From positions 1 to 64,000 of the forward strand of contig JACCET010000002.1 in assembly GCA_013416405.1 (NCBI GenBank): DNA of 64,000 nt, in the 5' to 3' direction. Positions 1-64,000 of the stretch are shown piece after piece. The notes beneath the pieces are model-generated. The model searched no databases and was not told where the DNA came from. It saw nothing but the letters and a program-made list of their open reading frames with translations. Position 1 is the first letter of the stretch. Each line of letters starts with the position of its first letter. The translations under genes and the position numbers were made by a program. Source of the DNA: Alcaligenaceae bacterium (GTDB taxonomy: Bacteria > Pseudomonadota > Gammaproteobacteria > Burkholderiales > Burkholderiaceae_B).

Positions 1-88
1 GCTGGAACCTATCGGCTATATTCCGCCTGCGGAAGCTGAAGAAAATTATTATCGACAACTGTCTGAAAAGGTCACCGTCGAGATTTAA
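1..88 (+). CDS. IS3-family transposase OrfB, C-terminal fragment (runs off left edge)
   Basis: Reading from base 2, 28 codons end in a TAA at 86-88. The peptide contains the GYIPP segment followed by AEAEENYYRQ, which matches the usual C-terminus of IS3-family OrfB (DDE) transposases as I know them. The DDE catalytic residues would lie to the left of the window. A terminal inverted repeat follows at about 103-127, so this looks like the intact right end of an insertion sequence rather than an isolated remnant. Whether the rest of the transposase is intact cannot be seen. Confidence 0.8.
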   Translation, partial: LEPIGYIPPAEAEENYYRQLSEKVTVEI

Positions 89-127
89 CTTAAACCAACC
101 AGCCTCCACGGAACCCGGGGCGGTTCA
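1..127 (+). mobile_element. Right end of an IS3-type insertion sequence
   Basis: The transposase stop (88) is followed after about 15 bases by a sequence ending CCCGGGGCGGTTCA at 127. Read inward on the other strand it begins TGAACCGCCCCGGG, the kind of terminal repeat common in IS3-group elements. I place the IS boundary at 127. The target duplication cannot be checked because the left end is outside the window. Confidence 0.65.
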
Positions 128-240
128 AATACTCAAAATAGCCTCTGATCTGCCCCATCTGCCCCCCCCGGCTAACCATACAGGCCGGTACCGTACCTTT
201 TTAGTAGGGTTAGAATCGCCCGTTACCCAGGCGACGTAAC

Positions 241-2763
241 TTAGGCCAAGTCCTTAAGCGCGAAGCCAACCCAAATATTCTTGCCATGTGACTTACGGCG
301 GATAAACCCGCGTTCGCCCAGCTTGCGCCCTAGTGATACATTTGAAATTGGCTTTAGTCCATTTGCGTGTGCCCAGCTGCAGTACGCCTGATACGCTTCT
401 GGGCTCCTGGTTTCTTGCGTTGGGGCAACGTCAGCACGCTCTTCCAGCCACTGCCCAATGATGTCTTGCTCAGCACGATAAGATGAGGTTTGGGCAGCAA
501 CGACTTTGGGCTGATCACAAAGCCCTCGACGTTGCCACTCCATGCATCCGGCAAGCATCCACGCAACGATATGTGGTGCTTCCTCCCTCAGCTTATCAAT
601 CAGATAGGGGTCTTGTTCATCCACGCCGAATTGCCGTGTGAAAGGTACTAGGCGCACTCGTCTCCAGATCCCATTGTCTGTGCCCTTAATGACCGGACGG
701 TGATTTCCCACGATAAAAAGTTTAAGGCAAGGGCGAAAAGCAATCGGTGCGCGATGTAAAGGTCTGCCAGTCATTGTGTCTCCTGCGACTATTGCCTTGA
801 CCAAACTCTCGGCAAGGGGTTGTCCGTCTTCTGTTTCCGCCGCCATGGCTAGCCGCGCTCCGATCAAATCGCTGATATCTGGGCTTGCCGCACCTGCAGA
901 GCGCCTCGTGTCCGTAAGCGTTGCCTGAGAGATGGGCCGAAAGTAGTCTCCCATAATCTCCGCTAGCGTTTCGGCGAAGACGCTTTTTCCGTTGGAACCC
1001 AAGCCGAAGAAAAAAACGAAGAATTGCTCAGATGTTCGTCCGGTTAAAAGGTAGCCGGACAATCGGTGTATCCAGTCGATTAATTCTGCGTCCTCGTTAA
1101 ATATCTGCTCCAGGAAGGCCAGCCAGCGCGTCGCCAGGCGAGCGTCGCCAACACGCGTTACATGAATTGACTTGGTCACGTAATCTGTTGGCAAGGCGGC
1201 TCGTACTGATCCCGTCGTTAAATCTGCAACTTGACGTGCGCCGTCCAGACCGATCACCATATCGTTCGCATCGAGTGATTCAATGGGTAAACGTATTGCA
1301 GCCTGATTTGAAAGTAACTTAATACATGCATCGATCCCTCTGGCTGACTGAATATCGCGTGCATGCTTGGCAAATAGCCTGCCGTCTGCGTCAACGCACC
1401 CTTCCATATAGATGTCCTTATGCAGGTTCCCGATGGCTACGCGCACTCTGGCTCCATCGGCGTCCCAGCGCCATGCACCCGCGTGCCATATCAACCATGC
1501 CCCTAAATTTTCGACGTATCGGATCGAATTGCCGTGGGCGTCCACCATCCGTAGTGCATTCCCCCAGTCCGATAATGGTCGAGTACGGTCCGTTCCGTCA
1601 CGTGCATCGGCGAAAATCGATGTTGGCTTGTAGAATGGGACGCAAGGCGTCTCGCCACTATTGAGAGGCTTCTTGCAAGGATCGGCAGGAATATTCTTTA
1701 ACCGGGATGCACTAGAAGCTAAGCTTGTCCCCATGAGCGCGTTGTCAATTGCGTTCCGCACAGCATGCACTCCCTCCATTTGGTGTAGATCGTTGAAGTC
1801 GCAATTCTTTTCAGGCGAGTCCGACAGCGACGGCACGGCGACCAGGCCGCGCACTTCACCCGCTACCTTGTTGGCGACGGTCACGCCAGGATTACCATCG
1901 GTTTGCTGGTCGTTATCCGCCGCCATCAGAATGATGGCCGACTCCCAACGCTCGCGCACACTGCGGGCCACGGACATAAGGTTAGACGTATCGAAGCACA
2001 CCAGCACCAGATGGCCGGTCGCCTCGTGGACGCTGGCTGCGGTCGCGTAACCTTCGGCCAGAATGAACACCGGGTAGCCATCCACGACGAGCGGACGCTC
2101 GCCAATGCCGTGGAAGTTGCCCGACTTCGCGCCGCCCTGCAGGTAGAGCTTGGGACGCTGCGATGATGGATGGATGCATTGCAGCGAGTGCAGACCACGC
2201 TTGCGGTCGCGCATAGGCACCAGCAAGCCCTGATCGGTAACGGTAATGACCTCGCCCGTTTCCTGATCAATTCGCGTGAATTTACCGACACGCAGGCCGT
2301 AGGCTTTGACGCCCTTGCGCTTCAGATATGGATGGTCCTCGGCAGGCTCGGCCGCTTCCCAGATTTGATGCGCGGTCGCCGCCGCCGAGGCATGCATCTG
2401 TGCCTCTTCAGCCGCAGCCTGCGCCGCACGTTGCTCGGCCTTTTTCTTGCGCTCGGCGAGCTCTTCAGGCGTAGGCTTGTGGTGCCTGGTGTCGTCCTTC
2501 CAGCCGGCCTGCTTGGCAGCATAGAACAGCGTGGCGATGGTGACTTTGCCGTCGACTTTGCTGGACTTCCATGTGGATTTTGCTGCGCTCGCAGAATGAT
2601 TTTCAGCCAGTGCCCCCCAAGCGTCCCACATCTCGAAGCCGGCATCACCGAACTCGGATTTGATGGCGAACGCAGCGCGTAGCCATGTTTCGCGATCATT
2701 GGGGTCAAGGTGACTTAGGGCAGACCTGGCGCGTTCCAGGTCGGTCGATGGGTTGGTTGTCAT
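241..2763 (-). CDS. Phage/plasmid P4-type primase-helicase
   Basis: A replication protein of about 840 residues, of the kind carried by P4-like satellites and genomic islands. Residues 5-85 resemble the PriCT_2 domain. A Toprim-like region lies near residues 235-290 (LAEGYATA, then AADNDQQ as the acidic motif). A D5/SF3 helicase domain carries a Walker A loop GLGSNGKS near residue 590 and a KLFIVGNHRP segment. I start it at the ATG at 2763 rather than the longer frame at 2853: GGGAGG lies just upstream, and this ATG overlaps the TGA of the preceding gene by one base, implying translational coupling. It probably unwinds and primes the origin of the element it came from. No integrase is visible in the window, so the element is incomplete here or extends left. 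Confidence 0.85.
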   Translation of the reverse strand: MTTNPSTDLERARSALSHLDPNDRETWLRAAFAIKSEFGDAGFEMWDAWGALAENHSASAAKSTWKSSKVDGKVTIATLFYAAKQAGWKDDTRHHKPTPEELAERKKKAEQRAAQAAAEEAQMHASAAATAHQIWEAAEPAEDHPYLKRKGVKAYGLRVGKFTRIDQETGEVITVTDQGLLVPMRDRKRGLHSLQCIHPSSQRPKLYLQGGAKSGNFHGIGERPLVVDGYPVFILAEGYATAASVHEATGHLVLVCFDTSNLMSVARSVRERWESAIILMAADNDQQTDGNPGVTVANKVAGEVRGLVAVPSLSDSPEKNCDFNDLHQMEGVHAVRNAIDNALMGTSLASSASRLKNIPADPCKKPLNSGETPCVPFYKPTSIFADARDGTDRTRPLSDWGNALRMVDAHGNSIRYVENLGAWLIWHAGAWRWDADGARVRVAIGNLHKDIYMEGCVDADGRLFAKHARDIQSARGIDACIKLLSNQAAIRLPIESLDANDMVIGLDGARQVADLTTGSVRAALPTDYVTKSIHVTRVGDARLATRWLAFLEQIFNEDAELIDWIHRLSGYLLTGRTSEQFFVFFFGLGSNGKSVFAETLAEIMGDYFRPISQATLTDTRRSAGAASPDISDLIGARLAMAAETEDGQPLAESLVKAIVAGDTMTGRPLHRAPIAFRPCLKLFIVGNHRPVIKGTDNGIWRRVRLVPFTRQFGVDEQDPYLIDKLREEAPHIVAWMLAGCMEWQRRGLCDQPKVVAAQTSSYRAEQDIIGQWLEERADVAPTQETRSPEAYQAYCSWAHANGLKPISNVSLGRKLGERGFIRRKSHGKNIWVGFALKDLA

Positions 2764-3038
2764 CACTTGCCCTCCCGCTTCGCTGCAATGCGGGCCTGCC
2801 GCCTTGCAGTCGATCTCGGAGACAGTGCGTGCCGTGCCAGCGGTGAGTGCCAAAACCGCACGAACCCGGCCAATCGATCCCGTGTTGACTCAAGGTTGTT
2901 CCAGCCAAGGGGAAGGTTGATCAGATCCAGTAGCGCGTCGAGGACCACCTGCTCTTGTTCTTCAATCGGTAAGGTCACACACTTGACGACCAACATGCGT
3001 GCAGTATCCAGCCCTTCCTGGAAATCGAGCCCACTCAT
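2763..3038 (-). CDS. Small island protein, unknown function
   Basis: A 91-residue acidic-to-basic protein with no domain I recognise. The ATG at 3038 follows AGGGG at good spacing and is preferred over the upstream in-frame ATG at 3053. Its TGA overlaps the primase ATG by one base, so the two genes are co-translated and this protein very likely belongs to the same island replication module. The C-terminus is rich in arginine and alanine (RRQARIAAKREGK), compatible with nucleic-acid contact, but that is only a composition argument. Confidence 0.6.
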   Translation of the reverse strand: MSGLDFQEGLDTARMLVVKCVTLPIEEQEQVVLDALLDLINLPLGWNNLESTRDRLAGFVRFWHSPLARHALSPRSTARRQARIAAKREGK

Positions 3039-3200
3039 CGCACACCCCTGCAAACGGAACCCTTATAAAAGTGAACCGTTGTAAGCGTGGACCGAGAAGA
3101 TCTCAAAGCATTGATAGCATGGAGAAATAGTGGAGAAATCGCTTGCCCAGCGGCAGTGCCATCGATAAAATGACTAAGATACATAGCAGTTCCAAGTAAG

Positions 3201-3233
3201 CTCCGACGCGTTGCAGCGTGTCGGAGTTTTTTT
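3201..3233 (+). terminator. Rho-independent terminator, orphan
   Basis: CTCCGAC and GTCGGAG form a stem around a short loop, followed by seven T residues on the plus strand. No plus-strand gene ends immediately upstream inside the window. It may be left over from a gene displaced when the island inserted, or it may terminate a small untranslated RNA. Confidence 0.6.
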
Positions 3234-3238
3234 ATTCA

Positions 3239-3439
3239 TCAGTTTTTAACTGTGTGGTCAAGCTCAGCGCGCAGGAGTGCGTCGACCTTGGCCTTTGGCC
3301 AGAGCAGGCGATGATTTGGCAACTTGATGGGCTTAATCCCCATCCAATGGCCATAGCGGGAATGCGCCTCTCTGGGCGTACTCTGCAGTACCCGAAATAG
3401 TTTTGCTATTTCTGTCGTGGTGTAGTCAGCTTGCGGCAT
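3239..3439 (-). CDS. AlpA/excisionase-like small DNA-binding protein
   Basis: A 66-residue protein starting at the ATG at 3439, with GGAG seven bases upstream. The frame stays open further upstream, but that extension is cysteine- and arginine-rich and not protein-like. The N-terminal YTTTEIAKLFRV segment looks like the first helices of a winged MerR/AlpA-type helix-turn-helix, and RLLWPKAKVDALL resembles the C-terminal part of such folds. Proteins like this often sit beside the primase of P4-like islands and control excision or expression. Function is inferred from fold resemblance and position only. Confidence 0.55.
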   Translation of the reverse strand: MPQADYTTTEIAKLFRVLQSTPREAHSRYGHWMGIKPIKLPNHRLLWPKAKVDALLRAELDHTVKN

Positions 3440-3880
3440 CCATGGACTCCTAAAAATGGTTGGTGCACTTCCAGCGATGTCCCGGTGCATTGGAACTCGA
3501 TGGATATGAGAATGATGCACACGGCAGTCATGGATAGGCAAGTGCTTGGTTTTTAAGAGTAATTCCCCGGAAATGCTATGCAGGACACGGAAATTCACGG
3601 AATTGCATCGCGCTACACGATGGCCACCAACACAACATCCATTCTTTTTCAATTGGTTACTGTTGGGATGGGTGATATTGTTGTTTTTTGATATTGGTTG
3701 ACAGCTCGGGCGTCGCGCCGAGCAAGTACGAGCGCTAAGAGGGGAACAGCTTTTGACGCGGCATGGCCGCTTTGACAGCCGGCGATATGTAATTAACACG
3801 CGTGCTGCGTCGGCTTTTGTTATTGTGATAGCGGCCTATGTGTATGATGGCCGGCGCCGCTGCGCATATGCACCAGACAA

Positions 3881-3912
3881 GAAAAAGCCCCACAACCGAA
3901 ATTGTGAGGCTT
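3881..3912 (-). terminator. Terminator downstream of the S-layer-like gene
   Basis: Read on the minus strand, AAGCCTCACAA pairs with TTGTGGGGCTT across a short loop and is followed by a T-rich run (CTTTTTCTTG). It lies about 210 bases after the stop of the large minus-strand gene and is its best candidate terminator. Confidence 0.65.
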
Positions 3913-4044
3913 GTCGTGCTGGTGCAATCTTGTTATTCCATTCGTGCTGAGACTCAGGGCGCCCAAGTGGGCTTCATTCGACAGCGCTGCAGATCAAACT
4001 TAGGTTGAACCAGTCCTTTTCTAGGATGTTTGTCGTAGCTTTCT

Positions 4045-4080
4045 CCTGAACCTACCCCCCGGGAAGGGGAGAGGTTCAGG
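4045..4080. other. Long hairpin in the 3' untranslated region of the S-layer-like gene
   Basis: CCTGAACCT at 4045-4053 pairs perfectly with AGGTTCAGG at 4072-4080, and CCCC pairs with GGGG inside. There is no T run, so it is more likely an RNA 3' stabiliser or attenuating structure than a classical terminator. It lies about 40 bases after the stop codon. Confidence 0.5.
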
Positions 4081-4121
4081 TTCGAGCTGCAGACAACTTT
4101 GCCTAGTTATCCTGGCGCGGA

Positions 4122-7100
4122 TTAGGCATAAATGACGTTGGCAGTCATGAACTCGTTGGCAGCAGCGCCGGCACCAACGATGGTGATGGAACCACCAAAG
4201 TTGCCGAACCCCATGTCGTTCAAGTCAGTGATGACGAGGTCGCCAGCCTCATTCGAGAACACCAATTCGCCAGCACTCGATGCGAAGTCCGAGAGATCCA
4301 GGCGATCACCTGCTGTCGGATCAGCACCCCAAGTAAAGCCATTGATCTGCACCTCGCCGATATTTCCGCCAGCGAAGTCGTAGATTTCGCGAGTAGCAAG
4401 ATTACCAGTGAAGTCTACGTCGATGATCGCGTCTGTATCGTTGCCGGTGTCGCCAATCAAGTACGTGATGATATTGCCCGAACCGAAGTCGGCACCAGAG
4501 GTGTCGGCTACGAGCCAGTCCGATACATTCAACACATCAAGCGTCTCGAAATCTGTCAGATTATTTGCGAGCGTGATGTCGGCGGTGGTGGAGGAAACGG
4601 TAATGGTCGTAAGCGAGCCGTTGCCAACGGTGTTGCCTGCGGCGTCAATGTCGACATGATAAGCAGCCGCCGCGACCGTGGTCACTTCGGTGTTATACAG
4701 GTTGATGTAAGCATTGTTGCCTGCTTCGTCGCCGGCCGTGACGTCAAGTGCCAAAGCGCCGTATACGTCCGTCAGGTTGACATAAGCGTCATCGTCAGCA
4801 ACAACCGTGGCGGTCTCGAGTGCCTCGAAGCCGTCCCCTGCAACCATATCTTTAGGAGTTACACCCGCCGTTATGAGGGTTGTGAAACCGGGTGTTGGGC
4901 TAGAAATTGTCCCACTGGTTGCAACCGCGCTAAAGACATTCAATTGCTCTTTAGCACCGAAATCCGCCCACTCTACAGTGACAGTATTATCTACGGGGAC
5001 ACCAAGGAAGGTTGGCACACTTGCGCTAAGATCGGCAGAAGCATTCAGATCGTTGGCAACGTCCCGTGCAGAGCCATCATCACGTGTCGGGTCAAAAAAC
5101 CCGCCATTTTCCGAGTAATCGGTCGCGATGACACCACCGGTGAGATCTCCACTAGTGAAAACGATATTTCCCGCTTGGGTGCCGGAGTTCCCAACGTTGA
5201 CCACAAACTGCTCAACTTGGCGAACACCTGCGACTGCTGCAGAGCCGGCGCGGCCAGTCAGGTTCAGCGTGGCATCACCGTCCGTCGATGTAACGCTGAC
5301 CGAAGTCAGGCTTCCTACGTCGGCATCAGCACTAGTCGCCTTGACCTCAACAGAAGCATTGCCTGTGGCCGTCGAGGTGATGGTTTGCAGGTTGCTTACG
5401 TCGTGAGTCGGGTCGCTAGTGATGTCCAGCGCACTGTAAGAAGATACTAATGGATCTGCTGTCTGAGTAAGCGTAAGCGTTTCGAGCTTAGCGTCGACCG
5501 CGACACCGTCGACATCGGGCTCTTTACTGCTGAGTTGGTCGATATCCAGATTGCCGCCAGTAACGTTAACCGTCAAATTGGTAATGCCGTTTGTGTGCAG
5601 ATCGACGTCTTCGAAGCTATCGTTGGAAGCCAGTGTCAAATCGGCATTGGGGCTGATGACCTTAAGCTCATTTGCATTGCCATCTAAGCCGCCGTCGAAC
5701 AACACGGTGCTCAGATTTTCGTCAAAGCCGGTCAAGTCCAAGGATGCGTTGTTGAACAAGAAGGCCTTGTTGGCTAGTTCCAGCGTTTGCACGTTCTCGA
5801 CTTTACCGTCGGAGTCAGTATCTGCAAATTTCAGGTTACTAAGCCGCGTAGCACCAAAGACGGGCGAGCTACCTGAGTCAATCGCCAGGATATTTTCGCC
5901 TTCGCCCATGTCGACGACCAAATCGCCGTTTGCTGTGCTGTGATGAATGACGACGCGGTCATTGCCCGCTCCAGTTTCGACGCTTTCCAGGACCTCGCTG
6001 CCGGACACATCAGCATTGAGGTCGCCGGTGTGTTCGGTGCTGTCCAGCGTGACCAGGTTTTCGAAGTCGTCTTCGCCTGTCAGATCAAGCGGGCCGTTGC
6101 CGGTGATTGCTAGGTGTTCAATGTCTGCGCCGGCATCTTCCAGATTCAGATACACACCGTTAGAAACATCCAGGTTAAGCGTTTCAATGCTGCCGCCGCT
6201 CTCCAGGTCGATGGACAGGTCGACGCTGTTGCCATCACGGCCAACCTTGTCGGCGGTGACGGTTTGCTCTGTAAACGAGGCAACGTCGCTGTCGTAGTTG
6301 ATATCGGTATCGCCACGCACGTCAGTCAGGCGAATTTCTGCAGCCTTACCGTTGTCCATGAGGTTCACATTGTCCAGCGTCAGGTCGCCGTCTGAGCCGA
6401 TGTTTTGCAGGACTTCGTAGCCGCTAGCGCGGGCAAGGTCCAGGTCGCCATGAGCGCCGTCTTTAGAAACCGTCAGGTTGTATTGCTCGATATTTTTAAT
6501 TTCGGGGTTCTCGGCGTCGACCAGGCCGGAGAAGCCGTTCAGCTGGGCATTCAGGGTGTCGTTACCTTCACCGCCGTCCAGGCTGTCAATGCCTTGCAGT
6601 GTTTGCTCGGAGACCGGCAGCTCACCAGCCCTGCTTAGGGGGGCCTCGAATGTGTCGTCGGCGTCAGTACCAGTGAAATCTGGGCCAGTATCAGCACCAG
6701 TAGTGAGCGTGAGTGTTTCACCTTGTGGAAAAGGATCACCAGGACGGCCTTCATTGTAGCCATACTGGTAGTATTGGTTCAGCAGTGCGTCTCGCTGTTC
6801 CGGAGTCAGATTATCAGGGTCGGTGATACCGAAGGCAGCTTGCAGGTCTGCGTTGTCGGCCGCATAGGCGGACAACTTTTCGGTGGTCATGGTCCGACCT
6901 TCCGATGACGAGCGCATTTCGTACTGGCCGTGGTTGATGAAATGATTAAAGGCTTCGGCAGGAGTGATGCCAGCGTCGATCAGATCGACGTTGTTTTTTA
7001 AATAATAGGCTACGTCAAAATAAGGAGCGGGGTTGCGGGATCCATTGCCCAAGAAGGCTTCTGTGGCGCCATATTGCAAATAGTGTTGTTCTGCAGTGTC

Positions 7101-7175
7101 TACTGTATAGCCAGCAGCGAGAACATCAGGATTGTTCTGCAAATATGCGGTGGCATTAAAGTACGGATTAGCCAT
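4122..7175 (-). CDS. S-layer/RTX-like secreted surface protein
   Basis: A 1017-residue acidic protein, very rich in Asp, Asn, Thr, Ser and Gly and almost free of cysteine, as expected of bacterial S-layer and type I secreted proteins. The N-terminus has no Sec signal but two repeats of about 35-40 residues (YFNATAYLQNNPDV and YFDVAYYLKNNVDL). Similar units occur at the start of some type I secreted surface proteins. One good RTX-type calcium nonapeptide (GGEGNDTL) occurs near residue 200, and looser copies (GAGNDR, GDTGND) follow. The body is predicted to be a beta-rich solenoid. The C-terminus ends in a short hydrophobic tail, as type I signals often do. The ATG at 7175 follows AGGA and is preferred over the frame start at 7211. 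S-layer versus large adhesin cannot be decided from sequence alone. A TolC-type channel gene lies nearby, but no ABC/MFP pair is seen. Confidence 0.75.
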   Translation of the reverse strand: MANPYFNATAYLQNNPDVLAAGYTVDTAEQHYLQYGATEAFLGNGSRNPAPYFDVAYYLKNNVDLIDAGITPAEAFNHFINHGQYEMRSSSEGRTMTTEKLSAYAADNADLQAAFGITDPDNLTPEQRDALLNQYYQYGYNEGRPGDPFPQGETLTLTTGADTGPDFTGTDADDTFEAPLSRAGELPVSEQTLQGIDSLDGGEGNDTLNAQLNGFSGLVDAENPEIKNIEQYNLTVSKDGAHGDLDLARASGYEVLQNIGSDGDLTLDNVNLMDNGKAAEIRLTDVRGDTDINYDSDVASFTEQTVTADKVGRDGNSVDLSIDLESGGSIETLNLDVSNGVYLNLEDAGADIEHLAITGNGPLDLTGEDDFENLVTLDSTEHTGDLNADVSGSEVLESVETGAGNDRVVIHHSTANGDLVVDMGEGENILAIDSGSSPVFGATRLSNLKFADTDSDGKVENVQTLELANKAFLFNNASLDLTGFDENLSTVLFDGGLDGNANELKVISPNADLTLASNDSFEDVDLHTNGITNLTVNVTGGNLDIDQLSSKEPDVDGVAVDAKLETLTLTQTADPLVSSYSALDITSDPTHDVSNLQTITSTATGNASVEVKATSADADVGSLTSVSVTSTDGDATLNLTGRAGSAAVAGVRQVEQFVVNVGNSGTQAGNIVFTSGDLTGGVIATDYSENGGFFDPTRDDGSARDVANDLNASADLSASVPTFLGVPVDNTVTVEWADFGAKEQLNVFSAVATSGTISSPTPGFTTLITAGVTPKDMVAGDGFEALETATVVADDDAYVNLTDVYGALALDVTAGDEAGNNAYINLYNTEVTTVAAAAYHVDIDAAGNTVGNGSLTTITVSSTTADITLANNLTDFETLDVLNVSDWLVADTSGADFGSGNIITYLIGDTGNDTDAIIDVDFTGNLATREIYDFAGGNIGEVQINGFTWGADPTAGDRLDLSDFASSAGELVFSNEAGDLVITDLNDMGFGNFGGSITIVGAGAAANEFMTANVIYA

Positions 7176-7224
7176 TTGTTTAAGTCCTATATTGTTACGG
7201 GTTACACCCATCGATGGATGTTAT

Positions 7225-7313
7225 CTGGTACCAGAATGTATGTTGACGCGCGTCATTATTCCGACAGCCAGTAACATCAGCGCAGCTTAAACAACTTGTA
7301 ATGCCTTGTCAAT
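7225..7313 (-). promoter_or_regulatory. Candidate promoter and structured leader of the S-layer-like gene
   Basis: On the minus strand a perfect TTGACA (7308-7313) is followed 17 bases later by TAAGCT (7284-7289), a weak -10. The resulting leader of roughly 100 bases contains the palindromes TGACGCGCGTCA (7244-7255) and CTGGTACCAG (7225-7234), plus a smaller ATCGAT near 7211. Long structured leaders are typical of very abundant, stable S-layer mRNAs. The promoter call is an inference from motif match only. Confidence 0.45.
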
Positions 7314-7462
7314 TAATGAAGGCTAAAAGTTCCTAGATGTTATGTAACCGCAACATTGTTGTAAGTCAGCCTTTGAGGGCCGCCGTCATATAATGAGCTA
7401 TTCCTAATTTTGACTGTTTCCTTATAGTTGCAAGCCCTTTAGCACCCTCGTCGCGTATTCCG

Positions 7463-7560
7463 CTATGGCAACTCGCCAAATGATTGTCACCTTTGGCTTG
7501 GCGTGATGTACTGGGCCGTTATCGCGGATCGGCGGGGCGGCCGATCCTGTGCTAGGCCTC
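7463..7560 (+). pseudogene. Remnant of a Wzm-type polysaccharide ABC permease
   Basis: In the frame starting at 7463, after an in-frame stop, the translation reads WRDVLGRYRGS (7499-7531). This is a hallmark near the start of ABC-2 permeases that export capsule or O-antigen polysaccharide (Wzm/KpsM family). The frame then hits further stops. The piece lies directly upstream of a Wzt-like fragment in the same order and orientation as intact wzm-wzt operons, which supports the assignment. Confidence 0.6.
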
Positions 7561-7641
7561 GCAGCTGTTTGTGGGCTCGATCATCCGCGGTGGCAGGTGT
7601 GGGCTGCCGTGCTTTCCAGGTGATGAAAACGGGGTTTGCCG

Positions 7642-7830
7642 ATGCTCTCTGAAATTGCTATCGAGGTTCGCAATGTAGGCAAGACCATCAGGCTGTCAAG
7701 GGGCTACAAGATCGCCTGCTGCAGGTGACGGTGTATGGCTGTATTGCGGCCCTGCTGGAGCTGGGTGCGAGGTTCAACCCGAATTCCCTGGGCGCGAAAA
7801 CGTTTACCTGAATATTGCCATACTGGACCT
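7642..7830 (+). pseudogene. Remnant of a Wzt-type polysaccharide ABC ATPase
   Basis: From the ATG at 7642 the translation reads MLSEIAIEVRNVGK then LSRGYK. One missing base restores KDRLLQV, the usual Wzt N-terminal pattern. At 7743-7790 a different frame gives ALLELGARFNP, and at 7790-7819 a third gives GRENVYLNIA. Together these match the Wzt segment that precedes the ABC signature. The Walker A region is missing, so the gene has at least two frameshifts and an internal deletion of roughly 80 codons. It is clearly non-functional. Confidence 0.65.
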
Positions 7831-8199
7831 TAGGCGCCGGCCCGAATACGCTAGCGCTATCCCAATTTCACGAAGGTGGATCTGTCTTTGCGCATAGACG
7901 ACCTGCCTGCTCATTAGCAGTTAAAGCCCAAGGTGCTGGAATTAGAAGCTCTATTCTAGGAGCACGTGTGGGAACACAGCGCGCTGTATGGGGCAACGGT
8001 GGTCACACCACATGTACCTAGTACCGTCCTGGTAAGCCGGTGTCGCCAGGCGCACCGAAGGCGCTGGCATCTTTAGTGTCGTGACACTTTTCAATAATTT
8101 TCAAGACATTGCTAGAACACCCCGCTGCACACGGAGTATTTCTTCACTACATACCCAAAGCGATTACCCGGGCGGCGGCCAGCGCGCATCAAGCGTAGG

Positions 8200-9690
8200 C
8201 TATAAAGGGCTATCGTTGCTTTCCTGCAGTGTAATCACCCGGCCCAGATAGGCCTGCGAGACGGCGTCGAATTCGCTCGCATCCAGCTTGCCGGCGGCGC
8301 TGGCCAGCGACAGGCGGGCCAGCAGGTATTCCAGCCGCGCCCTGACCAAGTCGAAACGGGCGCGATACAGCGTGTCTTGCGCCCGCAAGACGTCAAGATT
8401 GCCCAGCACGCCCGCCCGGAAGCTTTGCTCGGTGGCGTGCAAGGCCTGCTGCCCCGACTCCACCGCTGCCGTGAAAGCCCGGATTCGCTCGGCGCCGCCC
8501 TGCACATTGGTGTATTGACGCATGGCTTCGGCCTGCGTTCTTTCCAGGGTGGCGGTCAGTTCGTGCTGCAGGCGCTTCTGGTCAGCGCGGGTGCGCGACA
8601 CATTGGCCGTGTTGTAGCCGCCCGTGAAAATCGGGATATTGGCCTGCAGCCCCGCCATGAAGGTATTGCTGCGCTGGCTCAAGGTGGAAAGGTTCTCGCT
8701 GTCGGCCTTGCTATAGCTTACGACCAGGTCCAGCGTGGGAAGATAACGGCTGGTGGCCTGGTTGACCTCGGTTTCGGCAACCGCAACGGCTACACGCGCG
8801 GCGCGTACCTCGGCATTGTTGGCGCGTGCCAGTTCCAGCCATTGAGCCAGGCCGGCCGGTTCCAGCGCCAGCAAAGGGAAGTGGTCGGGCTGCAAGGCCG
8901 ACAGGCGCACTGCGGGCCCGCCCAGCAACGAGGCCAGTTCGCGCCCGGCCACCTGCAGTTGGTCGGTCGCATCTATCATGTCGGCGCGGGCCAGGGCCAG
9001 GCGCGCCTGGGTTTCCTGCACGGCGGTGATGGTGCCTTCGAATTGCTTCAAATGGGCTTGCAACGCCGTCACGCGGGCTTCCAGCACGTCTACCAGGGAG
9101 CGCTGCAGGTCCAGATTGTCGTGAGCCAGCAACACATTCAGATAAGACTCGGTCAGGCGCAGGGCGGTGGCCTGCTGCCGGGCGGCGAAAATGGCCTGGC
9201 CTTCGTCGGCCAGGGCCACGCCGCGCTGGTAGCCCGCATAGCGGCCAAAATTCACAATAGGCTGCTGCAGCTGTATATAAGCATTGGTGGACGTGTAGCT
9301 GAGTTCAGACGAATTGGACTGGCCCAGGGCATTGAAACTGACGGCATCACCCTTGACCTGGCTGCGCGAATAGCCGGCCTGTATCTGCGGCAGCAGCCCG
9401 GCGCGGCCCATGGCCTCTTCGGTTTGCGCGGCGGCCTGCTCGCTGATGGCCGCCCGGTAAGTGTGATCGTATTCCAGCGCTCGGCGCCAGGCCCGCGACA
9501 AATCGACCACGCCGGCAATGGGGGCGTGCGCCTGGCCGCGCAGGCCATTGATATAGCTGGGCTGGGGTTCGACTGCCTGCGCTCCGGCGGCGGCTGCCCC
9601 GCCCAGAAGCAATGCACAGCCCAGCACGACGCCCAGCAGGCGTTGCGGCAGGGGTCTGTGCAAGACAATAGCCTGGGCGGGTGAAGACAT
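8200..9690 (-). CDS. TolC-family outer-membrane efflux/secretion channel
   Basis: About 496 residues from the ATG at 9690. A Sec signal peptide is visible (LLGVVLGCALLLGG, cleavage near AGAQA). Two outer-membrane-efflux repeats follow, with the alanine- and glutamine-rich coiled helices typical of TolC (for example AAAQTEEAMGRAGLLPQI and the matching second half ending FDLVRARLEYLLARLSL). Trimeric proteins of this family form the outer-membrane tunnel of type I secretion systems and RND/ABC efflux pumps. No Shine-Dalgarno is obvious at this start. An upstream in-frame ATG at 9756 has GAGG in front of it but would give an overly long n-region. No inner-membrane ABC or adaptor gene is adjacent, so its partner is unknown. 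Serving the S-layer-like protein downstream is possible but not shown. Confidence 0.85.
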   Translation of the reverse strand: MSSPAQAIVLHRPLPQRLLGVVLGCALLLGGAAAAGAQAVEPQPSYINGLRGQAHAPIAGVVDLSRAWRRALEYDHTYRAAISEQAAAQTEEAMGRAGLLPQIQAGYSRSQVKGDAVSFNALGQSNSSELSYTSTNAYIQLQQPIVNFGRYAGYQRGVALADEGQAIFAARQQATALRLTESYLNVLLAHDNLDLQRSLVDVLEARVTALQAHLKQFEGTITAVQETQARLALARADMIDATDQLQVAGRELASLLGGPAVRLSALQPDHFPLLALEPAGLAQWLELARANNAEVRAARVAVAVAETEVNQATSRYLPTLDLVVSYSKADSENLSTLSQRSNTFMAGLQANIPIFTGGYNTANVSRTRADQKRLQHELTATLERTQAEAMRQYTNVQGGAERIRAFTAAVESGQQALHATEQSFRAGVLGNLDVLRAQDTLYRARFDLVRARLEYLLARLSLASAAGKLDASEFDAVSQAYLGRVITLQESNDSPL

Positions 9691-9774
9691 CTTGGGGAGG
9701 GCAGTTTGATGTAAAACCGCTATTCTAACAATTTGACACGGCTTGCTGGGGCGCATGGCTGCAAGCCTCAAGAC

Positions 9775-9790
9775 TTGCCTATAATACACA
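9775..9790 (+). promoter_or_regulatory. Candidate -10 element of the sugar transferase gene
   Basis: A perfect TATAAT lies at 9780-9785, about 70 bases before the ATG of the sugar transferase gene. The -35 region at the right distance is poor, so this is a tentative promoter call. Confidence 0.35.
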
Positions 9791-9855
9791 GCACCTGTCA
9801 TACCGCCCAATACCGTTCAATTTGGAACAATTGTCTTTCACGGCCCAAGCAATCT

Positions 9856-11127
9856 ATGCGTTCCATCAGTAATCGACGTTACACAAAAGTTCATGAACAG
9901 GTGCTGTTGTCGCATGCTTTTTCCTTGTTGATGGGCTGGCTGCTGACCGTGGCGCTGCCCTCGCTGGCGTATTGGGGCTTGGATGATTTCGCCACCCCCG
10001 ACCAGGGCCGCTTTTGGGGCATGTTTACGTCCAGCGTGGCGCTGGTGCTGGCCCATTTCACCGTGCACAGACTCATGTCATCTTACCCGGGTGGGCGCAG
10101 CATAGGCATGGTCATACCCAACGTCATCCTTATCTATCTGCTGTCGGCCATTGTGCCCCTGTCGCTGCACATAGGCGTGTCGCGTTACATATTAGTGATC
10201 AGCGGGCTGGCGGCGCTGTTCTGGTTTCAGCTGGAATACATGGTGACCAAGCGATTTCGTCTGCCCAAGCTGGCCATCGTGCCCAGCGGCCAGGCCCTGG
10301 ATCTGCTGGGCCTGCCCGACATAGACGGACGTGAGCTTGAAGCGCCCAATCTGAAAGACAAGCGCTACGACGGCGTGGTGGCTGATTTTGAGTCGCTCAG
10401 CCAGGAGTGGGAGCGCTTCCTGGCGCGCTGCGCGCTGGACAGCATTCCCGTTTATAACGCCAGAACGGTGTACGAATCGGTGACCGGCCGGGTGCGCATC
10501 AACCGCATGTCTGAAAACGACCTGGGTTCCTTGCTGCCCTCGCCGGTGTACAGCCGTTTCAAGGCCTTGCTGGACAGCGTATTGATACTGATCACCGCAC
10601 CCATCACCCTGCCGCTGGTGCTGTTCACCGCCCTGTGCATCAAGCTGGAAAGCCCGGGGCCCGCGCTGTATGTGCAGGAACGCATGGGCCTGGGCAACAA
10701 GCCGTTCAAGATGTACAAGCTGCGCAGCATGCGCCACGAACCGGGCTCCTGTGCGCTGTTCGCCTCGGAAGACGACGAGCGGGTCACGCGAGTGGGGCGC
10801 ATCATACGCAAGTACCGCATAGACGAATTGCCGCAGTTCCTGAACATACTGAAGGGCGAAATGAGTCTGATAGGCCCGCGCCCCGAGCAGCCCGACTTTG
10901 TCGAGCGCTTCGACCAGTCACTGCCGTTTTACATCTATCGCCATGTGGTCAAGCCCGGCATCACCGGCTGGGCCCAGGTGCGCCAGGGCTATGCGGCCGA
11001 CGTGGATTCCACCCGTGAAAAAATCGAGCACGATTTCTATTACATCAAACATTGCTCGTTGTTTTTGGATGGGTTCATCATGCTGCTGACTGTGAAAACC
11101 ATGTTCACTGGGTTCGGCGCGCGTTAG
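9856..11127 (+). CDS. WbaP/WcaJ-like undecaprenyl-phosphate sugar-phosphate transferase
   Basis: 423 residues. The first half has four to five hydrophobic helices. The C-terminal 200 residues are a bacterial sugar transferase domain (PF02397 type). A membrane-entry helix (residues about 240-265) is followed by YKLRSM, GRIIRKYRIDELPQ, the GPRPEQPDF motif and GITGWAQVRQGY. Such enzymes transfer a sugar-1-phosphate from a nucleotide sugar to undecaprenyl phosphate, the first step of exopolysaccharide, capsule or O-antigen assembly. I use the ATG at 9856 because the longer frame upstream is not protein-like. It stands without glycosyltransferases around it. Next to the Wzm/Wzt remnants this suggests a surviving piece of a dismantled polysaccharide locus, or an initiator acting with genes elsewhere. 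Confidence 0.85.
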   Translation: MRSISNRRYTKVHEQVLLSHAFSLLMGWLLTVALPSLAYWGLDDFATPDQGRFWGMFTSSVALVLAHFTVHRLMSSYPGGRSIGMVIPNVILIYLLSAIVPLSLHIGVSRYILVISGLAALFWFQLEYMVTKRFRLPKLAIVPSGQALDLLGLPDIDGRELEAPNLKDKRYDGVVADFESLSQEWERFLARCALDSIPVYNARTVYESVTGRVRINRMSENDLGSLLPSPVYSRFKALLDSVLILITAPITLPLVLFTALCIKLESPGPALYVQERMGLGNKPFKMYKLRSMRHEPGSCALFASEDDERVTRVGRIIRKYRIDELPQFLNILKGEMSLIGPRPEQPDFVERFDQSLPFYIYRHVVKPGITGWAQVRQGYAADVDSTREKIEHDFYYIKHCSLFLDGFIMLLTVKTMFTGFGAR

Positions 11128-11295
11128 CTTCAGTTCCAACCCTGTAGCCCCTTTTTTCATGGCCCTTGCGCCGATCAGGGTTAATACGCGTATATTGTGA
11201 CAATACGTGTACTATATTATTAAAAGCTACAGCGATTTGCCTTGCGTGCCTACGGCTAGTGTGGTGCAAACACAATTTTTACCTGGAAGACAGCC

Positions 11296-11574
11296 ATGCC
11301 TCATGTCCAGATGCATCCCGTCTCTGCTTATACCGAATTCAAAGATGCCATGCGTACGCAACTTCTGCGTCTAGCGCTACATTTCCTGGCCGGCATGGCG
11401 CTGGCCGCATTCCTACTGCCCGAAGGCGCCGGCATTGTGCTGGTTAGCGCCGTGGCTGTGGCCTGTGCCAAAACTTTCTACGACTACCTGAACCGCAATA
11501 TCAACATGCCCGCCTGTCTGTGCCTGCTGCTGGGCGCCATGGCGGTTGTCATGGCTACGAATCCCCTGCCTTAG
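11296..11574 (+). CDS. Small membrane protein of unknown function
   Basis: 92 residues with three hydrophobic stretches (LALHFLAGMALAAFL, GIVLVSAVAVACA and ACLCLLLGAMAVVMA), so an inner-membrane protein. The start follows a GGAAGA at suitable spacing, and an alternative in-frame ATG lies five codons in. The charged middle segment KTFYDYLNRN is typical of a short cytoplasmic loop. I recognise no family. It is convergent with the autotransporter gene and separated from it by a hairpin. Confidence 0.6.
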   Translation: MPHVQMHPVSAYTEFKDAMRTQLLRLALHFLAGMALAAFLLPEGAGIVLVSAVAVACAKTFYDYLNRNINMPACLCLLLGAMAVVMATNPLP

Positions 11575-11597
11575 TTTTTCGCTTCCTTTCAGGTCGA

Positions 11598-11617
11598 CCT
11601 GCCCTGTGAAGGGCAGG
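11598..11617. terminator. Hairpin between convergent genes
   Basis: CCTGCCCT and AGGGCAGG form a perfect eight-base-pair stem with a GTGA loop, located between two converging genes. There is no strong T run on either strand, so termination is plausible but not certain. Confidence 0.45.
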
Positions 11618-11633
11618 GCCAAGGGTTGGACGA

Positions 11634-14183
11634 TCAAAACTCCCACATTACATTTACCCGTGCGCCGTGATCCTGGCGCCCGGATGCATAGTGCCCGGCG
11701 TAGGCCAGGCCCAGTTGCCCGCCTTTGCCTATATCAGCCTCTATCCCCAGCTTCAGTGACCAGGCTTGGCGGGCCAGGGGCTGGCCTTCGGACGTGAATA
11801 GTCTTTGCCGGGCGCTGTCGCGAAAACGCTGTTGACTGTAGGCGCGCACGTCGCCAGTGGCGTAGTGCCAGGCCAGTTCGCCGTCCAGGCGGGCAGGGCC
11901 CAGCGGTGTTGCCAGGGTATGGATGGCTTTCACGCCCAAGGTGGAAAACAGAACGGCATGGCTGGCCGGTTCCACCGTAAGCGCCGCGATGCCGCCTTGC
12001 TCGCCATAGCCCGGCGTTTGATGGCGTACCCAGGCAAATCGGGCGAACGGGGCCAGCTGAGTTCGGGAGTCGGTGGCGTAGCGTTCCAGGCGCTGTTGGC
12101 CCAGCCATAGAAACGGCGCCGTGATCTCGCCAAAGACCTGCAGGGTTTTGCCGCGATAACGTCCGGTCAGGGTGTCGTGCAGGCCGGGCAGCGCCAGGTT
12201 GCGGCGGCTGTTGATGTTATGCCAGGTGTGCGCCATGCCCAGCACCCATTGCAGCCCACCCCAATTGCGTGCCAGGCCCAGGCCTGCATGCCGGCTGTCT
12301 ATTGCCGCATGGGTCTGCTGCGCCGCGCGCCACATGCGGCTTTGTTGGGCGCCCAGGTAGGCGCTGATGCTTAGCGTATCGCTGATGGCGTGGGTGCCGC
12401 CCAGCACCAGGCCGCCCGTGTCGCGGGTATCGCCCGGCGTGCCGTGCTGGGCATCGCGATGGGCCGATGCGTACCAGGACTGGTGCCAGGCGTGTGAGCT
12501 GCCGGCAGGCTGGTTAGCCCCGGCACCCGTGTGTAGCAACGCGGCTTCACGTAGGTAGCGGCTGTCTTCCAGCAGGCGCGAGGCGATGGATGCCGCCCAG
12601 TTGCCCGACAACTGGTTCAGCGCTGTACGCGCGGTAGGCTGGTCCATGACGATGATTTTATCGAGTAGCGTGGGCGGCTTAGGTTCGGTGGCGACGGTTT
12701 CAGGGTCCGGCGTAGGAACTGGTTCAGGCCCGGGTTCGGGTCCGGTTTCCGGTTCAGGCTCCGGTTCAGGTTCAGGTTCAGGTTCAGGCGTTGGTTTGGG
12801 CGGCGGAGCTGGCTCTGGGGAGGGCTCAGGCCCGGGTTTTGGTTCAGGTTCGGGGTCCGGCGTTGGCTCTGGGTCTGGCTCCGGATGGGGGTCTGGGATG
12901 GGTTCAGGATCCGGCTTGGGATCCGGTTTAGGGTCTGGTTTGGGATCAGGCTTGGGATCAGGCTTGGGATCAGGCGGCGGAGGCGGATCGTCGTCTTCCT
13001 CGTCCACGACCTCACCGACTTCATCTTCGGTGGGCGTTTCGCCTACGTCGTCCACGGGGGTGTCGTTGCGAACCAGGCTCAGGTAAACGTGCTGGTCGTC
13101 GTAGCTGAGCTCGGGGTCAAGAAAGGGCAGATTGGCCGTGGCGCCATCGAATCGCGCGCCGTCCAGGCCTTGTTCGGCCCGCACTATGGTGTAGCGTGTG
13201 TGGGCCTGCCAGTCACCGGCTTGCGCCAGCGTCAATACCTGCCCGGCCAGCGTGATGGTGTCGATTACCTGGATTTTGTCGGCCCGGCCGTCGGCGTGGG
13301 CATGCACTTCCAGTGTGGCCCCGGCCTGCAGTTCCAGCTTGCGTACTACCAGCGTGCCGGGGTCGGTCTGCATGCCCGGAGCCAGCGTGGCGCCATTCTG
13401 CACGATGGCAGCATCGACCGCGCCCGTGCCTTCCAGGCGCGCGGCTGGCCTGACCTGTATGGGGCCGGCAAAGAAGCCGCCTATGGCCAGGCTGCCCTGT
13501 TCTATCACGGCCAACGAGGGTTCGGTAACGTAACCGGGCAAGTACAGGGTGCCCGCGCCGACTTTGTTAATAGGCACCGAACCCAGCACGGTGCCTATTT
13601 GCCTGGCGGTGCCGTCGTCTACGCGCCACGCTACGGCCGTGCCTGGTTCGCTGCCGTGCTGCAGTTGCATGACGTTGTACAGAGCGGCGTTGGGGGCATA
13701 GTTCAGCGTGGTGCCCGCATACATATTCAGCGTGGTGTTAGTGGCGCCCAGAGCGCTGTCGCCTTGCACCGTTAGCGTGCCCTCGTGCAGCGCGGTATTG
13801 CCTTTGTAGCGGTTCTGGCCCGACAGCATCAGTGTGCCGGTGCCGTACTTGGCCAGGCCTTGCGTGGAAGCGCCCAGGTTGGAAACCGGCCCCGACAAAT
13901 GCAGCGTGGCGGCGCTGTCAGTGTGAATAAGGGCTGGTTGGTCTATGTGGAATTCGCGCCCTGATTCGAAACTGCCCGATATATACAAGCCATCGTCGGT
14001 AAAAACAAAAGGCGCATCGGGTAAGCCCAATTGCGCCTCTTGTTCTATCCAATGCGTGTCGGCCAGAGCGGGTCTGCCCCCGGCTGGATGGCCCAGGGCG
14101 AACAGCAAGGTGGTGGTCAGCATAATGGCACGCTGTCCGTAACATACCTGCAAAGACAACAGCAATACGCGTGAATACGTCAT
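11634..14183 (-). CDS. Type Va autotransporter with proline-rich linker
   Basis: 849 residues. A Sec signal peptide near the N-terminus ([19 protein letters not shown]) precedes a beta-helical passenger. The passenger contains the autotransporter-associated repeat style [17 protein letters not shown] with [10 protein letters not shown]. Residues about 399-502 are a low-complexity Pro/Asp/Glu/Lys linker built from DPKP and DPEP units. The last 260 residues or so form the translocating beta-barrel: alternating hydrophobic strands, a [10 protein letters not shown]-like motif and the terminal phenylalanine recognised by the Bam complex. The start follows GGAG at six bases; a second in-frame ATG at 14123 is possible. 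No protease triad or lipase motif is visible, so an adhesin or structural role is likely but unproven. The linker resembles the one in pertactin-like Bordetella autotransporters. Confidence 0.88.
12677..12988 (-). repeat. Low-complexity DPKP/PEPE repeat tract inside the autotransporter
   Basis: Tandem six- and twelve-base units encode about 100 residues of Pro alternating with Asp, Glu or Lys, starting with five consecutive DPKP units. Such tracts are prone to slippage and often vary in length between strains. The tract lies between passenger and barrel, as a spacer. Confidence 0.85.
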
Positions 14184-14374
14184 AGTGTTCTCCGATAGTC
14201 AAATATGGCACTTTCGTGACGAGCGGAGTATGAGACATCTGAAATAATCCAGACATGCTTCAAATCATGTTTTCGGAGATATGTTGGATCTGCCATGGAC
14301 ATCTGTATCCATGACCCTGTGCTACGATCATTCCCGACCCTTATCCACTTTCAACCACTCTGTATAGGCATGCA

Positions 14375-14899
14375 ATGACCTGTTATGCATTGGGCGACCT
14401 GACCCCCGATATCCACGATTCCGCCTTTGTGGCAACAGAAGCCACCATCATTGGGCAGGCTGTCATGAGCGAAGGCTCCAGCATCTGGCCGGGGGCGGTT
14501 ATAAGGGCCGACAACGCGCCCATCGTGGTCGGCCAGGGCTCGAATGTGCAGGAAGGCGCGGTACTACATGTGGATCCGGGCTGCCCCCTGATCATAGGCC
14601 GAAATGTAACAGTGGGGCATCAGGCCATGCTGCATGGCTGCACCATAGAAGACGGTGCCCTGATAGGCATACAGGCCGTGGTCTTGAATAGTGCGGTCAT
14701 AGGCAAAGACTGCTTGGTGGGTGCGGGTGCCGTGGTCACCGAAGGCAAGGTGTTTCCGGAACGCTCATTGATTCTGGGCGCGCCGGCCAAGGTAGTGCGC
14801 ACGCTTACCGACGAACAGGTTGCCGACTTGCACAAGGGTGCTGCCGTCTATCAGGCACGTGCCGCGCAGTATAAGAAAGACCTGAAGGCGTTGCCTTAG
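14375..14899 (+). CDS. Gamma-class carbonic anhydrase-like hexapeptide protein
   Basis: 174 residues of left-handed beta-helix hexapeptide repeats from about residue 10 to 135, then a C-terminal helix. The three expected zinc-ligand histidines are visible: one in AVLHVD and two in VGHQAMLHGC. The family (YrdA/PaaY/CaiE-like) forms trimers with interfacial metal sites. Some members hydrate CO2, others hydrolyse thioesters, and many have unknown substrates. The start has a short upstream leader with no obvious partner gene. The 3' end overlaps the convergent small gene by four bases. Confidence 0.85.
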   Translation: MTCYALGDLTPDIHDSAFVATEATIIGQAVMSEGSSIWPGAVIRADNAPIVVGQGSNVQEGAVLHVDPGCPLIIGRNVTVGHQAMLHGCTIEDGALIGIQAVVLNSAVIGKDCLVGAGAVVTEGKVFPERSLILGAPAKVVRTLTDEQVADLHKGAAVYQARAAQYKKDLKALP

Positions 14900-15108
14900 G
14901 TCAGGTTGTCACGCAGCCAGTTTTCGCCTTCCACCGCCAGATCCATCATGCGTTTGATGATGAGCGCATCGGCCTGGCCAAGCTCGCGCGCGGCGTCGGT
15001 AAAGGCTTCTATGCTGGACGTGGTGGGTAGCCAGTCTTTTTCGGGTTGCAGTTCCAGACCATCTACATGCTTGACGTTGCCATTAGGCAATATGTACCAA
15101 TTATTCAT
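14896..15108 (-). CDS. Small conserved-looking protein, unknown function
   Basis: A 70-residue acidic soluble protein beginning NNWYILPNGNVKH. It has a compact predicted structure: a short strand region, then helices around SSIEAFTDAARELG and ADALIIKRMMDLAVEGENWLRD. I choose the ATG at 15108 because the six codons before it look like leader; an in-frame ATG at 15126 is the alternative. I recognise no named domain. It lies tail-to-tail with the carbonic anhydrase gene. Confidence 0.55.
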   Translation of the reverse strand: MNNWYILPNGNVKHVDGLELQPEKDWLPTTSSIEAFTDAARELGQADALIIKRMMDLAVEGENWLRDNLT

Positions 15109-15178
15109 GCGCCAATGGTAATTCATTTATCATGATCAGCTTTGGCCATTGCGGCTGATTTGTTGCTGGAGTTCGAGA

Positions 15179-16105
15179 ATGGGTCGGGTTGGTCCCGCAA
15201 CGGTTTCCGCACCTGCATACGGCGCCACGCGCCCCATGGCGGGTATTGTTGTACTTGTTTTGTCTACATGGGCTTTGTCGGGGCTGGATGCCAGTGGCAA
15301 ATTTGTGCTGGGCGTTGGCGTGCCGCTGCTTATGCTGTGTTGGGTACGCTATGTACTGCATCTGGTGCTGGTACTGGCGTTGGTGCTGCCCTCGCGCGGC
15401 GTGTCGGTGCTGCGTTCGGTTAGGCCCAAGGCGCAGATGGCACGTGGTGCCATCATGTTGCTGGCCACCATGTCCAGCTTTACCACCTTATATTATTTGC
15501 CGCAAGCCGAAACCACCGCCATTAACTTCCTGGCGCCGCTTATTGTGCTGGCCGTGGCGCCCTGGGCGCTTAAAGAGCCACCGCGCCTGTCGCGCTGGAT
15601 AGCGGCGGGTGTTGGGTTCCTGGGTGTGCTGATTATTATCCGGCCCGGTTCGGGGCTGGATACTGTCGGTACCCTGTTCGGCCTGCTTACTGCATTTCTG
15701 TTTGCCTGCCAATTTATTGCCACGCGCCGCGTGGCCGTCGACGGCCCCTTCACTACGCTGATCTGGAGCGGCGCTGTGGGCAGTGTGGTGCTGACCGCCA
15801 TCCTGCCTTTTGTGCTGCCTACTGCCTTGCCGATATTGGCTACCCTAAGCCCGCTACAGTGGCTGGTGCTGGTGGGTACGGGCTTTTGGGGGGCGCTGGG
15901 CCATTTGCTGCAGGTGCAGGCCTATCGCAATGCGCCGGCGTCCATGCTGGCGCCCTTCCTGTACCTGCAGATTATCAGCGGGGCCGGCCTGGGCTGGTTG
16001 ATTTGGGGGCAATTCCCCGACACGCTTACTTGGCTGGGCATTGCCATTATTTGCGCGAGCGGCATCACGATAGGCATGATGGAATGGCGCAGGCGCAAGT
16101 TATAA
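15179..16105 (+). CDS. EamA/DMT-family transporter
   Basis: 308 residues with about ten hydrophobic helices in two EamA-like halves, typical of drug/metabolite permeases (RhaT/YdcZ-type fold). The inner half ends at PRLSRWIAAGVGFLGVLIIIRP, a common EamA junction pattern. The second half includes LGHLLQVQAYRNAPAS, and the C-terminal tail MEWRRRKL is positively charged (inside). GGAG seven bases upstream of 15179 decides the start. The substrate cannot be predicted. It is followed after 15 bases by waaC, but the AT-rich palindrome between them may be a separate promoter. Confidence 0.85.
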   Translation: MGRVGPATVSAPAYGATRPMAGIVVLVLSTWALSGLDASGKFVLGVGVPLLMLCWVRYVLHLVLVLALVLPSRGVSVLRSVRPKAQMARGAIMLLATMSSFTTLYYLPQAETTAINFLAPLIVLAVAPWALKEPPRLSRWIAAGVGFLGVLIIIRPGSGLDTVGTLFGLLTAFLFACQFIATRRVAVDGPFTTLIWSGAVGSVVLTAILPFVLPTALPILATLSPLQWLVLVGTGFWGALGHLLQVQAYRNAPASMLAPFLYLQIISGAGLGWLIWGQFPDTLTWLGIAIICASGITIGMMEWRRRKL

Positions 16106-16120
16106 ATTTATAATGCGGCC

Positions 16121-17119
16121 ATGATTAAAAAAATACTGATAGTCCGCACGTCTTCGCTGGGCGACCTGGTGCACATGCTGCCGGCTATTTCAGACATTGC
16201 ACGGCATGTGCCTGGTGCGCAAATCGACTGGGTGGTCGAAGAAAGTTTTGCTGAAATTCCGGCCTGGCATCCGGCGGTCAACGAAGTCATACCCGTGGCG
16301 CACCGCCGTTGGCGTAAGCACTGGTGGTCGCCGCAAGTGCGCGCCGAGCGGGCTACCTTGCGCAAAAACCTGGGGGCACGCCAGTACGATGTCGTGCTGG
16401 ATATGCAAGCACTGATGAAGTCGGTATGGCTGGTTCGGCAAACTCATGGCACGCGCCATGGCCTGGATCGCAAGTCGGCGCGCGAGCCCCTGGCTTCCTT
16501 CTTTTACGACGTCAAGCACACTGTCAATTTCTGGCAGCCTGCCGTCACGCGCCAACGCGAATTGGCGGCCGCCGCGTTTGGCTATACCTACGACGACGAG
16601 CCCGACTTTGGCCTGGACAGCATTACCAGCGGCATCGATATCCAGCCGTATGCCGTTATCATGCCCTCGGCCAGCCGCGACGATAAACTGTGGCCCGAAC
16701 AAGAGTGGCACAAAGTATTTACGCGCCTGCACGCCCACAATCTGGACTTGAAACTGTTGTCGGGCAGCCCCACCGAAACCGAGCGCGCCCGCAAGCTGGT
16801 GGAAGGCAATTCGCGCGCGCAGGTGCTGCCGCGCATGGCGCTGACCGATGTTGCCAAGGTGCTGGCCGGCGCCCGCATCATGGTGGGGCTCGATAGCGGC
16901 TTAACGCATTTGTCGGCCGGGCTGGGACGGCCCACCATAGGCTTGTATAAGGCTTCCACGCCGGTGCGCACACCCCTGGAGGGGCCGGCCTACACCGCCA
17001 GCCTGGGCGAGCGCGGCAGCGAACCTTCGGCTGAAACCGTGCTCAGTGCCGTCGACCAGGCGCTTGATTTCGACGACTCGGCGCATGCCGAGTTAACCGG
17101 TGGCGATGCCCCCGAGTAA
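16121..17119 (+). CDS. waaC: Lipopolysaccharide heptosyltransferase I
   Basis: 332 residues, GT9 family. The N-terminus KKILIVRTSSLGDLVHMLPA carries the conserved acceptor-side motif (RTSSLGDxxH with the catalytic aspartate), as in E. coli WaaC. The nucleotide-sugar site appears at the C-terminal half (GLDSGLTHLSAGLGRPTIGLY). It adds the first L-glycero-D-manno-heptose to Kdo of the inner core on the cytoplasmic face. The spacer to the previous gene contains the palindrome TATAAATTTATA (16101-16112). A bcct gene lies between waaC and waaA, which is a mixed context, but both LPS-core genes are co-oriented. Confidence 0.92.
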   Translation: MIKKILIVRTSSLGDLVHMLPAISDIARHVPGAQIDWVVEESFAEIPAWHPAVNEVIPVAHRRWRKHWWSPQVRAERATLRKNLGARQYDVVLDMQALMKSVWLVRQTHGTRHGLDRKSAREPLASFFYDVKHTVNFWQPAVTRQRELAAAAFGYTYDDEPDFGLDSITSGIDIQPYAVIMPSASRDDKLWPEQEWHKVFTRLHAHNLDLKLLSGSPTETERARKLVEGNSRAQVLPRMALTDVAKVLAGARIMVGLDSGLTHLSAGLGRPTIGLYKASTPVRTPLEGPAYTASLGERGSEPSAETVLSAVDQALDFDDSAHAELTGGDAPE

Positions 17120-17188
17120 CCTGGCTGCCGGTTGACGTACTTGCCTGGGTGCCGTACTTTGCGCAATAGATATGGAGGCAAGCCAAAA

Positions 17189-19171
17189 ATGAAATCGACG
17201 CTACATCCACCGGTATTTTTCACGTCGGCAATTTTCATCCTGATCATCGTGATTTTCACGATGATCGCGCCCGAGGCGGCCAGCGTGCTGTTCAGCGCCA
17301 CGCAGGCATGGATACTGACCAACGCCAGCTGGTTCTACATCCTCACTGTGGCGATCATTCTGCTTGCCGTGGTGTTCCTGGCAGTGAGCCGCTACGGCGA
17401 CATCAAGCTGGGGCCTGACCACAGCCAGCCCGACTTCCGCGATGTCACATGGTTCGCCATGCTGTTCTCGGCGGGCATGGGCATAGGCCTGATGTTCTTC
17501 GGTGTTGCCGAGCCGGTCATGCATTTTGTCAGCCCCCCGGTGGGCGACCCGGAAACCGTGGCGGCCGCGCGCAACGCCATGAACATCACCTTCTTCCATT
17601 GGGGCTTGCACGCCTGGTCCATCTACGCCATCGTCGGGCTGACACTGGCCTTTTTTTCCTACCGGCATGGGCTGCCGCTTACGCTGCGCTCGTCGCTTTA
17701 TCCCCTGATCGGCGAGCGTATCTACGGCCCTATCGGGCATGCGGTCGATATCTTTGCCATTATCGGCACGGTGTTCGGCATCGCCACTTCGCTGGGCCTG
17801 GGCGTGGCGCAGATCAACAGCGGCCTGAACCATATGTTCGGTGTTCCCATCGGCGTCACGACACAAATCGTCCTGATCATCGCCGCGACCTCGCTGGCGA
17901 CGATTTCCGTGGCCAGCGGGCTCGATCGCGGCATACGAATACTGTCCGAGACCAACCTGGCGCTGGCCGTCGTGCTGTTGCTATTTGTGCTGGTGCTTGG
18001 TCCCACCGTCTTCATACTGCAAACCTTTGTGCAGAACACGGGCGGGTACATATCCGATCTGGTCAACAAGACCTTCAATCTGTATGCCTATGAGCCCAAC
18101 GACTGGATAGGCGGTTGGACACTGTTCTACTGGGGATGGTGGATAGCGTGGTCGCCGTTCGTCGGGCTGTTCATTGCACGGATTTCCCGGGGCCGCAGCA
18201 TACGTGAGTTCGTGCGCGGCGTGCTGCTGGTTCCCACCGGCTTCACGCTGATGTGGATGACGGTGTTTGGTGATACGGCCATTCACATGATTGTGGTCGA
18301 CGGACTCACAGGGCTTGCGCAGGTCGTTGCCCAGGACAGTTCGCTGGCGCTGTTTGCCTTCCTTGAGCAACTGCCCCTGGCCAGCATCACCTCGACCGTC
18401 GCCATCGCCATGGTGGTCGTCTTCTTTGTGACGTCGGCCGACTCGGGGGCGCTGGTGGTCGATTTGCTGGCATCGGGCGGTGCCGAGAACTCACCCGTAT
18501 GGCAGCGCATCTTCTGGGCTTCGCTCATGGGCGTGGTGGCGATCGCCCTGTTGCTGGCCGACGGGCTGACGGCGTTGCAAACGGCCACCATCGCCAGCGC
18601 CTTGCCTTTTTCAGTTATATTGCTGTTGGCGGTATGGGGCTTGTTCAAGGCGCTCAAGCTCGATGCCACCAAGCGGCGCATACGCTACCAGACCGTTACC
18701 CGGGCGCAGCCTGTCAGCACGGGGCAGACCTGGCAAAGGCGTCTGCGCAACATCGTGCTCATGCCCAAGCGCGACGATGTCTTGCGTTTCATAGAAAAAA
18801 TCGCGCAGCCGGCCATGCATGCCGTGGCGCAAGAGCTGCAGCAGCAAGGCTACGATGTGCGGGTCAATGAAGACAGCGACACCAACGTAGTCAGCCTGGA
18901 AGTGCTGCACCATGGCGAGTACCTGGATTTTTCCTACGCCGTGTGGCCGCTGGAGCAGGTGCGCCCCGTGCTTACGCCCGATGACATCAACGACCAGGAA
19001 GAGCGCCGCTACTTCCGCGCCGAGGTTTTCCTGCGCGAGGGCGGCCAGGACTACGACATCATGGGGTGGAGCAGCGAGGCCGTGATTGGCGATATCCTGG
19101 ATCAATACGAGCGCCATCGCCAGTATTTGCACATGGTGCATGGCACCCCTGCGGCCGAAGTGCCGCAATGA
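17189..19171 (+). CDS. BCCT-family betaine/choline/carnitine transporter
   Basis: 660 residues with about twelve transmembrane helices. The BCCT signature region is clear: GGWTLFYWGWWIAWSPFVG followed by FIARISRGRSIREF (the conserved Trp-rich TM8). A glycine-rich GMGIGLMFFG in TM3 is also present. The C-terminal hydrophilic tail of about 130 residues suggests a BetT-like, osmotically regulated member that imports choline or betaine with Na+ or H+. GGAGG ten bases upstream supports the ATG at 17189, rather than the longer frame from 17132. A strong hairpin follows the stop. Confidence 0.9.
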   Translation: MKSTLHPPVFFTSAIFILIIVIFTMIAPEAASVLFSATQAWILTNASWFYILTVAIILLAVVFLAVSRYGDIKLGPDHSQPDFRDVTWFAMLFSAGMGIGLMFFGVAEPVMHFVSPPVGDPETVAAARNAMNITFFHWGLHAWSIYAIVGLTLAFFSYRHGLPLTLRSSLYPLIGERIYGPIGHAVDIFAIIGTVFGIATSLGLGVAQINSGLNHMFGVPIGVTTQIVLIIAATSLATISVASGLDRGIRILSETNLALAVVLLLFVLVLGPTVFILQTFVQNTGGYISDLVNKTFNLYAYEPNDWIGGWTLFYWGWWIAWSPFVGLFIARISRGRSIREFVRGVLLVPTGFTLMWMTVFGDTAIHMIVVDGLTGLAQVVAQDSSLALFAFLEQLPLASITSTVAIAMVVVFFVTSADSGALVVDLLASGGAENSPVWQRIFWASLMGVVAIALLLADGLTALQTATIASALPFSVILLLAVWGLFKALKLDATKRRIRYQTVTRAQPVSTGQTWQRRLRNIVLMPKRDDVLRFIEKIAQPAMHAVAQELQQQGYDVRVNEDSDTNVVSLEVLHHGEYLDFSYAVWPLEQVRPVLTPDDINDQEERRYFRAEVFLREGGQDYDIMGWSSEAVIGDILDQYERHRQYLHMVHGTPAAEVPQ

Positions 19172-19180
19172 CGGATCGGG

Positions 19181-19210
19181 CCGCCCGGCGCATGCCTGTG
19201 CGCCGGGCGG
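19181..19210 (+). terminator. Strong hairpin after the BCCT gene
   Basis: CCGCCCGGCGCA pairs perfectly with TGCGCCGGGCGG across a six-base loop, ten bases after the BCCT stop codon. The T tract is poor, so this may be a terminator lacking a U run or a 3' stabilising structure. Confidence 0.5.
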
Positions 19211-19256
19211 TATCTGGCATTAAAATAATGCAACTTGGCAGGCTACGGACTTATTC

Positions 19257-20594
19257 TTGAATCGTTTCTTCTATACCGCGCTGATCAGAATCCTGACGCC
19301 CGGCCTGCTGGGCTGGATGGGTCTGCGCGCGCGGCGAACCGACGGAAACTGGGGCGTCTGCTCGGGCTCGCGCTTTGGCCGCTATGGCAGCCCCAGCCCG
19401 CTGAAGAAGCCGGTCTGGGTCCATGCGGTCAGCCTGGGTGAAATGCGCGCGGCGCAGCCTTTGGTGCAGGCCTTGCTCGATCAGGACGAAACTGTATTGC
19501 TTACGCACATGACGGTCACCGGCCGCGCCGAAGGCGAGCGAACATTCCGGCAAGCCGTGGCCGGGGGCCGCCTGCTGCAGCAATGGCTGCCTTACGATTT
19601 CCCGGGCGCAACCAGCCGCTTCATGGAGCATTACCAGCCCTGCGCCGGCATACTCATCGAGCGTGAAGTCTGGCCCAATTTGCTGGCGGCCGCGCGCCGC
19701 CACCATGTGCCCACGATACTGGCCAGTGCGCGGTTTTCCGATAACGCCTTGCGGCAAAGCCTGCGCCTGGGACGTGTCATGCGCGAAGCCTATGCCAGCT
19801 TCAGCGCCGTCTATGCCCAAACCCTGCACGACGCGCAACGCCTGGAACAGGCCGGGGCGTCGGCCGTGCGGGTCTCGGGCAATTTCAAGTTCGACGTGAC
19901 CCCCGCCGTGGGCGGGGTCCGGCGCGGCAAGGCATTTGCCTCTGACCTGCCGCGCAAGGTCGTCGCCATTGCCAGTACCCGCGAAGGCGAAGATGAACTG
20001 TTCATACGCGCCATAGGACGACAAATAAAGCGTGCGCGCGCCCAGGGCCGCAATCTGTCGGAACACGTCCTGTTTTGCCTGATCCCGCGCCACCCCCAGC
20101 GCTTTGACGAAGCCGCCGAGCAACTGGGCAAGGCCGGTGTGCAATATGTGCGCCGTTCGCAACTGATCGCGGCCGGTGATTGCGGCTCGACCGCGCTGGA
20201 ACTTTGCGGCCGGGCCACTGTGCTGCTGGGCGACACGCTGGGTGAAATGCCCTGGTATTACTCCCTCAGCCAAGTCGCCATCGTGGCGGGCAGCTTCCAG
20301 CCCCTGGGCGGGCAGAATCTTATCGAGGCCTGCGCCATCGGTGTGCCGGTGCTGGTGGGACCGCATACCCGCAATTTTGAACAGGCTGTAGTAGACGCCA
20401 TGGACGAAGGCGCCGCGCTGCGTGTGGCCGACCCCGATGCGGCCCTGCAGATGGCGCTGCAACTGCTCGACGAACCCCAGCGTCTGGCCCGCATGGGCGA
20501 GGCCGGCGAGCACTGGGTGAAGAAGCACACCGGTGCGGTTGCACGGGTGGTGGCGGGGCTGAACGAGCTCAAGGCCAGGGCGATTCAAGGCTGA
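19257..20594 (+). CDS. waaA: 3-deoxy-D-manno-octulosonic acid (Kdo) transferase
   Basis: 445 residues, GT30 family. An N-terminal membrane anchor (residues 1-22) precedes the Kdo-transferase domain, with the WVHAVSLGEMRAAQPL motif containing the catalytic Glu. The C-terminal GT-B domain carries the CMP-Kdo site (ATVLLGDTLGEMPWYYSLSQ and GGQNLIEAC). It attaches Kdo to lipid A, an essential step in outer-membrane biogenesis. The start codon is TTG at 19257: ACGGA lies upstream and the family N-terminus begins here. It is preceded by the BCCT gene hairpin and followed by putP after a leader of about 100 bases. Confidence 0.92.
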   Translation: MNRFFYTALIRILTPGLLGWMGLRARRTDGNWGVCSGSRFGRYGSPSPLKKPVWVHAVSLGEMRAAQPLVQALLDQDETVLLTHMTVTGRAEGERTFRQAVAGGRLLQQWLPYDFPGATSRFMEHYQPCAGILIEREVWPNLLAAARRHHVPTILASARFSDNALRQSLRLGRVMREAYASFSAVYAQTLHDAQRLEQAGASAVRVSGNFKFDVTPAVGGVRRGKAFASDLPRKVVAIASTREGEDELFIRAIGRQIKRARAQGRNLSEHVLFCLIPRHPQRFDEAAEQLGKAGVQYVRRSQLIAAGDCGSTALELCGRATVLLGDTLGEMPWYYSLSQVAIVAGSFQPLGGQNLIEACAIGVPVLVGPHTRNFEQAVVDAMDEGAALRVADPDAALQMALQLLDEPQRLARMGEAGEHWVKKHTGAVARVVAGLNELKARAIQG

Positions 20595-20699
20595 TAAAAA
20601 TTGGCTTGGGCGCCAGCTTGTGTTAGGGTGCGATGATGACAACCCGTGTCGGGTGGTGAGGTATTGCTACAGCGCGACACACGACCCAAGGAGACGATC

Positions 20700-22199
20700 A
20701 TGGCGGTTGGTGTCTGGATCAGTTTGAGTCTGTACTTTGTGTTGATGCTGGCGATAGGGTTTTACGCCATGCGTCAGGCAACCTCATCATCGCAGCAATA
20801 TCTGCTTGCCGACCGTAATCTGCATCCCGCCGTGGCGGCGCTTTCGGCCGGCGCCTCCGACATGAGCGGCTGGCTGCTTCTGGGCCTGCCCGGGGCAATT
20901 TTCATTGCCGGCCTGCAAGAAGCCTGGATAGGTGTGGGCCTGTGGGTGGGCGCGCTGATCAACTGGATAATCGTTGCGCCCCGGCTGCGCGAACAAACCG
21001 AACGCTACGACAACGCCCTGACGATACCGGCGTTCCTGGCCAATCGCTTCCCCACCAAAGCCCTGGCGCTGCGCATCGTGTCGGCGGTCATCATCGTGGT
21101 GTTCTTTGCGGTCTACACGGCCTCGGGTCTGGTGGCCGGCGGCAAGCTGTTCCAGATGGCCTTCAGCGGCCTGTTCACGTTTGGCGGCCTGACCGACTAT
21201 CAGACCGGTGTCTGGCTGACCCTGATTGTTGTGCTGATCTATACCTCGGTGGGCGGCTTCCTGGCCGTCAGCCTGACCGACTTCGTTCAGGGCTGCATCA
21301 TGATGCTGGCGCTGGTCGTCATGCCGCTTGTGGTGCTGTACGGCCAGGGTGGCGGAGGCCTGGACCAGGCCGCGCAAACCTTGTCCACGGTAACCGAACC
21401 GGCCAATTATCTTTCCTGGACGCAGGGAATTACTTTTGTGGCCTGGCTGTCTGCCGTGGCCTGGGGGCTGGGTTATTTTGGCCAGCCGCATATCATTGTG
21501 CGCTTCATGGCGGTCCGCTCTGTAAAAGACGTCCCGGCCGCGCGCAACGTTTGCATGATCTGGATGTTCATTTCCCTGTTCGGCGCCATCGCCATGGCGA
21601 TTTTCGGGCGGGCTTATGCGATCCGCAACGGGCTGACCATAGAAGATCCCGAAACCCTTTTCATTGTGCTGGCCAATCTTTTGTTCCACCCCTTCATTAC
21701 GGGCTTTCTGTATGCGGCCTTGCTGGCGGCGGTCATGAGCACGATCTCCAGCCAGTTGCTGGTGTCGTCCTCATCGCTGGTTGAAGATTGCTATCGCCTG
21801 TTCCTGAACAAGGATGCCACTGAAAGGCAAAGCGTGAATGTGGGCCGCATCAGTGTGGTGGCCGTGGGCGTCGTGGCGGCTGTCATCGCCCGCAATCCCG
21901 ACTCACAGGTGCTGACTCTGGTCAGCCATGCCTGGGCGGGCTTTGGCGCGGCGTTCGGACCCTTGGTGATTCTGGCCCTGACCTGGCGCCGCATGTCGGG
22001 CGCGGGCGCGGTTGCCGGCCTGGTGGCTGGCGCCGCCACCGTCATGATCTGGATAGCCATGGGCTGGAATGCCAGCTTCCTGGGCGGCGAAGGCGTCTAC
22101 GAAATCATCCCCGGCTTTATCGTGTCGTGGGTGGTCATTTATGTGGTCAGCCTGATGACGCAAAACCAGACGGAATTCCGGGCAGTGGCCGGGAGCTGA
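20700..22199 (+). CDS. putP: Sodium/proline symporter
   Basis: 499 residues with about 13 transmembrane helices of the sodium:solute symporter family. Recognisable PutP segments include LLADRNLHPAVAALSAGASD followed by MSGWLLLGLPG near residue 50, GYFGQPHIIVRFMA, and MSTISSQLLVSSSSLVEDCY, which carries the sodium-site serines of TM8. AAGGAG six bases upstream sets the start at 20700. It would import proline with Na+ for nutrition or osmoprotection, fitting the neighbouring BCCT gene. It converges on galU with a hairpin between. Confidence 0.93.
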   Translation: MAVGVWISLSLYFVLMLAIGFYAMRQATSSSQQYLLADRNLHPAVAALSAGASDMSGWLLLGLPGAIFIAGLQEAWIGVGLWVGALINWIIVAPRLREQTERYDNALTIPAFLANRFPTKALALRIVSAVIIVVFFAVYTASGLVAGGKLFQMAFSGLFTFGGLTDYQTGVWLTLIVVLIYTSVGGFLAVSLTDFVQGCIMMLALVVMPLVVLYGQGGGGLDQAAQTLSTVTEPANYLSWTQGITFVAWLSAVAWGLGYFGQPHIIVRFMAVRSVKDVPAARNVCMIWMFISLFGAIAMAIFGRAYAIRNGLTIEDPETLFIVLANLLFHPFITGFLYAALLAAVMSTISSQLLVSSSSLVEDCYRLFLNKDATERQSVNVGRISVVAVGVVAAVIARNPDSQVLTLVSHAWAGFGAAFGPLVILALTWRRMSGAGAVAGLVAGAATVMIWIAMGWNASFLGGEGVYEIIPGFIVSWVVIYVVSLMTQNQTEFRAVAGS

Positions 22200-22207
22200 A
22201 GGCCTGG

Positions 22208-22226
22208 GGCGCTGTAGGCCAGCGCC
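22208..22226. terminator. Hairpin between convergent putP and galU
   Basis: GGCGCTG and CAGCGCC form a seven-base-pair stem with a five-base loop between two converging genes. It could serve both directions, though no T run is present. Confidence 0.4.
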
Positions 22227-22230
22227 TGCT

Positions 22231-23064
22231 TCACCCTAAGCCGTGATACTTGCGCCCCAGCTCCATGGTGGCTTGAAAGAATCCGGCTTTGCTGCCGCAG
22301 TCATAGCGCATGCCTTCGTATTGCAAACCAAATACGCTGCGCTGCTCGAGCAGGCTGGCGATGCCGTCGGTCAGTTGAATTTCACCGCCCACGCCTGCCT
22401 GGGTGCGGCGTAAATGCTGGAAGATTTCAGGTTCCAGCACATAGCGGCCTACTACACCCAGGGTGCTGGGGGCCTGGTCGGGCGCGGGTTTCTCGACTAT
22501 GCCCGATACCCGTGTTGTGCCTGCGCCGGCCGGCGTGCCCGAGATAATTCCGTAGCGGCTGGTGTCTTGCGGCTGCACATTCTGTATGGCCAGTATGCTG
22601 CCTTCGTGCTTGTGCGCGGCGTCTATCAATTGCTGCGTGACCGATACGGGGGCGTCGATCAAGTCGTCGGCCAGCAATACAACAAAGGGTTCGTCTCCGA
22701 CTATGGGTGCCGCGCACAGCACGGCATGGCCCAGGCCCAGCGGCGCCGGCTGGCGCGTGTAAATGCAGTTCACGTGCGGGGGCAGCACATTGCGCACGAT
22801 CTCTAGCATGTCGTGCTTGTGCTTGGCCTGCAGTTCGGCTTCCAGCTCGGGCACGCTGTCGAAGTGATCTTCGATGGCGCGCTTGTTGCGCCCCGTAACA
22901 AAAATCAAGTCGGTAATGCCCGCGGCGATGGCTTCTTCAACAGCATACTGAATCAGCGGCTTGTCGACGATGGGCAGCATTTCCTTGGGCATGGCCTTGG
23001 TGGCCGGCAGAAAGCGGGTGCCCAGGCCGGCAACGGGGAAAACGGCTTTGCGAATTGGCTTCAT
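22231..23064 (-). CDS. galU: UTP-glucose-1-phosphate uridylyltransferase
   Basis: 277 residues. The nucleotidyl-transferase signature is intact at the N-terminus ([19 protein letters not shown]), with the uridine-binding [12 protein letters not shown] and [11 protein letters not shown] segments following. It makes UDP-glucose for LPS, exopolysaccharide and envelope sugars, relevant to the sugar-transferase gene upstream and the glycosylation cassette at the right edge. The start is the ATG at 23064, after which the next upstream gene is on the other strand. Length fits the family. Confidence 0.93.
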
Positions 23065-23171
23065 GGCGACTTCGGGAAGTAGGGAACGTTTTTAATCATA
23101 CGCGATCAGGATGCAAGCAACTGCTTTACACTACGGCTAATTATTACCATTTGGCTTTGCCGCTTTATTCT

Positions 23172-23336
23172 ATGCGTGTTTTGTTTCTTGTTGTCGTGCT
23201 GGCCAATCTGGGCGCGCTGGCGTTGGGCCAGGGCATGTTCGGCACGCCGCCCAACGAGCAGGGCCGCGAGGCCCGGATACTGTCGGAACGCAACCAGCAG
23301 GCGGTGCAGTTGGGCGAGCCCCATGCCGAATATTGA
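23172..23336 (+). CDS. Short membrane-anchored protein, possible truncated SPOR-type protein
   Basis: 54 residues: an N-terminal signal-anchor helix (VLFLVVVLANLGALALG) followed by a hydrophilic tail. Positive residues flank the start, so the tail would be periplasmic. Proteins with this N-terminus and a C-terminal SPOR domain are, as I recall, found near coaX-birA in relatives. Here the SPOR part is missing and the frame simply ends. It may be a genuine short protein or a truncated remnant. It is transcribed opposite to galU and coaX, which flank it. Confidence 0.45.
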   Translation: MRVLFLVVVLANLGALALGQGMFGTPPNEQGREARILSERNQQAVQLGEPHAEY

Positions 23337-23375
23337 TGCACTGCTGGCGTTATTGATTGGCTTGGGCTTTGGGCC

Positions 23376-24200
23376 TTAGCTGATGCCTTGCGCCAGACGG
23401 GCCAGGCCGTCCAGCACGGGTGTGGGCAGCCATTGTATGGCTAGCTGCGGCAGGTTCAGATCGGCCTGCGCGCGCGCCAAGGCCCTTTGTGTTTCGTTTT
23501 CAACCACAGGCCAGCCTCCGCCCGAACTGTATATGGCAGGCGCGCGGCCATAGCGTTCCAACCCTTCCCGCCACTGACGTAGCACGGCCCCGGCCTGCGC
23601 GGCCGCGATGCCGCTACTGATGGCTTGCTGCGTGTCGGTGGGATAGGCGCAAACTGGCCCGTCGGCCTGCGGCAATCTTGCCGTGCCTGTTGCCAGCGAG
23701 CTGGCCATCAGGGCGGGTCCGGGAAATATCAGGCCGCCTTCAAATATAAAGTGCGTGCCGTCGGTCATGCCCGATACCGGGTTCAACGTGTCTATGGTGG
23801 TGGCGGTGCCGAAGCTGGCCAGTATCAGTGGGCCGCCTACAGGCAAGGCCTGCGCGTGCCCGGCCAGGCCCAGCATGGCCACCCATCTATCCGCACCCAA
23901 CTGCCCGGGCGTTTGGTAAGCGTTGCGCACACCGGCTGCCCATGAGCTGCCTTGCACCCAGTGGGCGCTCAGTCCATAGCGCTGGTTCAGTATGGCGTCC
24001 AGTTCGATGGCGGCTTCGGGGTGAGCCACAGACACGCCCAGCACGGCGCTGGGGCGCTCGTCCAACTGGGCCAGCCAGGCGGGAAACTGCCCTATGGCAT
24101 TGTGTTCCAGCGTTAGCGGCTGCGTTTCGCGCCGGCCGCAGCCAGGCTTGAGCCAGCCTATCTTGATGCGGGTGTTGCCTATGTCTATCAATAGCTTCAT
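23376..24200 (-). CDS. coaX: Type III pantothenate kinase
   Basis: 274 residues. The phosphate-binding LLIDIGNTRIKIGW starts the protein, the pantothenate motif LGADRWVAMLG lies mid-protein, and FGTATTIDTLN and EGGLIFPG complete the ASKHA fold. It catalyses the first step of coenzyme A synthesis and is feedback-insensitive in this type. Its ATG overlaps the birA stop by four bases (ATGA), so the pair is a coupled operon, as in many betaproteobacteria. Confidence 0.93.
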   Translation of the reverse strand: MKLLIDIGNTRIKIGWLKPGCGRRETQPLTLEHNAIGQFPAWLAQLDERPSAVLGVSVAHPEAAIELDAILNQRYGLSAHWVQGSSWAAGVRNAYQTPGQLGADRWVAMLGLAGHAQALPVGGPLILASFGTATTIDTLNPVSGMTDGTHFIFEGGLIFPGPALMASSLATGTARLPQADGPVCAYPTDTQQAISSGIAAAQAGAVLRQWREGLERYGRAPAIYSSGGGWPVVENETQRALARAQADLNLPQLAIQWLPTPVLDGLARLAQGIS

Positions 24201-25075
24201 GCGCTGGGGGCCTTTTGCGGACGCACGGATACTTCGCCTATGGTAACGGCATGTTCGCCCTGGGGGTTGCGCAGCAATAATTGCCCTAGATCGTTAACGC
24301 CGCAGGCTATGCCTGCCTGTAGTATGCGCCCGTCATCCAGTACATTGATGTGTTGTCCCAGCAAGGCATCGACCCGGGCGTAACGCTCGGGCAGGCGGTC
24401 CAGGCCATGAGCCGTGACTCGGTTCAGGGTGTCGTACCAGGCCTGCGCCACGCGGCAGACCAGATTTGCCGCCGTTGCGCTGGCGGCGCCGCTGTCCTGG
24501 CTGCCAACCTCGGACCAGTCGGCCACTTTTCTATCCAGCGACGTGCTGAGCGCGCGCGCGTCGTCAAGGTTAATGCCTATGCCCAGGATGGCTACATAAT
24601 GATCCGGCGACAGGCGCGACGTGCCGGCGCGGGTGGCCTCGACCAGTATGCCGGCCAGTTTGGCCGATTGCCATTGCAAGTCGTTGGGCCATTTCATGGT
24701 CAGGTGGCTGCGCGTGCCAGGGGCCAGGAATTCGCGCAGCGCTTCACAGGCGGCCAGTCCGGCCAGCGGTGACAGCGTGGGCAATTGCTGGGGCGGCAGG
24801 AACACGTCGAAGGCACACGAAAACATCAGGTTTGCGCCGGGCCGGTTCTGCCAGCTGCGCCCGGCCCGGCCACGGCCGGCATGTTGCAAGTGGGCGCCCA
24901 ACAGCCAGGGGCGGGCCTGCGGGCCGCTTTCGGCACGGGCCATGGCCAGCAGGTCGGCATTGGTCGAGTTGGTGCTTTCCACCCACCGCACTTGCTTGAA
25001 GTGCGGCAGGGCGGCAGTCAGTTGCGTCAGCATCTGATCGGGTTCGGGCAAATGCAAGGGTGTGCTGGTCGTCAT
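24197..25075 (-). CDS. birA: Biotin--[acetyl-CoA-carboxylase] ligase
   Basis: 292 residues. The biotin-binding motif GRGRAGRSW and the catalytic lysine region MKWPNDLQW are present, and the C-terminal SH3-like domain follows (LGQHINVLDDGRILQAGIA). The N-terminal DNA-binding domain of E. coli BirA is absent, so this is the monofunctional ligase that biotinylates acetyl-CoA carboxylase and does not repress transcription. I start at the ATG at 25075; the longer frame is less protein-like. It is coupled to coaX downstream. Confidence 0.92.
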   Translation of the reverse strand: MTTSTPLHLPEPDQMLTQLTAALPHFKQVRWVESTNSTNADLLAMARAESGPQARPWLLGAHLQHAGRGRAGRSWQNRPGANLMFSCAFDVFLPPQQLPTLSPLAGLAACEALREFLAPGTRSHLTMKWPNDLQWQSAKLAGILVEATRAGTSRLSPDHYVAILGIGINLDDARALSTSLDRKVADWSEVGSQDSGAASATAANLVCRVAQAWYDTLNRVTAHGLDRLPERYARVDALLGQHINVLDDGRILQAGIACGVNDLGQLLLRNPQGEHAVTIGEVSVRPQKAPSA

Positions 25076-25157
25076 GGCGTTGCGGGCCCTGGGAAAGGCG
25101 ATGTTTGGTCGTAGCGTAAAATGGGCGTGCTTGTGTTTATAACTCAAACTGGTGATT

Positions 25158-25802
25158 ATGCTTGCCCGTACCGAGAAAATGACTTTTCAAGGGCAGGTCG
25201 GGGTCGTGGATTGCGCCCTGGATCTGCCCATGAGCCCACCGCGCGGCTGGGCGCTGGTGTTGCATCCGCATCCGCTGCACGGTGGGGCGCGCGACAACAA
25301 AATCGTCACGACCATAGCCCGCGCCTGTGTGGAACGCGGCCTGATTGCCGTGCGCCCCAATTTCAGAGGCGTGGGCGCTTCCGACGGCCAGTTCGATGCG
25401 GCCCAGGGTGAAACGGCCGACATGCAGCAGTTGGTCGAGCAGTTTACGCAAGCCTATCCGGAAGCGGCGGGCGGCAAATGGGTGTTGGCCGGTTTTTCCT
25501 TTGGCACATCGGTGGCTGCGCAGCTGTATTCAGCCCTGGCCGAACAGTCCGGCACGGTACCCGATGCGTTATTATTATTTGGCCCCGCAGTGGAACGGTT
25601 CAGGTTTCGAGCGGTCTCTGTTCCTGACGATACCTTGCTGGTTCATGGCGAAGACGACGAAGTCGTTCCTTTGTCTGAAGCCATGAGCTTTGCGCGCTCG
25701 CACGACCTGCCTGTAACGGTTGTGCCGGGCGCCAGTCACTTCTTTCATGGCAAGCTGCTGATGCTGAAACGTTTGTTGCAGCTACGGCTGGATTTGCTAT
25801 GA
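25158..25802 (+). CDS. Alpha/beta-hydrolase (dienelactone-hydrolase-like)
   Basis: About 214 residues. The family-specific HPHPLHGGARDNK motif is followed by the nucleophile elbow GFSFGTS, the acid in HGEDDEVVP and the histidine in GASHFFHG, giving a complete Ser-Asp-His triad. It is the small cytosolic type often found next to dacA in beta- and gammaproteobacteria; substrates are unknown. The ribosome site is weak and GTG at 25152 is an alternative start. It reads into dacA after a gap of about 30 bases. Confidence 0.82.
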   Translation: MLARTEKMTFQGQVGVVDCALDLPMSPPRGWALVLHPHPLHGGARDNKIVTTIARACVERGLIAVRPNFRGVGASDGQFDAAQGETADMQQLVEQFTQAYPEAAGGKWVLAGFSFGTSVAAQLYSALAEQSGTVPDALLLFGPAVERFRFRAVSVPDDTLLVHGEDDEVVPLSEAMSFARSHDLPVTVVPGASHFFHGKLLMLKRLLQLRLDLL

Positions 25803-25833
25803 CGCCCGGTTCAAATTCATTTACGATACGCCA

Positions 25834-27063
25834 ATGACTTTTCAACAAGATTCCCGTTCCCTTTGCGCAGCCCTGGCCGCCGGCTTTACGCTTGCGCTGG
25901 CTTGCACCTTTTCCTTTGCGCAAGACGCCGCCACGCCCGCTGCAGCGCCGGCAACGGCTGCGGTCGCCACAGCCGTGAACACGGTGGGCGAACTGGCCAC
26001 CGTGCCTGCTCCGGCGCTTACCGCCCGTGCCTGGATGACGCTGGATGTAAACAGCGGCCAGGTTATTGCCGCCCAGAACCTCGACGAATCGGTCGAGCCG
26101 GCTTCGCTGACCAAACTGATGGCGGCCTATGTGGTGTTCGACGCCATAGAAAACAATCGCCTGGCGCTGGATCAAAAAGTGCCGGTGTCTGAAAAGGCCT
26201 GGAAGACCGAAGGTTCGCGCATGTTCATCAAGGTGAACAGCCAGGTGTCGGTCGATGAGCTGCTGCAGGGCGTGATCGTGCAGTCGGGCAACGACGCCAC
26301 CGTGGCGCTGGCCGAAGCCGTTGCCGGCAGCGAAGACGCTTTCGTTACCCTGATGAACGAAGAAGCCGCCCGCCAGGGGCTGCACGATACCCATTTTGAA
26401 AATTCTTCGGGCCTGCCCGGGCCCACGCACCTGACCACGGTGCGCGATTTAGGTACGCTGGCGCAGAACCTGGTTACGCGCTTTCCGCAGTACCTGCACT
26501 ATTACAGCCAGAAAGAATTCACCTACAACAAAATCAAACAGAACAACCGCAACCGCCTGCTTTGGGCCGACCCCACCGTTGATGGCCTGAAAACCGGCCA
26601 CACGCAGTCGGCGGGCTATTGCCTGGTTACCACGGCGCTGCGCGACGGCCGCCGGGTGGTGTCTGTGATTGTGGGCGCGGCCAGCGATGCAGCCCGCACT
26701 GAAAACAGCCTGAAGCTACTGAACTGGAGCTTCCAGAACTTCGACACCATCAAGCTGTACGACAACGAGAAACCGGCCGTGACCGCCAGGGTCTGGGAAG
26801 GCGAAGTCGAGAACGTTGGGCTGGGTTCCAGCACACCCACCTGGGTAACCGTCCCGCGCGACAAGGGCGACCAGATCAAGCCTGTGGCCCAGTACACGCA
26901 ACCACTGATTGCGCCCCTGAAGGCGGGCACCAAGGTGGGCAAGGTCACGCTCTCGCTCGATGGCCGCGTGTTGCGCGAAGATCCGCTGTACGTGCTGGCC
27001 GATGTGCCCGAAGCAGGTTTCTTCAGCCGAATTTACGACAAAGTTCTTTTGCTATTTCAGTAA
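25834..27063 (+). CDS. dacA: D-alanyl-D-alanine carboxypeptidase (PBP5/6-type)
   Basis: 409 residues with a signal peptide (FTLALACTFSFAQDA). The serine beta-lactamase-like fold carries all three motifs: SLTK (nucleophile), QSGN as the SxN motif, and KTGHT. A PBP5 C-terminal domain follows, ending in an amphipathic membrane anchor (FFSRIYDKVLLLF). It trims the terminal D-Ala from peptidoglycan stem peptides at the periplasmic face. It heads a probable operon dacA-dat-ybeD-lipB-crotonase, with only ten bases to the next start. Confidence 0.93.
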   Translation: MTFQQDSRSLCAALAAGFTLALACTFSFAQDAATPAAAPATAAVATAVNTVGELATVPAPALTARAWMTLDVNSGQVIAAQNLDESVEPASLTKLMAAYVVFDAIENNRLALDQKVPVSEKAWKTEGSRMFIKVNSQVSVDELLQGVIVQSGNDATVALAEAVAGSEDAFVTLMNEEAARQGLHDTHFENSSGLPGPTHLTTVRDLGTLAQNLVTRFPQYLHYYSQKEFTYNKIKQNNRNRLLWADPTVDGLKTGHTQSAGYCLVTTALRDGRRVVSVIVGAASDAARTENSLKLLNWSFQNFDTIKLYDNEKPAVTARVWEGEVENVGLGSSTPTWVTVPRDKGDQIKPVAQYTQPLIAPLKAGTKVGKVTLSLDGRVLREDPLYVLADVPEAGFFSRIYDKVLLLFQ

Positions 27064-27073
27064 GGCATAAAAA

Positions 27074-27937
27074 ATGATTCCGAATGTCGATAACGACAGT
27101 ATTGTTTACCTTAACGGCGACTACGTCCGCCTGGGTGACGCCAAAATTTCCGTACTGGATCGCGGCTTTATTTTTGGTGATGGTATTTACGATGTCGTGC
27201 CGGCCTATAACGGCAAGCCGTTTCGCATGGACGGCCATCTGGCCCGCCTGGAACGCAGCCTGGCTTCTATCGGAATCAAGGTTGACCTTACACGCGCCGA
27301 CTGGGAAGCGCTGGTGCTCGATCTGCTGAAGCGCTCGGGCCTGGGCGACTGCATGGTTTATATACAGGTTACGCGCGGCGTGGCCAAGCGCGACCATGCT
27401 TTCCCCGAGAACACGCCGGCCACCATTTTCTGCATGGTTGCGCCTTTTGCGCGGCCTGGCGTCCAAGCGCGCGAGCAAGGCTTGTCGACCATCAGCATTC
27501 CTGATGTGCGCTGGCTGCGTTGCGAAATTAAATCGGTGTCGCTGCTGGGCAATGTGCTGGCCAAGCAGCAAGCCGTGGAGGCCGGTGTCGATGAGGTTTT
27601 GCAGTTCCGCGACGGTTATTTGTCGGAAGGCTCGTCCTGCAATATCTGGATGGTGAAAGATGGCGTCGTGTTGGCGCCCCCGCGCGACAACCTGATACTT
27701 GAAGGCATACGTTATGGCTTGCTGGAAGAACTGGCCGCCGCCGGCAACATTCCCTTCACAATACGCCCCATCTCGCAGCAGGAAGTCGATGAAGCTGACG
27801 AACTGATGTTGTCTTCGGCCACTAAAGAGCTGTTGCCCATTACCACTTACAACGGCAATCCGGTGGGCACGGGCAAACCCGGCGCGGTATACGCCAGCCT
27901 GCGCGCCGCTTACGATGCGGCCATAGCAGCTTTGTAG
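27074..27937 (+). CDS. dat: PLP class IV aminotransferase (D-amino-acid transaminase-like)
   Basis: 287 residues, fold-type IV. The N-terminal LDRGFIFGDGIYD motif is conserved, the PLP lysine is likely in EIKSVSLLGNV, and the cofactor-phosphate region includes SEGSSCNIWMV. D-alanine transaminase and branched-chain aminotransferase share this fold. The placement between dacA and ybeD-lipB favours D-alanine transaminase, possibly recycling D-Ala released by the carboxypeptidase. This functional link is an inference. Confidence 0.8.
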   Translation: MIPNVDNDSIVYLNGDYVRLGDAKISVLDRGFIFGDGIYDVVPAYNGKPFRMDGHLARLERSLASIGIKVDLTRADWEALVLDLLKRSGLGDCMVYIQVTRGVAKRDHAFPENTPATIFCMVAPFARPGVQAREQGLSTISIPDVRWLRCEIKSVSLLGNVLAKQQAVEAGVDEVLQFRDGYLSEGSSCNIWMVKDGVVLAPPRDNLILEGIRYGLLEELAAAGNIPFTIRPISQQEVDEADELMLSSATKELLPITTYNGNPVGTGKPGAVYASLRAAYDAAIAAL

Positions 27938-27947
27938 AGTCGCAACC

Positions 27948-28223
27948 ATGCAAGAAATTCCGCCAGAAGAGTCCCTGATCGAATACCCCAGCGACTTTCC
28001 CATTAAGGTCATGGGCAAGGCGCATCCCGATCTGGCTCAAACGCTTACCGAAGTCGTGCTTCAGTTCGACCCCGACTTTGATCCGGCCACCGTCGAGATG
28101 CGGCCCAGCCACAGTGGCAATTATCTGGGCCTTACCTTTACCGTGCGCGCCACCTCGCGTCAGCAGCTTGATGACCTGTACCGCGCTTTGCACGGCCATC
28201 ACATGGTTTCCATAGTGATGTAA
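27948..28223 (+). CDS. ybeD: YbeD/DUF493 family protein
   Basis: 91 residues, a small ferredoxin-like fold of the ACT-like YbeD family. The [11 protein letters not shown] start and the [10 protein letters not shown] region fit. It is conserved next to lipB in many proteobacteria but its biochemical role is not settled. Its stop overlaps the lipB ATG by one base (TAATG), indicating translational coupling. Confidence 0.9.
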
Positions 28224-28897
28224 TGATTCATAGCAAATGGCTGCCCGGGCCTGCCGAGTATCTGCCGGTATGGCAGGCCATGCGCGACTTCACCGAGGCG
28301 CGCTCGGCCGATACGCCCGACGAAATCTGGCTGGCCGAACATCAACCCGTCTATACCCTGGGCCAGGCCGGCAAACCCGAGCATGTTCTGAACAGCGGCA
28401 ATGTGCCGCTGGTGCAGTGTGATCGTGGCGGCCAGGTCACCTACCATGGGCCGGGGCAGGTCATGGCCTATTGCCTGGTCGATCTGCGTCGCATGAACCT
28501 GTTCGTGAAAGAATATGTCGCTCTGCTGGAAGACGTGATCATTCAGGTGTTGGGCGAACTGGGCCTGGCGGGCGCCTGCCGCAAAGCCGGCGCACCCGGC
28601 GTTTATGTGCCGGTTTCCAACCTGCTGCCGCAACATCGCCTGGCCACGCAGCCCGGCAGCGACGGCCTGGCCAAGATTGCCGCGCTGGGTATCAAAATAC
28701 GCAAGGGTTGCGCCTATCATGGCCTGGCGCTGAATGTGGATATGGATCTTGCGCCCTACCTGGGCATCAATCCCTGCGGCTACGAGGGCTTGCAGACCGT
28801 GGATTTGCGGTCTTGCGGCATACAGGCTACCGTTGTGCAAACAGGCGAGCTGCTGTCCGAACGCCTGATCCAAGCTCTGGAAGGAGACCCGGTTTGA
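28223..28897 (+). CDS. lipB: Octanoyl-[acyl-carrier-protein]:protein N-octanoyltransferase
   Basis: 224 residues. The signature [12 protein letters not shown] is intact. The catalytic lysine and cysteine appear in [15 protein letters not shown] and [10 protein letters not shown]. It transfers octanoyl from ACP to lipoyl domains of pyruvate and oxoglutarate dehydrogenases and glycine-cleavage H protein, preparing them for LipA. It overlaps ybeD upstream by one base and the crotonase start downstream by four. Confidence 0.94.
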
Positions 28898-29679
28898 CTG
28901 CAGAAAATCATGTACTACTGACCCATGCCCAGGATGGCGTGGTCACCCTGACCCTGAATCGTCCTGACCAATTCAATGCCTTGTCGGAAGAGCTGCTGGC
29001 CGCTCTGCAAGATAGCCTGGCCGCGGTCGCCGCCGACGACAGCGTGCGCTGTGTAGTGCTGGCAGCCAATGGCCGGGCGTTTTGCGCCGGGCACGACCTG
29101 AAGCAAATGCGCTCCAGGCCCGAGCAGCGCTATTACGAGCAATTATTTGCGCAGTGCGGACGGGTCATGCAGAGCATCGTCAATTTGCCCGTGCCGGTGA
29201 TTGCCAAGGTGCATGGCACGGCCACGGCGGCGGGCTGCCAACTGGTGGCCAGCTGCGACCTGGCTGTGTCGTCCGATAACGCCAAGTTCGCGGTGTCGGG
29301 CATCAATGTGGGCCTGTTCTGCTCGACCCCGGCCGTGGCCCTTACACGCAATGTGCAGGCCAAGAAGGCCTTTGAAATGTTGATCACCGGGCAGTTCATC
29401 AGCGCAGCCGATGCCGTGGCCCATGGCCTGATCAACGACGCCGTGGCGCCCGATCAGCTGGATGTGCGGGTGGCCGCCCTGGTGCAGTCCATTTGTGACA
29501 AAAGCCCGGTGGCGGTGCGCACAGGCAAAAGCATGTTCCAGCGCCAGCGCGGCATGGCACTGGGCGATGCCTACGACTTTGCCGGCCAGGTCATGGCCCG
29601 CAACATGATGGCCGAAGATGTGGCCGAAGGTATAGATGCTTTCATGCAGAAGCGCCAGCCGGTCTGGAAGGGCCGCTAA
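28894..29679 (+). CDS. Enoyl-CoA hydratase/isomerase (crotonase) family protein
   Basis: 261 residues from a TTG at 28894, supported by AAGGAG seven bases upstream and a four-base overlap with lipB. The oxyanion-hole segment [10 protein letters not shown] and [18 protein letters not shown] are clear. The later region ([17 protein letters not shown]) lacks the usual second catalytic glutamate of hydratases, which resembles the ECHDC3 branch. The reaction therefore cannot be assigned with confidence. It is not part of the classical lip operon but is coupled here. Confidence 0.85.
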
Positions 29680-29757
29680 ATCGATCGTGCACTTTGTCGA
29701 CTTCGCTTGCCTTACGTAAGTAATGTCTGCGCTTTGCCTTCGCGTTCACGATCGATT
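29679..29757. repeat. Long-spaced perfect inverted repeat upstream of lipA
   Basis: AATCGATCGTG at 29679-29689 and CACGATCGATT at 29747-29757 are perfect reverse complements separated by 57 bases. The spacer itself has shorter near repeats (CTTCGCTTGCC and GCTTTGCCTTCGC). It starts at the stop codon of the crotonase gene. It could form a stem-loop RNA end or be a regulatory or recombination site; the role is unknown. Confidence 0.5.
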
Positions 29758-29953
29758 GGAAATGGATGAAATCCTGAGGCGCCGACAGGGCGATTAGGTA
29801 AGGCAAGGGGTGGCGCGTTAAAATTGACCTCTTGTACCAGTTTTATGTTCGACTCGCGGCCTTATGCCACTTGTCGCTGTTCTTTCAATAATGGCGCGTG
29901 AAGCACGCTGCCATTTTTAGCGCATGAAAAAGGTTTTATGCGCAGGGAATCGT

Positions 29954-30949
29954 ATGACTACACCTGTTGATCAGTCTGCCGTCCAGAAACCTACCGTGCG
30001 TCCCGCCGCCTACGACCCAACGCAAAAGCAAAAGGCCGGCGACAAGACCTCGCGCATTCCCATCAAGGTGGTTCAGACCGAGCGTCTGAAAAAACCTGAA
30101 TGGATACGTGTGAAGGCCGCCGCGCCGGGCTCGCGGTTCTACGACATCAAGAAGATACTGCGCGAGCACAAGCTGCACACCGTGTGCGAAGAGGCCTCGT
30201 GCCCGAATATCGGCGAATGTTTCGGCAAAGGCACGGCCACCTTCATGATCATGGGCGACAAGTGCACGCGCCGCTGCCCCTTCTGTGATGTGGGCCATGG
30301 CCGCCCCGATCCACTAGATGTCAACGAACCGGTCAACCTGGCGCGCAGCATTGCCGCCATGCGACTGTCGTATGTGGTCATTACCTCGGTCGATCGCGAC
30401 GACTTGCGCGACGGCGGTGCAGGCCACTTCGTGGAATGTATACGCCAAGTGCGCGAACTGTCGCCCACCACCCGCATTGAAGTGCTGGTGCCCGACTTCC
30501 GTGGCCGGCTGGATCGCGCCCTGGGCATACTGAACGAAGGCCCGCCCGATGTCATGAATCACAATCTGGAAACCGTGCCACGCTTGTACAAGCAGGCGCG
30601 CCCAGGCTCTGATTACCAGCATTCGCTTAAGCTGCTGTCCGAATTCAAGGCCTTGCACCCCAATGTGCCCACCAAATCGGGCCTGATGCTGGGCCTGGGC
30701 GAAACCGACGAAGAAATTCTGGACGTCATGCGCGATCTGCGTGCGCACAATGTCGATATGCTGACCATAGGCCAGTATTTGCAGCCCTCGGAACACCACC
30801 TGCCCGTGCTGCGCTACGCTCATCCCGACATCTTCAAGATGCTGGAACGCGAAGCCTATGCCATGGGCTTTACCCACGCCGCCGTGGGCGCCATGGTGCG
30901 CTCGTCTTACCATGCCGACGAGCAGGCGCATAGCGCGGGGGTAGTTTAA
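29954..30949 (+). CDS. lipA: Lipoyl synthase
   Basis: 331 residues. The auxiliary [4Fe-4S] motif C-x4-C-x5-C ([12 protein letters not shown]) and the radical-SAM motif CTRRCPFC are both intact. The C-terminal RSSYHADEQ carries the conserved serine. It inserts two sulfur atoms at C6 and C8 of octanoyl groups placed by LipB. The ATG at 29954 has AGGG upstream; an upstream ATG at 29924 would add ten residues. About 270 bases separate it from the crotonase gene. Confidence 0.95.
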
Positions 30950-30992
30950 AAGCTTGCGCCGGGGGCGCTCAACGAAAGCTGATGCGGGTTGC

Positions 30993-31913
30993 TTAAACTG
31001 GCGCCTGCATCACTATCTCGTTCATGCGCCTTATTGTCACGTTCAGGAATTGCTCGATCACATCGGGCAGTATGCGCCCGCGCATAACCTGCACCTGCAT
31101 CGTGCGCGCGTGCATTTCAGGATTTTTCAGCGGAATTGCCACCAGGCGATTGACCTTGAGTTGCTGGAAAATCGAACTGTAGCTGGCAAATAGAATGGCC
31201 TGGCTGTCGCGCACATAGGCATGCAAGGCGGCAGCGTAGTTGCTGTAGATCTTCGGTTCCACCCATGTTCCCACCATATTCGAGGCAAGTTGATACAGCT
31301 TGAAGGTGGACGTGTTTTCGTCGGTCAGGGCAATGGGGTAGCTGATCAGGTCGCGAATATCCAGCCGCCTGTGGCGCGCCAATGGATGATCTTGCGACAT
31401 AACCGCCAGGGCGGGCGAGGCGCGAGCATACAGCACTTTTACCGAGCCGGTAGACGGCGGGGGCGTAATGCTGAACGTCAGGGCGACATCGGCTTCACCG
31501 GTTTCCACTCTTTGCGTGGCTTGCCTGGCGCTGTCTACCCAGATGCGATAGCGGATATCGGGGTGTGTGCGCTCAAAGTGCGCCAGCGTGCTGGGCAGGA
31601 AGTCGTTGGCCAGGCCTTGTGTGCAGGCTATGCGCAACACGCTGTGCCCGGCCCCACGCAGCGCAGCAATGGATGACCGAACGGCCTGGTCTTCAAGCGT
31701 GCTGCGGCGCACGTGGCGCAGCAGCAGTTCACCCGCTTCAGTTAGAACCATGCCACGCGCGCTGCGTTGAAACAATGCGCTGCCCAGGTCTTGTTCCAGG
31801 GCGGACACCTGGCGGCTTATCGCAGAAACTGCAACGTGTAAAGACTCGGATGCGGCGCTTAAGCTGCCTTTTTGGGCAACTTCATAAAAGTATCTGACGG
31901 CTAAGCTTTCCAT
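30993..31913 (-). CDS. LysR-family transcriptional regulator
   Basis: 306 residues. The N-terminal winged helix-turn-helix (residues 1-60: VRYFYEVAQKGSLSAASESL then VSAISRQVSALEQDLG) and a periplasmic-binding-like effector domain follow LysR architecture. It is divergent from the first peptide ABC operon, the classical layout for control of that operon, probably by an imported peptide or product. The effector cannot be named. Confidence 0.9.
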   Translation of the reverse strand: MESLAVRYFYEVAQKGSLSAASESLHVAVSAISRQVSALEQDLGSALFQRSARGMVLTEAGELLLRHVRRSTLEDQAVRSSIAALRGAGHSVLRIACTQGLANDFLPSTLAHFERTHPDIRYRIWVDSARQATQRVETGEADVALTFSITPPPSTGSVKVLYARASPALAVMSQDHPLARHRRLDIRDLISYPIALTDENTSTFKLYQLASNMVGTWVEPKIYSNYAAALHAYVRDSQAILFASYSSIFQQLKVNRLVAIPLKNPEMHARTMQVQVMRGRILPDVIEQFLNVTIRRMNEIVMQAPV

Positions 31914-32089
31914 TTCAATTGTTTGTTTTTAAAGAGAATATTGAGTCTGTCATAAAACGGTAAGATCGGGTAAACCCTAGCATAGCGTTCTCTTTTTGAT
32001 AAGGAGTTCGCGATTTATTGAAATTGTATAGAAAGATGGCCGGGCATAGAATGCTTTTTTTCCCAGAGACAAACCTAAGGAATTCACAA
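31914..32089. promoter_or_regulatory. Divergent control region between LysR gene and peptide ABC operon
   Basis: The intergenic region contains an inverted pair AAAGAGAA (31931-31938) and TTCTCTTT (31988-31995) and a smaller GGGTAAACCC dyad with the T-N-A pattern common in LysR sites. Promoters for both directions must lie here. Which element binds the regulator is inferred, not shown. Confidence 0.35.
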
Positions 32090-33706
32090 ATGTCGACGGT
32101 ATATCCCACGATTAAAAAAATCGCTGTCGTAGTGGCTTGTGCCTTTGCGGGCATCGCCCAGGCGCAGACTTTGAAAATTGGTCTGGCTTCCGAGCCTACC
32201 GCGGTTGATCCGCATTATCACCAGACAACGCCCAACGAGGCGCTGGTCTCGCATATTTTCCAGCCGCTGTTGGCCATGAGCCCCGACATGAAGCTGGTGC
32301 CTGCCCTGGCCAAGTCGTGGGAAGCCACCGAAGAGAACGTCTGGATGTTCAAGCTGGATGAAAACGCCCGCTTTTCCAACGGCGAGCCGTTTACGGCACA
32401 AGACGTGATTTTCAGTTTTTGCCGCATTCTGAATAACGAAACCGGCATAGGCAGCGGCGCTGTCAATACGGTGCGCCGCATTGCCGCCATCGAAGCGCCG
32501 GACGATCGCACCGTACTACTCAAGACATCGGTGCCGCAGCCCGTGTTGCCCAATGAGCTGGCGCGTATCCCCATGATCTGGAGCGGCATCGTTAAGCACG
32601 ACACGCTGACCTTTACGCCCAAAGAGGGCTGCGGCGTAACGTCGCCCTGGCCGGTGGTGAATGATTTCAACAACGGCGAAGCCGTGGTTGGTACTGGGCC
32701 CTACACGCTCAAATCCTACGTCAAGGGCAGCGGCATTGTGCTGGAGCGCAACGACAAGTATTGGGGCGCTGCACCGGCCTGGAGCGAAGTGCACATGAGA
32801 GCCGTGCCCAGCGCCGGTCCGCGCCTGACCGGTTTGCTGGCGGGTGACTTTGACCTGATTGAAAACCCCGCCGCACGCGACCTGAAGCGCATCAAGGAAA
32901 GCGGCTTCGAATACACCGTCAAACCGTCGGTGCGAGTCATGTTCTTCCAGCTGGATGCCGGTCGTGAGCAAAGCCCCATGGTCAAGTCGCCCAAGGGTGA
33001 TAACCCGCTGCAGAACGCCAAGGTGCGTCAGGCCATGTCGCTGGCTATAGATCGCAAGACCATCGTAGAGCGCATCATGGACGGTGTGGCCGAGCCCGCC
33101 AACCAGTACATTCCCCAGGGCATGTTCGGTGCCATCGAAGGCGCGCCCGCACTGGAGTACAACCCTACGAAAGCCAAGGAATTGCTGGCCGAAGCCGGCT
33201 ACCCCGATGGTTTCGAGCTGACGCTGTCGGCCACCAATGACCGCTACATCAACGATGCGCAGCTGACACAGGCCGTGGCCCAATATCTGAGCCGCATAGG
33301 CATCAAGACCACTGTCGACACCATGACGCGCTCGGTGTACTTCCCCAAGCGCGCCAAACGTGAAATGAGTGCTTCTTTGGGCGGCTGGGGTTCGGAAACT
33401 GGCGAAGCCGGAAACTTCCTGCAGTACTGGACCACCACGTACAACAAAGAACTGGGCGTTGGCAGCAGCAACTATGGCCGCTATTCCAACCCAGAGCTGG
33501 ACAAGGTTTACCTGCAAGCCATGCGCACACTGGACGACAGCAAACGCAGTGAACTGCTGCAGCAAGCCGTGAAGATGGCTTTGGCCGACATGCCCAACAT
33601 CCCGCTGCATTTTGAAAGTGGTGTGTGGGCTTATCGCAAAGGCATTGCTTACGAAGGCCGCGCTGATCAGCGTACTTTGGCCACCGGCGCAACGGTCGCC
33701 AAGTAA
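32090..33706 (+). CDS. Peptide ABC transporter substrate-binding protein (operon 1)
   Basis: 538 residues, SBP_bac_5 family (DppA/OppA-like). The Sec signal peptide KKIAVVVACAFAGIAQA is visible, and the mature protein starts near QTLKIGLASEPTAVDPHYHQ. AAGGA eight bases before the ATG at 32090 is preferred over the upstream frame start. It is the high-affinity periplasmic receptor that feeds the permeases encoded next. It shares organisation and sequence style with the second cluster's receptor downstream in the window. Confidence 0.92.
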   Translation: MSTVYPTIKKIAVVVACAFAGIAQAQTLKIGLASEPTAVDPHYHQTTPNEALVSHIFQPLLAMSPDMKLVPALAKSWEATEENVWMFKLDENARFSNGEPFTAQDVIFSFCRILNNETGIGSGAVNTVRRIAAIEAPDDRTVLLKTSVPQPVLPNELARIPMIWSGIVKHDTLTFTPKEGCGVTSPWPVVNDFNNGEAVVGTGPYTLKSYVKGSGIVLERNDKYWGAAPAWSEVHMRAVPSAGPRLTGLLAGDFDLIENPAARDLKRIKESGFEYTVKPSVRVMFFQLDAGREQSPMVKSPKGDNPLQNAKVRQAMSLAIDRKTIVERIMDGVAEPANQYIPQGMFGAIEGAPALEYNPTKAKELLAEAGYPDGFELTLSATNDRYINDAQLTQAVAQYLSRIGIKTTVDTMTRSVYFPKRAKREMSASLGGWGSETGEAGNFLQYWTTTYNKELGVGSSNYGRYSNPELDKVYLQAMRTLDDSKRSELLQQAVKMALADMPNIPLHFESGVWAYRKGIAYEGRADQRTLATGATVAK

Positions 33707-33737
33707 GGCGCTGCAAGGCTGACTAAGGAGTAAGGTT

Positions 33738-34715
33738 TTGGCTTTATTTATCGTACGCAGGTTGCTGCAAAGCCTGTTGGTTTTGCTGGCTGTATCGGTG
33801 GTGGTTTTTTGCGCCGTCTATGCAGTCGGAGACCCTATCGAACTTCTTGTCAGCCCGGATGTGGCTCAAGCTGAACGCGATGCCTTGATCGCGCGGCTGG
33901 GCCTGGATTTGCCGCTATGGAAGCAATACGGCGTGTTCCTGTGGCGCGCGCTGCATGGCGATCTGGGCAATTCATTCGTGCATGGCATACCGGCGGTGCA
34001 GCTGATACTGCAGCGCTTTCCAGCCACCCTGGAACTGGTTTTCGTGGCCATCACACTGACCTGTGTGCTGGGTATCTCGCTGGGCCTGGTGGCTGGCCTG
34101 TACCGTGATCGCTGGCTGGGCCGTGGCATCATGGCCGGCTCGATCTTCGGCTTTTCCGTGCCCAACTTCTGGCAGGGCATGGTCTTTATATTATTGTTTG
34201 CGGTGTGGCTGGGCTGGTTGCCGGCCTCGGGCCGTGGACCGACCATAGACGTGCTGGGCGTGCCGCTTAGCGTCTTCAGTGCCGAAGGCTGGAGCCATAT
34301 CGCCATGCCCGCCGTGAACCTGGCCATTGCCAATATTGCACTGGTGCTGCGCATGACAGCTTCGGGCGTGAGCGAGGCGCAAAGCCAGGACTACGTGCGG
34401 TTCGCGCGCGCCAAGGGCATCAGGCCTGGTCGCATCGTGCGCCGCCATATCCTGCGCAACATTCTGATTCCCGTCGTAACGGTAATAGGCATGGAGTTTG
34501 GCACCTTGATCGCCTACTCCACCATTACGGAAACGGTGTTCTCCTGGCCCGGCATGGGCAAACTGCTTATCGACAGCGTGTACCAGTTGGATCGCCCGGT
34601 GATCGTGGCTTACGTGATGCTGGTGACCTTGCTGTTTGTCATCATCAATCTGGTGGTGGACTTGCTGTACGCCGTACTTGATCCACGTGTTCAACTGCTG
34701 GAGCCTACTGCCTGA
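33738..34715 (+). CDS. Peptide ABC transporter permease DppB-type (operon 1)
   Basis: 325 residues with six transmembrane helices. The EAA loop appears as FARAKGIRPGRIVRRHILRN, which contacts the ATPases. The start is TTG at 33738, preceded by AAGGAG, because no ATG fits. It forms the translocation pore with the DppC-type protein encoded immediately after. Confidence 0.92.
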   Translation: MALFIVRRLLQSLLVLLAVSVVVFCAVYAVGDPIELLVSPDVAQAERDALIARLGLDLPLWKQYGVFLWRALHGDLGNSFVHGIPAVQLILQRFPATLELVFVAITLTCVLGISLGLVAGLYRDRWLGRGIMAGSIFGFSVPNFWQGMVFILLFAVWLGWLPASGRGPTIDVLGVPLSVFSAEGWSHIAMPAVNLAIANIALVLRMTASGVSEAQSQDYVRFARAKGIRPGRIVRRHILRNILIPVVTVIGMEFGTLIAYSTITETVFSWPGMGKLLIDSVYQLDRPVIVAYVMLVTLLFVIINLVVDLLYAVLDPRVQLLEPTA

Positions 34716-34716
34716 T

Positions 34717-35664
34717 ATGTCTAGCATCATGACTAAAACTTCCAAGTCGCAGGCGCCCGACGCGGCCCCGGTGGCGCGTGTAGCGCCCTTGCTGCAAACG
34801 CCCGGGCGGGAGCGCATGTTGCGCAAGCTGCGCGGCAAGCCTTCCACCAAGCGTTCTTTGCTGGCTTTGGGTCTGCTGATTGTGCTGGTGCTGCTGGCAC
34901 CGCTGCTCGCGCCGCAAAACCCTTACGATCTGCTGGCGCTGGACATCATGGACGGGCGCTTGCCGCCAGGCGCCACCAATTTCGATGGCTCCATGACGTA
35001 CTGGCTGGGCACCGACTCGCAAGGCCGCGATATGCTGAGCGCCATTTTGTATGGCCTGCGTATCAGCCTGTTTGTGGGCCTGGGCGCGGTGCTGATCTCG
35101 GTTGTCATCGGCGTAACGCTGGGCCTGCTGGCGGCCTATCGCGGCGGCTGGCTGGATACCGTGATCATGCGCGCCGTGGACTTCATTCTGGGATTTCCCA
35201 CCATGCTGGTGGCGCTGGTATTGCTGGCGGTGCTGGGCCGGGGCATAGACAAGGTGATCATTGCGCTGGTGGTGGTGCAGTGGGCGCACTATGCCCGCAT
35301 CATGCGTGGCCGCGCCTTGCAGGAGCGGCGCAAGGAATACATAGAGGCTGCGCAGAACCTGGGCTTTCCTGCCTGGCGGGTGATGCTGGTGCACCTCATG
35401 CCCAACTGTATAGCCCCGGTAATGGTGTTTGCCACCATACAGATAGCAACCGCCATCACGCTCGAGGCCACGCTCTCGTTCCTGGGCGTGGGTGTGCCGG
35501 TTACGCAGCCATCGCTGGGTTTGCTGATTGCCAGTGGCTTTGAATACCTGTTGTCGGGGGATTACTGGATCAGTATCTTCCCCGGTGTTGCGCTGTTGCT
35601 GCTGATTCTTTCCATCAATATCGCGGGCGATCGCCTGCGTGAAAGCCTGGATCCTCGACGCTAA
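34717..35664 (+). CDS. Peptide ABC transporter permease DppC-type (operon 1)
   Basis: 315 residues. After a charged N-terminal extension of about 50 residues come the OppC-N segment and five to six membrane helices. The EAA loop is IEAAQNLGFPAWRVMLVHLM. The start overlaps nothing but lies two bases after the previous stop; a second in-frame ATG is at 34729. The stop overlaps the ATPase start by one base. Confidence 0.92.
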   Translation: MSSIMTKTSKSQAPDAAPVARVAPLLQTPGRERMLRKLRGKPSTKRSLLALGLLIVLVLLAPLLAPQNPYDLLALDIMDGRLPPGATNFDGSMTYWLGTDSQGRDMLSAILYGLRISLFVGLGAVLISVVIGVTLGLLAAYRGGWLDTVIMRAVDFILGFPTMLVALVLLAVLGRGIDKVIIALVVVQWAHYARIMRGRALQERRKEYIEAAQNLGFPAWRVMLVHLMPNCIAPVMVFATIQIATAITLEATLSFLGVGVPVTQPSLGLLIASGFEYLLSGDYWISIFPGVALLLLILSINIAGDRLRESLDPRR

Positions 35665-36647
35665 TGACTACCTCTCCTGTTTTATTGGATGTGCAGGGCC
35701 TGCAGACGGCCTTCCATACCGAAGCCGGCGCCTGGCTTGCCGTCGATGGTGTGGATCTGACCATCAAGCGCGGCGAAATCCTGGGTCTGGTTGGCGAGTC
35801 AGGCTCGGGCAAGTCGGTGACGGGTTTTTCGCTATTGGGTCTGATCGATGCTCCGGGCGAAGTGGTGGCTGGCTCCGTACGCTTCAAGGGTGAAGAGTTG
35901 CGTGGCTTGTCGGAAGAGCAGATGCGTACCTTGCGCGGCGACCGCATTGCAATGATTTTTCAGGATCCCTTGATGACCCTGAACCCGGTGCTCAAGGTGG
36001 GTGAGCAGATGGCCGAAGCCATCTCCACCCATTACCCACGCGTGTCCCGCGAGGAAATCCGCGCACGCTGCATCGAGGCCTTGGGCCAGGTGGGCATACC
36101 TTCGCCGCAAACCCGTTTGGACAACTATCCGCACGAGTTTTCAGGCGGCATGCGTCAGCGCGTGGCCATTGCCATCGCCATGCTGAACAAGCCCGAACTG
36201 ATTATTGCCGACGAGCCGACCACGGCACTGGATGTGACCATACAGGGGCAGATTTTGTTTGAAATGCAGAAACTGTGCCGCGAGCAGAACACGGCCATGA
36301 TCTGGATCACTCATGACTTGGGCGTGGTGGCCGAGCTGGCAGATCAGGTGGCTGTGATGTATGCCGGACGCATTGTGGAGTACGGCAGTGTGGAGCAGGT
36401 ACTTGGCAGTCCCCTGCATCCCTATACCCAAGGCTTGCTGGAATCCATGCCGGGCGTTACCACCCCCGGCGAGCGCCTGGCGCAGATAGAAGGCATGGCG
36501 CCCACATTGACCACCCGCGAGGCTGGGTGCCCATTCCGCCCGCGCTGCACGCGCAGCGATGTCTTGTGCGGACAGCGGGCACCTGAAGTCACCATACGTG
36601 GCGAGCGCCATTTTCGTTGCCATTTCCCGCTGGAGGCCCAGGCATGA
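35664..36647 (+). CDS. Peptide ABC transporter ATPase DppD-type (operon 1)
   Basis: 327 residues. Walker A GESGSGKS, signature FSGGMRQR and Walker [13 protein letters not shown] are all present. The oligopeptide-specific C-terminal extension carries the Cys motif CPFRPRCTRSDVLC that binds an iron-sulfur cluster in some relatives. It powers import jointly with the DppF-type subunit, whose ATG overlaps its stop (ATGA). Confidence 0.93.
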   Translation: MTTSPVLLDVQGLQTAFHTEAGAWLAVDGVDLTIKRGEILGLVGESGSGKSVTGFSLLGLIDAPGEVVAGSVRFKGEELRGLSEEQMRTLRGDRIAMIFQDPLMTLNPVLKVGEQMAEAISTHYPRVSREEIRARCIEALGQVGIPSPQTRLDNYPHEFSGGMRQRVAIAIAMLNKPELIIADEPTTALDVTIQGQILFEMQKLCREQNTAMIWITHDLGVVAELADQVAVMYAGRIVEYGSVEQVLGSPLHPYTQGLLESMPGVTTPGERLAQIEGMAPTLTTREAGCPFRPRCTRSDVLCGQRAPEVTIRGERHFRCHFPLEAQA

Positions 36648-37687
36648 GCGACGCACCCGTCATACAGCTGCAAGCGTTGCACAAGCGCTTCAGCAAGAAG
36701 CCCGACCTGGCGCAACGCCTGATGGGATTGGCCGGCCGGCCCGTGAACAATCCCATCGTGCACGCCGTCAATGGCGTGGACCTGGCAATACGCAAGGGCG
36801 AGGTGCTGGGCCTGGTGGGCGAGTCCGGTTGCGGCAAATCTACGCTGGGGCGCGTATTGGCCGGCCTGATCCAACCCAGCCAAGGGCAGGTGATGTTTGA
36901 TGGCCGCGACGCCGCTACATTGCGTGGCAAGGAACAACTGGACTACACACTGGGCGTGCAGATGATCTTTCAGGATCCGCAGGCTTCGCTTAATCCCAAG
37001 CAGCGGCTGCATCAAATTCTGGCCGAGTCGCTGCGCGTGCATAAGCTGGCGCCGCGCCGTGAAATGGCCGATCGTGTCGATCAGGCGCTGCTGGAAGTGG
37101 GGCTGGATCCCGAATATCGTAATCGCCTGCCGCACGAGATTTCCGGTGGACAGCGCCAGCGCATAGGCATAGCTCGCGCCTTGATGGTGCAGCCACGCTT
37201 TCTGGTGTGCGACGAGCCCGTCGCGGCGCTGGACGTATCCATACAGGCGCAGGTCATCAACCTGTTCATGGACTTGCGCGATCGGCATGGCTTTACCTAT
37301 TTGTTCATCAGTCACGACCTGGGCGTGGTGCGACATATTTCCGATCGCGTGGCCATCATGTATTTGGGCAAGATCGTAGAGATTGCACCCACCAGCCAGG
37401 TGTATGGGCATGCGGCGCATCCTTATACCCAAGCCTTATTGGCGGAAATGCCCGATGTGTCCCGCCGCCAGCGCAAGTTTATTCCCATCAAGGGTGAAAT
37501 TCCTTCGCCCCTGGCTCCGCCGCCGGGCTGTACGTTTCATCCGCGCTGCCCGCACGCCACAGACATCTGCCGTCAGCAGGTGCCCGCGCTGCGCACGATT
37601 GCGCCCGGCCACCAGGCTGCATGCCACCTGCTGCAGCAACCCGATCACGACAACATCAAGACTATGGAAGCATATGAGCCAACCTGA
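36644..37687 (+). CDS. Peptide ABC transporter ATPase DppF-type (operon 1)
   Basis: 347 residues. Walker A GESGCGKST, signature ISGGQRQR and Walker B FLVCDEPVAALD are intact, followed by the GCTFHPRCPHATDIC cysteine extension. The start at 36644 overlaps the previous stop by four bases. The M20 peptidase ATG lies 14 bases inside its 3' end, so the operon is tightly coupled. Confidence 0.93.
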   Translation: MSDAPVIQLQALHKRFSKKPDLAQRLMGLAGRPVNNPIVHAVNGVDLAIRKGEVLGLVGESGCGKSTLGRVLAGLIQPSQGQVMFDGRDAATLRGKEQLDYTLGVQMIFQDPQASLNPKQRLHQILAESLRVHKLAPRREMADRVDQALLEVGLDPEYRNRLPHEISGGQRQRIGIARALMVQPRFLVCDEPVAALDVSIQAQVINLFMDLRDRHGFTYLFISHDLGVVRHISDRVAIMYLGKIVEIAPTSQVYGHAAHPYTQALLAEMPDVSRRQRKFIPIKGEIPSPLAPPPGCTFHPRCPHATDICRQQVPALRTIAPGHQAACHLLQQPDHDNIKTMEAYEPT

Positions 37688-38807
37688 CCCCGACACGACG
37701 CCCTTGCTGGAAATGATAGAGCGCTGGGTGCGCCTTGAGTCACCTTCTTACAGTGAGGAAGCGCTGCAGGACATGGCGCAATTGATCGTCGCTGACGCGC
37801 AGAGCCTGGGCCTGAACGCCGACATGCACGAACTGGGTAGCGCCGGTGCGCCGTTGGTGCATATCCATAACCGCAAGGCCGGTGATGACAGGCCGGGCAT
37901 TCTGGTGCTGGGCCATTACGACACCGTGCACCCCGTGGGCATACTGGAAAAGAACGCGCTGCGTCGCGAAGGCGACAAGCTATATGGGCCTGGAATCTAC
38001 GACATGAAAGCGGGCATCTGCCTGGCGCTGATGGGCCTGGCGCAGGCGCAGCAGGCCGGTGGTACGGCACTGCCGGTGGATCTGGTGATACTGCCTGATG
38101 AAGAAACCGGCAGCCACCGTTCGCGCAATGCCATCGAAGACTACGCGCGCAAATCGCGCTATGCCTTGGTGTGCGAGCCGGCGCGGGCTGATCGGGGGCG
38201 CTGTGTCACGGCGCGCAAGGGCACGGGCTTCATCACCGTGAAGGCCCAGGGCCGCCTGTCGCACGCAGGCATGCAGCATGAGAAAGGGCGTAACGCTATC
38301 GAAGAGATTGCGCACCAGGTGCTGGCCTTGCAAGCCATGACCGACTACGAACGCGGCATCACCGTCAGCGTGGGCGTGATAAGGGGCGGCACAACGCCCA
38401 ATGTGGTGCCCGAGCACTGCGAAATCCGGGCTGATTTCCGCCTGCCTGACCCGGCAGCGGCCGACGAGTTACGTGTCAAGGTAGAAGCTTTGCAAGCTCG
38501 TGTGCCCGACGTTGTGCTGGACGTGGTTTTTGAATTGAACCGGCCGCCCATGCCGCGCACCGAAGGCACGGTCGACCTGCTGCAACGTTGCCAGGCCTAT
38601 GCGGCGGCAGCCGGCCTGCTACTGGACGAAGCGCCCCTGACGGGCGGGGCCAGTGATGCCAACTTCACCGCCGCCCTGGGCCTGCCCACGCTGGATGGCC
38701 TGGGTGCGGATGGCGATGGCGCCCACACGCTCTACGAGCATATTCTGGTGTCCACGCTGGGCAGTCGCCAGCAGTTCTGGATGAACACCTTGCAGGCCTT
38801 GAACTAG
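37674..38807 (+). CDS. M20 metallopeptidase (glutamate carboxypeptidase/CPG2-like)
   Basis: 377 residues. The two-zinc site is readable: His and Asp of LGHYDTVHP, Asp of GIYDMKAG, Glu pair DEETGS, and a C-terminal His in GAHTLYEH. A dimerisation domain sits between about residues 180-290. The family (carboxypeptidase G2, DapE, ArgE) removes C-terminal glutamate or deacylates amino acids. Overlap with the dppF-type gene shows it is the last gene of the ABC operon, so it probably processes the imported peptide in the cytosol. No signal peptide is seen. Confidence 0.9.
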   Translation: MSQPDPDTTPLLEMIERWVRLESPSYSEEALQDMAQLIVADAQSLGLNADMHELGSAGAPLVHIHNRKAGDDRPGILVLGHYDTVHPVGILEKNALRREGDKLYGPGIYDMKAGICLALMGLAQAQQAGGTALPVDLVILPDEETGSHRSRNAIEDYARKSRYALVCEPARADRGRCVTARKGTGFITVKAQGRLSHAGMQHEKGRNAIEEIAHQVLALQAMTDYERGITVSVGVIRGGTTPNVVPEHCEIRADFRLPDPAAADELRVKVEALQARVPDVVLDVVFELNRPPMPRTEGTVDLLQRCQAYAAAAGLLLDEAPLTGGASDANFTAALGLPTLDGLGADGDGAHTLYEHILVSTLGSRQQFWMNTLQALN

Positions 38808-38830
38808 GGTTCTGCCGGTCTAGCCATGGA

Positions 38831-38882
38831 CTTCTTTGCGCTGCAACAAAGAAGCCTTGCGGTAAAGCATGTTCAATAGAGG
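38831..38882 (+). promoter_or_regulatory. nirV leader element shared with nirK
   Basis: A 20-base block (38835-38854, TTTGCGCTGCAACAAAGAAG) is identical to one before nirK. At the same spacing a second conserved patch GTTCAATAGAG (38870-38880) follows, versus GTCCAATAGAG there. The upstream bases here extend the first block into a perfect eight-base-pair hairpin, CTTCTTTG with CAAAGAAG. It starts 89 bases before the nirV ATG. The shared register suggests common regulation; the binding factor is unknown. Confidence 0.55.
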
Positions 38883-38923
38883 TGTAGCGCCGGTTCTGCC
38901 GGCGAACATTTCAAGGTCAGAAT

Positions 38924-39826
38924 ATGCTTGCGCCCGCCAGAATCCTGTCACGAACACTGTTATTTGCTGCCGTAGCCGCCTTGGCGGCGGGCTGCGGCGC
39001 AGGCAGCGACAAGACTGCTGCCAACGTGGCCGATACGGTTGCTACTGAAGGCATGGTGGCCATACAGGCGGGCGAGCTGCACTATTACCCGCCCGGCGAA
39101 TACTTGAAAGGCGGCTATCCCGTCAGCCCGCCGCTCACACAGATCAGTTTCGACAGCGCGCTGTACATTATGCAGCGCCAGGTCAGCCAGGCTGAATTCA
39201 CGGCTTGCGTGCAGGCCAAAGCGTGCAAGCAGTTGGATAAAAGCCAACGCAACGCCTCCGACCCTGATCTACCAGTGGTGGGGGTCAGTTGGCGTGACGC
39301 CACCGACTACGCCGCCTGGCTATCGAATGAAACCGGGCACCATTATCGTTTGCCCAGCTTTGCCGAATGGGTGCATGCCGCCGGGCCGGGCTACAAAGAA
39401 GATATCGTGCTTGACTCCTTCGACCCAGCCGATCCGGCCCAGCGCTGGCTGGCTGAATACAAGCTTGAAACACAGCGCCAGACGGCGGTTGATGCGCAAT
39501 TGCGGCCCTTCGGCAGCTTTGGCCAGAACGAGGCCGGCATGCAGGATATGGTGGGCAATGTCTGGGACTGGACCGATACCTGCCACAGCCGCTACAACCT
39601 GGATATCAGCGACACCGCCAGCGACGCCGGCGGCGCCCGGAATTGCGGTGTGCGCGTGGTGGCCGGACCGCATCGCAGCGTGATTACCGATTTCATTCGC
39701 GACCCCAAGGGCGGGGCCTGCTCGGTGGGCATTCCGCCCAGCAATCTGGGCTTCAGGCTGGTGCTTGACGGCAGTGCGGGTGGCGCTGCCGAGCCCCGCC
39801 TGATGCAAAAGTTGGGTATCGGTTAG
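38924..39826 (+). CDS. nirV: NirV-like formylglycine-generating-enzyme-family lipoprotein
   Basis: 300 residues. A lipoprotein signal is visible (LLFAAVAALAAGC, with C the probable lipidated residue), placing it in the periplasm. The body is an FGE-sulfatase/SUMF1-like domain: MVAIQAGELHYYPPG, the SWRDATDYAAWLSNETGHHY region, RLPSFAEWVHAA, and DMVGNVWDWTDTCHSRYN near the C-terminal third. NirV proteins of this type accompany copper nitrite reductase genes in denitrifiers; their biochemical role is unresolved. It is convergent with the Crp/Fnr gene (four-base overlap at the stops) and shares a leader with nirK. Confidence 0.82.
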   Translation: MLAPARILSRTLLFAAVAALAAGCGAGSDKTAANVADTVATEGMVAIQAGELHYYPPGEYLKGGYPVSPPLTQISFDSALYIMQRQVSQAEFTACVQAKACKQLDKSQRNASDPDLPVVGVSWRDATDYAAWLSNETGHHYRLPSFAEWVHAAGPGYKEDIVLDSFDPADPAQRWLAEYKLETQRQTAVDAQLRPFGSFGQNEAGMQDMVGNVWDWTDTCHSRYNLDISDTASDAGGARNCGVRVVAGPHRSVITDFIRDPKGGACSVGIPPSNLGFRLVLDGSAGGAAEPRLMQKLGIG

Positions 39827-40539
39827 CCTGGCGCCTTGATGGTGGGCGCGCCTTCGGCAAGGCGTATCAGTTCGTTCAGATCCAGCACCACGATGCGCTT
39901 GCGGCCGCTGCTGACCAGGCCGCGTTCCTTCCAGGCGCTAAGCAGACGGCTGACGGTATGTAGTGTGGTGCCCGTCATTTCGGCGATGTCTTGCCGGGTG
40001 ATGGGAAAGTTGATCAGTATGCCTTCATCGGTCTTTTCGCCCGATTCGTCGGTAAGTCGCAAGATGGCACGCGCTACGCGTTGCTCGACCTCTTCGGTAG
40101 ACAGTTCGCGTATGCGCGAGTGGGCATCTTGCAGGCGTTGGCCCACGGTTTGCAGGGCATTGACGGCAAACAGGGGGTTGCCTGAAATGAACTGATCCCA
40201 TTCCGACGAGGGCCAGGCCAGCGCGATGCTTTCCTGGACGGCCACTGTAGAGGCTGGGTAGTGACTGCGCTGCATGGCCCGGGCAATGCCAAAGACGTCG
40301 CCGGGATTGACGTGGCGCACCACGACCTGTTCGCCTTCGGGCGTGACCTGCACGACTTTCAGGTGGCCGTGCAACAGTATAAAAAACTGAGCGGCGACTT
40401 CGCCTTGATGAAAGGCGGCTTCGCCGTCGGCCAGGCGGCATACTTGCGCGCTTTGCAGGGCAGCATCAAGCGCGGCGTCGGGCATGGCCTTGAAGAAATC
40501 AAGGTTTTTGATCAGCGTCCGGCTTAGCTGTTGTGACAT
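39823..40539 (-). CDS. Crp/Fnr-family regulator (Dnr/NnrR-like), probable nitric-oxide/denitrification regulator
   Basis: 238 residues: an N-terminal cyclic-nucleotide-binding-like beta-roll (about residues 15-120), a dimerisation helix and a C-terminal helix-turn-helix (ITRQDIAEMTGTTLHTVSRL). The recognition helix reads HTVSR where FNR-type proteins usually have ETVSR, so site preference may be altered. It lacks the N-terminal cysteine cluster of oxygen-sensing FNR, favouring a haem-based NO sensor such as Dnr or NnrR. It is divergent from nirK, with a TGAT-N4-ATCA site between them. Confidence 0.85.
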   Translation of the reverse strand: MSQQLSRTLIKNLDFFKAMPDAALDAALQSAQVCRLADGEAAFHQGEVAAQFFILLHGHLKVVQVTPEGEQVVVRHVNPGDVFGIARAMQRSHYPASTVAVQESIALAWPSSEWDQFISGNPLFAVNALQTVGQRLQDAHSRIRELSTEEVEQRVARAILRLTDESGEKTDEGILINFPITRQDIAEMTGTTLHTVSRLLSAWKERGLVSSGRKRIVVLDLNELIRLAEGAPTIKAPG

Positions 40540-40578
40540 GTGGGTTTCCTGCGGCGGGTTGTAGGCGTATGACCTTTG

Positions 40579-40617
40579 ATTCTAGCATCGGCCCCTTACA
40601 TTTTGTGATCTAAATCA
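40579..40617. promoter_or_regulatory. FNR/Dnr-type binding site upstream of nirK and the regulator gene
   Basis: TGATCTAAATCA at 40606-40617 is a perfect TGAT-N4-ATCA dyad, with flanking TT and TT extending the FNR/Dnr consensus (TTGAT-N4-ATCAA). It lies about 67 bases before the regulator start and about 170 before the nirK ATG. A minus-strand TAGAAT at 40579-40584 sits at about the right distance for class II activation of the regulator gene itself. Activation of nirK is also possible. Occupancy is an inference. Confidence 0.7.
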
Positions 40618-40694
40618 TTGATTCTTCGCAAGAGTCCAGGGGGATGGGGCGGGATCTTGTATCTACGTATAAACCCGAATAATCGCTCTCCGAG

Positions 40695-40744
40695 TTTGCG
40701 CTGCAACAAAGAAGGAAGTCCCGCGCCAGAGTCCAATAGAGCTA
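40695..40744 (+). promoter_or_regulatory. nirK leader element shared with nirV
   Basis: The 20-base block identical to the nirV leader lies at 40695-40714 (dyad TTGC-N3-GCAA at its core). The CCAATAGAG patch follows at 40732-40740 in the same register. It starts 91 bases before the nirK ATG, nearly the same distance as in nirV (89). It could be the binding site of a repressor or activator, or a conserved mRNA leader. Confidence 0.55.
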
Positions 40745-40785
40745 TAGACAAATTACTAAAGCAAGTGACTGAAGGGAGTAGCAAA

Positions 40786-42258
40786 ATGAAAGCGTTTCGT
40801 CCAACCCTGTTAGCTGCAATGATGACTGCCCTGTTGATGGGCGCCCCAGCCTGGGCTGCAGACCTGGCCGATAAATTGGATAGGGTCAAAGTAGACCTGG
40901 TGGCTCCGCCCCTGGTGCATGCGCATACGCAAAAAGCATCGGCAGAGCCCAAAGTGGTTGAGTTCACGATGGTTATCGAAGAAAAGAAAATCATTATTGA
41001 TGACAAGGGCACAACCTTGCAGGCCATGACCTTCAACGGCTCCATGCCCGGCCCCACCATGGTGGTGCACGAAGGCGACTACGTTGAGCTGACCCTGATC
41101 AATCCGGCCACCAATGCCATGCCGCACAACGTCGACTTTCACGCCGCAACCGGTGCCCTGGGTGGTGCCAAGCTGACTGAAGTGGCCCCTGGCGAGCAAG
41201 CCACCATGCGCTTCAAGGCTGACCGCAGCGGCGTGTTTGTGTATCACTGCGCGCCCGAAGGTATGGTGCCCTGGCACGTTGTCTCGGGCATGAGCGGCAC
41301 CATCATGGTGCTCCCAAGAGACGGGCTGAAAGACCCGGCAGGCAATGAGCTGAAATACGACCGTGTCTATTCCATAGGTGAGTTCGACCTGTACATTCCC
41401 AAAGACGAAGACGGTCAGTACAAAGACTACGCGTCCTTGGCCGATAGTTATTCCGACACGGTGGAAGCCATGCGCAAGCTGATTCCCACGCACGTGGTCT
41501 TCAATGGCAAGGTCGGCGCCCTGACCGGCGAAGGCGCCATGAAAGCCAATGTGGGCGAAACCGTGCTGATGATTCACTCGCAGGCCAACCGCGACACCCG
41601 TCCTCACCTTATCGGCGGGCACGGTGACTGGGTCTGGGAAACGGGCAAGTTTGCCAACGAGCCTGAAAAGAATCTGGAAACCTGGTTTATCCGGGGTGGT
41701 TCGGCCGGTGCTGCGCTGTATACCTTCAAGCAGCCAGGTGTGTATGCCTACGTCAACCACAACCTGATCGAGGCATTCGAGTTGGGTGCCGCCGGACACT
41801 TTGTGGTCGAAGGTAAATGGGACGACGACTTGATGAAGCAAATCAAGGCAACCAGCCCCATCACCAAGGAATCGGCTGCGATGCTGTCCGAGCGGACCAA
41901 GAAGATGGCCGGCGTCAAGCCCGCACTGACACCGGCACCCAAGGCGGTTGCAGCCAAGACACCTGCCAAGCAAACGGCCAAGGCTGACAAGCCTGCCGCA
42001 AAGAAAGTGGCTTCGACTCACCCTGACGGCGAGAAGTTGTACAAGACGTCTTGCGTAGCCTGCCACAGCACCGGTGTAGCCAATGCACCCAAGCTGGGCG
42101 ACAAGACAGCCTGGGCGCCATTGGTAGAGAAAGGCCTGGACTCTGTTCTGGAAGTGGCCATCAAGGGTAAGGGCGCTATGCCCCCGCGTGGCGCATCCTC
42201 GGCCGACGATGCAACCTTGCGCGCCGCAGTGCAGTACATGATGAGCAGCGTGCAATAA
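40786..42258 (+). CDS. nirK: Copper nitrite reductase with C-terminal cytochrome c domain
   Basis: 490 residues. A signal peptide ([17 protein letters not shown]) precedes two cupredoxin domains. Type 1 copper ligands lie in PHNVDFH and the [17 protein letters not shown] segment (Cys, His and Met). Type 2 histidines lie in HNVDFH and [11 protein letters not shown] lysine- and alanine-rich linker (about residues 385-410) leads to a cytochrome c domain with haem motif CVACH and a distal Met region (GAMPPRG). Such three-domain NirK enzymes, as in Ralstonia, carry their own electron donor and reduce nitrite to NO in the periplasm. GAAGGGAG upstream supports the ATG at 40786. Confidence 0.93.
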
Positions 42259-42327
42259 ACATCCGGACACATATCGCTTGCATGGGGAAAATACCGATCA
42301 TGTAAAACCGATAGCCTGGCTTACACT

Positions 42328-42361
42328 CGCTCCATGCCTCAAGCATGGGGCGTTTTTTTTT
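42328..42361 (+). terminator. Strong Rho-independent terminator after nirK
   Basis: A ten-base-pair stem (CGCTCCATGC with GCATGGGGCG, one T-G wobble) closes a five-base loop and is followed by nine consecutive T residues. It lies about 70 bases after the nirK stop. Confidence 0.9.
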
Positions 42362-42457
42362 CGCCTTGCCGCTAGCTTATGCGGCGTGGGGTGCGTATGT
42401 TTTCCAGCAGTGTTTGGCTTACCCGTTTAATTACATCGTATAAAGGGCAGCACACTT

Positions 42458-44041
42458 ATGAAACTGATACACAAGACCATACTTTTGTCGGCCATGGCGG
42501 CCTGCTTTCTGGGCACCGCCAGCATGGCGCAGGCACGCGACCTGACCATAGCCTTGCGTTCCGAGCCCAGCTCCATGGATCCGCAATTCCACTCGCTTAC
42601 GCCCAATACCCAGTTGTCGGAAACCATGTTCGATCCATTGGTTCGTACTGACGGCAATGCCAAGCCCGTGCCTTCGCTGGCCGAGTCCTGGACGGTAGAC
42701 GGCGACGTCTGGACTTTCAAGCTGCGCAGCGATGTCAAGTTCGCCGATGGTTCGCCCTTTACGGCTCAAGATGTCATCTTCACATACGACCGCGTGCCCA
42801 AAGTACCCAATAGCCCGTCGTCGTATTCGCTGTATTTAAGCAGTGTGGACAAGGTCGAGGCGCCCGATCCGCACACCATAAAAATCACCACCAAAGGGCC
42901 TTCGCCAGTACTGCTGGCCAATCTGTCCATGGTGCCCATCATGTCGCACAAGGCGGCGGCCGGACCGGCGCCCGAAGGCAAGACCACGGTTGAGCTGAAT
43001 CGCGGCGATGGCCTGATCGGTACAGGGCCTTATAAATTCGTTTCCTGGAAACGCGGCGCCGAGATCGTGCTCGAGCGCAACGAGCATTACTGGGGCGACA
43101 AGCCCGACTGGGACAAGGTCACTTACCGGCCTATTTCCAACTCGGCTGCCCGGGTCGCCGCCCTGTTGGCAGGCGACGTCGACGTGATCGAAGATCCACC
43201 CACCGATGACCTGCCCAGGCTCAAGAGCGACAAGAATCTGTACATACAGGAAACCCCATCGGTGCGCGTGATCTACCTGGCGCTGAACCAGGGCCAGGAA
43301 CCGCCTCCGGGCATGGAAGGCACCGATGGCAAGAATCCGCTGGCCGACAAGCGCGTGCGCCAGGCCCTGTCGCTGGCCATAGACCGCAAGGCCATCGTCG
43401 AGCGCATCATGGATGGCGTGGGCCTGCCTGCGGGCAACCTGCTGGCGTATCCTGCCTTTGGCACATCGGAAAAACATTCCAAGGCTGAATCCGTCGATGC
43501 CGAGCAAGCCAAGAAGCTGATGGCCGAGGCCGGTTACGCCGATGGTTTCACGCTTTCGCTGGGTTCGCCCGACGGCCGCTATACCAACGACAAGCGCATT
43601 GCGCAGGCCGTGGCCGCTATGTGGGCACGCATAGGGGTGAAAACCAATGTCGAAACCATGGCGCCGCCCGTCTTCTTCAAGCAGCGTAATGCCTTTGCCT
43701 TCAGCACTTACTTGGCGGGCTGGGCAGCCAGCTCGGGCGAAATGCTCAATCCCTTGAAGTCACTGGTCGTTACCAAGAACAAAGAGCAAGGGCTGGGTAC
43801 TACCAACTGGAGCAAATACTCGAATCCCGACATGGACAAGGTCGTGGCGGAAGCCTCGGTCACGCTAGACGACGACAAGCGTTCAGCCTTGCTGCAGCAA
43901 GCCGGCGACATGGTCATGGAAGACTACGGCATCCTGCCCCTGCAGTTCGAGCTTTCCGTTTGGGCCATGAAGAAGGATGTCCGCTATGGTGGCCGGGCCG
44001 ATCAAATGACGCTGGCCCAAGATATGAAGCTGGCCAAGTAA
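42458..44041 (+). CDS. Peptide ABC transporter substrate-binding protein (operon 2)
   Basis: 527 residues, SBP_bac_5 family. The signal peptide (ILLSAMAACFLGTASMAQA) precedes RDLTIALRSEPSSMDPQFHS. It is clearly paralogous to the receptor of operon 1 (same YxLxxNxxY-style core and conserved VRQAxSLAIDRKxIVERIMDG block). Specificity should differ because the following hydrolase differs. Transcription probably starts after the nirK terminator. Confidence 0.92.
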   Translation: MKLIHKTILLSAMAACFLGTASMAQARDLTIALRSEPSSMDPQFHSLTPNTQLSETMFDPLVRTDGNAKPVPSLAESWTVDGDVWTFKLRSDVKFADGSPFTAQDVIFTYDRVPKVPNSPSSYSLYLSSVDKVEAPDPHTIKITTKGPSPVLLANLSMVPIMSHKAAAGPAPEGKTTVELNRGDGLIGTGPYKFVSWKRGAEIVLERNEHYWGDKPDWDKVTYRPISNSAARVAALLAGDVDVIEDPPTDDLPRLKSDKNLYIQETPSVRVIYLALNQGQEPPPGMEGTDGKNPLADKRVRQALSLAIDRKAIVERIMDGVGLPAGNLLAYPAFGTSEKHSKAESVDAEQAKKLMAEAGYADGFTLSLGSPDGRYTNDKRIAQAVAAMWARIGVKTNVETMAPPVFFKQRNAFAFSTYLAGWAASSGEMLNPLKSLVVTKNKEQGLGTTNWSKYSNPDMDKVVAEASVTLDDDKRSALLQQAGDMVMEDYGILPLQFELSVWAMKKDVRYGGRADQMTLAQDMKLAK

Positions 44042-44056
44042 GCGGTAGCGCAACCC

Positions 44057-45031
44057 GTGTTTGCGACCATTGTTCGTCGCCTGCTACAAACGCTGGTCGT
44101 GGTGCTGGTCATGTCGGGCCTGGTGTTCGGCGGCCTTTATTTGGTCGGCGACCCGGTCGACATGCTGGCCAGCCCTGAAGCATCTGAAATCGAGCGCGAG
44201 CTTATACGTCAGACTTTCGGGCTGGATCTGCCCTTATGGCGGCAGTACGCCATCTTCCTGAGCAAGGCCGTGCAGCTCGATTTCGGCGCCAGCTTCCTGA
44301 CGGGCGAATCGGCCATGCACCTGATCCTGGAACGCATGCCGGCCACGCTGGAACTGGCCACCCTGGCCATGTTCCTGTCGTTGGTCATAGGCGTACCCCT
44401 GGGGATTTATGCCGGACTCAAGCCCAACGGCAAGAGCGCGCGCAGCATCATGGCGGGTTCCGTGCTGGGTTTTTCGCTGCCCAATTTTTGGGTGGGTCTG
44501 ATGCTGATCATGCTGTTTGCCGTTATGTTGGGCTGGCTGCCGGCGGGCGGGCGAGGGCCAGTGGAAAGCTACGGCCCCATACAGCTGAGCATTTTCAATT
44601 GGGAAGGTTTCAAGAACCTGATACTGCCGGCATCCACCATAGCGGTGGCCAAATGCGCGCTGATCATACGTGTTACGCGTGCGGCCACGCGTGAATGCCT
44701 GCCACTGGACTACATCAAGTTTGCGCGCGCCAAGGGACTGCCCGAGCGGCGGGTGCTGGGCGTGCATTTGCTGAAAAATATTCTGATTCCCATTGTGACC
44801 ATAGGCGGGCTGGAATTTGGCCAGGTCTTTGCCTTTGCCGTAGTCACTGAAACCGTGTTTTCGTGGCCGGGCATGGGCAAGCTGCTGATCGATTCCATCA
44901 TCACACTCGACAGGCCCGTGGTGGTGGCCTACCTGATGCTCACGGTGGTGTTCCTGGCCATGCTCAATCTGGTGGTTGATATCGCCTACACCGTACTTGA
45001 TCCGCGTGTTCGCCTTGGAGGCAGCCCATGA
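44057..45031 (+). CDS. Peptide ABC transporter permease DppB-type (operon 2)
   Basis: 324 residues with six membrane helices. The EAA loop reads FARAKGLPERRVLGVHLLKN. The start is GTG at 44057, since no ATG suits; no strong ribosome site is visible. Its stop overlaps the next ATG (ATGA), implying coupling to the DppC-type gene. Confidence 0.9.
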   Translation: MFATIVRRLLQTLVVVLVMSGLVFGGLYLVGDPVDMLASPEASEIERELIRQTFGLDLPLWRQYAIFLSKAVQLDFGASFLTGESAMHLILERMPATLELATLAMFLSLVIGVPLGIYAGLKPNGKSARSIMAGSVLGFSLPNFWVGLMLIMLFAVMLGWLPAGGRGPVESYGPIQLSIFNWEGFKNLILPASTIAVAKCALIIRVTRAATRECLPLDYIKFARAKGLPERRVLGVHLLKNILIPIVTIGGLEFGQVFAFAVVTETVFSWPGMGKLLIDSIITLDRPVVVAYLMLTVVFLAMLNLVVDIAYTVLDPRVRLGGSP

Positions 45032-45906
45032 AGGAAAGCCGGGCGCGCGTATTTATATCGCAATTCTGTGCCAGCAAGCTGGCGGTACTGGGCTTGCTGC
45101 TGCTGGTGATATGCCTGTTTCTGGCTATTTTCGCGCCCTGGATTGCGCCGCAGAACCCCTTTGACATTGCCACGCTGGATATCTTTGATTCCAAGATGCC
45201 GCCGGGCAGCACCAATATGGACGGTAGCCTGACCTATTGGCTGGGCACTGATGGGCAGGCGCGCGATGTGTTCTCGGCCATTTTGTATGGCCTGCGCATC
45301 AGTCTGTTCGTGGGGTTTGTGTCGGTATCGGTGGCCTTCCTGATAGGCGCGGCGGTGGGGCTGATTTCGGCTTACTTCGGCGGACGCATCGATGCGTTGT
45401 TGATGCGCATCGTCGATATCCAGCTGTCGTTTCCATCGATACTGCTGGCCCTGATTTTGTTGGCGGTGCTGGGTAAAGGAGTAGACAAGGTCATCTATGC
45501 GCTGATTGCTGTGCAGTGGGCTTATTTCGCACGGGCGGCGCGTGGTGCGGCTATTGTCGAGCGCAACAAGGAATATGTCGAGGCGGCGCGCTGCATGTCC
45601 TTGTCGTGGCCGCGTATTTTGTGGCGCCACGTGTTTCCCAACTGCATTCCGCCGCTCATGGTGATCGCCACCATAGACCTGGCGCACGCCATTGCGCTGG
45701 AAGCCACCTTGTCTTTCCTGGGGGTGGGCGTGCCCGTAACCGAACCGTCGCTGGGCATGCTGATTGCCAATGGCTTTGAGTTCATGATGTCGGGCAACTA
45801 CTGGATTTCCTTCTTCCCTGGCATTGCGCTGGCGCTGGTGGTGGTGGCCATCAATCTGGTGGGAGATCATCTGCGCGACATCCTTAACCCGCGCAACGAG
45901 ATTTAG
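45028..45906 (+). CDS. Peptide ABC transporter permease DppC-type (operon 2)
   Basis: 292 residues. One N-terminal helix with an OppC-N segment, then five further helices; the EAA loop is EAARCMSLSWPRILWRHVFP. It is shorter at the N-terminus than its operon 1 paralogue, which has a charged extension. It lies four bases before the ATPase gene. Confidence 0.92.
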   Translation: MKESRARVFISQFCASKLAVLGLLLLVICLFLAIFAPWIAPQNPFDIATLDIFDSKMPPGSTNMDGSLTYWLGTDGQARDVFSAILYGLRISLFVGFVSVSVAFLIGAAVGLISAYFGGRIDALLMRIVDIQLSFPSILLALILLAVLGKGVDKVIYALIAVQWAYFARAARGAAIVERNKEYVEAARCMSLSWPRILWRHVFPNCIPPLMVIATIDLAHAIALEATLSFLGVGVPVTEPSLGMLIANGFEFMMSGNYWISFFPGIALALVVVAINLVGDHLRDILNPRNEI

Positions 45907-45909
45907 ATC

Positions 45910-46890
45910 ATGACGGCGACTTCTTCCCTTTTGCTGGATGTACAGGGCCTGAAGACCTGGTTCCACACGCGCCAGGGCATTATCAAGGCGGTGGACGGCG
46001 TGTCGCTGCAGTTGCAGCACGGGGAAATCCTGGGCCTGGTCGGCGAATCGGGATCGGGCAAGAGCATTACCGGTTTTTCCTTGATGAAGCTGGTCGATGA
46101 GCCCGGCCGCATGCAGGCTGAGCGGCTGTACTTCAATGGACAAGACTTGCTGACCTTGCCCGACGACGATTACCGGCGCTTGCGTGGGCGCGACATGGCC
46201 ATGATCTTTCAAGACCCCATGATGACGCTCAATCCCACCTTGCGTGTGGATACCCAGATGATAGAGGCCATACGGGCGCACAAGCGCGTGTCGCGCAAGG
46301 CCGCGCGCGATCGCGCCATACAGGTGCTGGGCATGGTGGGCATACCGTCGCCGGCCGATAGGCTGCTGGTGTATCCGCATCAGTTGTCGGGCGGCATGCG
46401 CCAGCGCATAGCCATCGCCATCGCCTTGCTTAACGAACCTAAGCTAATCATTGCCGACGAGCCAACCACCGCGCTGGACGTCACCATACAGGGTCAGATC
46501 CTGTACGAGGTGCAGAAGCTGTGCCGCGAGATGGGCACGGCGCTGATCTGGATTACGCACGATCTTGCCATCGTGTCGGGCCTGGCAGACCGCCTGGCCG
46601 TCATGTATGCGGGGCGTATCGTTGAAACCGGGCCCACGGACCAGATTATCGCGGGCGCGCAGCACCCTTATACGCATGGGCTGATCTCTTCCATACCCTC
46701 TATAGACACGCGCGGACAGGAACTGTTCCAGATACCGGGGTCCACGCCTTCGCTGCTTGACTTGCCGCCGGGCTGCCCTTTCCAGGCGCGTTGCTATCGT
46801 GCCAGCGGGCAATGCGTTAATGAGCCTGTGCTGGAAGAAATGGTGCCCGGACACTGGGCCAGTTGCTGGCACAAGGGGGAGCAGGCATGA
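45910..46890 (+). CDS. Peptide ABC transporter ATPase DppD-type (operon 2)
   Basis: 326 residues. Walker A GESGSGKS, signature LSGGMRQR and Walker [13 protein letters not shown] are intact, with the cysteine extension near [15 protein letters not shown] at the C-terminus. Highly similar in layout to the operon 1 ATPase. Its stop overlaps the next ATG. Confidence 0.93.
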
Positions 46891-47903
46891 GTGACGCCGA
46901 TGTGATCCTGAGCCTGAACGACGTGCAGCGTCGCTACAGCCAGCCGGTGGATTTTGTGGAGCGGCTGGGGCGCATGCTTAAGGGTGGCGGTGTGCCGCGT
47001 TCGGTCATGGCCGTGGCGGGGGTGAACCTGGACATCCGGGCCGGCGAGGTCATAGGGCTGGTGGGCGAGTCGGGTTGTGGCAAGTCCACCCTGGGCCGCA
47101 TGCTGACCGGCATTTTGCCGCCCAGCGGCGGCCAGGTCTTGTACAAGGGCACGCCGGTCGGCACGCTATCGGGCGCACGGCGGCGCGAGTACGAGCTGGG
47201 CGTGCAGATGATATTCCAGGATCCGTTTTCGTCATTGAATCCGCGCATGCGTGTACTGGACATCATAGGCGAAGGCCCCGTGGTGCATGGCCTGGTCAAG
47301 CGCTCGGGCAAAGAGGCCTATGTAACCGAGTTGATGCAGAAAGTGGGGCTGGATCCGGACTATCGCTTTCGTTATCCCCATCAGTTTTCGGGTGGACAGC
47401 GCCAGCGCATAGGTGTAGCGCGGGCCCTGGCGCTGAAGCCATCGGTCATTGTGTGCGACGAAGCCGTGGCGGCGCTGGATGTATCGATACAGGCGCAGGT
47501 GCTGAATCTGTTCATACAGCTGCGCCACGAATTCGACCTGACCTATATTTTCATCAGCCACAACCTGGGCGTGGTCAGCCACATTTCCGATCGCGTGGCC
47601 ATCATGTACTTGGGCCGCATCGTCGAGCTGGCCGATACCGACACCATTTTCAGCCGGGCCAATCATCCGTATACGCAGGCGCTGATCAAAGAGCTGCCGG
47701 TGTTGCGCACCGGCCGGCGCCAGTTCGATCCCATCAAGGGCGAGCTGCCTTCGCCCATAGACCCGCCCCCGGGCTGTCCCTTTCATCCACGCTGTCCGCA
47801 GGTTATGGAGCGATGCAAGGCGGAACGCCCCTTGCTACGCGCCATCAACCAAGGCGGCGTGGAGCACTTGAGCGCCTGCCACTTGAACCAGGAGATCCCA
47901 TGA
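46887..47903 (+). CDS. Peptide ABC transporter ATPase DppF-type (operon 2)
   Basis: 338 residues. Walker A GESGCGKST, signature FSGGQRQR and Walker B VIVCDEAVAALD are present (a DEA instead of the usual DEP), then CPFHPRCPQVMERC. The start at 46887 overlaps the upstream stop by four bases, and its own stop overlaps the hydrolase ATG. Confidence 0.93.
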   Translation: MSDADVILSLNDVQRRYSQPVDFVERLGRMLKGGGVPRSVMAVAGVNLDIRAGEVIGLVGESGCGKSTLGRMLTGILPPSGGQVLYKGTPVGTLSGARRREYELGVQMIFQDPFSSLNPRMRVLDIIGEGPVVHGLVKRSGKEAYVTELMQKVGLDPDYRFRYPHQFSGGQRQRIGVARALALKPSVIVCDEAVAALDVSIQAQVLNLFIQLRHEFDLTYIFISHNLGVVSHISDRVAIMYLGRIVELADTDTIFSRANHPYTQALIKELPVLRTGRRQFDPIKGELPSPIDPPPGCPFHPRCPQVMERCKAERPLLRAINQGGVEHLSACHLNQEIP

Positions 47904-48760
47904 AATTTGCCGACTCGGACTTTGCGCCTTACGAATTGTCGTTACCGACCAGCAGCGCCATTCCTTTGGTGTGCGACTCGCCGCACAGCGGCACGACCTA
48001 TCCGGCCGATTTTCAGTTCAGCATTCCGGTGTCTGAACTGCGCTCGGCTGAAGACACCTATGTTCATGAGTTATGGAAGGCGATCCCCTCTGTGGGCGGC
48101 ACGTTGCTGGCGGCCAATTTTCCACGTTCTTATATTGATCCCAACCGTGATATCGATGATATCGACGATAACATTCTGGCCGAACCCTGGCCTACCGACC
48201 TGCATCCCACCGAGAAATCCCGGCTGGGCCATGGGCTGATCTGGCGCAAGGGGCGCACGCAGCCCATCTATGACCGCAAGCTTTGGGTGTCTGAAGTCGA
48301 GAGCCGCATAGCCGACTATCACCAGCCCTATCATGAAGCCCTGGCCCGGCAGATAGAAGCTGCCCACGAAAAGTTTGGCGTGGTCTGGCATTTGAACCTG
48401 CACTCCATGCCGTCCAATTCCTACGAGGTGTTGGAAATCGCCACCGACAAGCCCCTGGCCGATTTTGTACTGGGCGATCGCGATGGCACAACTTGCGACC
48501 CCACCTTCATTGGCATTATTGAAGACTTTCTGGTCGATCGCGGCTATACGGTAGCGCGTAACGATCCTTTCAAGGGCGTGGCGCTGATTGAGCGCATGGG
48601 CCGTCCTCACGAAAACCGGCACAGCCTGCAGATAGAGGTGAACCGGGCCCTGTACATGGGCGAGGCCGATTATGAAAAGAGTGCCAACTTTGAAGCGCTG
48701 CAAAAAGACCTGACGGATCTGAGTGTGGCCGTGGCTGAGTTCGTCAGGGCTTCCGTGTAG
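47900..48760 (+). CDS. N-formylglutamate amidohydrolase-family enzyme
   Basis: 286 residues of the PF05013 family (HutG2-type). The metal-binding start LVCDSPHSGTTYP, the ARRD-like ANFPRSYIDPNRD region, and the LNLHSMPSNSYE block with a histidine ligand are visible. The classical enzyme frees glutamate from N-formylglutamate in histidine degradation. Here it is co-translated with a peptide ABC transporter, so its substrate is more likely an N-acylated or cyclic amino-acid compound imported by that transporter. No signal peptide; cytosolic. Confidence 0.85.
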   Translation: MKFADSDFAPYELSLPTSSAIPLVCDSPHSGTTYPADFQFSIPVSELRSAEDTYVHELWKAIPSVGGTLLAANFPRSYIDPNRDIDDIDDNILAEPWPTDLHPTEKSRLGHGLIWRKGRTQPIYDRKLWVSEVESRIADYHQPYHEALARQIEAAHEKFGVVWHLNLHSMPSNSYEVLEIATDKPLADFVLGDRDGTTCDPTFIGIIEDFLVDRGYTVARNDPFKGVALIERMGRPHENRHSLQIEVNRALYMGEADYEKSANFEALQKDLTDLSVAVAEFVRASV

Positions 48761-48802
48761 CTTAAACCGGGCGCGCGTCCTGCTTAAACCAGGCGCGCGT
48801 CC
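48760..48802. repeat. Tandem near-duplication at the 3' end of the C45 gene
   Basis: A 21-base unit (GCTTAAACC-N-GGCGCGCGTCC) occurs at 48760-48780 and again at 48782-48802 with one mismatch. The second copy contains the minus-strand stop codon, so the duplication places a spare stop just after the true one. Confidence 0.75.
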
Positions 48803-49800
48803 GCCAGGCGGTATTGGGGCGGTTCGCCCGGGTGCGCATATACACACCAGTCGACCTGGCCGGCGCCCACGTGCAGGTCGGCGGTGGCCATGGTGTTTTC
48901 CTTGTCGCTGTCGTTGGGGGCATTGCGATAAACAGGATGGACCCGGTTTTCCTGGTCGGCCAGAATGCGCAATGGGTCGTGCACGCCCTGGGCCAGCAAG
49001 GCATCGCCACGCTCTTGCCGGCAGCGCGACGAATCGGTGATCAGTTGTGCATGATCGCGCATGAATGGGTGTATCAAATGATTCGCGTGCAGCGCGGGCT
49101 CGGTCAGTGTAAAGGCCGATACCCCCAGGGCGTTGAACTCCACCGTGTAAAGCTCGGGCTGGCCGCTTTGGGCAAGGCTTAAGTGAAAGCCGCCGGCCTT
49201 TGGTGTGCTGCGCAGCAGTGTCAGCGCGTTCTCCAGACGCGTCTGGTTCAGTATGGCGCGCGTCAGCACCATGCGCGGCACGCCGGTCGTGACCTGGCGC
49301 GAGCGCAGGTTGTTCACCGTCATGACCAGGCCATGCGCGGTCACCGCGAATGTGTGTCCGGGAATCGAGGCGGGATACAGGAACGAGGCAAACGCCGGCC
49401 CGTTGTCGGGCGTGAATAGCCCCAGGCCGCAGTGCCCGGCAAAGCCGGGGTCGCCGTCTTCGTTGTGGGTAATGCGTGGCTGCCCTTGGCGCGGTAATTG
49501 CACCGTGGTGCAGCCGTCGGGCGCCATGGACCAGAGATCACCCCGGCAATTCCAAAGAAAGACGTCCTCAAAGGGAAGTTCCAGGCCGCTGGCCAGGCCT
49601 TCCAGCTCCTGCCGTACTTGCGGGAAATGGGCGTCGACCAGGGCCAGCATGGCGGCCGCGGCCTGGCTGCCACGCCATGCCATGACGCTGTCCCAGGACT
49701 CGGACCGGATCAGGTAATCATGGGCCGCCGGGGCACCGAATTTTCCAAGGGCGGTGCCCACGCTAAAGGGTGAGCCGGAGAATTCAACCAGTGACAACAT
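48784..49800 (-). CDS. C45-family acyltransferase/amidase (autoproteolytic Ntn hydrolase)
   Basis: 338 residues resembling acyl-CoA:6-aminopenicillanate acyltransferase. The DGCTT motif near residue 96 is the usual autoprocessing site where Cys becomes the N-terminal nucleophile. The segment LPFEDVFLWNCRGD precedes it in the usual order, and THNEDGDPGFAGHC follows. Such enzymes cleave or form amide bonds on N-acyl amino acids and related compounds. It is convergent with the operon 2 hydrolase and co-oriented with the RpiR gene behind it. A periplasmic signal is not evident. Confidence 0.8.
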   Translation of the reverse strand: MLSLVEFSGSPFSVGTALGKFGAPAAHDYLIRSESWDSVMAWRGSQAAAAMLALVDAHFPQVRQELEGLASGLELPFEDVFLWNCRGDLWSMAPDGCTTVQLPRQGQPRITHNEDGDPGFAGHCGLGLFTPDNGPAFASFLYPASIPGHTFAVTAHGLVMTVNNLRSRQVTTGVPRMVLTRAILNQTRLENALTLLRSTPKAGGFHLSLAQSGQPELYTVEFNALGVSAFTLTEPALHANHLIHPFMRDHAQLITDSSRCRQERGDALLAQGVHDPLRILADQENRVHPVYRNAPNDSDKENTMATADLHVGAGQVDWCVYAHPGEPPQYRLADARLV

Positions 49801-49824
49801 GCTGTTTCCTTGTTGGAAATGGAA

Positions 49825-50718
49825 TTATAGGTAGGCACCGGTTTGGTGCAGTTGTTCCTCGGCGGCTTCAATACGGCTGACGGCCTGCTTGCCTGCCTTG
49901 GTCAGCAACTGCTCTATGAGCAACTCTATCAGAGCCGTCGCTGCCGTGCTGGATGGGAAGAAAGAGGGTGTGTCGGTGGAGAACAGCAGCGCACAGTCGG
50001 CGTTCAGGGCGATGGGCGCGACGGCGCTGTCGCAAATGGCCAGCACGCGGCTGCCCGCTTGCTGCGCGGCTTGTGCCACCCGCAAGGCTTCACGGGAATA
50101 GGGCGCGAAGCCGATAATCACCACCACATCGTCTTTGCCCAGGGCGCGCAGTTCCATTTCCAGCGTGCCGGCATCGCCGCGCAACAGCGTGACCGAGGGG
50201 CGAAACAGGCGGTACTGATACTGGAACAGGAAAGCCGCCGCAAACGACGCGCGAAAGCCAGCCACATACACCTGCCGGGCGCGCGACAACAGCTGCAGCG
50301 CAGCGGGCAGGCGCTCGACGTTGCCTGCTTCAATGCGGCGGATGTTATCGGCCTGTGCCCCTATGGCGCGGCCCAGGGCATTGCCCGCACGCCTGTCATG
50401 CTGCAGCTTGCGTGCCCGGTCGGCATAGCGTTCAGGACTGCGTTGCAATGACTGCACGAAAACGTCCTTCAATTCCTGCCAGCCGTCGTAGCCCAGTGAC
50501 TTGGCCAGTCGAACCAATGTGGCCGGCTGCACACCCGCCTGTTCGGCAATCTTGCGCATGGATGCCACCGGGACATCCAGGGGGAAGTCCAGTAAATGGC
50601 GGGCGCCCACCTGGAATTGCGGTGTCATGTGAGCAAAGTCGCGCTGGATGCGGGCCGTGAGGGCTTCCAGGTGGACGGGTGCAGAGTCTTTTGCAGACCG
50701 GGGCGAGGACTTGGACAT
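49825..50718 (-). CDS. MurR/RpiR-family transcriptional regulator
   Basis: 297 residues. An N-terminal HTH_6 domain (residues about 10-85, with QAGVQPATLVRLAKSLGYDG) is joined to a C-terminal SIS domain (VYVAGFRASFAAAFLFQYQY and GFAPYSREALRVAQ). SIS domains sense phosphosugars in many RpiR proteins but amino-acid metabolites in others. The ATG at 50718 with AAGG upstream is preferred over 50733. It is divergent from the aminotransferase gene, and the intergenic palindrome is a likely operator. Confidence 0.88.
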   Translation of the reverse strand: MSKSSPRSAKDSAPVHLEALTARIQRDFAHMTPQFQVGARHLLDFPLDVPVASMRKIAEQAGVQPATLVRLAKSLGYDGWQELKDVFVQSLQRSPERYADRARKLQHDRRAGNALGRAIGAQADNIRRIEAGNVERLPAALQLLSRARQVYVAGFRASFAAAFLFQYQYRLFRPSVTLLRGDAGTLEMELRALGKDDVVVIIGFAPYSREALRVAQAAQQAGSRVLAICDSAVAPIALNADCALLFSTDTPSFFPSSTAATALIELLIEQLLTKAGKQAVSRIEAAEEQLHQTGAYL

Positions 50719-50822
50719 GGCGTAGCCTTGCATGAAGTAACGGGTGCGGGCCGGCCCGGGTGTCAGGAAACTGCAACGTGCCGGGGCGCGGCCAGCGAAA
50801 CATGGTTTGATTATATTGATTT

Positions 50823-50856
50823 ATTTGTTGAAAAGTATATTATTTAAGCAACAAAT
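50823..50856. promoter_or_regulatory. Candidate operator for the RpiR regulator
   Basis: ATTTGTTG (50823-50830) and CAACAAAT (50849-50856) are perfect reverse complements spaced by 18 bases, just before the aminotransferase ATG at 50874. The spacer is AT-rich and could overlap promoter elements. RpiR regulators usually bind such dyads; binding is inferred. Confidence 0.5.
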
Positions 50857-50873
50857 GTTGAATATGGTGCTCC

Positions 50874-52199
50874 ATGACTCATGTATTTCATCGCAATCCA
50901 AAGCAGCAACTGGCCTTTGCAGTGCGCGGCCAGGGCATAGAACTGTTCGACCAGGACAACAAATCGTATATCGACGCTTCGGGCGGGGCGGCGGTGTCTT
51001 GTCTGGGGCATGGGCACCCCGTTGTCATCCAGGCCATCAAGGATCAGCTCGACGAAATGGCCTATGCCCATTCGTCGTTCTTCACTACCCGTGCGGCCGA
51101 AGATCTTGCCGATTTTCTGGCCGAGCGCTCGCCGGGCGACCTGAATCATATTTACTTTTTGTCGGGCGGCTCCGAAGCGGTCGAAGCCGCGTTAAAGCTG
51201 GCGCGCCAGTATTTCGTTGAAATAGGTCAGCCCACACGCCGCCATTTCATTGCGCGCCGACAAAGCTATCACGGCAACACGCTGGGGGCGCTGGCCATAG
51301 GTGGCAATGCCTGGCGGCGCGAGCCCTTTCTGCCGCTGCTGGTGCCGGCGCATCATGTGTCGCCTTGCTATGCCTATCGCGATCAACTGCCCGATGAAAC
51401 GCAAGAGCAATACGCCGAGCGCCTGGCCGTGGAACTTGATCAGCAGATTCAGGCCCTGGGCTCCGAGAACGTGGCGGCCTTCGTGGCCGAAACGGTAGTG
51501 GGTGCAACGGCCGGTGCCCTGGCCCCGGTGAATACTTATTTGCAGCGCGTGCGCGAAGTCTGCGACCGGCATGGCGTCTTGTTGATCCTGGACGAGGTCA
51601 TGTCGGGCATGGGGCGTACCGGCCATTTGTTTGCCTGCGCCGAAGATGGCGTGGTGCCCGATGTCATCACAATCGCCAAGGGGCTGGGCGCGGGTTACCA
51701 GCCCATAGGCGCCATGGTGGCCAGCAGCCGTATTTACGATGCCATCGTGGCTGGTAGCGGTTTCTTCCAGCATGGGCATACCTATATGGGCCATGCCACG
51801 GCCTGCGCGGCGGCCCTGGCGGTGCAGCGTGTGATCGAGCAGGAGCAGTTGCTGGGCAACGTGCTGCAGCGGGGCGAGCAACTGCGCGCCGAGCTGCGCG
51901 GTGTGCTGGGTAATCACCCGAATGTGGGCGATGTGCGCGGTCGTGGCTTGTTTGTGGGCGTGGAGTTCGTGCACGACAAGGCCAGCAAGGCGACCCTGGA
52001 TCCGGCGCAAAAGACGCACGCGAAACTGAAGAAGCAAGCCATGCAGAATGGGCTGCTGATGTACCCTATGGGCGGCACGATTGATGGTGTGCACGGCGAT
52101 CATGTGTTGCTGGCGCCGCCTTTTATTTGCAAGCCGTCTGATATCACCGAGATTGTGTCGCGTTTTGCTCGCACGGTGAATCAGGTGTTGCCGGTTTAG
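50874..52199 (+). CDS. Class III PLP aminotransferase
   Basis: 441 residues, fold-type I. The cofactor aspartate lies in LILDEVMSGMGRTG and the PLP lysine in TIAKGLGAGYQP. The family includes omega-transaminases, 4-aminobutyrate and ornithine transaminases. The amino donor cannot be told from sequence. Divergence from the RpiR gene implies control by it, and proximity to the amide-hydrolase genes suggests it acts on the amine released by them. Confidence 0.9.
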   Translation: MTHVFHRNPKQQLAFAVRGQGIELFDQDNKSYIDASGGAAVSCLGHGHPVVIQAIKDQLDEMAYAHSSFFTTRAAEDLADFLAERSPGDLNHIYFLSGGSEAVEAALKLARQYFVEIGQPTRRHFIARRQSYHGNTLGALAIGGNAWRREPFLPLLVPAHHVSPCYAYRDQLPDETQEQYAERLAVELDQQIQALGSENVAAFVAETVVGATAGALAPVNTYLQRVREVCDRHGVLLILDEVMSGMGRTGHLFACAEDGVVPDVITIAKGLGAGYQPIGAMVASSRIYDAIVAGSGFFQHGHTYMGHATACAAALAVQRVIEQEQLLGNVLQRGEQLRAELRGVLGNHPNVGDVRGRGLFVGVEFVHDKASKATLDPAQKTHAKLKKQAMQNGLLMYPMGGTIDGVHGDHVLLAPPFICKPSDITEIVSRFARTVNQVLPV

Positions 52200-52249
52200 T
52201 TGTTCGCTCGGTTGTCCGTTTAGTCACTGTTTAAGTTCAAGGAAGCCAT

Positions 52250-52774
52250 ATGGCCCGTTTACCTTATGCCGATCTGACTCATCCCGAGGTCAGTCCGTTG
52301 GTTGAGCAGATTGTCGCCGAGCGCGGCAGTGTGCTGCATTTGTACCAGATGCTGTTGCAAAGTCCGCCGATTGCGCGTGGCTGGCTGAGTCATCTGACCG
52401 GCATACGTCATCACAATTCTTTGAATGGTGCTTTGCGTGAGATGGTGATTATGCGGATTGCGCATTTGAATGGCGCGCCTTACGAGGCTGATCAGCATGC
52501 GCCGATTGCGCTGAAGGAAGGGATGTCGCAGGCTCAGCTTGATGCCTTGCCGGACTGGCAGGGCTCGGATTTGTTCAGTGAGCAGGAAAGGGCGGTGTTA
52601 GCGTATACGGATAGCATGACGCGGCAAGTGCAGGTGCCAGACGCGGTGTTTGACGCTATGCGGCCGTTTTTTGAGCCTAAGCAGTTGGTGGAGCTGACGG
52701 CTACGGTGGCTACTTACAATATGGTGTCGCGGTTTTTGGAAGCGCTGCAGATTCATTCGCATGATGAGCGGTGA
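52250..52774 (+). CDS. Carboxymuconolactone decarboxylase (CMD)-family protein
   Basis: 174 residues, helical. The region ALREMVIMRIAHLNGAPYE corresponds to the AhpD/CMD core, but the CxxC pair of peroxidase-type members is absent (NGAPYEADQH instead). It therefore resembles the decarboxylase-like branch without redox activity. Codon use is noticeably richer in TTG and GGT than the neighbours, hinting at a different history. Start at 52250 follows AAGGAAG. Confidence 0.75.
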   Translation: MARLPYADLTHPEVSPLVEQIVAERGSVLHLYQMLLQSPPIARGWLSHLTGIRHHNSLNGALREMVIMRIAHLNGAPYEADQHAPIALKEGMSQAQLDALPDWQGSDLFSEQERAVLAYTDSMTRQVQVPDAVFDAMRPFFEPKQLVELTATVATYNMVSRFLEALQIHSHDER

Positions 52775-52842
52775 GTTTCTTCCTTATGTCCTGCATTCCG
52801 AAGACATAATTCCGCGCGGTTGAACGGTGTTGGGCAGAACCT

Positions 52843-53361
52843 TCAGTTCTGTATTTGCGTTGCCGAGGCCAAGTTCTGCAGGGCCTGGCCGGTGACTCTG
52901 ACTATGCGCCATTCGGGTAGGATGTCGGCGCCCAGATGTTTGTAGAAGTCTATGGCGTTCTGATTCCAGTCCAGCACGACCCATTCGAAGCGCCCGCAGT
53001 CCTGCTCGATGGCGAGCCTGGCCAGATGCTGCAATGCCATCTTGCCCAGGCCCTGGCCGCGGTGCGCGGGCTGTATGTACAGGTCTTCCAGATACAGGCC
53101 GCGTTTGTCCAGGAAGCTGGAGTAATTGTGGAACCACATGATGTAGGCAACGGGTACGCCGGGCTCGTCCTGGGTGGTGCCCACCAGGCAGTGCGCGGCT
53201 GGGTGTTCGTTGAAAAAGCTGTTGCGCAGTGTTGCTTCGGTTGCCTTGAAAATGTCGGTAAGCTTTTCAAATTCAGCCATTTCCCGCATCAGGCCCAGTA
53301 TGTAAGGAATGTCGTCAGGGCGGGCTGGCCGAAGCTGGTAACGTTCTGTTGCGCGGGACAA
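52843..53361 (-). CDS. GNAT-family N-acetyltransferase
   Basis: 172 residues. The acetyl-CoA loop is in IQPAHRGQGLGKMAL. Motifs such as LRPARPDDIPYILGLM and YLEDLYIQ resemble the diamine (spermidine/spermine) acetyltransferase branch, suggesting a polyamine or small-amine acceptor. The start is TTG at 53361 with AAGGA six bases upstream. It is divergent from the CusF-like gene. Confidence 0.82.
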   Translation of the reverse strand: MSRATERYQLRPARPDDIPYILGLMREMAEFEKLTDIFKATEATLRNSFFNEHPAAHCLVGTTQDEPGVPVAYIMWFHNYSSFLDKRGLYLEDLYIQPAHRGQGLGKMALQHLARLAIEQDCGRFEWVVLDWNQNAIDFYKHLGADILPEWRIVRVTGQALQNLASATQIQN

Positions 53362-53417
53362 GCGGATTCCTTGTTTTGGCGTTATGCTGAAGTGGTGTTT
53401 TTACAGGAGTTTAGCTT

Positions 53418-53720
53418 ATGCCTTCAGGGAATCAGCGAGCGGTGCAGGCACTGGCAGCCGCATTGGCCTTGACGTCTTTCTATTCGGTCAGCGCGATTGC
53501 GCAAGAGGCCACCGCATCGGGCGAGGTGCGTCGCATTGACGCGGCTGCGGGCAAGATCACCATCAAGCACGGCGCCATTGCCGATCTTGAGCTGCCGGCC
53601 ATGACGCTGGTTTATCGCGTCGATGCCGCGCTGCTGGGCGATATCAAGCCCGGCGACAAGGTCAAGTTCACGGCCAGGCGTGAAGACAGCCAGTACGTTA
53701 TTACCAAGATATCCAAGTAG
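53418..53720 (+). CDS. CusF-like periplasmic copper-binding protein
   Basis: 100 residues with a signal peptide (ALAAALALTSFYSVSAIAQ). The OB-fold CusF domain follows: GEVRRIDAAAGKITIKHGAI (His ligand) then LELPAMTLVYRV. In E. coli CusF the ligands are His, two Met and a Trp in the WPAMTM stretch. Here Trp is Leu-Glu-Leu-like and the second Met is Leu, so Cu(I) binding may be weaker or use other residues. A role in copper handling could support the copper nitrite reductase in this window. Confidence 0.78.
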   Translation: MPSGNQRAVQALAAALALTSFYSVSAIAQEATASGEVRRIDAAAGKITIKHGAIADLELPAMTLVYRVDAALLGDIKPGDKVKFTARREDSQYVITKISK

Positions 53721-53747
53721 TTTTGCTGAGTTCTGAGTTCTGAGTTA

Positions 53748-54433
53748 TTAGTTGCTATCAAACACCTGATTCAACGACTCAGCATCAAGCAGGTTCAACG
53801 ACCAGGTTTCAAGTTGACCGGATGTGGCCGATTTCAGGCGTTGCCGAACGGAGTCGGGTAGCGGGCCGAACTTTCGAGTGAGCAAGTTATGCAGCATAAC
53901 GGCCTGGCCTTCTTTCAGGCCTTCCTGTCGCCCTTCCTGGCGTCCTTCCTGGCGTCCCTCGGCCAGTCCTTCCATCTTCCACTGGTGGGTCCAGGATCGG
54001 GAGTGTTCGGTGAGCATGTCCTTGATCTCCAGTAAGTCGTCGACCTGGGGCAGGTCGACATCGGGTAGCGCGCGTGGCAGTAGAACGTGACGCGTCCAGC
54101 TGGCAAATGCACGGCGCAACATGGTGTCTGCCTTCGTGTAGTTATACACCTTTTGAATGAGCTGTTCCACGTCCTGGATGCCGCGATTGTGCTCCAGGCG
54201 AAACAGTAGCGTTGTCAGATTATCTTCAGGTAGCTTTCCTGCTTCAAGAAGCGCGCCTTCGTCGACCAGTAGATAACGCAGCTGGTCTCGCTGATGTAGT
54301 CAGTGGGCACGGGTTCGAGCTTGTTCCAATCGAGCAGGTCGAGCCAGGGTGCGCTGACGATGCCGTGAAACAGCCCGCGCACGATGGCAGGGTTGCTGAA
54401 CAGCAGGCGATAGCTGGCGTCGTGTTTGTTCAC
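53748..54433 (-). pseudogene. Frameshifted Rpn-family nuclease/putative transposase
   Basis: The N-terminal half, from a GTG at 54433, reads HDASYRLLFSNPAIVRGLFH and LEPVPTDYISE, the usual start of Rpn/PD-(D/E)XK proteins. Near 54299 the frame slips. The continuing frame reads LRYLLVDEGALLEAGKLP and joins the downstream part (53748-54170), which contains RQEGRQEGRQEGLKEG repeats and a C-terminal helix bundle. A single indel therefore interrupts an otherwise complete gene of about 228 codons. It could be a real mutation or an assembly error. RpnA-type proteins are recombination-promoting nucleases. Confidence 0.65.
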
Positions 54434-54608
54434 GTTGATGCCCAATGAGCAGTGGATATACGTGAACTTTAGGCCCGCGGGACATCCATAGGAACCGAGA
54501 GTGAATGGATTGGTCCACAGGAGAAATACTGGTTTGACGGCTTGCTTATCGCGGGAATGGCAGCTGGCCCTTGCTTCCATGGCGGTAGACCGCCGTGGCA
54601 TGCACCAT

Positions 54609-54634
54609 GAAAAAAGCGGCCGGATGGCCGCTTT
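54609..54634 (-). terminator. Terminator of the hslVU operon
   Basis: On the minus strand GCGGCC-ATCC-GGCCGC is followed by a T run (TTTTTTC). It lies about 20 bases after the hslU stop. Confidence 0.85.
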
Positions 54635-54651
54635 GCACTGCTGGGATTGCG

Positions 54652-55983
54652 TTAAAGCACGTAGCGCGCCAGATCCTGGCTGCTGGCGGTTTCTTCCAGC
54701 TTGTCGTTCACATAGGCGGCGTCTACGGTGACTGTGATGCCACTGCTGGCGGTCGCGTCGAAAGACAGGTCTTCCAGCAGTTTTTCCATGACCGTGTACA
54801 GGCGGCGTGCGCCAATGTTTTCGGTACGCTCGTTTACGTCGAAGGCCAGTTCGGCCAGGCGTTGTATGCCTTCGTCGGTGAAGTCCAGCGTGACGTCTTC
54901 GGTGGCCATCAGGGCATGGTATTGCTTGGTCAGCGAGGAGTCGGTGTCGCACAGTATGCGTACAAAGTCTTGCGCTGTCAGCGAGTCGAGCTCGACTCGG
55001 ATGGGGAAGCGGCCCTGCAGTTCGGGGATAAGATCGGATGGCCGCGACATCTGGAATGCGCCCGATGCAATGAACAGGATATGGTCGGTTTTTACCACGC
55101 CATATTTGGTATTGACAGTGGTGCCTTCCACCAACGGAAGCAAGTCGCGCTGCACGCCCTGGCGTGATACGTCGCCGCCCGAATGTTCCTGGCGGGTAGC
55201 AATTTTGTCGATTTCGTCCAGGAAAACAATGCCGTTTTGTTCGGCGTTGGTTACGGCGCTGGTACGCAGTTCTTCTTCGTTAATACGGCGTCCGGCCTCT
55301 TCTTCCGTCAGGAGCTTGAAGGCTTGCTTGACGGTCATTTTCTTGGGCTTTTTCTTGTCGCGGCCCAGGCCGGCGAACATGCCCTTGAGCTGCTCGGTCA
55401 TTTCTTCCATGCCGGGAGGCGCCATGATTTCCATCTGGGGTGCCGTCTGGGATACGTCGATTTCGATTTCCATGTCGTCCAGCGCGCCTTCGCGCAGGCG
55501 CTTGCGGAAGGTCTGGCGTGCGTTGTTTTCTTCGCGCACGGGTTCGCCGTTGGCGTCGCGCGCCGGTGAAACCAGCACGTCCAGGATGCGGTCTTCAGCT
55601 GCGTCTTCGGCCTGCGTGCGTACGCGTCGCATCTGGAGGTCACGCGATTGCTTGACTGAAATTTCGACCAGGTCGCGGATGATGGTGTCGACGTCGCGGC
55701 CTACGTAGCCGACTTCAGTGAATTTGGTGGCTTCGATCTTGATGAAGGGGGCATTGGCCAGCTTGGCCAGGCGGCGCGCGATCTCGGTCTTGCCAACGCC
55801 GGTGGGCCCTATCATGAGGATGTTCTTGGGCACGATTTCGTGGCGCAAGGGTTCGGGCACTTGCTGACGGCGCCAGCGGTTGCGCAGTGCGACGGCCACC
55901 GAGCGTTTGGCGCGATCCTGGCCGACTATGTTTTTGTCGAGTTCGGAGACGATTTCTCCGGGGGTCATATTGGTAGCGGACAT
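54652..55983 (-). CDS. hslU: ATP-dependent protease ATPase subunit HslU
   Basis: 443 residues, AAA+ family. Walker [14 protein letters not shown], pore loop GYVGRD, Walker [12 protein letters not shown] and the C-terminal LARYVL that docks into HslV are all present. The intermediate (I) domain lies about residues 110-240. It unfolds substrates and feeds them into the HslV chamber. It lies 21 bases after hslV in the same operon. Confidence 0.96.
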
Positions 55984-56004
55984 AATGAGCGGCGCTTTAA
56001 ATGC

Positions 56005-56538
56005 TTAAAGTGTTTCGACGATGTGGTTTTGATTTGTGTAGATGCACAAATCACCCGCGATTTCCAGGGACTTCTTGACGATCTCGGCAGGATCCATTTC
56101 GGTGTTTTTCAACAAAGCCAGTGCGGCGGACTGTGCGTAGGCGCCGCCCGATCCGATGGCGGCCAGGCCGTTCTCGGGTTCGAGGACGTCGCCGTTGCCG
56201 GTCAGCACCAGGGTGTGTTCTTTGTCGGCCACGATCAGCATGGCCTCAAGGCGGCGTAGTACGCGGTCGGTGCGCCAGTCTTTGGTCAGCTCGACTGCGG
56301 CGCGCATAAGGTTGCCCTGGTGTTTTTCCAGCTTGGCCTCGAAGCGCTCCTGCAGGGTGAAGGCGTCTGCGGTGGCGCCGGCAAAGCCGGCAAGTATCTT
56401 GTCGTTGTACAGGCGGCGTATTTTGCGTGCCGTGCCTTTGATGACGATGTTGCCCAGGGTGACCTGGCCGTCTCCGCCCAGGGCGACCTGTTCGCCGCGA
56501 CGAACGCAAATGATGGTGGTGGCGTGAAATTGTTCCAT
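56005..56538 (-). CDS. hslV: ATP-dependent protease proteolytic subunit HslV
   Basis: 177 residues, proteasome-related. The mature N-terminal threonine lies in [10 protein letters not shown] after a short propeptide, and the chamber motif [14 protein letters not shown] is intact. GGAAG upstream supports the ATG at 56538, rather than the longer frame start. It forms the dodecameric core that HslU caps. The sequence is nearly the Bordetella form as I recall it, supporting Alcaligenaceae as the source. Confidence 0.96.
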
Positions 56539-56762
56539 GTATCTTCCTTTGAGCCATATAGCTGGGGACGGCGGCTGGAATTTCAAGAGTCCGAATAGGG
56601 GCGGCTTGTTTGAATATTGCCGCTGTCGCCAGGTGGCCTGACCCTGTTGCCTGAAGGGTTTTGTGTGTTGAACGATGCTACACTCGGGCGGTCCTGTATG
56701 GACGACGACGCGGGGCGATGCTCGTGCCGCCCAGCGCCTTGAATATTATAAAAGAGGCATCC

Positions 56763-56984
56763 ATGCACTACATTATCCAGCTTTTGGCCGCGATTCTTAT
56801 TGGCACCGCCGTGGGCGCTGTGCTTAGCCAGCGTACCCAGGCGCTGCTGATCGGTTCCGTCATTGCCATCATATTGGGCATAGTCGCGTTGGTCACGGCG
56901 TCATGGATTCCACTGGCCGTGGGCGTTGCTGTCTTCCTGGTGGTCCAGGGCTTGCAGCGCGATAATTATTCATCGCGTGCCTGA
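56763..56984 (+). CDS. Small two-helix membrane protein, unknown function
   Basis: 73 residues with two hydrophobic helices (IIQLLAAILIGTAVGAVL and VIAIILGIVALVTA) plus a third weaker one, ending in a short charged tail. AGAGG precedes the ATG. No family is recognised. It is divergent from hslV and upstream of the glyoxalase-like gene. Confidence 0.6.
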   Translation: MHYIIQLLAAILIGTAVGAVLSQRTQALLIGSVIAIILGIVALVTASWIPLAVGVAVFLVVQGLQRDNYSSRA

Positions 56985-57029
56985 GCCATACAGATCTGCG
57001 CTGTGCAGACCAGCAAGGAATCAGACAGC

Positions 57030-57737
57030 GTGCCCATGGATTTCGATCATCTGGTTGTGATGATGCGCGATCAATTGAACGATCGCGCGCCGCGTCTGCA
57101 GAAAGATGGCTTCCATCTTACCGAGGTGTCGGTACATAACCTGGGCTCCATCAATCAGCTCATTACGCTTGAGTCCTCGTATATCGAGCTCCTGGGCTGG
57201 CCTGCCGGGCAGCCTCCGGTGCGCAAGGAAATCGCCGAACAGACCTTGGGGCTGGATGCGCTGGTTTTCAGGCCACGCAATGCAGCTGACACCTACGAAC
57301 GGTTGCGCCAGGCGGGCTTCGAGGTGAGTCCGGTGCAAAGGCTGGAGCGCCTGGTCCCGACCCCGAGGGGCACGGACATGGCCCGGTTCGACACTGTTCG
57401 TTTTGCCCGGCAACCTATACCTGGCTTGCGCATTTACTATTGCCAGCACCTGACTCCCGAGTACATTTGGGATGAAAGCGTCATGCAGCATGAAAACGGG
57501 GCGCAGTCGCTGCGTGAAATCATGGTCAGGGCGCCCGATGCCCGCAGTGTCGCCAGTACGCTGGCTGCGCTGACTGAAGGGCAGGCACTGGCATTCGATG
57601 ATGGCAGTCATGTGCTGGATCTACCCAATTTGCGGCTGGTGGTGGTGCCTGACCCCGGTCTTTCAGTGCCAGTCATCTGGCAAGCGGCGCTAGGCTACCG
57701 AGATGGCGCGCTACGTCCCTTCGTGCCACCCTTATAA
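57030..57737 (+). CDS. Glyoxalase/VOC-like domain protein
   Basis: About 235 residues of the Glyoxalase_3 type. The first module starts FDHLVVMMRD and contains a repeat of beta-alpha-beta units (LLGWPAGQPPVRKEIAEQTL). A second module follows, with HVLDLPNLRLVVVPDPG at the end. Metal ligands and substrate are not assigned; a few His/Glu positions (HLTPEYIWDE, SVMQHENG) could be ligands. GTG at 57030 fits AAGGA at about ten bases; ATG at 57036 is the alternative start. Confidence 0.65.
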   Translation: MPMDFDHLVVMMRDQLNDRAPRLQKDGFHLTEVSVHNLGSINQLITLESSYIELLGWPAGQPPVRKEIAEQTLGLDALVFRPRNAADTYERLRQAGFEVSPVQRLERLVPTPRGTDMARFDTVRFARQPIPGLRIYYCQHLTPEYIWDESVMQHENGAQSLREIMVRAPDARSVASTLAALTEGQALAFDDGSHVLDLPNLRLVVVPDPGLSVPVIWQAALGYRDGALRPFVPPL

Positions 57738-57771
57738 TCAAATTATAAGCATTCAACCATTTGTTATAAGC
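57732..57771. promoter_or_regulatory. AT-rich dyad and direct repeat before the TctC-type gene
   Basis: TTATAAT-CAA-ATTATAA (57732-57748) is a perfect dyad, and TTATAAGC recurs at 57743-57750 and 57764-57771, a 21-base period (two helical turns). The first copy overlaps the stop of the preceding gene. This pattern suits a regulator of the downstream binding-protein gene; inference only. Confidence 0.4.
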
Positions 57772-57835
57772 AAAAGGCTTAAGTCGCGTTATTATTTATG
57801 GCTTAGTTGACGCACCTATAACACTGGAATTCATT

Positions 57836-58825
57836 ATGCTTAGCCACGCCAAATCAAACCTAGCGGCTGCAATTTTCAAGCTTGTGGCCGGTGGCTTGCT
57901 GGCCTTGTCGGCACTGTCCTTTGCACAGGCAGCCGTGCAGCCACCCATACGCCTGGTTGTGCCGTTTCCCCCCGGAGGCAGCACCGATATTGCCTCGCGC
58001 ATTATTCAGCCCAAGCTGGCCGCATTGCTGAAGCGCGACGTAGTCATTGAAAACAAGCCGGGTGCGGCCACGCAGATCGCCAGCCAATACGTACAGCGCT
58101 CCAAACCCGATGGCAATACCTTGCTGGTCAGTTTTGACAGCCATTCACTCAATCCCATCGTGCGGCCGCTGCCCTACGATACCTTCAAGGATTTTCGCGG
58201 CATTACCTTTGCCCTGCGTTTCCCGCTGGTGGTGGGGGTATCCAAGCATGTCGAGGCCAATACACTGCAAGAATTTGTGGCCGCCGCCAAGGCCGACCCA
58301 GAAAAGTACAGCTATGCATCAACCGGTCTGGGTTCGTTGAACCACCTGGCCCCGGAAGAGCTCAAGCGTATGGCTGGCATTGAATTGCTGCATGTGCCCT
58401 TTGCCGGAGGCGGGCAGGCCATGCAGTCACTGGTGGGCAATATTACCCATGCGGCGTTCCTGAGCTATGCTGCGTTCAAGCCGCAGATCGAGGCAGGCAA
58501 CATCAAGCCTCTGGCCGTGACAGGCGCTACGCGCATTGCTGATTTGCCAGACATTCCGACCGTGAAGGAATCGGGCTACCCTGACTTCGAAGCTTATTCA
58601 TGGATAGGTATTTTTGCGCCTGCCGGGACACCCGATGATGTGGCCAATACGCTCACCGATGCTTTCCAGAAAGCCTTGAACGACAAGGAGGTCAAGGATC
58701 AATTGGCCAATCTGGGCTTCGAGGTCATGGCCACAGACGGCCCGACGGTTGATCACTATGCGGTCGAGCAATACCAGCGCTGGAACGACTTTGTGGAGGA
58801 AAGCGGCCTGTCGCTGACGAAGTAG
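57836..58825 (+). CDS. Bug/TctC-type tripartite tricarboxylate transporter binding protein
   Basis: 329 residues with a signal peptide (KLVAGGLLALSALSFAQA). Family hallmarks include RLVVPFPPGGSTDIASRI at the start of the mature protein, VIENKPGAA and YASTGLGSLNHLAPEELKRM. Bug receptors are strongly expanded in Bordetella and relatives and bind small carboxylates such as citrate, aspartate or aromatic acids. No membrane subunits are nearby, so it is an orphan receptor. Confidence 0.92.
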   Translation: MLSHAKSNLAAAIFKLVAGGLLALSALSFAQAAVQPPIRLVVPFPPGGSTDIASRIIQPKLAALLKRDVVIENKPGAATQIASQYVQRSKPDGNTLLVSFDSHSLNPIVRPLPYDTFKDFRGITFALRFPLVVGVSKHVEANTLQEFVAAAKADPEKYSYASTGLGSLNHLAPEELKRMAGIELLHVPFAGGGQAMQSLVGNITHAAFLSYAAFKPQIEAGNIKPLAVTGATRIADLPDIPTVKESGYPDFEAYSWIGIFAPAGTPDDVANTLTDAFQKALNDKEVKDQLANLGFEVMATDGPTVDHYAVEQYQRWNDFVEESGLSLTK

Positions 58826-58827
58826 GG

Positions 58828-60015
58828 CTAGTTGTTCGTTTGTTTGATGGCTGCGGCCGACAGCGTCATCAGCATCAGCGTGGCGGCCAGGCCTATGGTG
58901 GCGGACAGCCACAGGGCCTGTATGCCATAGGCGTTCAGGCATAGGCCGAATAACCAGGGTGCCAGCGCCTGGGCTATGCGGGCTGGCACCATAAGCATGC
59001 CTTGGCGGTGCCCGTAACCTTGCGGTCCGAAGATCACCAGAGGCAGTGTGCCTTTGGCTATGGTCAGTATGCCGTTGCCCGCGCCGTGCAGCACGCCGAA
59101 TGCCGCCGCTGCCGGTGCGCCTATCACGCCGAAAATCAGTGCGCCTATGGGGTGCAGGGCTGCGGCCAGGCGGGCCGACAATAAGGGATGAACTTTGCGT
59201 AACAGGCCGAACTCCAGCAGGCGCGCGGCAACCTGGGCAGGGCCGATAAGCGTGCCGACCAGGACGGCGGTGGCCAGGCTGGTGCCGCCGGCTTGCAGCA
59301 ATTGCGGCAGGTGCGCGGCCATGGCGGTGCTGATGAACCAGGTGGCGGCAAAGACAAAGGCCAGCACGAATGACGCCCAGCGTTGACTACCGCCGGTGTC
59401 GACGGCGGAGCTGTCGACTTCGGACGCGAGCGGTTGGGCTTGTGCGTGGGGCGCTGCAGGCAGTCGGGGCAGGCTTAGATTGAGCGCGAGCCCCAGCGTC
59501 AGGTGTAGCGCAGCCCAGACCAGGCAGGCCGCACGCCAGCCTATATGGATTTCCATGTAGGTCGATAGCGGCCAACCTACGGTGCTGGCAAAGCCTGCAA
59601 TCAGCGTGATGCCCGTGATCGCGCCGCGCGAACGGCTGCCATACAGGGCCACCAAGGTTGAAAATCCAGCCTCGTACAGGCCGCTGCCCATGCCCACGCC
59701 TATGATCAGCCAGGCCGCAAAGAGGCCCAGTGGCCCCTGAGCCAGTGCGAGGCCGGCCAATCCAAGGGCAAAGACGACGCTGGTGGCGGCCAGTATCGGG
59801 CGCCCACCGTAGCGGTCTATCAGGCGGCCGGCGCCGGGGCCCAGCAGGGCCGAGACGATCAGCGCCGCGCTGAATGCGGCAAAGATGGTGGGTGTTGATA
59901 CGCCCAGGTCGCGCGCCATCGGCGCAGCCAGCATGGCCGGCAGGTAATAGGTGGATGCCCAGGCAAGTGTCTGGGCAATTCCCAAGCGGGTGACGACGCC
60001 GGTGCTGGGTTGCAT
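58828..60015 (-). CDS. Major facilitator superfamily transporter
   Basis: About 395 residues with twelve predicted helices. The GRLIDRYGGRPILAA loop between helices 2 and 3 is the classic MFS motif A. The long central loop carries Ala/Pro/Gln/Ser (PAAPHAQAQPLASEVDSS). The substrate is unknown. ATG at 60015 is used; a GTG at 60054 with an AGG upstream would add 13 residues. It is convergent with the TctC-type gene. Confidence 0.85.
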   Translation of the reverse strand: MQPSTGVVTRLGIAQTLAWASTYYLPAMLAAPMARDLGVSTPTIFAAFSAALIVSALLGPGAGRLIDRYGGRPILAATSVVFALGLAGLALAQGPLGLFAAWLIIGVGMGSGLYEAGFSTLVALYGSRSRGAITGITLIAGFASTVGWPLSTYMEIHIGWRAACLVWAALHLTLGLALNLSLPRLPAAPHAQAQPLASEVDSSAVDTGGSQRWASFVLAFVFAATWFISTAMAAHLPQLLQAGGTSLATAVLVGTLIGPAQVAARLLEFGLLRKVHPLLSARLAAALHPIGALIFGVIGAPAAAAFGVLHGAGNGILTIAKGTLPLVIFGPQGYGHRQGMLMVPARIAQALAPWLFGLCLNAYGIQALWLSATIGLAATLMLMTLSAAAIKQTNN

Positions 60016-60147
60016 GTGCCTGATTTCTGTTGAAGCAGTGCGGTATTTTGCCACATCCGGGGCCTGAGTGTGTTGCGGCGGATGCTACACTAAAGACCTC
60101 TGCGCCCAGTTATCCTGACTCTGCGCAGTTATCCCGAACCTCCCCCA

Positions 60148-61821
60148 ATGATCATCTTCAAGAACGTGACCTTGCGTCGCGGCAGCAAAGTATTGCTGGA
60201 CAAAACCTCTGTCACACTTAATCCCGGCGAAAAAACAGGACTGGTCGGGCGCAATGGCGCCGGCAAGTCGTCTTTGTTTGCCATGCTCAATGGCACTTTG
60301 CACGAGGATGGCGGTGAGCTTTCCATTCCGGCTCAATGGCGCATGTCGCAAGTTGCCCAGGACATGCCCGAAACGGAGCAAAGCGCCACGGATTTTGTGA
60401 TCGAGGGCGATACTGTGTTATCGGCTGCGCAAGCCGAGGTGACGGCCGCTGAAGCAAGTGATGACGGCATGCGTATGGCGCATGCCTATATGGCGCTGCA
60501 TGACGCGGGTGCGCACGATGCGCCTGCACGGGCGCAAGCGCTTATTCTGGGTCTGGGTTTCAGTGTGGCGGAACTGGACAAGCCGGTGAACAGCTTTTCG
60601 GGCGGTTGGCGCATGCGTCTGCAATTAGCCCGCGCGCTGATGTGTCCTTCCGATTTGCTGTTGTTGGACGAGCCGACCAATCACTTGGATTTGGATGCAC
60701 TGGTGTGGCTGGAAGCCTGGCTCAAGCATTATGCCGGCACTATGGTGGTGATCAGCCACGATCGTGAGTTTCTGGATGCCGTAACCGACGTTACCTTGCA
60801 TATTGATCAGGGTAAATTGGTGCGTTACGGCGGCAATTACAGCAAATTTGAAGACATGCGCGCCGAACAGCTGCTGTTGCAGCAGGCGGCGCATGCCAAG
60901 CAGCAGGACAAGATCGCACATCTGCAAAAGTTCATCGATCGCTTCAAGGCGAAGGCCAGCAAGGCCAAGCAAGCGCAAAGCCGGGTCAAGGCACTGGAAC
61001 GCATGGAGAAGGTGGCTCCTTTGTTGGCTGACGCCGATTTCCAATTCCAGTTCAAGGAACCGCTCAGTCTGCCCAATCCCATGCTGGCGATGTCAGCTGC
61101 CAGCTTTGGTTATCCGGCGGCCGATGATGCGCCGGCCGGCACGCCGCCGACGGTGATCGTGCAGAAGGTCAATCGTTCGGTGCTGGCTGGCCAGCGTATA
61201 GGCATTCTGGGCGCGAACGGGCAGGGGAAGTCCACGCTGGTCAAGACCGTGGCGGGCGACCTGCAAGTGACGGCGGGCGAGATCATTACCGGCAAAGGCC
61301 TGAATATCGGCTACTTTTCGCAGCAGGAGCTGGACGTTTTGCGCCCGGCCGATAATCCGCTGGAGCACATGATACGTTTGGCGCGCGATACGCCGGCCAG
61401 CGTGCGTCCGAACGCGGCGGACTGCCGCGAGCAGGGTCTGCGCAACTTTCTGGGTACTTTTAATTTCAGCGGCGATATGGTCAAGCAAAGCGTGGGCACC
61501 ATGAGCGGGGGCGAAAAAGCCCGCCTGGTCTTGTGCATGATAGTCTGGCAGCGCCCCAATCTACTGCTGCTCGATGAGCCCACCAACCATCTGGATCTTG
61601 CCACGCGCGAAGCCCTGAGTGTCGCGCTGAATGAGTTCGAAGGCTCGGTCATGCTGGTGAGCCACGATCGTGCCTTGCTGCGCTCGGTATGCGATGAGTT
61701 CTGGCTGGTATCGCAAGGCGGCGTGAGGGATTTTGACGGCGACCTGGACGATTACCAGGTTTATCTGCTGGAAGAGGCCAAGCGTCAGCGCGAGGCTGCC
61801 TCGGCCCGCAAGGCGGCATAA
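60148..61821 (+). CDS. ABC-F family ATPase (YheS/Uup-type)
   Basis: 557 residues with two full ABC domains: Walker A GRNGAGKSS and signature FSGGWRMR, then Walker A GANGQGKST and signature MSGGEKAR. The linker between them (about residues 240-310) is helical and basic, as in ribosome-bound ABC-F factors. There are no membrane helices. It likely acts on translation. Start at 60148 fits the common N-terminus IIFKNVTLRRG. Confidence 0.92.
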   Translation: MIIFKNVTLRRGSKVLLDKTSVTLNPGEKTGLVGRNGAGKSSLFAMLNGTLHEDGGELSIPAQWRMSQVAQDMPETEQSATDFVIEGDTVLSAAQAEVTAAEASDDGMRMAHAYMALHDAGAHDAPARAQALILGLGFSVAELDKPVNSFSGGWRMRLQLARALMCPSDLLLLDEPTNHLDLDALVWLEAWLKHYAGTMVVISHDREFLDAVTDVTLHIDQGKLVRYGGNYSKFEDMRAEQLLLQQAAHAKQQDKIAHLQKFIDRFKAKASKAKQAQSRVKALERMEKVAPLLADADFQFQFKEPLSLPNPMLAMSAASFGYPAADDAPAGTPPTVIVQKVNRSVLAGQRIGILGANGQGKSTLVKTVAGDLQVTAGEIITGKGLNIGYFSQQELDVLRPADNPLEHMIRLARDTPASVRPNAADCREQGLRNFLGTFNFSGDMVKQSVGTMSGGEKARLVLCMIVWQRPNLLLLDEPTNHLDLATREALSVALNEFEGSVMLVSHDRALLRSVCDEFWLVSQGGVRDFDGDLDDYQVYLLEEAKRQREAASARKAA

Positions 61822-61824
61822 GGA

Positions 61825-63195
61825 CTAGCCAGCGTCGTCCTGCTTCTTGCGCTGTGGCGTTGCGATCATAGCCCATGAGAATACGGCGGCCATGATGGCC
61901 CAGTAGGCATAGCGGAAGTCGCTTGCAATGCCGAAGACCAGATAGGTCATGATGTAGGTCGTGCCGCCCAGGGCGATGGCGCCCGCTGCCAGATGCATAG
62001 CACCGGCGTGGCGACGCAACAGCACCGGTATGGCAATAATGTTCAGCAGCAGCCAGAACCAGGGCCGCATGAAGAAGGCATCTTCAACGGCGCTTATGTA
62101 TTGCTGGAAGGCTTGGAACAGCGGCTGCTGCGGGTGCGTGATGCCGTAGTTGTTCTGGTCTATGCCGGGATATCTTGCCCAGTAGGATGACTCGGTGCCT
62201 ATGCGCAGAAAGCTTGCAAAGACCGTCAGGCGATGTTCCGCGTAGGCCAACGGATGATGGCTGACGGCTCGCATCCAGGAGCGCAGGGGCTGACCGTTTG
62301 TGTACCAGCCAGCGTCTGCGTGGCGGTTCATGACGAACAGGCATTTATCCGGATGAGCGTACCAATTCCAGTCGGTCGGCAAATAGCATTGCCTGGCTTG
62401 TTGTAGTTCCTGGTCTGTGAACTCCACACCAAAGGCATTGGTGCCGGAATATTTGGTGACACCGGCCAGGTCATAAAGAATCAGGTCGTTGAGCATATCA
62501 ATTTTCTTGACCTCGTACACCTGGTCTATGATGGCGCCGCTTACCTTAAGCGTACCCAGGCTGGCCACGCACGACAGCAAAAAAATGACCAGCATCTTTT
62601 TAACGGAGGGCGGCTTGGCCAGATGCAGCAAGACCAACCCCGACAGCACAAAAGGCGCCGCGGTTACTGCGTTATGCCGCGCCAGCAGGCCGTACACGAA
62701 AAAAGCATAGGCCAGGGCCATCAGGATATGCCTGCCCTTGCGCTGTAGCGGGTTGTCGCAGGCATAGACCGCAATGCAGGCAGCGGCCCACCAGCAAACG
62801 GCAAGCGCCGTGTCCTTCCAGAGCACACCGATAAAGTTCAGAATGAAAGGCAGGAAGAGCACGAGCGGAAGCAGGTAGCCCAGCCATGGCCTGCGTCGGC
62901 GCACGGTCTCGGCCAGTAGCAGCGAGCCCAAAGAGAACACCCCTATATTGAACATCACCATGGCTGCGGGAGAGTCCCAGAGCCAGCGCAGAGCCTGGAG
63001 CAGCACGATGTAGACCACGGGATGGGCATTGGTCAGGGGGGCGGTGCCATCGCTCATGTGCCATGTCTGGATCGAGTCGTAGCTCATGAGCCCCGGGTTC
63101 AGGGCGAGGAATGCGGTAAGGAAGCAGCCCCCCACCAGCAGGGCGAGCGGGAAGGAGACGTAGTAAGGGCGTGCGATGTCTTTGTCAGTGTGCAT
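61825..63195 (-). CDS. Multi-helix membrane protein, GT-C glycosyltransferase-like (DUF6020-like)
   Basis: 456 residues with about ten to eleven hydrophobic helices and a periplasmic loop near residues 240-330. The N-terminal region YDSIQTWHMSDG, with an acidic residue after the first helix, and the following HPVVYIVLLQAL resemble GT-C enzymes that use polyprenyl-phosphate sugars on the periplasmic side. It is co-oriented with the flippase and GT2 genes upstream, suggesting it transfers the sugar to its final acceptor. Confidence 0.65.
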   Translation of the reverse strand: MHTDKDIARPYYVSFPLALLVGGCFLTAFLALNPGLMSYDSIQTWHMSDGTAPLTNAHPVVYIVLLQALRWLWDSPAAMVMFNIGVFSLGSLLLAETVRRRRPWLGYLLPLVLFLPFILNFIGVLWKDTALAVCWWAAACIAVYACDNPLQRKGRHILMALAYAFFVYGLLARHNAVTAAPFVLSGLVLLHLAKPPSVKKMLVIFLLSCVASLGTLKVSGAIIDQVYEVKKIDMLNDLILYDLAGVTKYSGTNAFGVEFTDQELQQARQCYLPTDWNWYAHPDKCLFVMNRHADAGWYTNGQPLRSWMRAVSHHPLAYAEHRLTVFASFLRIGTESSYWARYPGIDQNNYGITHPQQPLFQAFQQYISAVEDAFFMRPWFWLLLNIIAIPVLLRRHAGAMHLAAGAIALGGTTYIMTYLVFGIASDFRYAYWAIMAAVFSWAMIATPQRKKQDDAG

Positions 63196-63207
63196 TTTAG
63201 GTGGGCC

Positions 63208-63549
63208 TTAAGCCCTGACGGTAATCACGATGCCCAGCATGATTAGCGCCACGCCTACAAAGTACTGAAAATGAAATCTTTCGCCAAACACGAAGTGGCT
63301 GCCTATGGGAACCAGCACAAAAGCCAGGGCCATCAAAGGATAGACGCGCCCCAGATCGACTTTTTGCAGCACCCATACCCAACCTATGGTGGTGGCGCCA
63401 TAAAGGCTGAGCGCAATGAAAAGCGTGAGTGCCGTCCTGGGAGCGAAAAGGCTGCCTGTCTGCTGCAGGGAGTTGGCGCTGAGTTTGAACAGCAGCTGTC
63501 CGGCGGCGATCCCAACCACGCATATGAGCGCGACCACTTGTGCAATCAT
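63208..63549 (-). CDS. EamA/SMR-like small transporter, candidate lipid-sugar flippase
   Basis: 113 residues with four hydrophobic helices, ArnE/ArnF-like in size and pattern (LGRVYPLMALAFVLVPIGSH, FGERFHFQYFVGVALIMLG). Such proteins flip polyprenyl-phosphate-linked sugars. Its ATG overlaps the stop of the GT2 gene, so the two are coupled. Confidence 0.8.
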   Translation of the reverse strand: MIAQVVALICVVGIAAGQLLFKLSANSLQQTGSLFAPRTALTLFIALSLYGATTIGWVWVLQKVDLGRVYPLMALAFVLVPIGSHFVFGERFHFQYFVGVALIMLGIVITVRA

Positions 63550-64000
63550 TTAGAGGTTCCGTCCTGATGATTCTTCTTCAGTTTGTTCACGTTCTTTGCG
63601 GTTCTTTCCTGCATTACGTGTAAGGCGCGCCTGGGGACCGAGGCTATGTCATAGCCTAAAAAGGCCAGGATGAGCTGACAGCCTATCAGGATGGGCAGCG
63701 CGGCGATCATGACAGTGCCTGCCGGCGTGGAGACGTCCTTGCCGTCCAGGAAATGATACATGCCAAACAGGCTGCCAAAAAGCAGCAGCGCTATGCCCAT
63801 GGGCAGTTCTATCGAAGCAATGGACAGGTCGCGAAGATAGTAATTATAAAAAATGCGCTTGATGAAATTGCGACAGTGCTTGACCGAGAATTCACCAATG
63901 ATTCTGGATATCTTCAGGTTGCTGACTTCGCTGCCGTATTTGGCATCCATGGGCACATCGACCACGACTGCGCGCAAGGTGTTCAGGCGAAACAGCATGT
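63546..64000 (-). CDS. GT2 polyprenyl-phosphate glycosyltransferase, C-terminal part (runs off right edge)
   Basis: The last 150 or so residues of a larger protein; the frame is still open at the right edge. It shows the C-terminal membrane module of DPM/GtrB-like enzymes: two hydrophobic helices (GIALLLFGSLFGMYHFL and VMIAALPILIGCQLILAFL) after an amphipathic region. The tail RTAKNVNKLKKNHQDG is basic. The catalytic GT-A domain lies outside the window. Confidence 0.7.
   Translation of the reverse strand, partial: MLFRLNTLRAVVVDVPMDAKYGSEVSNLKISRIIGEFSVKHCRNFIKRIFYNYYLRDLSIASIELPMGIALLLFGSLFGMYHFLDGKDVSTPAGTVMIAALPILIGCQLILAFLGYDIASVPRRALHVMQERTAKNVNKLKKNHQDGTSK

Follow-up and report, generated by a model that had tools for sequence, protein, structure and literature searches.

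Crp/Fnr activators in the class II position bind with the dyad centre at −41.5, and the signal in the described NnrR systems is nitric oxide. According to the comparative analysis in PMC1274295, the consensus is ctTTGcgnnnncgCAAag for NnrR in alphaproteobacteria and CTTGATnnnnATCAAG for DNR in several betaproteobacteria, a residue of the recognition helix (H in NnrR versus E) is tied to the base that is read, and the proteins analysed there are devoid of the FNR cysteine motif. In Bradyrhizobium diazoefficiens, as described in PMC6710368, the nirK site is treated as a FixK2 box, and nirK is activated by FixK2 in vitro; NO toxicity is named as the cause of the NnrR effect on nirK, and norCBQD as the one direct NnrR target known so far. 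NnrR and NirV are already listed for Achromobacter xylosoxidans NH44784-1996 (PMC3718787), and the open-licence papers searched yielded no account of NnrR boxes in front of nirV and nirK for Alcaligenaceae.

The window, that is, the whole 64-kb stretch of Alcaligenaceae DNA analysed here, carries nirV and nirK with a regulator gene between them, which is convergent with nirV and divergent from nirK (Table 1). The convergent nirV and nnrR genes overlap by 4 bases at their stops (39823-39826). Two identical 20-mers, TTTGCGCTGCAACAAAGAAG, are located at 38835-38854 on the nirV side and at 40695-40714 on the nirK side, and start 89 bases 5′ of the nirV ATG and 91 bases 5′ of the nirK ATG, respectively. 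Both are followed in register by a CAATAGAG patch (also written TNCAATAGAG), which reads GTTCAATAGAG and GTCCAATAGAG at equal distance from the respective 20-mers and includes the TNCAAT hexamers of Table 1. The original prediction of a leader element shared in register was confirmed both by re-reading the letters and by a genome search: the core pattern TTGCNNNGCAACAAAGAAG has only two exact matches in the 3.66 Mb genome, both at the nirV and nirK leaders; no site differs from it at one position and eight differ at two, against one for the reversed-pattern control. Within the window, three matches with up to three mismatches were found versus 0.65 expected, a number reached in 2 of 100 shuffles.

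Table 1. Coordinates of the genes and putative control elements in the nirV-nnrR-nirK region of the window
Feature	Position	Strand	Basis
nirV, FGE-sulfatase/SUMF1-like domain protein, 300 aa	38924..39826	+	ORF and domain comparison
NnrR-type Crp/Fnr regulator, 238 aa, recognition helix TTLHTVSR	39823..40539	-	sequence comparison, tree
nirK, copper nitrite reductase with C-terminal cytochrome c domain, 490 aa	40786..42258	+	TIGR02376, 532.5 bits
Putative NnrR-type box of nirV, TTTGCG-CTGC-AACAAA, dyad centre 38842/38843	38835..38850	+	match to consensus ctTTGcgnnnncgCAAag (as given in PMC1274295)
Extended perfect dyad CTTCTTTG-N8-CAAAGAAG around nirV box	38831..38854	.	sequence
-10-like TTCAAT of nirV, offset 37 from box start; putative +1 at about 38884	38872..38877	+	conserved spacing
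Putative NnrR-type box of nirK, TTTGCG-CTGC-AACAAA	40695..40710	+	16-mer identical to nirV box
-10-like TCCAAT of nirK, offset 37 from box start; putative +1 at about 40744	40732..40737	+	conserved spacing

As the element is palindromic in more than one way, the symmetries have to be distinguished. The hairpin extension claimed near the nirV copy does exist as a perfect 8-bp dyad with arms at 38831-38838 and 38847-38854, and the nirK copy lacks this extended repeat. The TTGC-N3-GCAA dyad, which had been taken for the core, is present in both window copies but is not the conserved symmetry: it is kept in only 18 of the 106 family boxes, a set that by construction retains TTG-N8-CAA throughout, and the conserved dyad is the outer TTTG-N8-CAAA. 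The 16-mer common to both leaders differs from TTTGCG-N4-CGCAAA by two mismatches and from the DNR-type TTTGAT-N4-ATCAAA by three, and contains no TTGAT-N4-ATCAA. A dyad of the form ctTTGcg-N4-cgCAAag, which characterizes the NnrR regulon and whose consensus is alphaproteobacterial, is therefore found upstream of these denitrification genes.

Taken together with the comparisons below, we consider it most likely (a probability of roughly 85%) that nirV and nirK each have an NnrR-dependent class II promoter, the two being built alike and having the operator in the 20-mer.

Sequence comparison identifies the gene between nirV and nirK as one that encodes an NnrR. The regulator is 53-61% identical to plasmid homologues among the matches listed (60 of 1041) and 53-66% identical to alphaproteobacterial homologues among 80 of 575 confirmed loci, and the latter are its nearest relatives outside its own family among the matches listed. 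It adjoins nirK and nirV in two of the three plasmid stretches (Rhizobium etli and Ensifer), the third (Jiella) being devoid of an annotated nirK. The LHTVSR recognition helix is shared by all 56 family regulators and the three plasmid regulators, and HTVSR is invariant in an alignment of 19 proteins, whereas the other Crp/Fnr proteins of related genomes whose helices are readable have E at the position of the NnrR histidine. The protein has a single cysteine (residue 34), and the ligands of an FNR-type cysteine cluster are absent. In a quick tree of 45 rows, none of which is an experimentally studied NnrR, the 39 NnrR rows (23 alphaproteobacterial, 14 betaproteobacterial and 2 paralog) were separated by a branch with an SH-aLRT of 96 from six other Crp/Fnr proteins, two of which have very long branches; L104, L131, L288 and L208 were left out of this tree, and L193 and L194 were included.

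We then compared the locus within the family. NirV is present in 75 of 268 family genomes, and the 75 stretches of relatives were annotated together with the window, giving 76 loci. Of these, 56, the window among them, have an adjacent regulator of >50% identity; a paralog pair of about 40% identity is present in 9, and the other 11, from 10 genomes, are regulator-free. In all 56 loci of the regulator class, nirV is convergent with nnrR and nirK is divergent from it. Sites with at most two mismatches to TTTGCG-N4-CGCAAA were found within 240 bases of the start in 44/56 nirV and 43/56 nirK leaders, and the perfect sequence occurs in 6 of the 112 leaders. The composite of TTG-N8-CAA, a 22-base spacer and TNNAAT is more uniform, being present upstream of nirV in 54/56 and of nirK in 52/56 loci of this class. 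It is also specific, as 119 of its 122 matches in all loci on both strands are in leaders and only three are in the remaining 1.47 million or so positions. The exceptions at nirV are L083, with a broken CAA half-site, and L099, which has the box but CCTAAT downstream; those at nirK are L078, with a perfect box but CACAAT, and L090, L091 and L112, in which the NirK match covers the C-terminus only.

The distance between the two parts hardly varies. Counted from the first base of the 16-base box, TNNAAT begins at an offset of 37 bases; with a narrower −10 pattern, the offset is 37 in 63 of the 64 nirV rows and 35 of the 40 nirK rows that match, the remainder being at 36 and the other rows giving no match. 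As many leaders stem from one genus, those ≥80% alike were removed, and in the 36 nirV and 29 nirK leaders that remained, the TTG, CAA and AAT columns were still near-invariant and their offsets constant. Nearly all regulator-class leaders of the relatives keep TTG-N8-CAA with the spaced TNNAAT. Conservation of the leaders extends up to three bases past the −10-like element, and in both window copies this element, TYCAATRGA (38872-38880 and 40732-40740), departs from TATAAT at the second and third positions.

The regulator-free loci provide a natural comparison. In these 10 family genomes with nirV, one of which is 78% and another 89% complete, the best genome-wide match to the regulator is only 23-27% identical. 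The composite was found at 4 of 11 nirV and 0 of 9 nirK leaders in their loci. Of the four nirV composites, those of L128 and L129 are NnrR-like, and in L120 and L121 the loose rule let in sites of the TTGAT type. One regulator-free genome, G186, has the FNR-type TTTGATGTAAATCAAG upstream of nirV. The presence of NnrR and that of the box are therefore clearly associated for the spaced module and less cleanly so for bare boxes.

Several regulator-free leaders harbor related sites. In G119 and G120 (L128 and L129), where no NnrR was found, the NnrR-like TTTGCGCTAGCACAAG stands at nirV with the standard spacing in both genomes, and the nirK leaders contain TTTGCGCTAGCGCAAT (one mismatch) and TTTGCGCCAGATCAAA (two mismatches) without the standard spacing. 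Half-and-half sites with three or four mismatches occur in the nirK leaders of six further regulator-free loci, of the kind of TTTGCGTTAGATCAAT in five and TTTGATCCAGCGCAAT in one; they look like an NnrR half joined to an FNR/DNR half. TTTGCG-N4-(A/T)TCAAT or nearly this sequence is present in L117, L121, L123 and L125, and the variants CTTGCG-N4-ATCAAT and TTTGAT-N4-CGCAAT are present in L120 and L127, respectively. The NnrR-like boxes of G119 and G120 and the half-and-half sites suggest that another Crp/Fnr protein can probably use related sites.

The paralog class (L133-L141) comprises nine genomes of the genus labeled g4, in which a nirV-like gene is convergent with an NnrR-like gene and no nirK match lies within the stretch. 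The regulator helix reads YTASR in 8/9 of them, L133 being the exception, and boxes such as TTTGCC-TTGG-CGCAAG are located upstream of the nirV-like gene with the standard spacing in 9/9. In the two stretches that were read, L133 and L137, the neighbours include a quinol-type NO reductase-like ORF and a 513-aa NorR-like ORF, names that derive from the sequence alone.

To what extent the box occurs elsewhere in the genome was assessed with two patterns. TTTGYN6RCAAA gave 27 sites versus 6 for the reversed control, and TTGYN6RCAA followed by a 22-base spacer and TNNAAT gave 4 sites versus 1, two of the four being the nirV and nirK leaders. A third composite site, TTTGCGTTGCAGCAAA, lies outside the window (G000:C22:366582-366597) near a coaD-like gene; the corresponding site is a composite with TNNAAT also in G210 and a bare box in G208 and G209. 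No link to denitrification was seen at the coaD-like gene, where the genes are named by their sequences. In the leaders of norC, NnrS and 8/9 COX1-family loci, no NnrR box with up to three mismatches was found. One 3-mismatch site is located downstream of a 761-aa NO reductase-like ORF. The norC leader of the same genome (C44) carries TTAATGTCGATCAA, one mismatch from the FNR/DNR box (L008:1679-1692), and a looser palindrome, TTTGTTGCTGTACAAA, is present about 450 bases upstream of norC (L008 1505). These leaders, together with the part of the 27 loose sites that we inspected, suggest that the NnrR regulon would be narrow. An FNR site, ATGATTTAGATCAC, is located 79 bases before the nnrR start, but no comparable site was seen in the relatives, and we do not claim an FNR cascade onto nnrR.

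The first option of the original prediction was that nirV and nirK answer to a common factor, which is not the Fnr-type protein encoded between them. Joint control is supported, but the exclusion of that protein is contradicted by the conserved dyad, which shows the geometry of Crp/Fnr sites, agrees with the NnrR consensus given in PMC1274295, and tracks the Crp/Fnr gene in between with two exceptions. A closer competitor is a second Crp/Fnr protein of the genome, of the FixK, FNR or DNR type, that would act on the box by itself or compete for it with NnrR. In Bradyrhizobium, the nirK site from which FixK2 activates contains the same 14-mer (PMC6710368); thus, the box alone does not name the protein, and it is co-occurrence that does. 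The genome of the window holds at least two further Crp/Fnr proteins, and the boxes retained without NnrR in G119 and G120 and the six half-and-half nirK leaders also fit a second user. Nevertheless, the spaced box follows the adjacent NnrR (54/56 and 52/56 loci versus 4/11 and 0/9 in the regulator-free class), the readable helices of the other Crp/Fnr proteins carry E in place of the histidine that is tied to the base read (PMC1274295), and G186, which is without NnrR, has a TTGAT-type box at nirV. On balance, we regard exclusive or competing use by another Crp/Fnr protein as unlikely.

The similarity of the two leaders might instead mean that one leader was recently copied to the other gene, as 20 identical bases are followed by a matching patch in register. 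Outside the constrained columns, however, the window leaders are 30% identical, which is at background level: in the unconstrained columns of 42 comparable loci, mean identity is 27.8% within a genome versus 27.5% between genomes, and the window leaders are 40-83% identical to their own orthologues in five relatives. A recent duplication, which the original prediction had offered as its second option, is therefore very improbable, although the promoter may have been copied in the distant past. A polyhydroxybutyrate-type PhaR site was also suggested on the basis of the TTGC-N3-GCAA dyad, a superficial symmetry that PhaR sites of PHB genes presumably share with the window boxes. The genome does contain a PhaR gene and the dyad is in both leaders, but the low retention of this symmetry in the family (18/106) distinguishes the boxes from PhaR sites, and TTTGC-N3-GCAA, with 115 strand-counted genome matches versus 23 for the reversed control, is no specific mark; we give this idea almost no credence. 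Nor is it plausible that a hairpin in the RNA leader acts on the transcript. The perfect 8-bp inverted repeat at the nirV copy would allow it, but the nirK copy is without the extended repeat, and the conserved −10-like element at a fixed distance downstream of the dyad implies that the dyad would lie outside the transcript. Readings with sigma54 or an ECF sigma factor were set aside, as the spacing and the dyad fit a class II Crp/Fnr promoter.

Control by NnrR at two class II promoters would operate as follows. If TNNAAT serves as the −10 element, the dyad centre is 29.5 bases before the hexamer and falls at −41.5, which corresponds to a class II site. Each 20-mer would hold the NnrR box, that is, the operator of the regulator encoded between its two targets. 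The conservation, spacing and regulator family observed here, as well as the co-occurrence of gene and box, point to an NnrR dimer, presumably activated by a nitrogen-oxide signal, that most likely binds TTTGCG-N4-AACAAA in each leader. The bound dimer would be centred about 41.5 bases upstream of the predicted transcription start, overlap the −35 region and recruit RNA polymerase to the weak −10 element (TYCAAT) in the style of a class II activator, so that nirV and nirK would be switched on together from two separate promoters. A weak point of this model is the −10-like element, which is without the usual A at the second position. Overall, the repeat pair appears to be an ordinary, well-supported NnrR-type control element that was first misread because of a chance inner symmetry.

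These results give a probable regulator of nirK and nirV to a large group of betaproteobacterial denitrifiers, the relatives of Pollutimonas/Pusillimonas and Achromobacter, in contrast to the other betaproteobacterial genera for which a 2005 comparative study described DNR. They also yield a precise promoter model consisting of the 16-base box, 21 bases and TYCAATRGA. The split layout, with a matched promoter for each gene, hints naturally that NirV has to be produced along with NirK. Tentatively, and with somewhat more doubt than confidence, we speculate that the Alcaligenaceae NnrR is a local and nearly dedicated nirV/nirK switch, and that an ancestral nirK-nirV unit was split, after which selection rebuilt an equally spaced promoter at nirV, so that production of the two proteins stayed coupled. 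If so, NirV would be a functional partner of NirK and not a passenger.

Among the known systems, the DNR regulon of other betaproteobacteria and pseudomonads shares with this locus the Crp/Fnr family, NO-responsive control of nir genes and the TTG-N8-CAA geometry. It differs in the half-site, TTGAT versus TTTGCG here; as to the helix, it is other Crp/Fnr proteins of the family that show E at the position of the NnrR H. FixK2 boxes, described as TTGA/C-N6-T/GCAA in PMC6710368, are similar to the extent that the nirK site reported there, read on the other strand, is identical to the 14-mer of the two leaders, but FixK2 is a Crp/Fnr protein different from NnrR.

The closest counterpart is the alphaproteobacterial NnrR regulon, which is alike in the box, in the regulator clade with its LHTVSR helix and in the target nirK. 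In Rhizobium etli and Ensifer, nnrR likewise adjoins both nirK and nirV, the rhizobial order being nirK, nirV, nnrR. In the alphaproteobacterial loci compared that have both genes, however, nirV lies downstream of nirK on the same strand. Six of the alphaproteobacterial loci (L241-L243, L246, L247 and L249) have nnrR divergent from nirK with a box seen only before nirK, and none of these six has TNNAAT at the Alcaligenaceae spacing. In the Alcaligenaceae, by contrast, nirV is on the opposite side of nnrR from nirK and has its own box. The advance over the described systems is accordingly modest: the type of control element is already known, and what is new is an Alcaligenaceae nirV that stands apart from nirK with what appears to be its own matched promoter.
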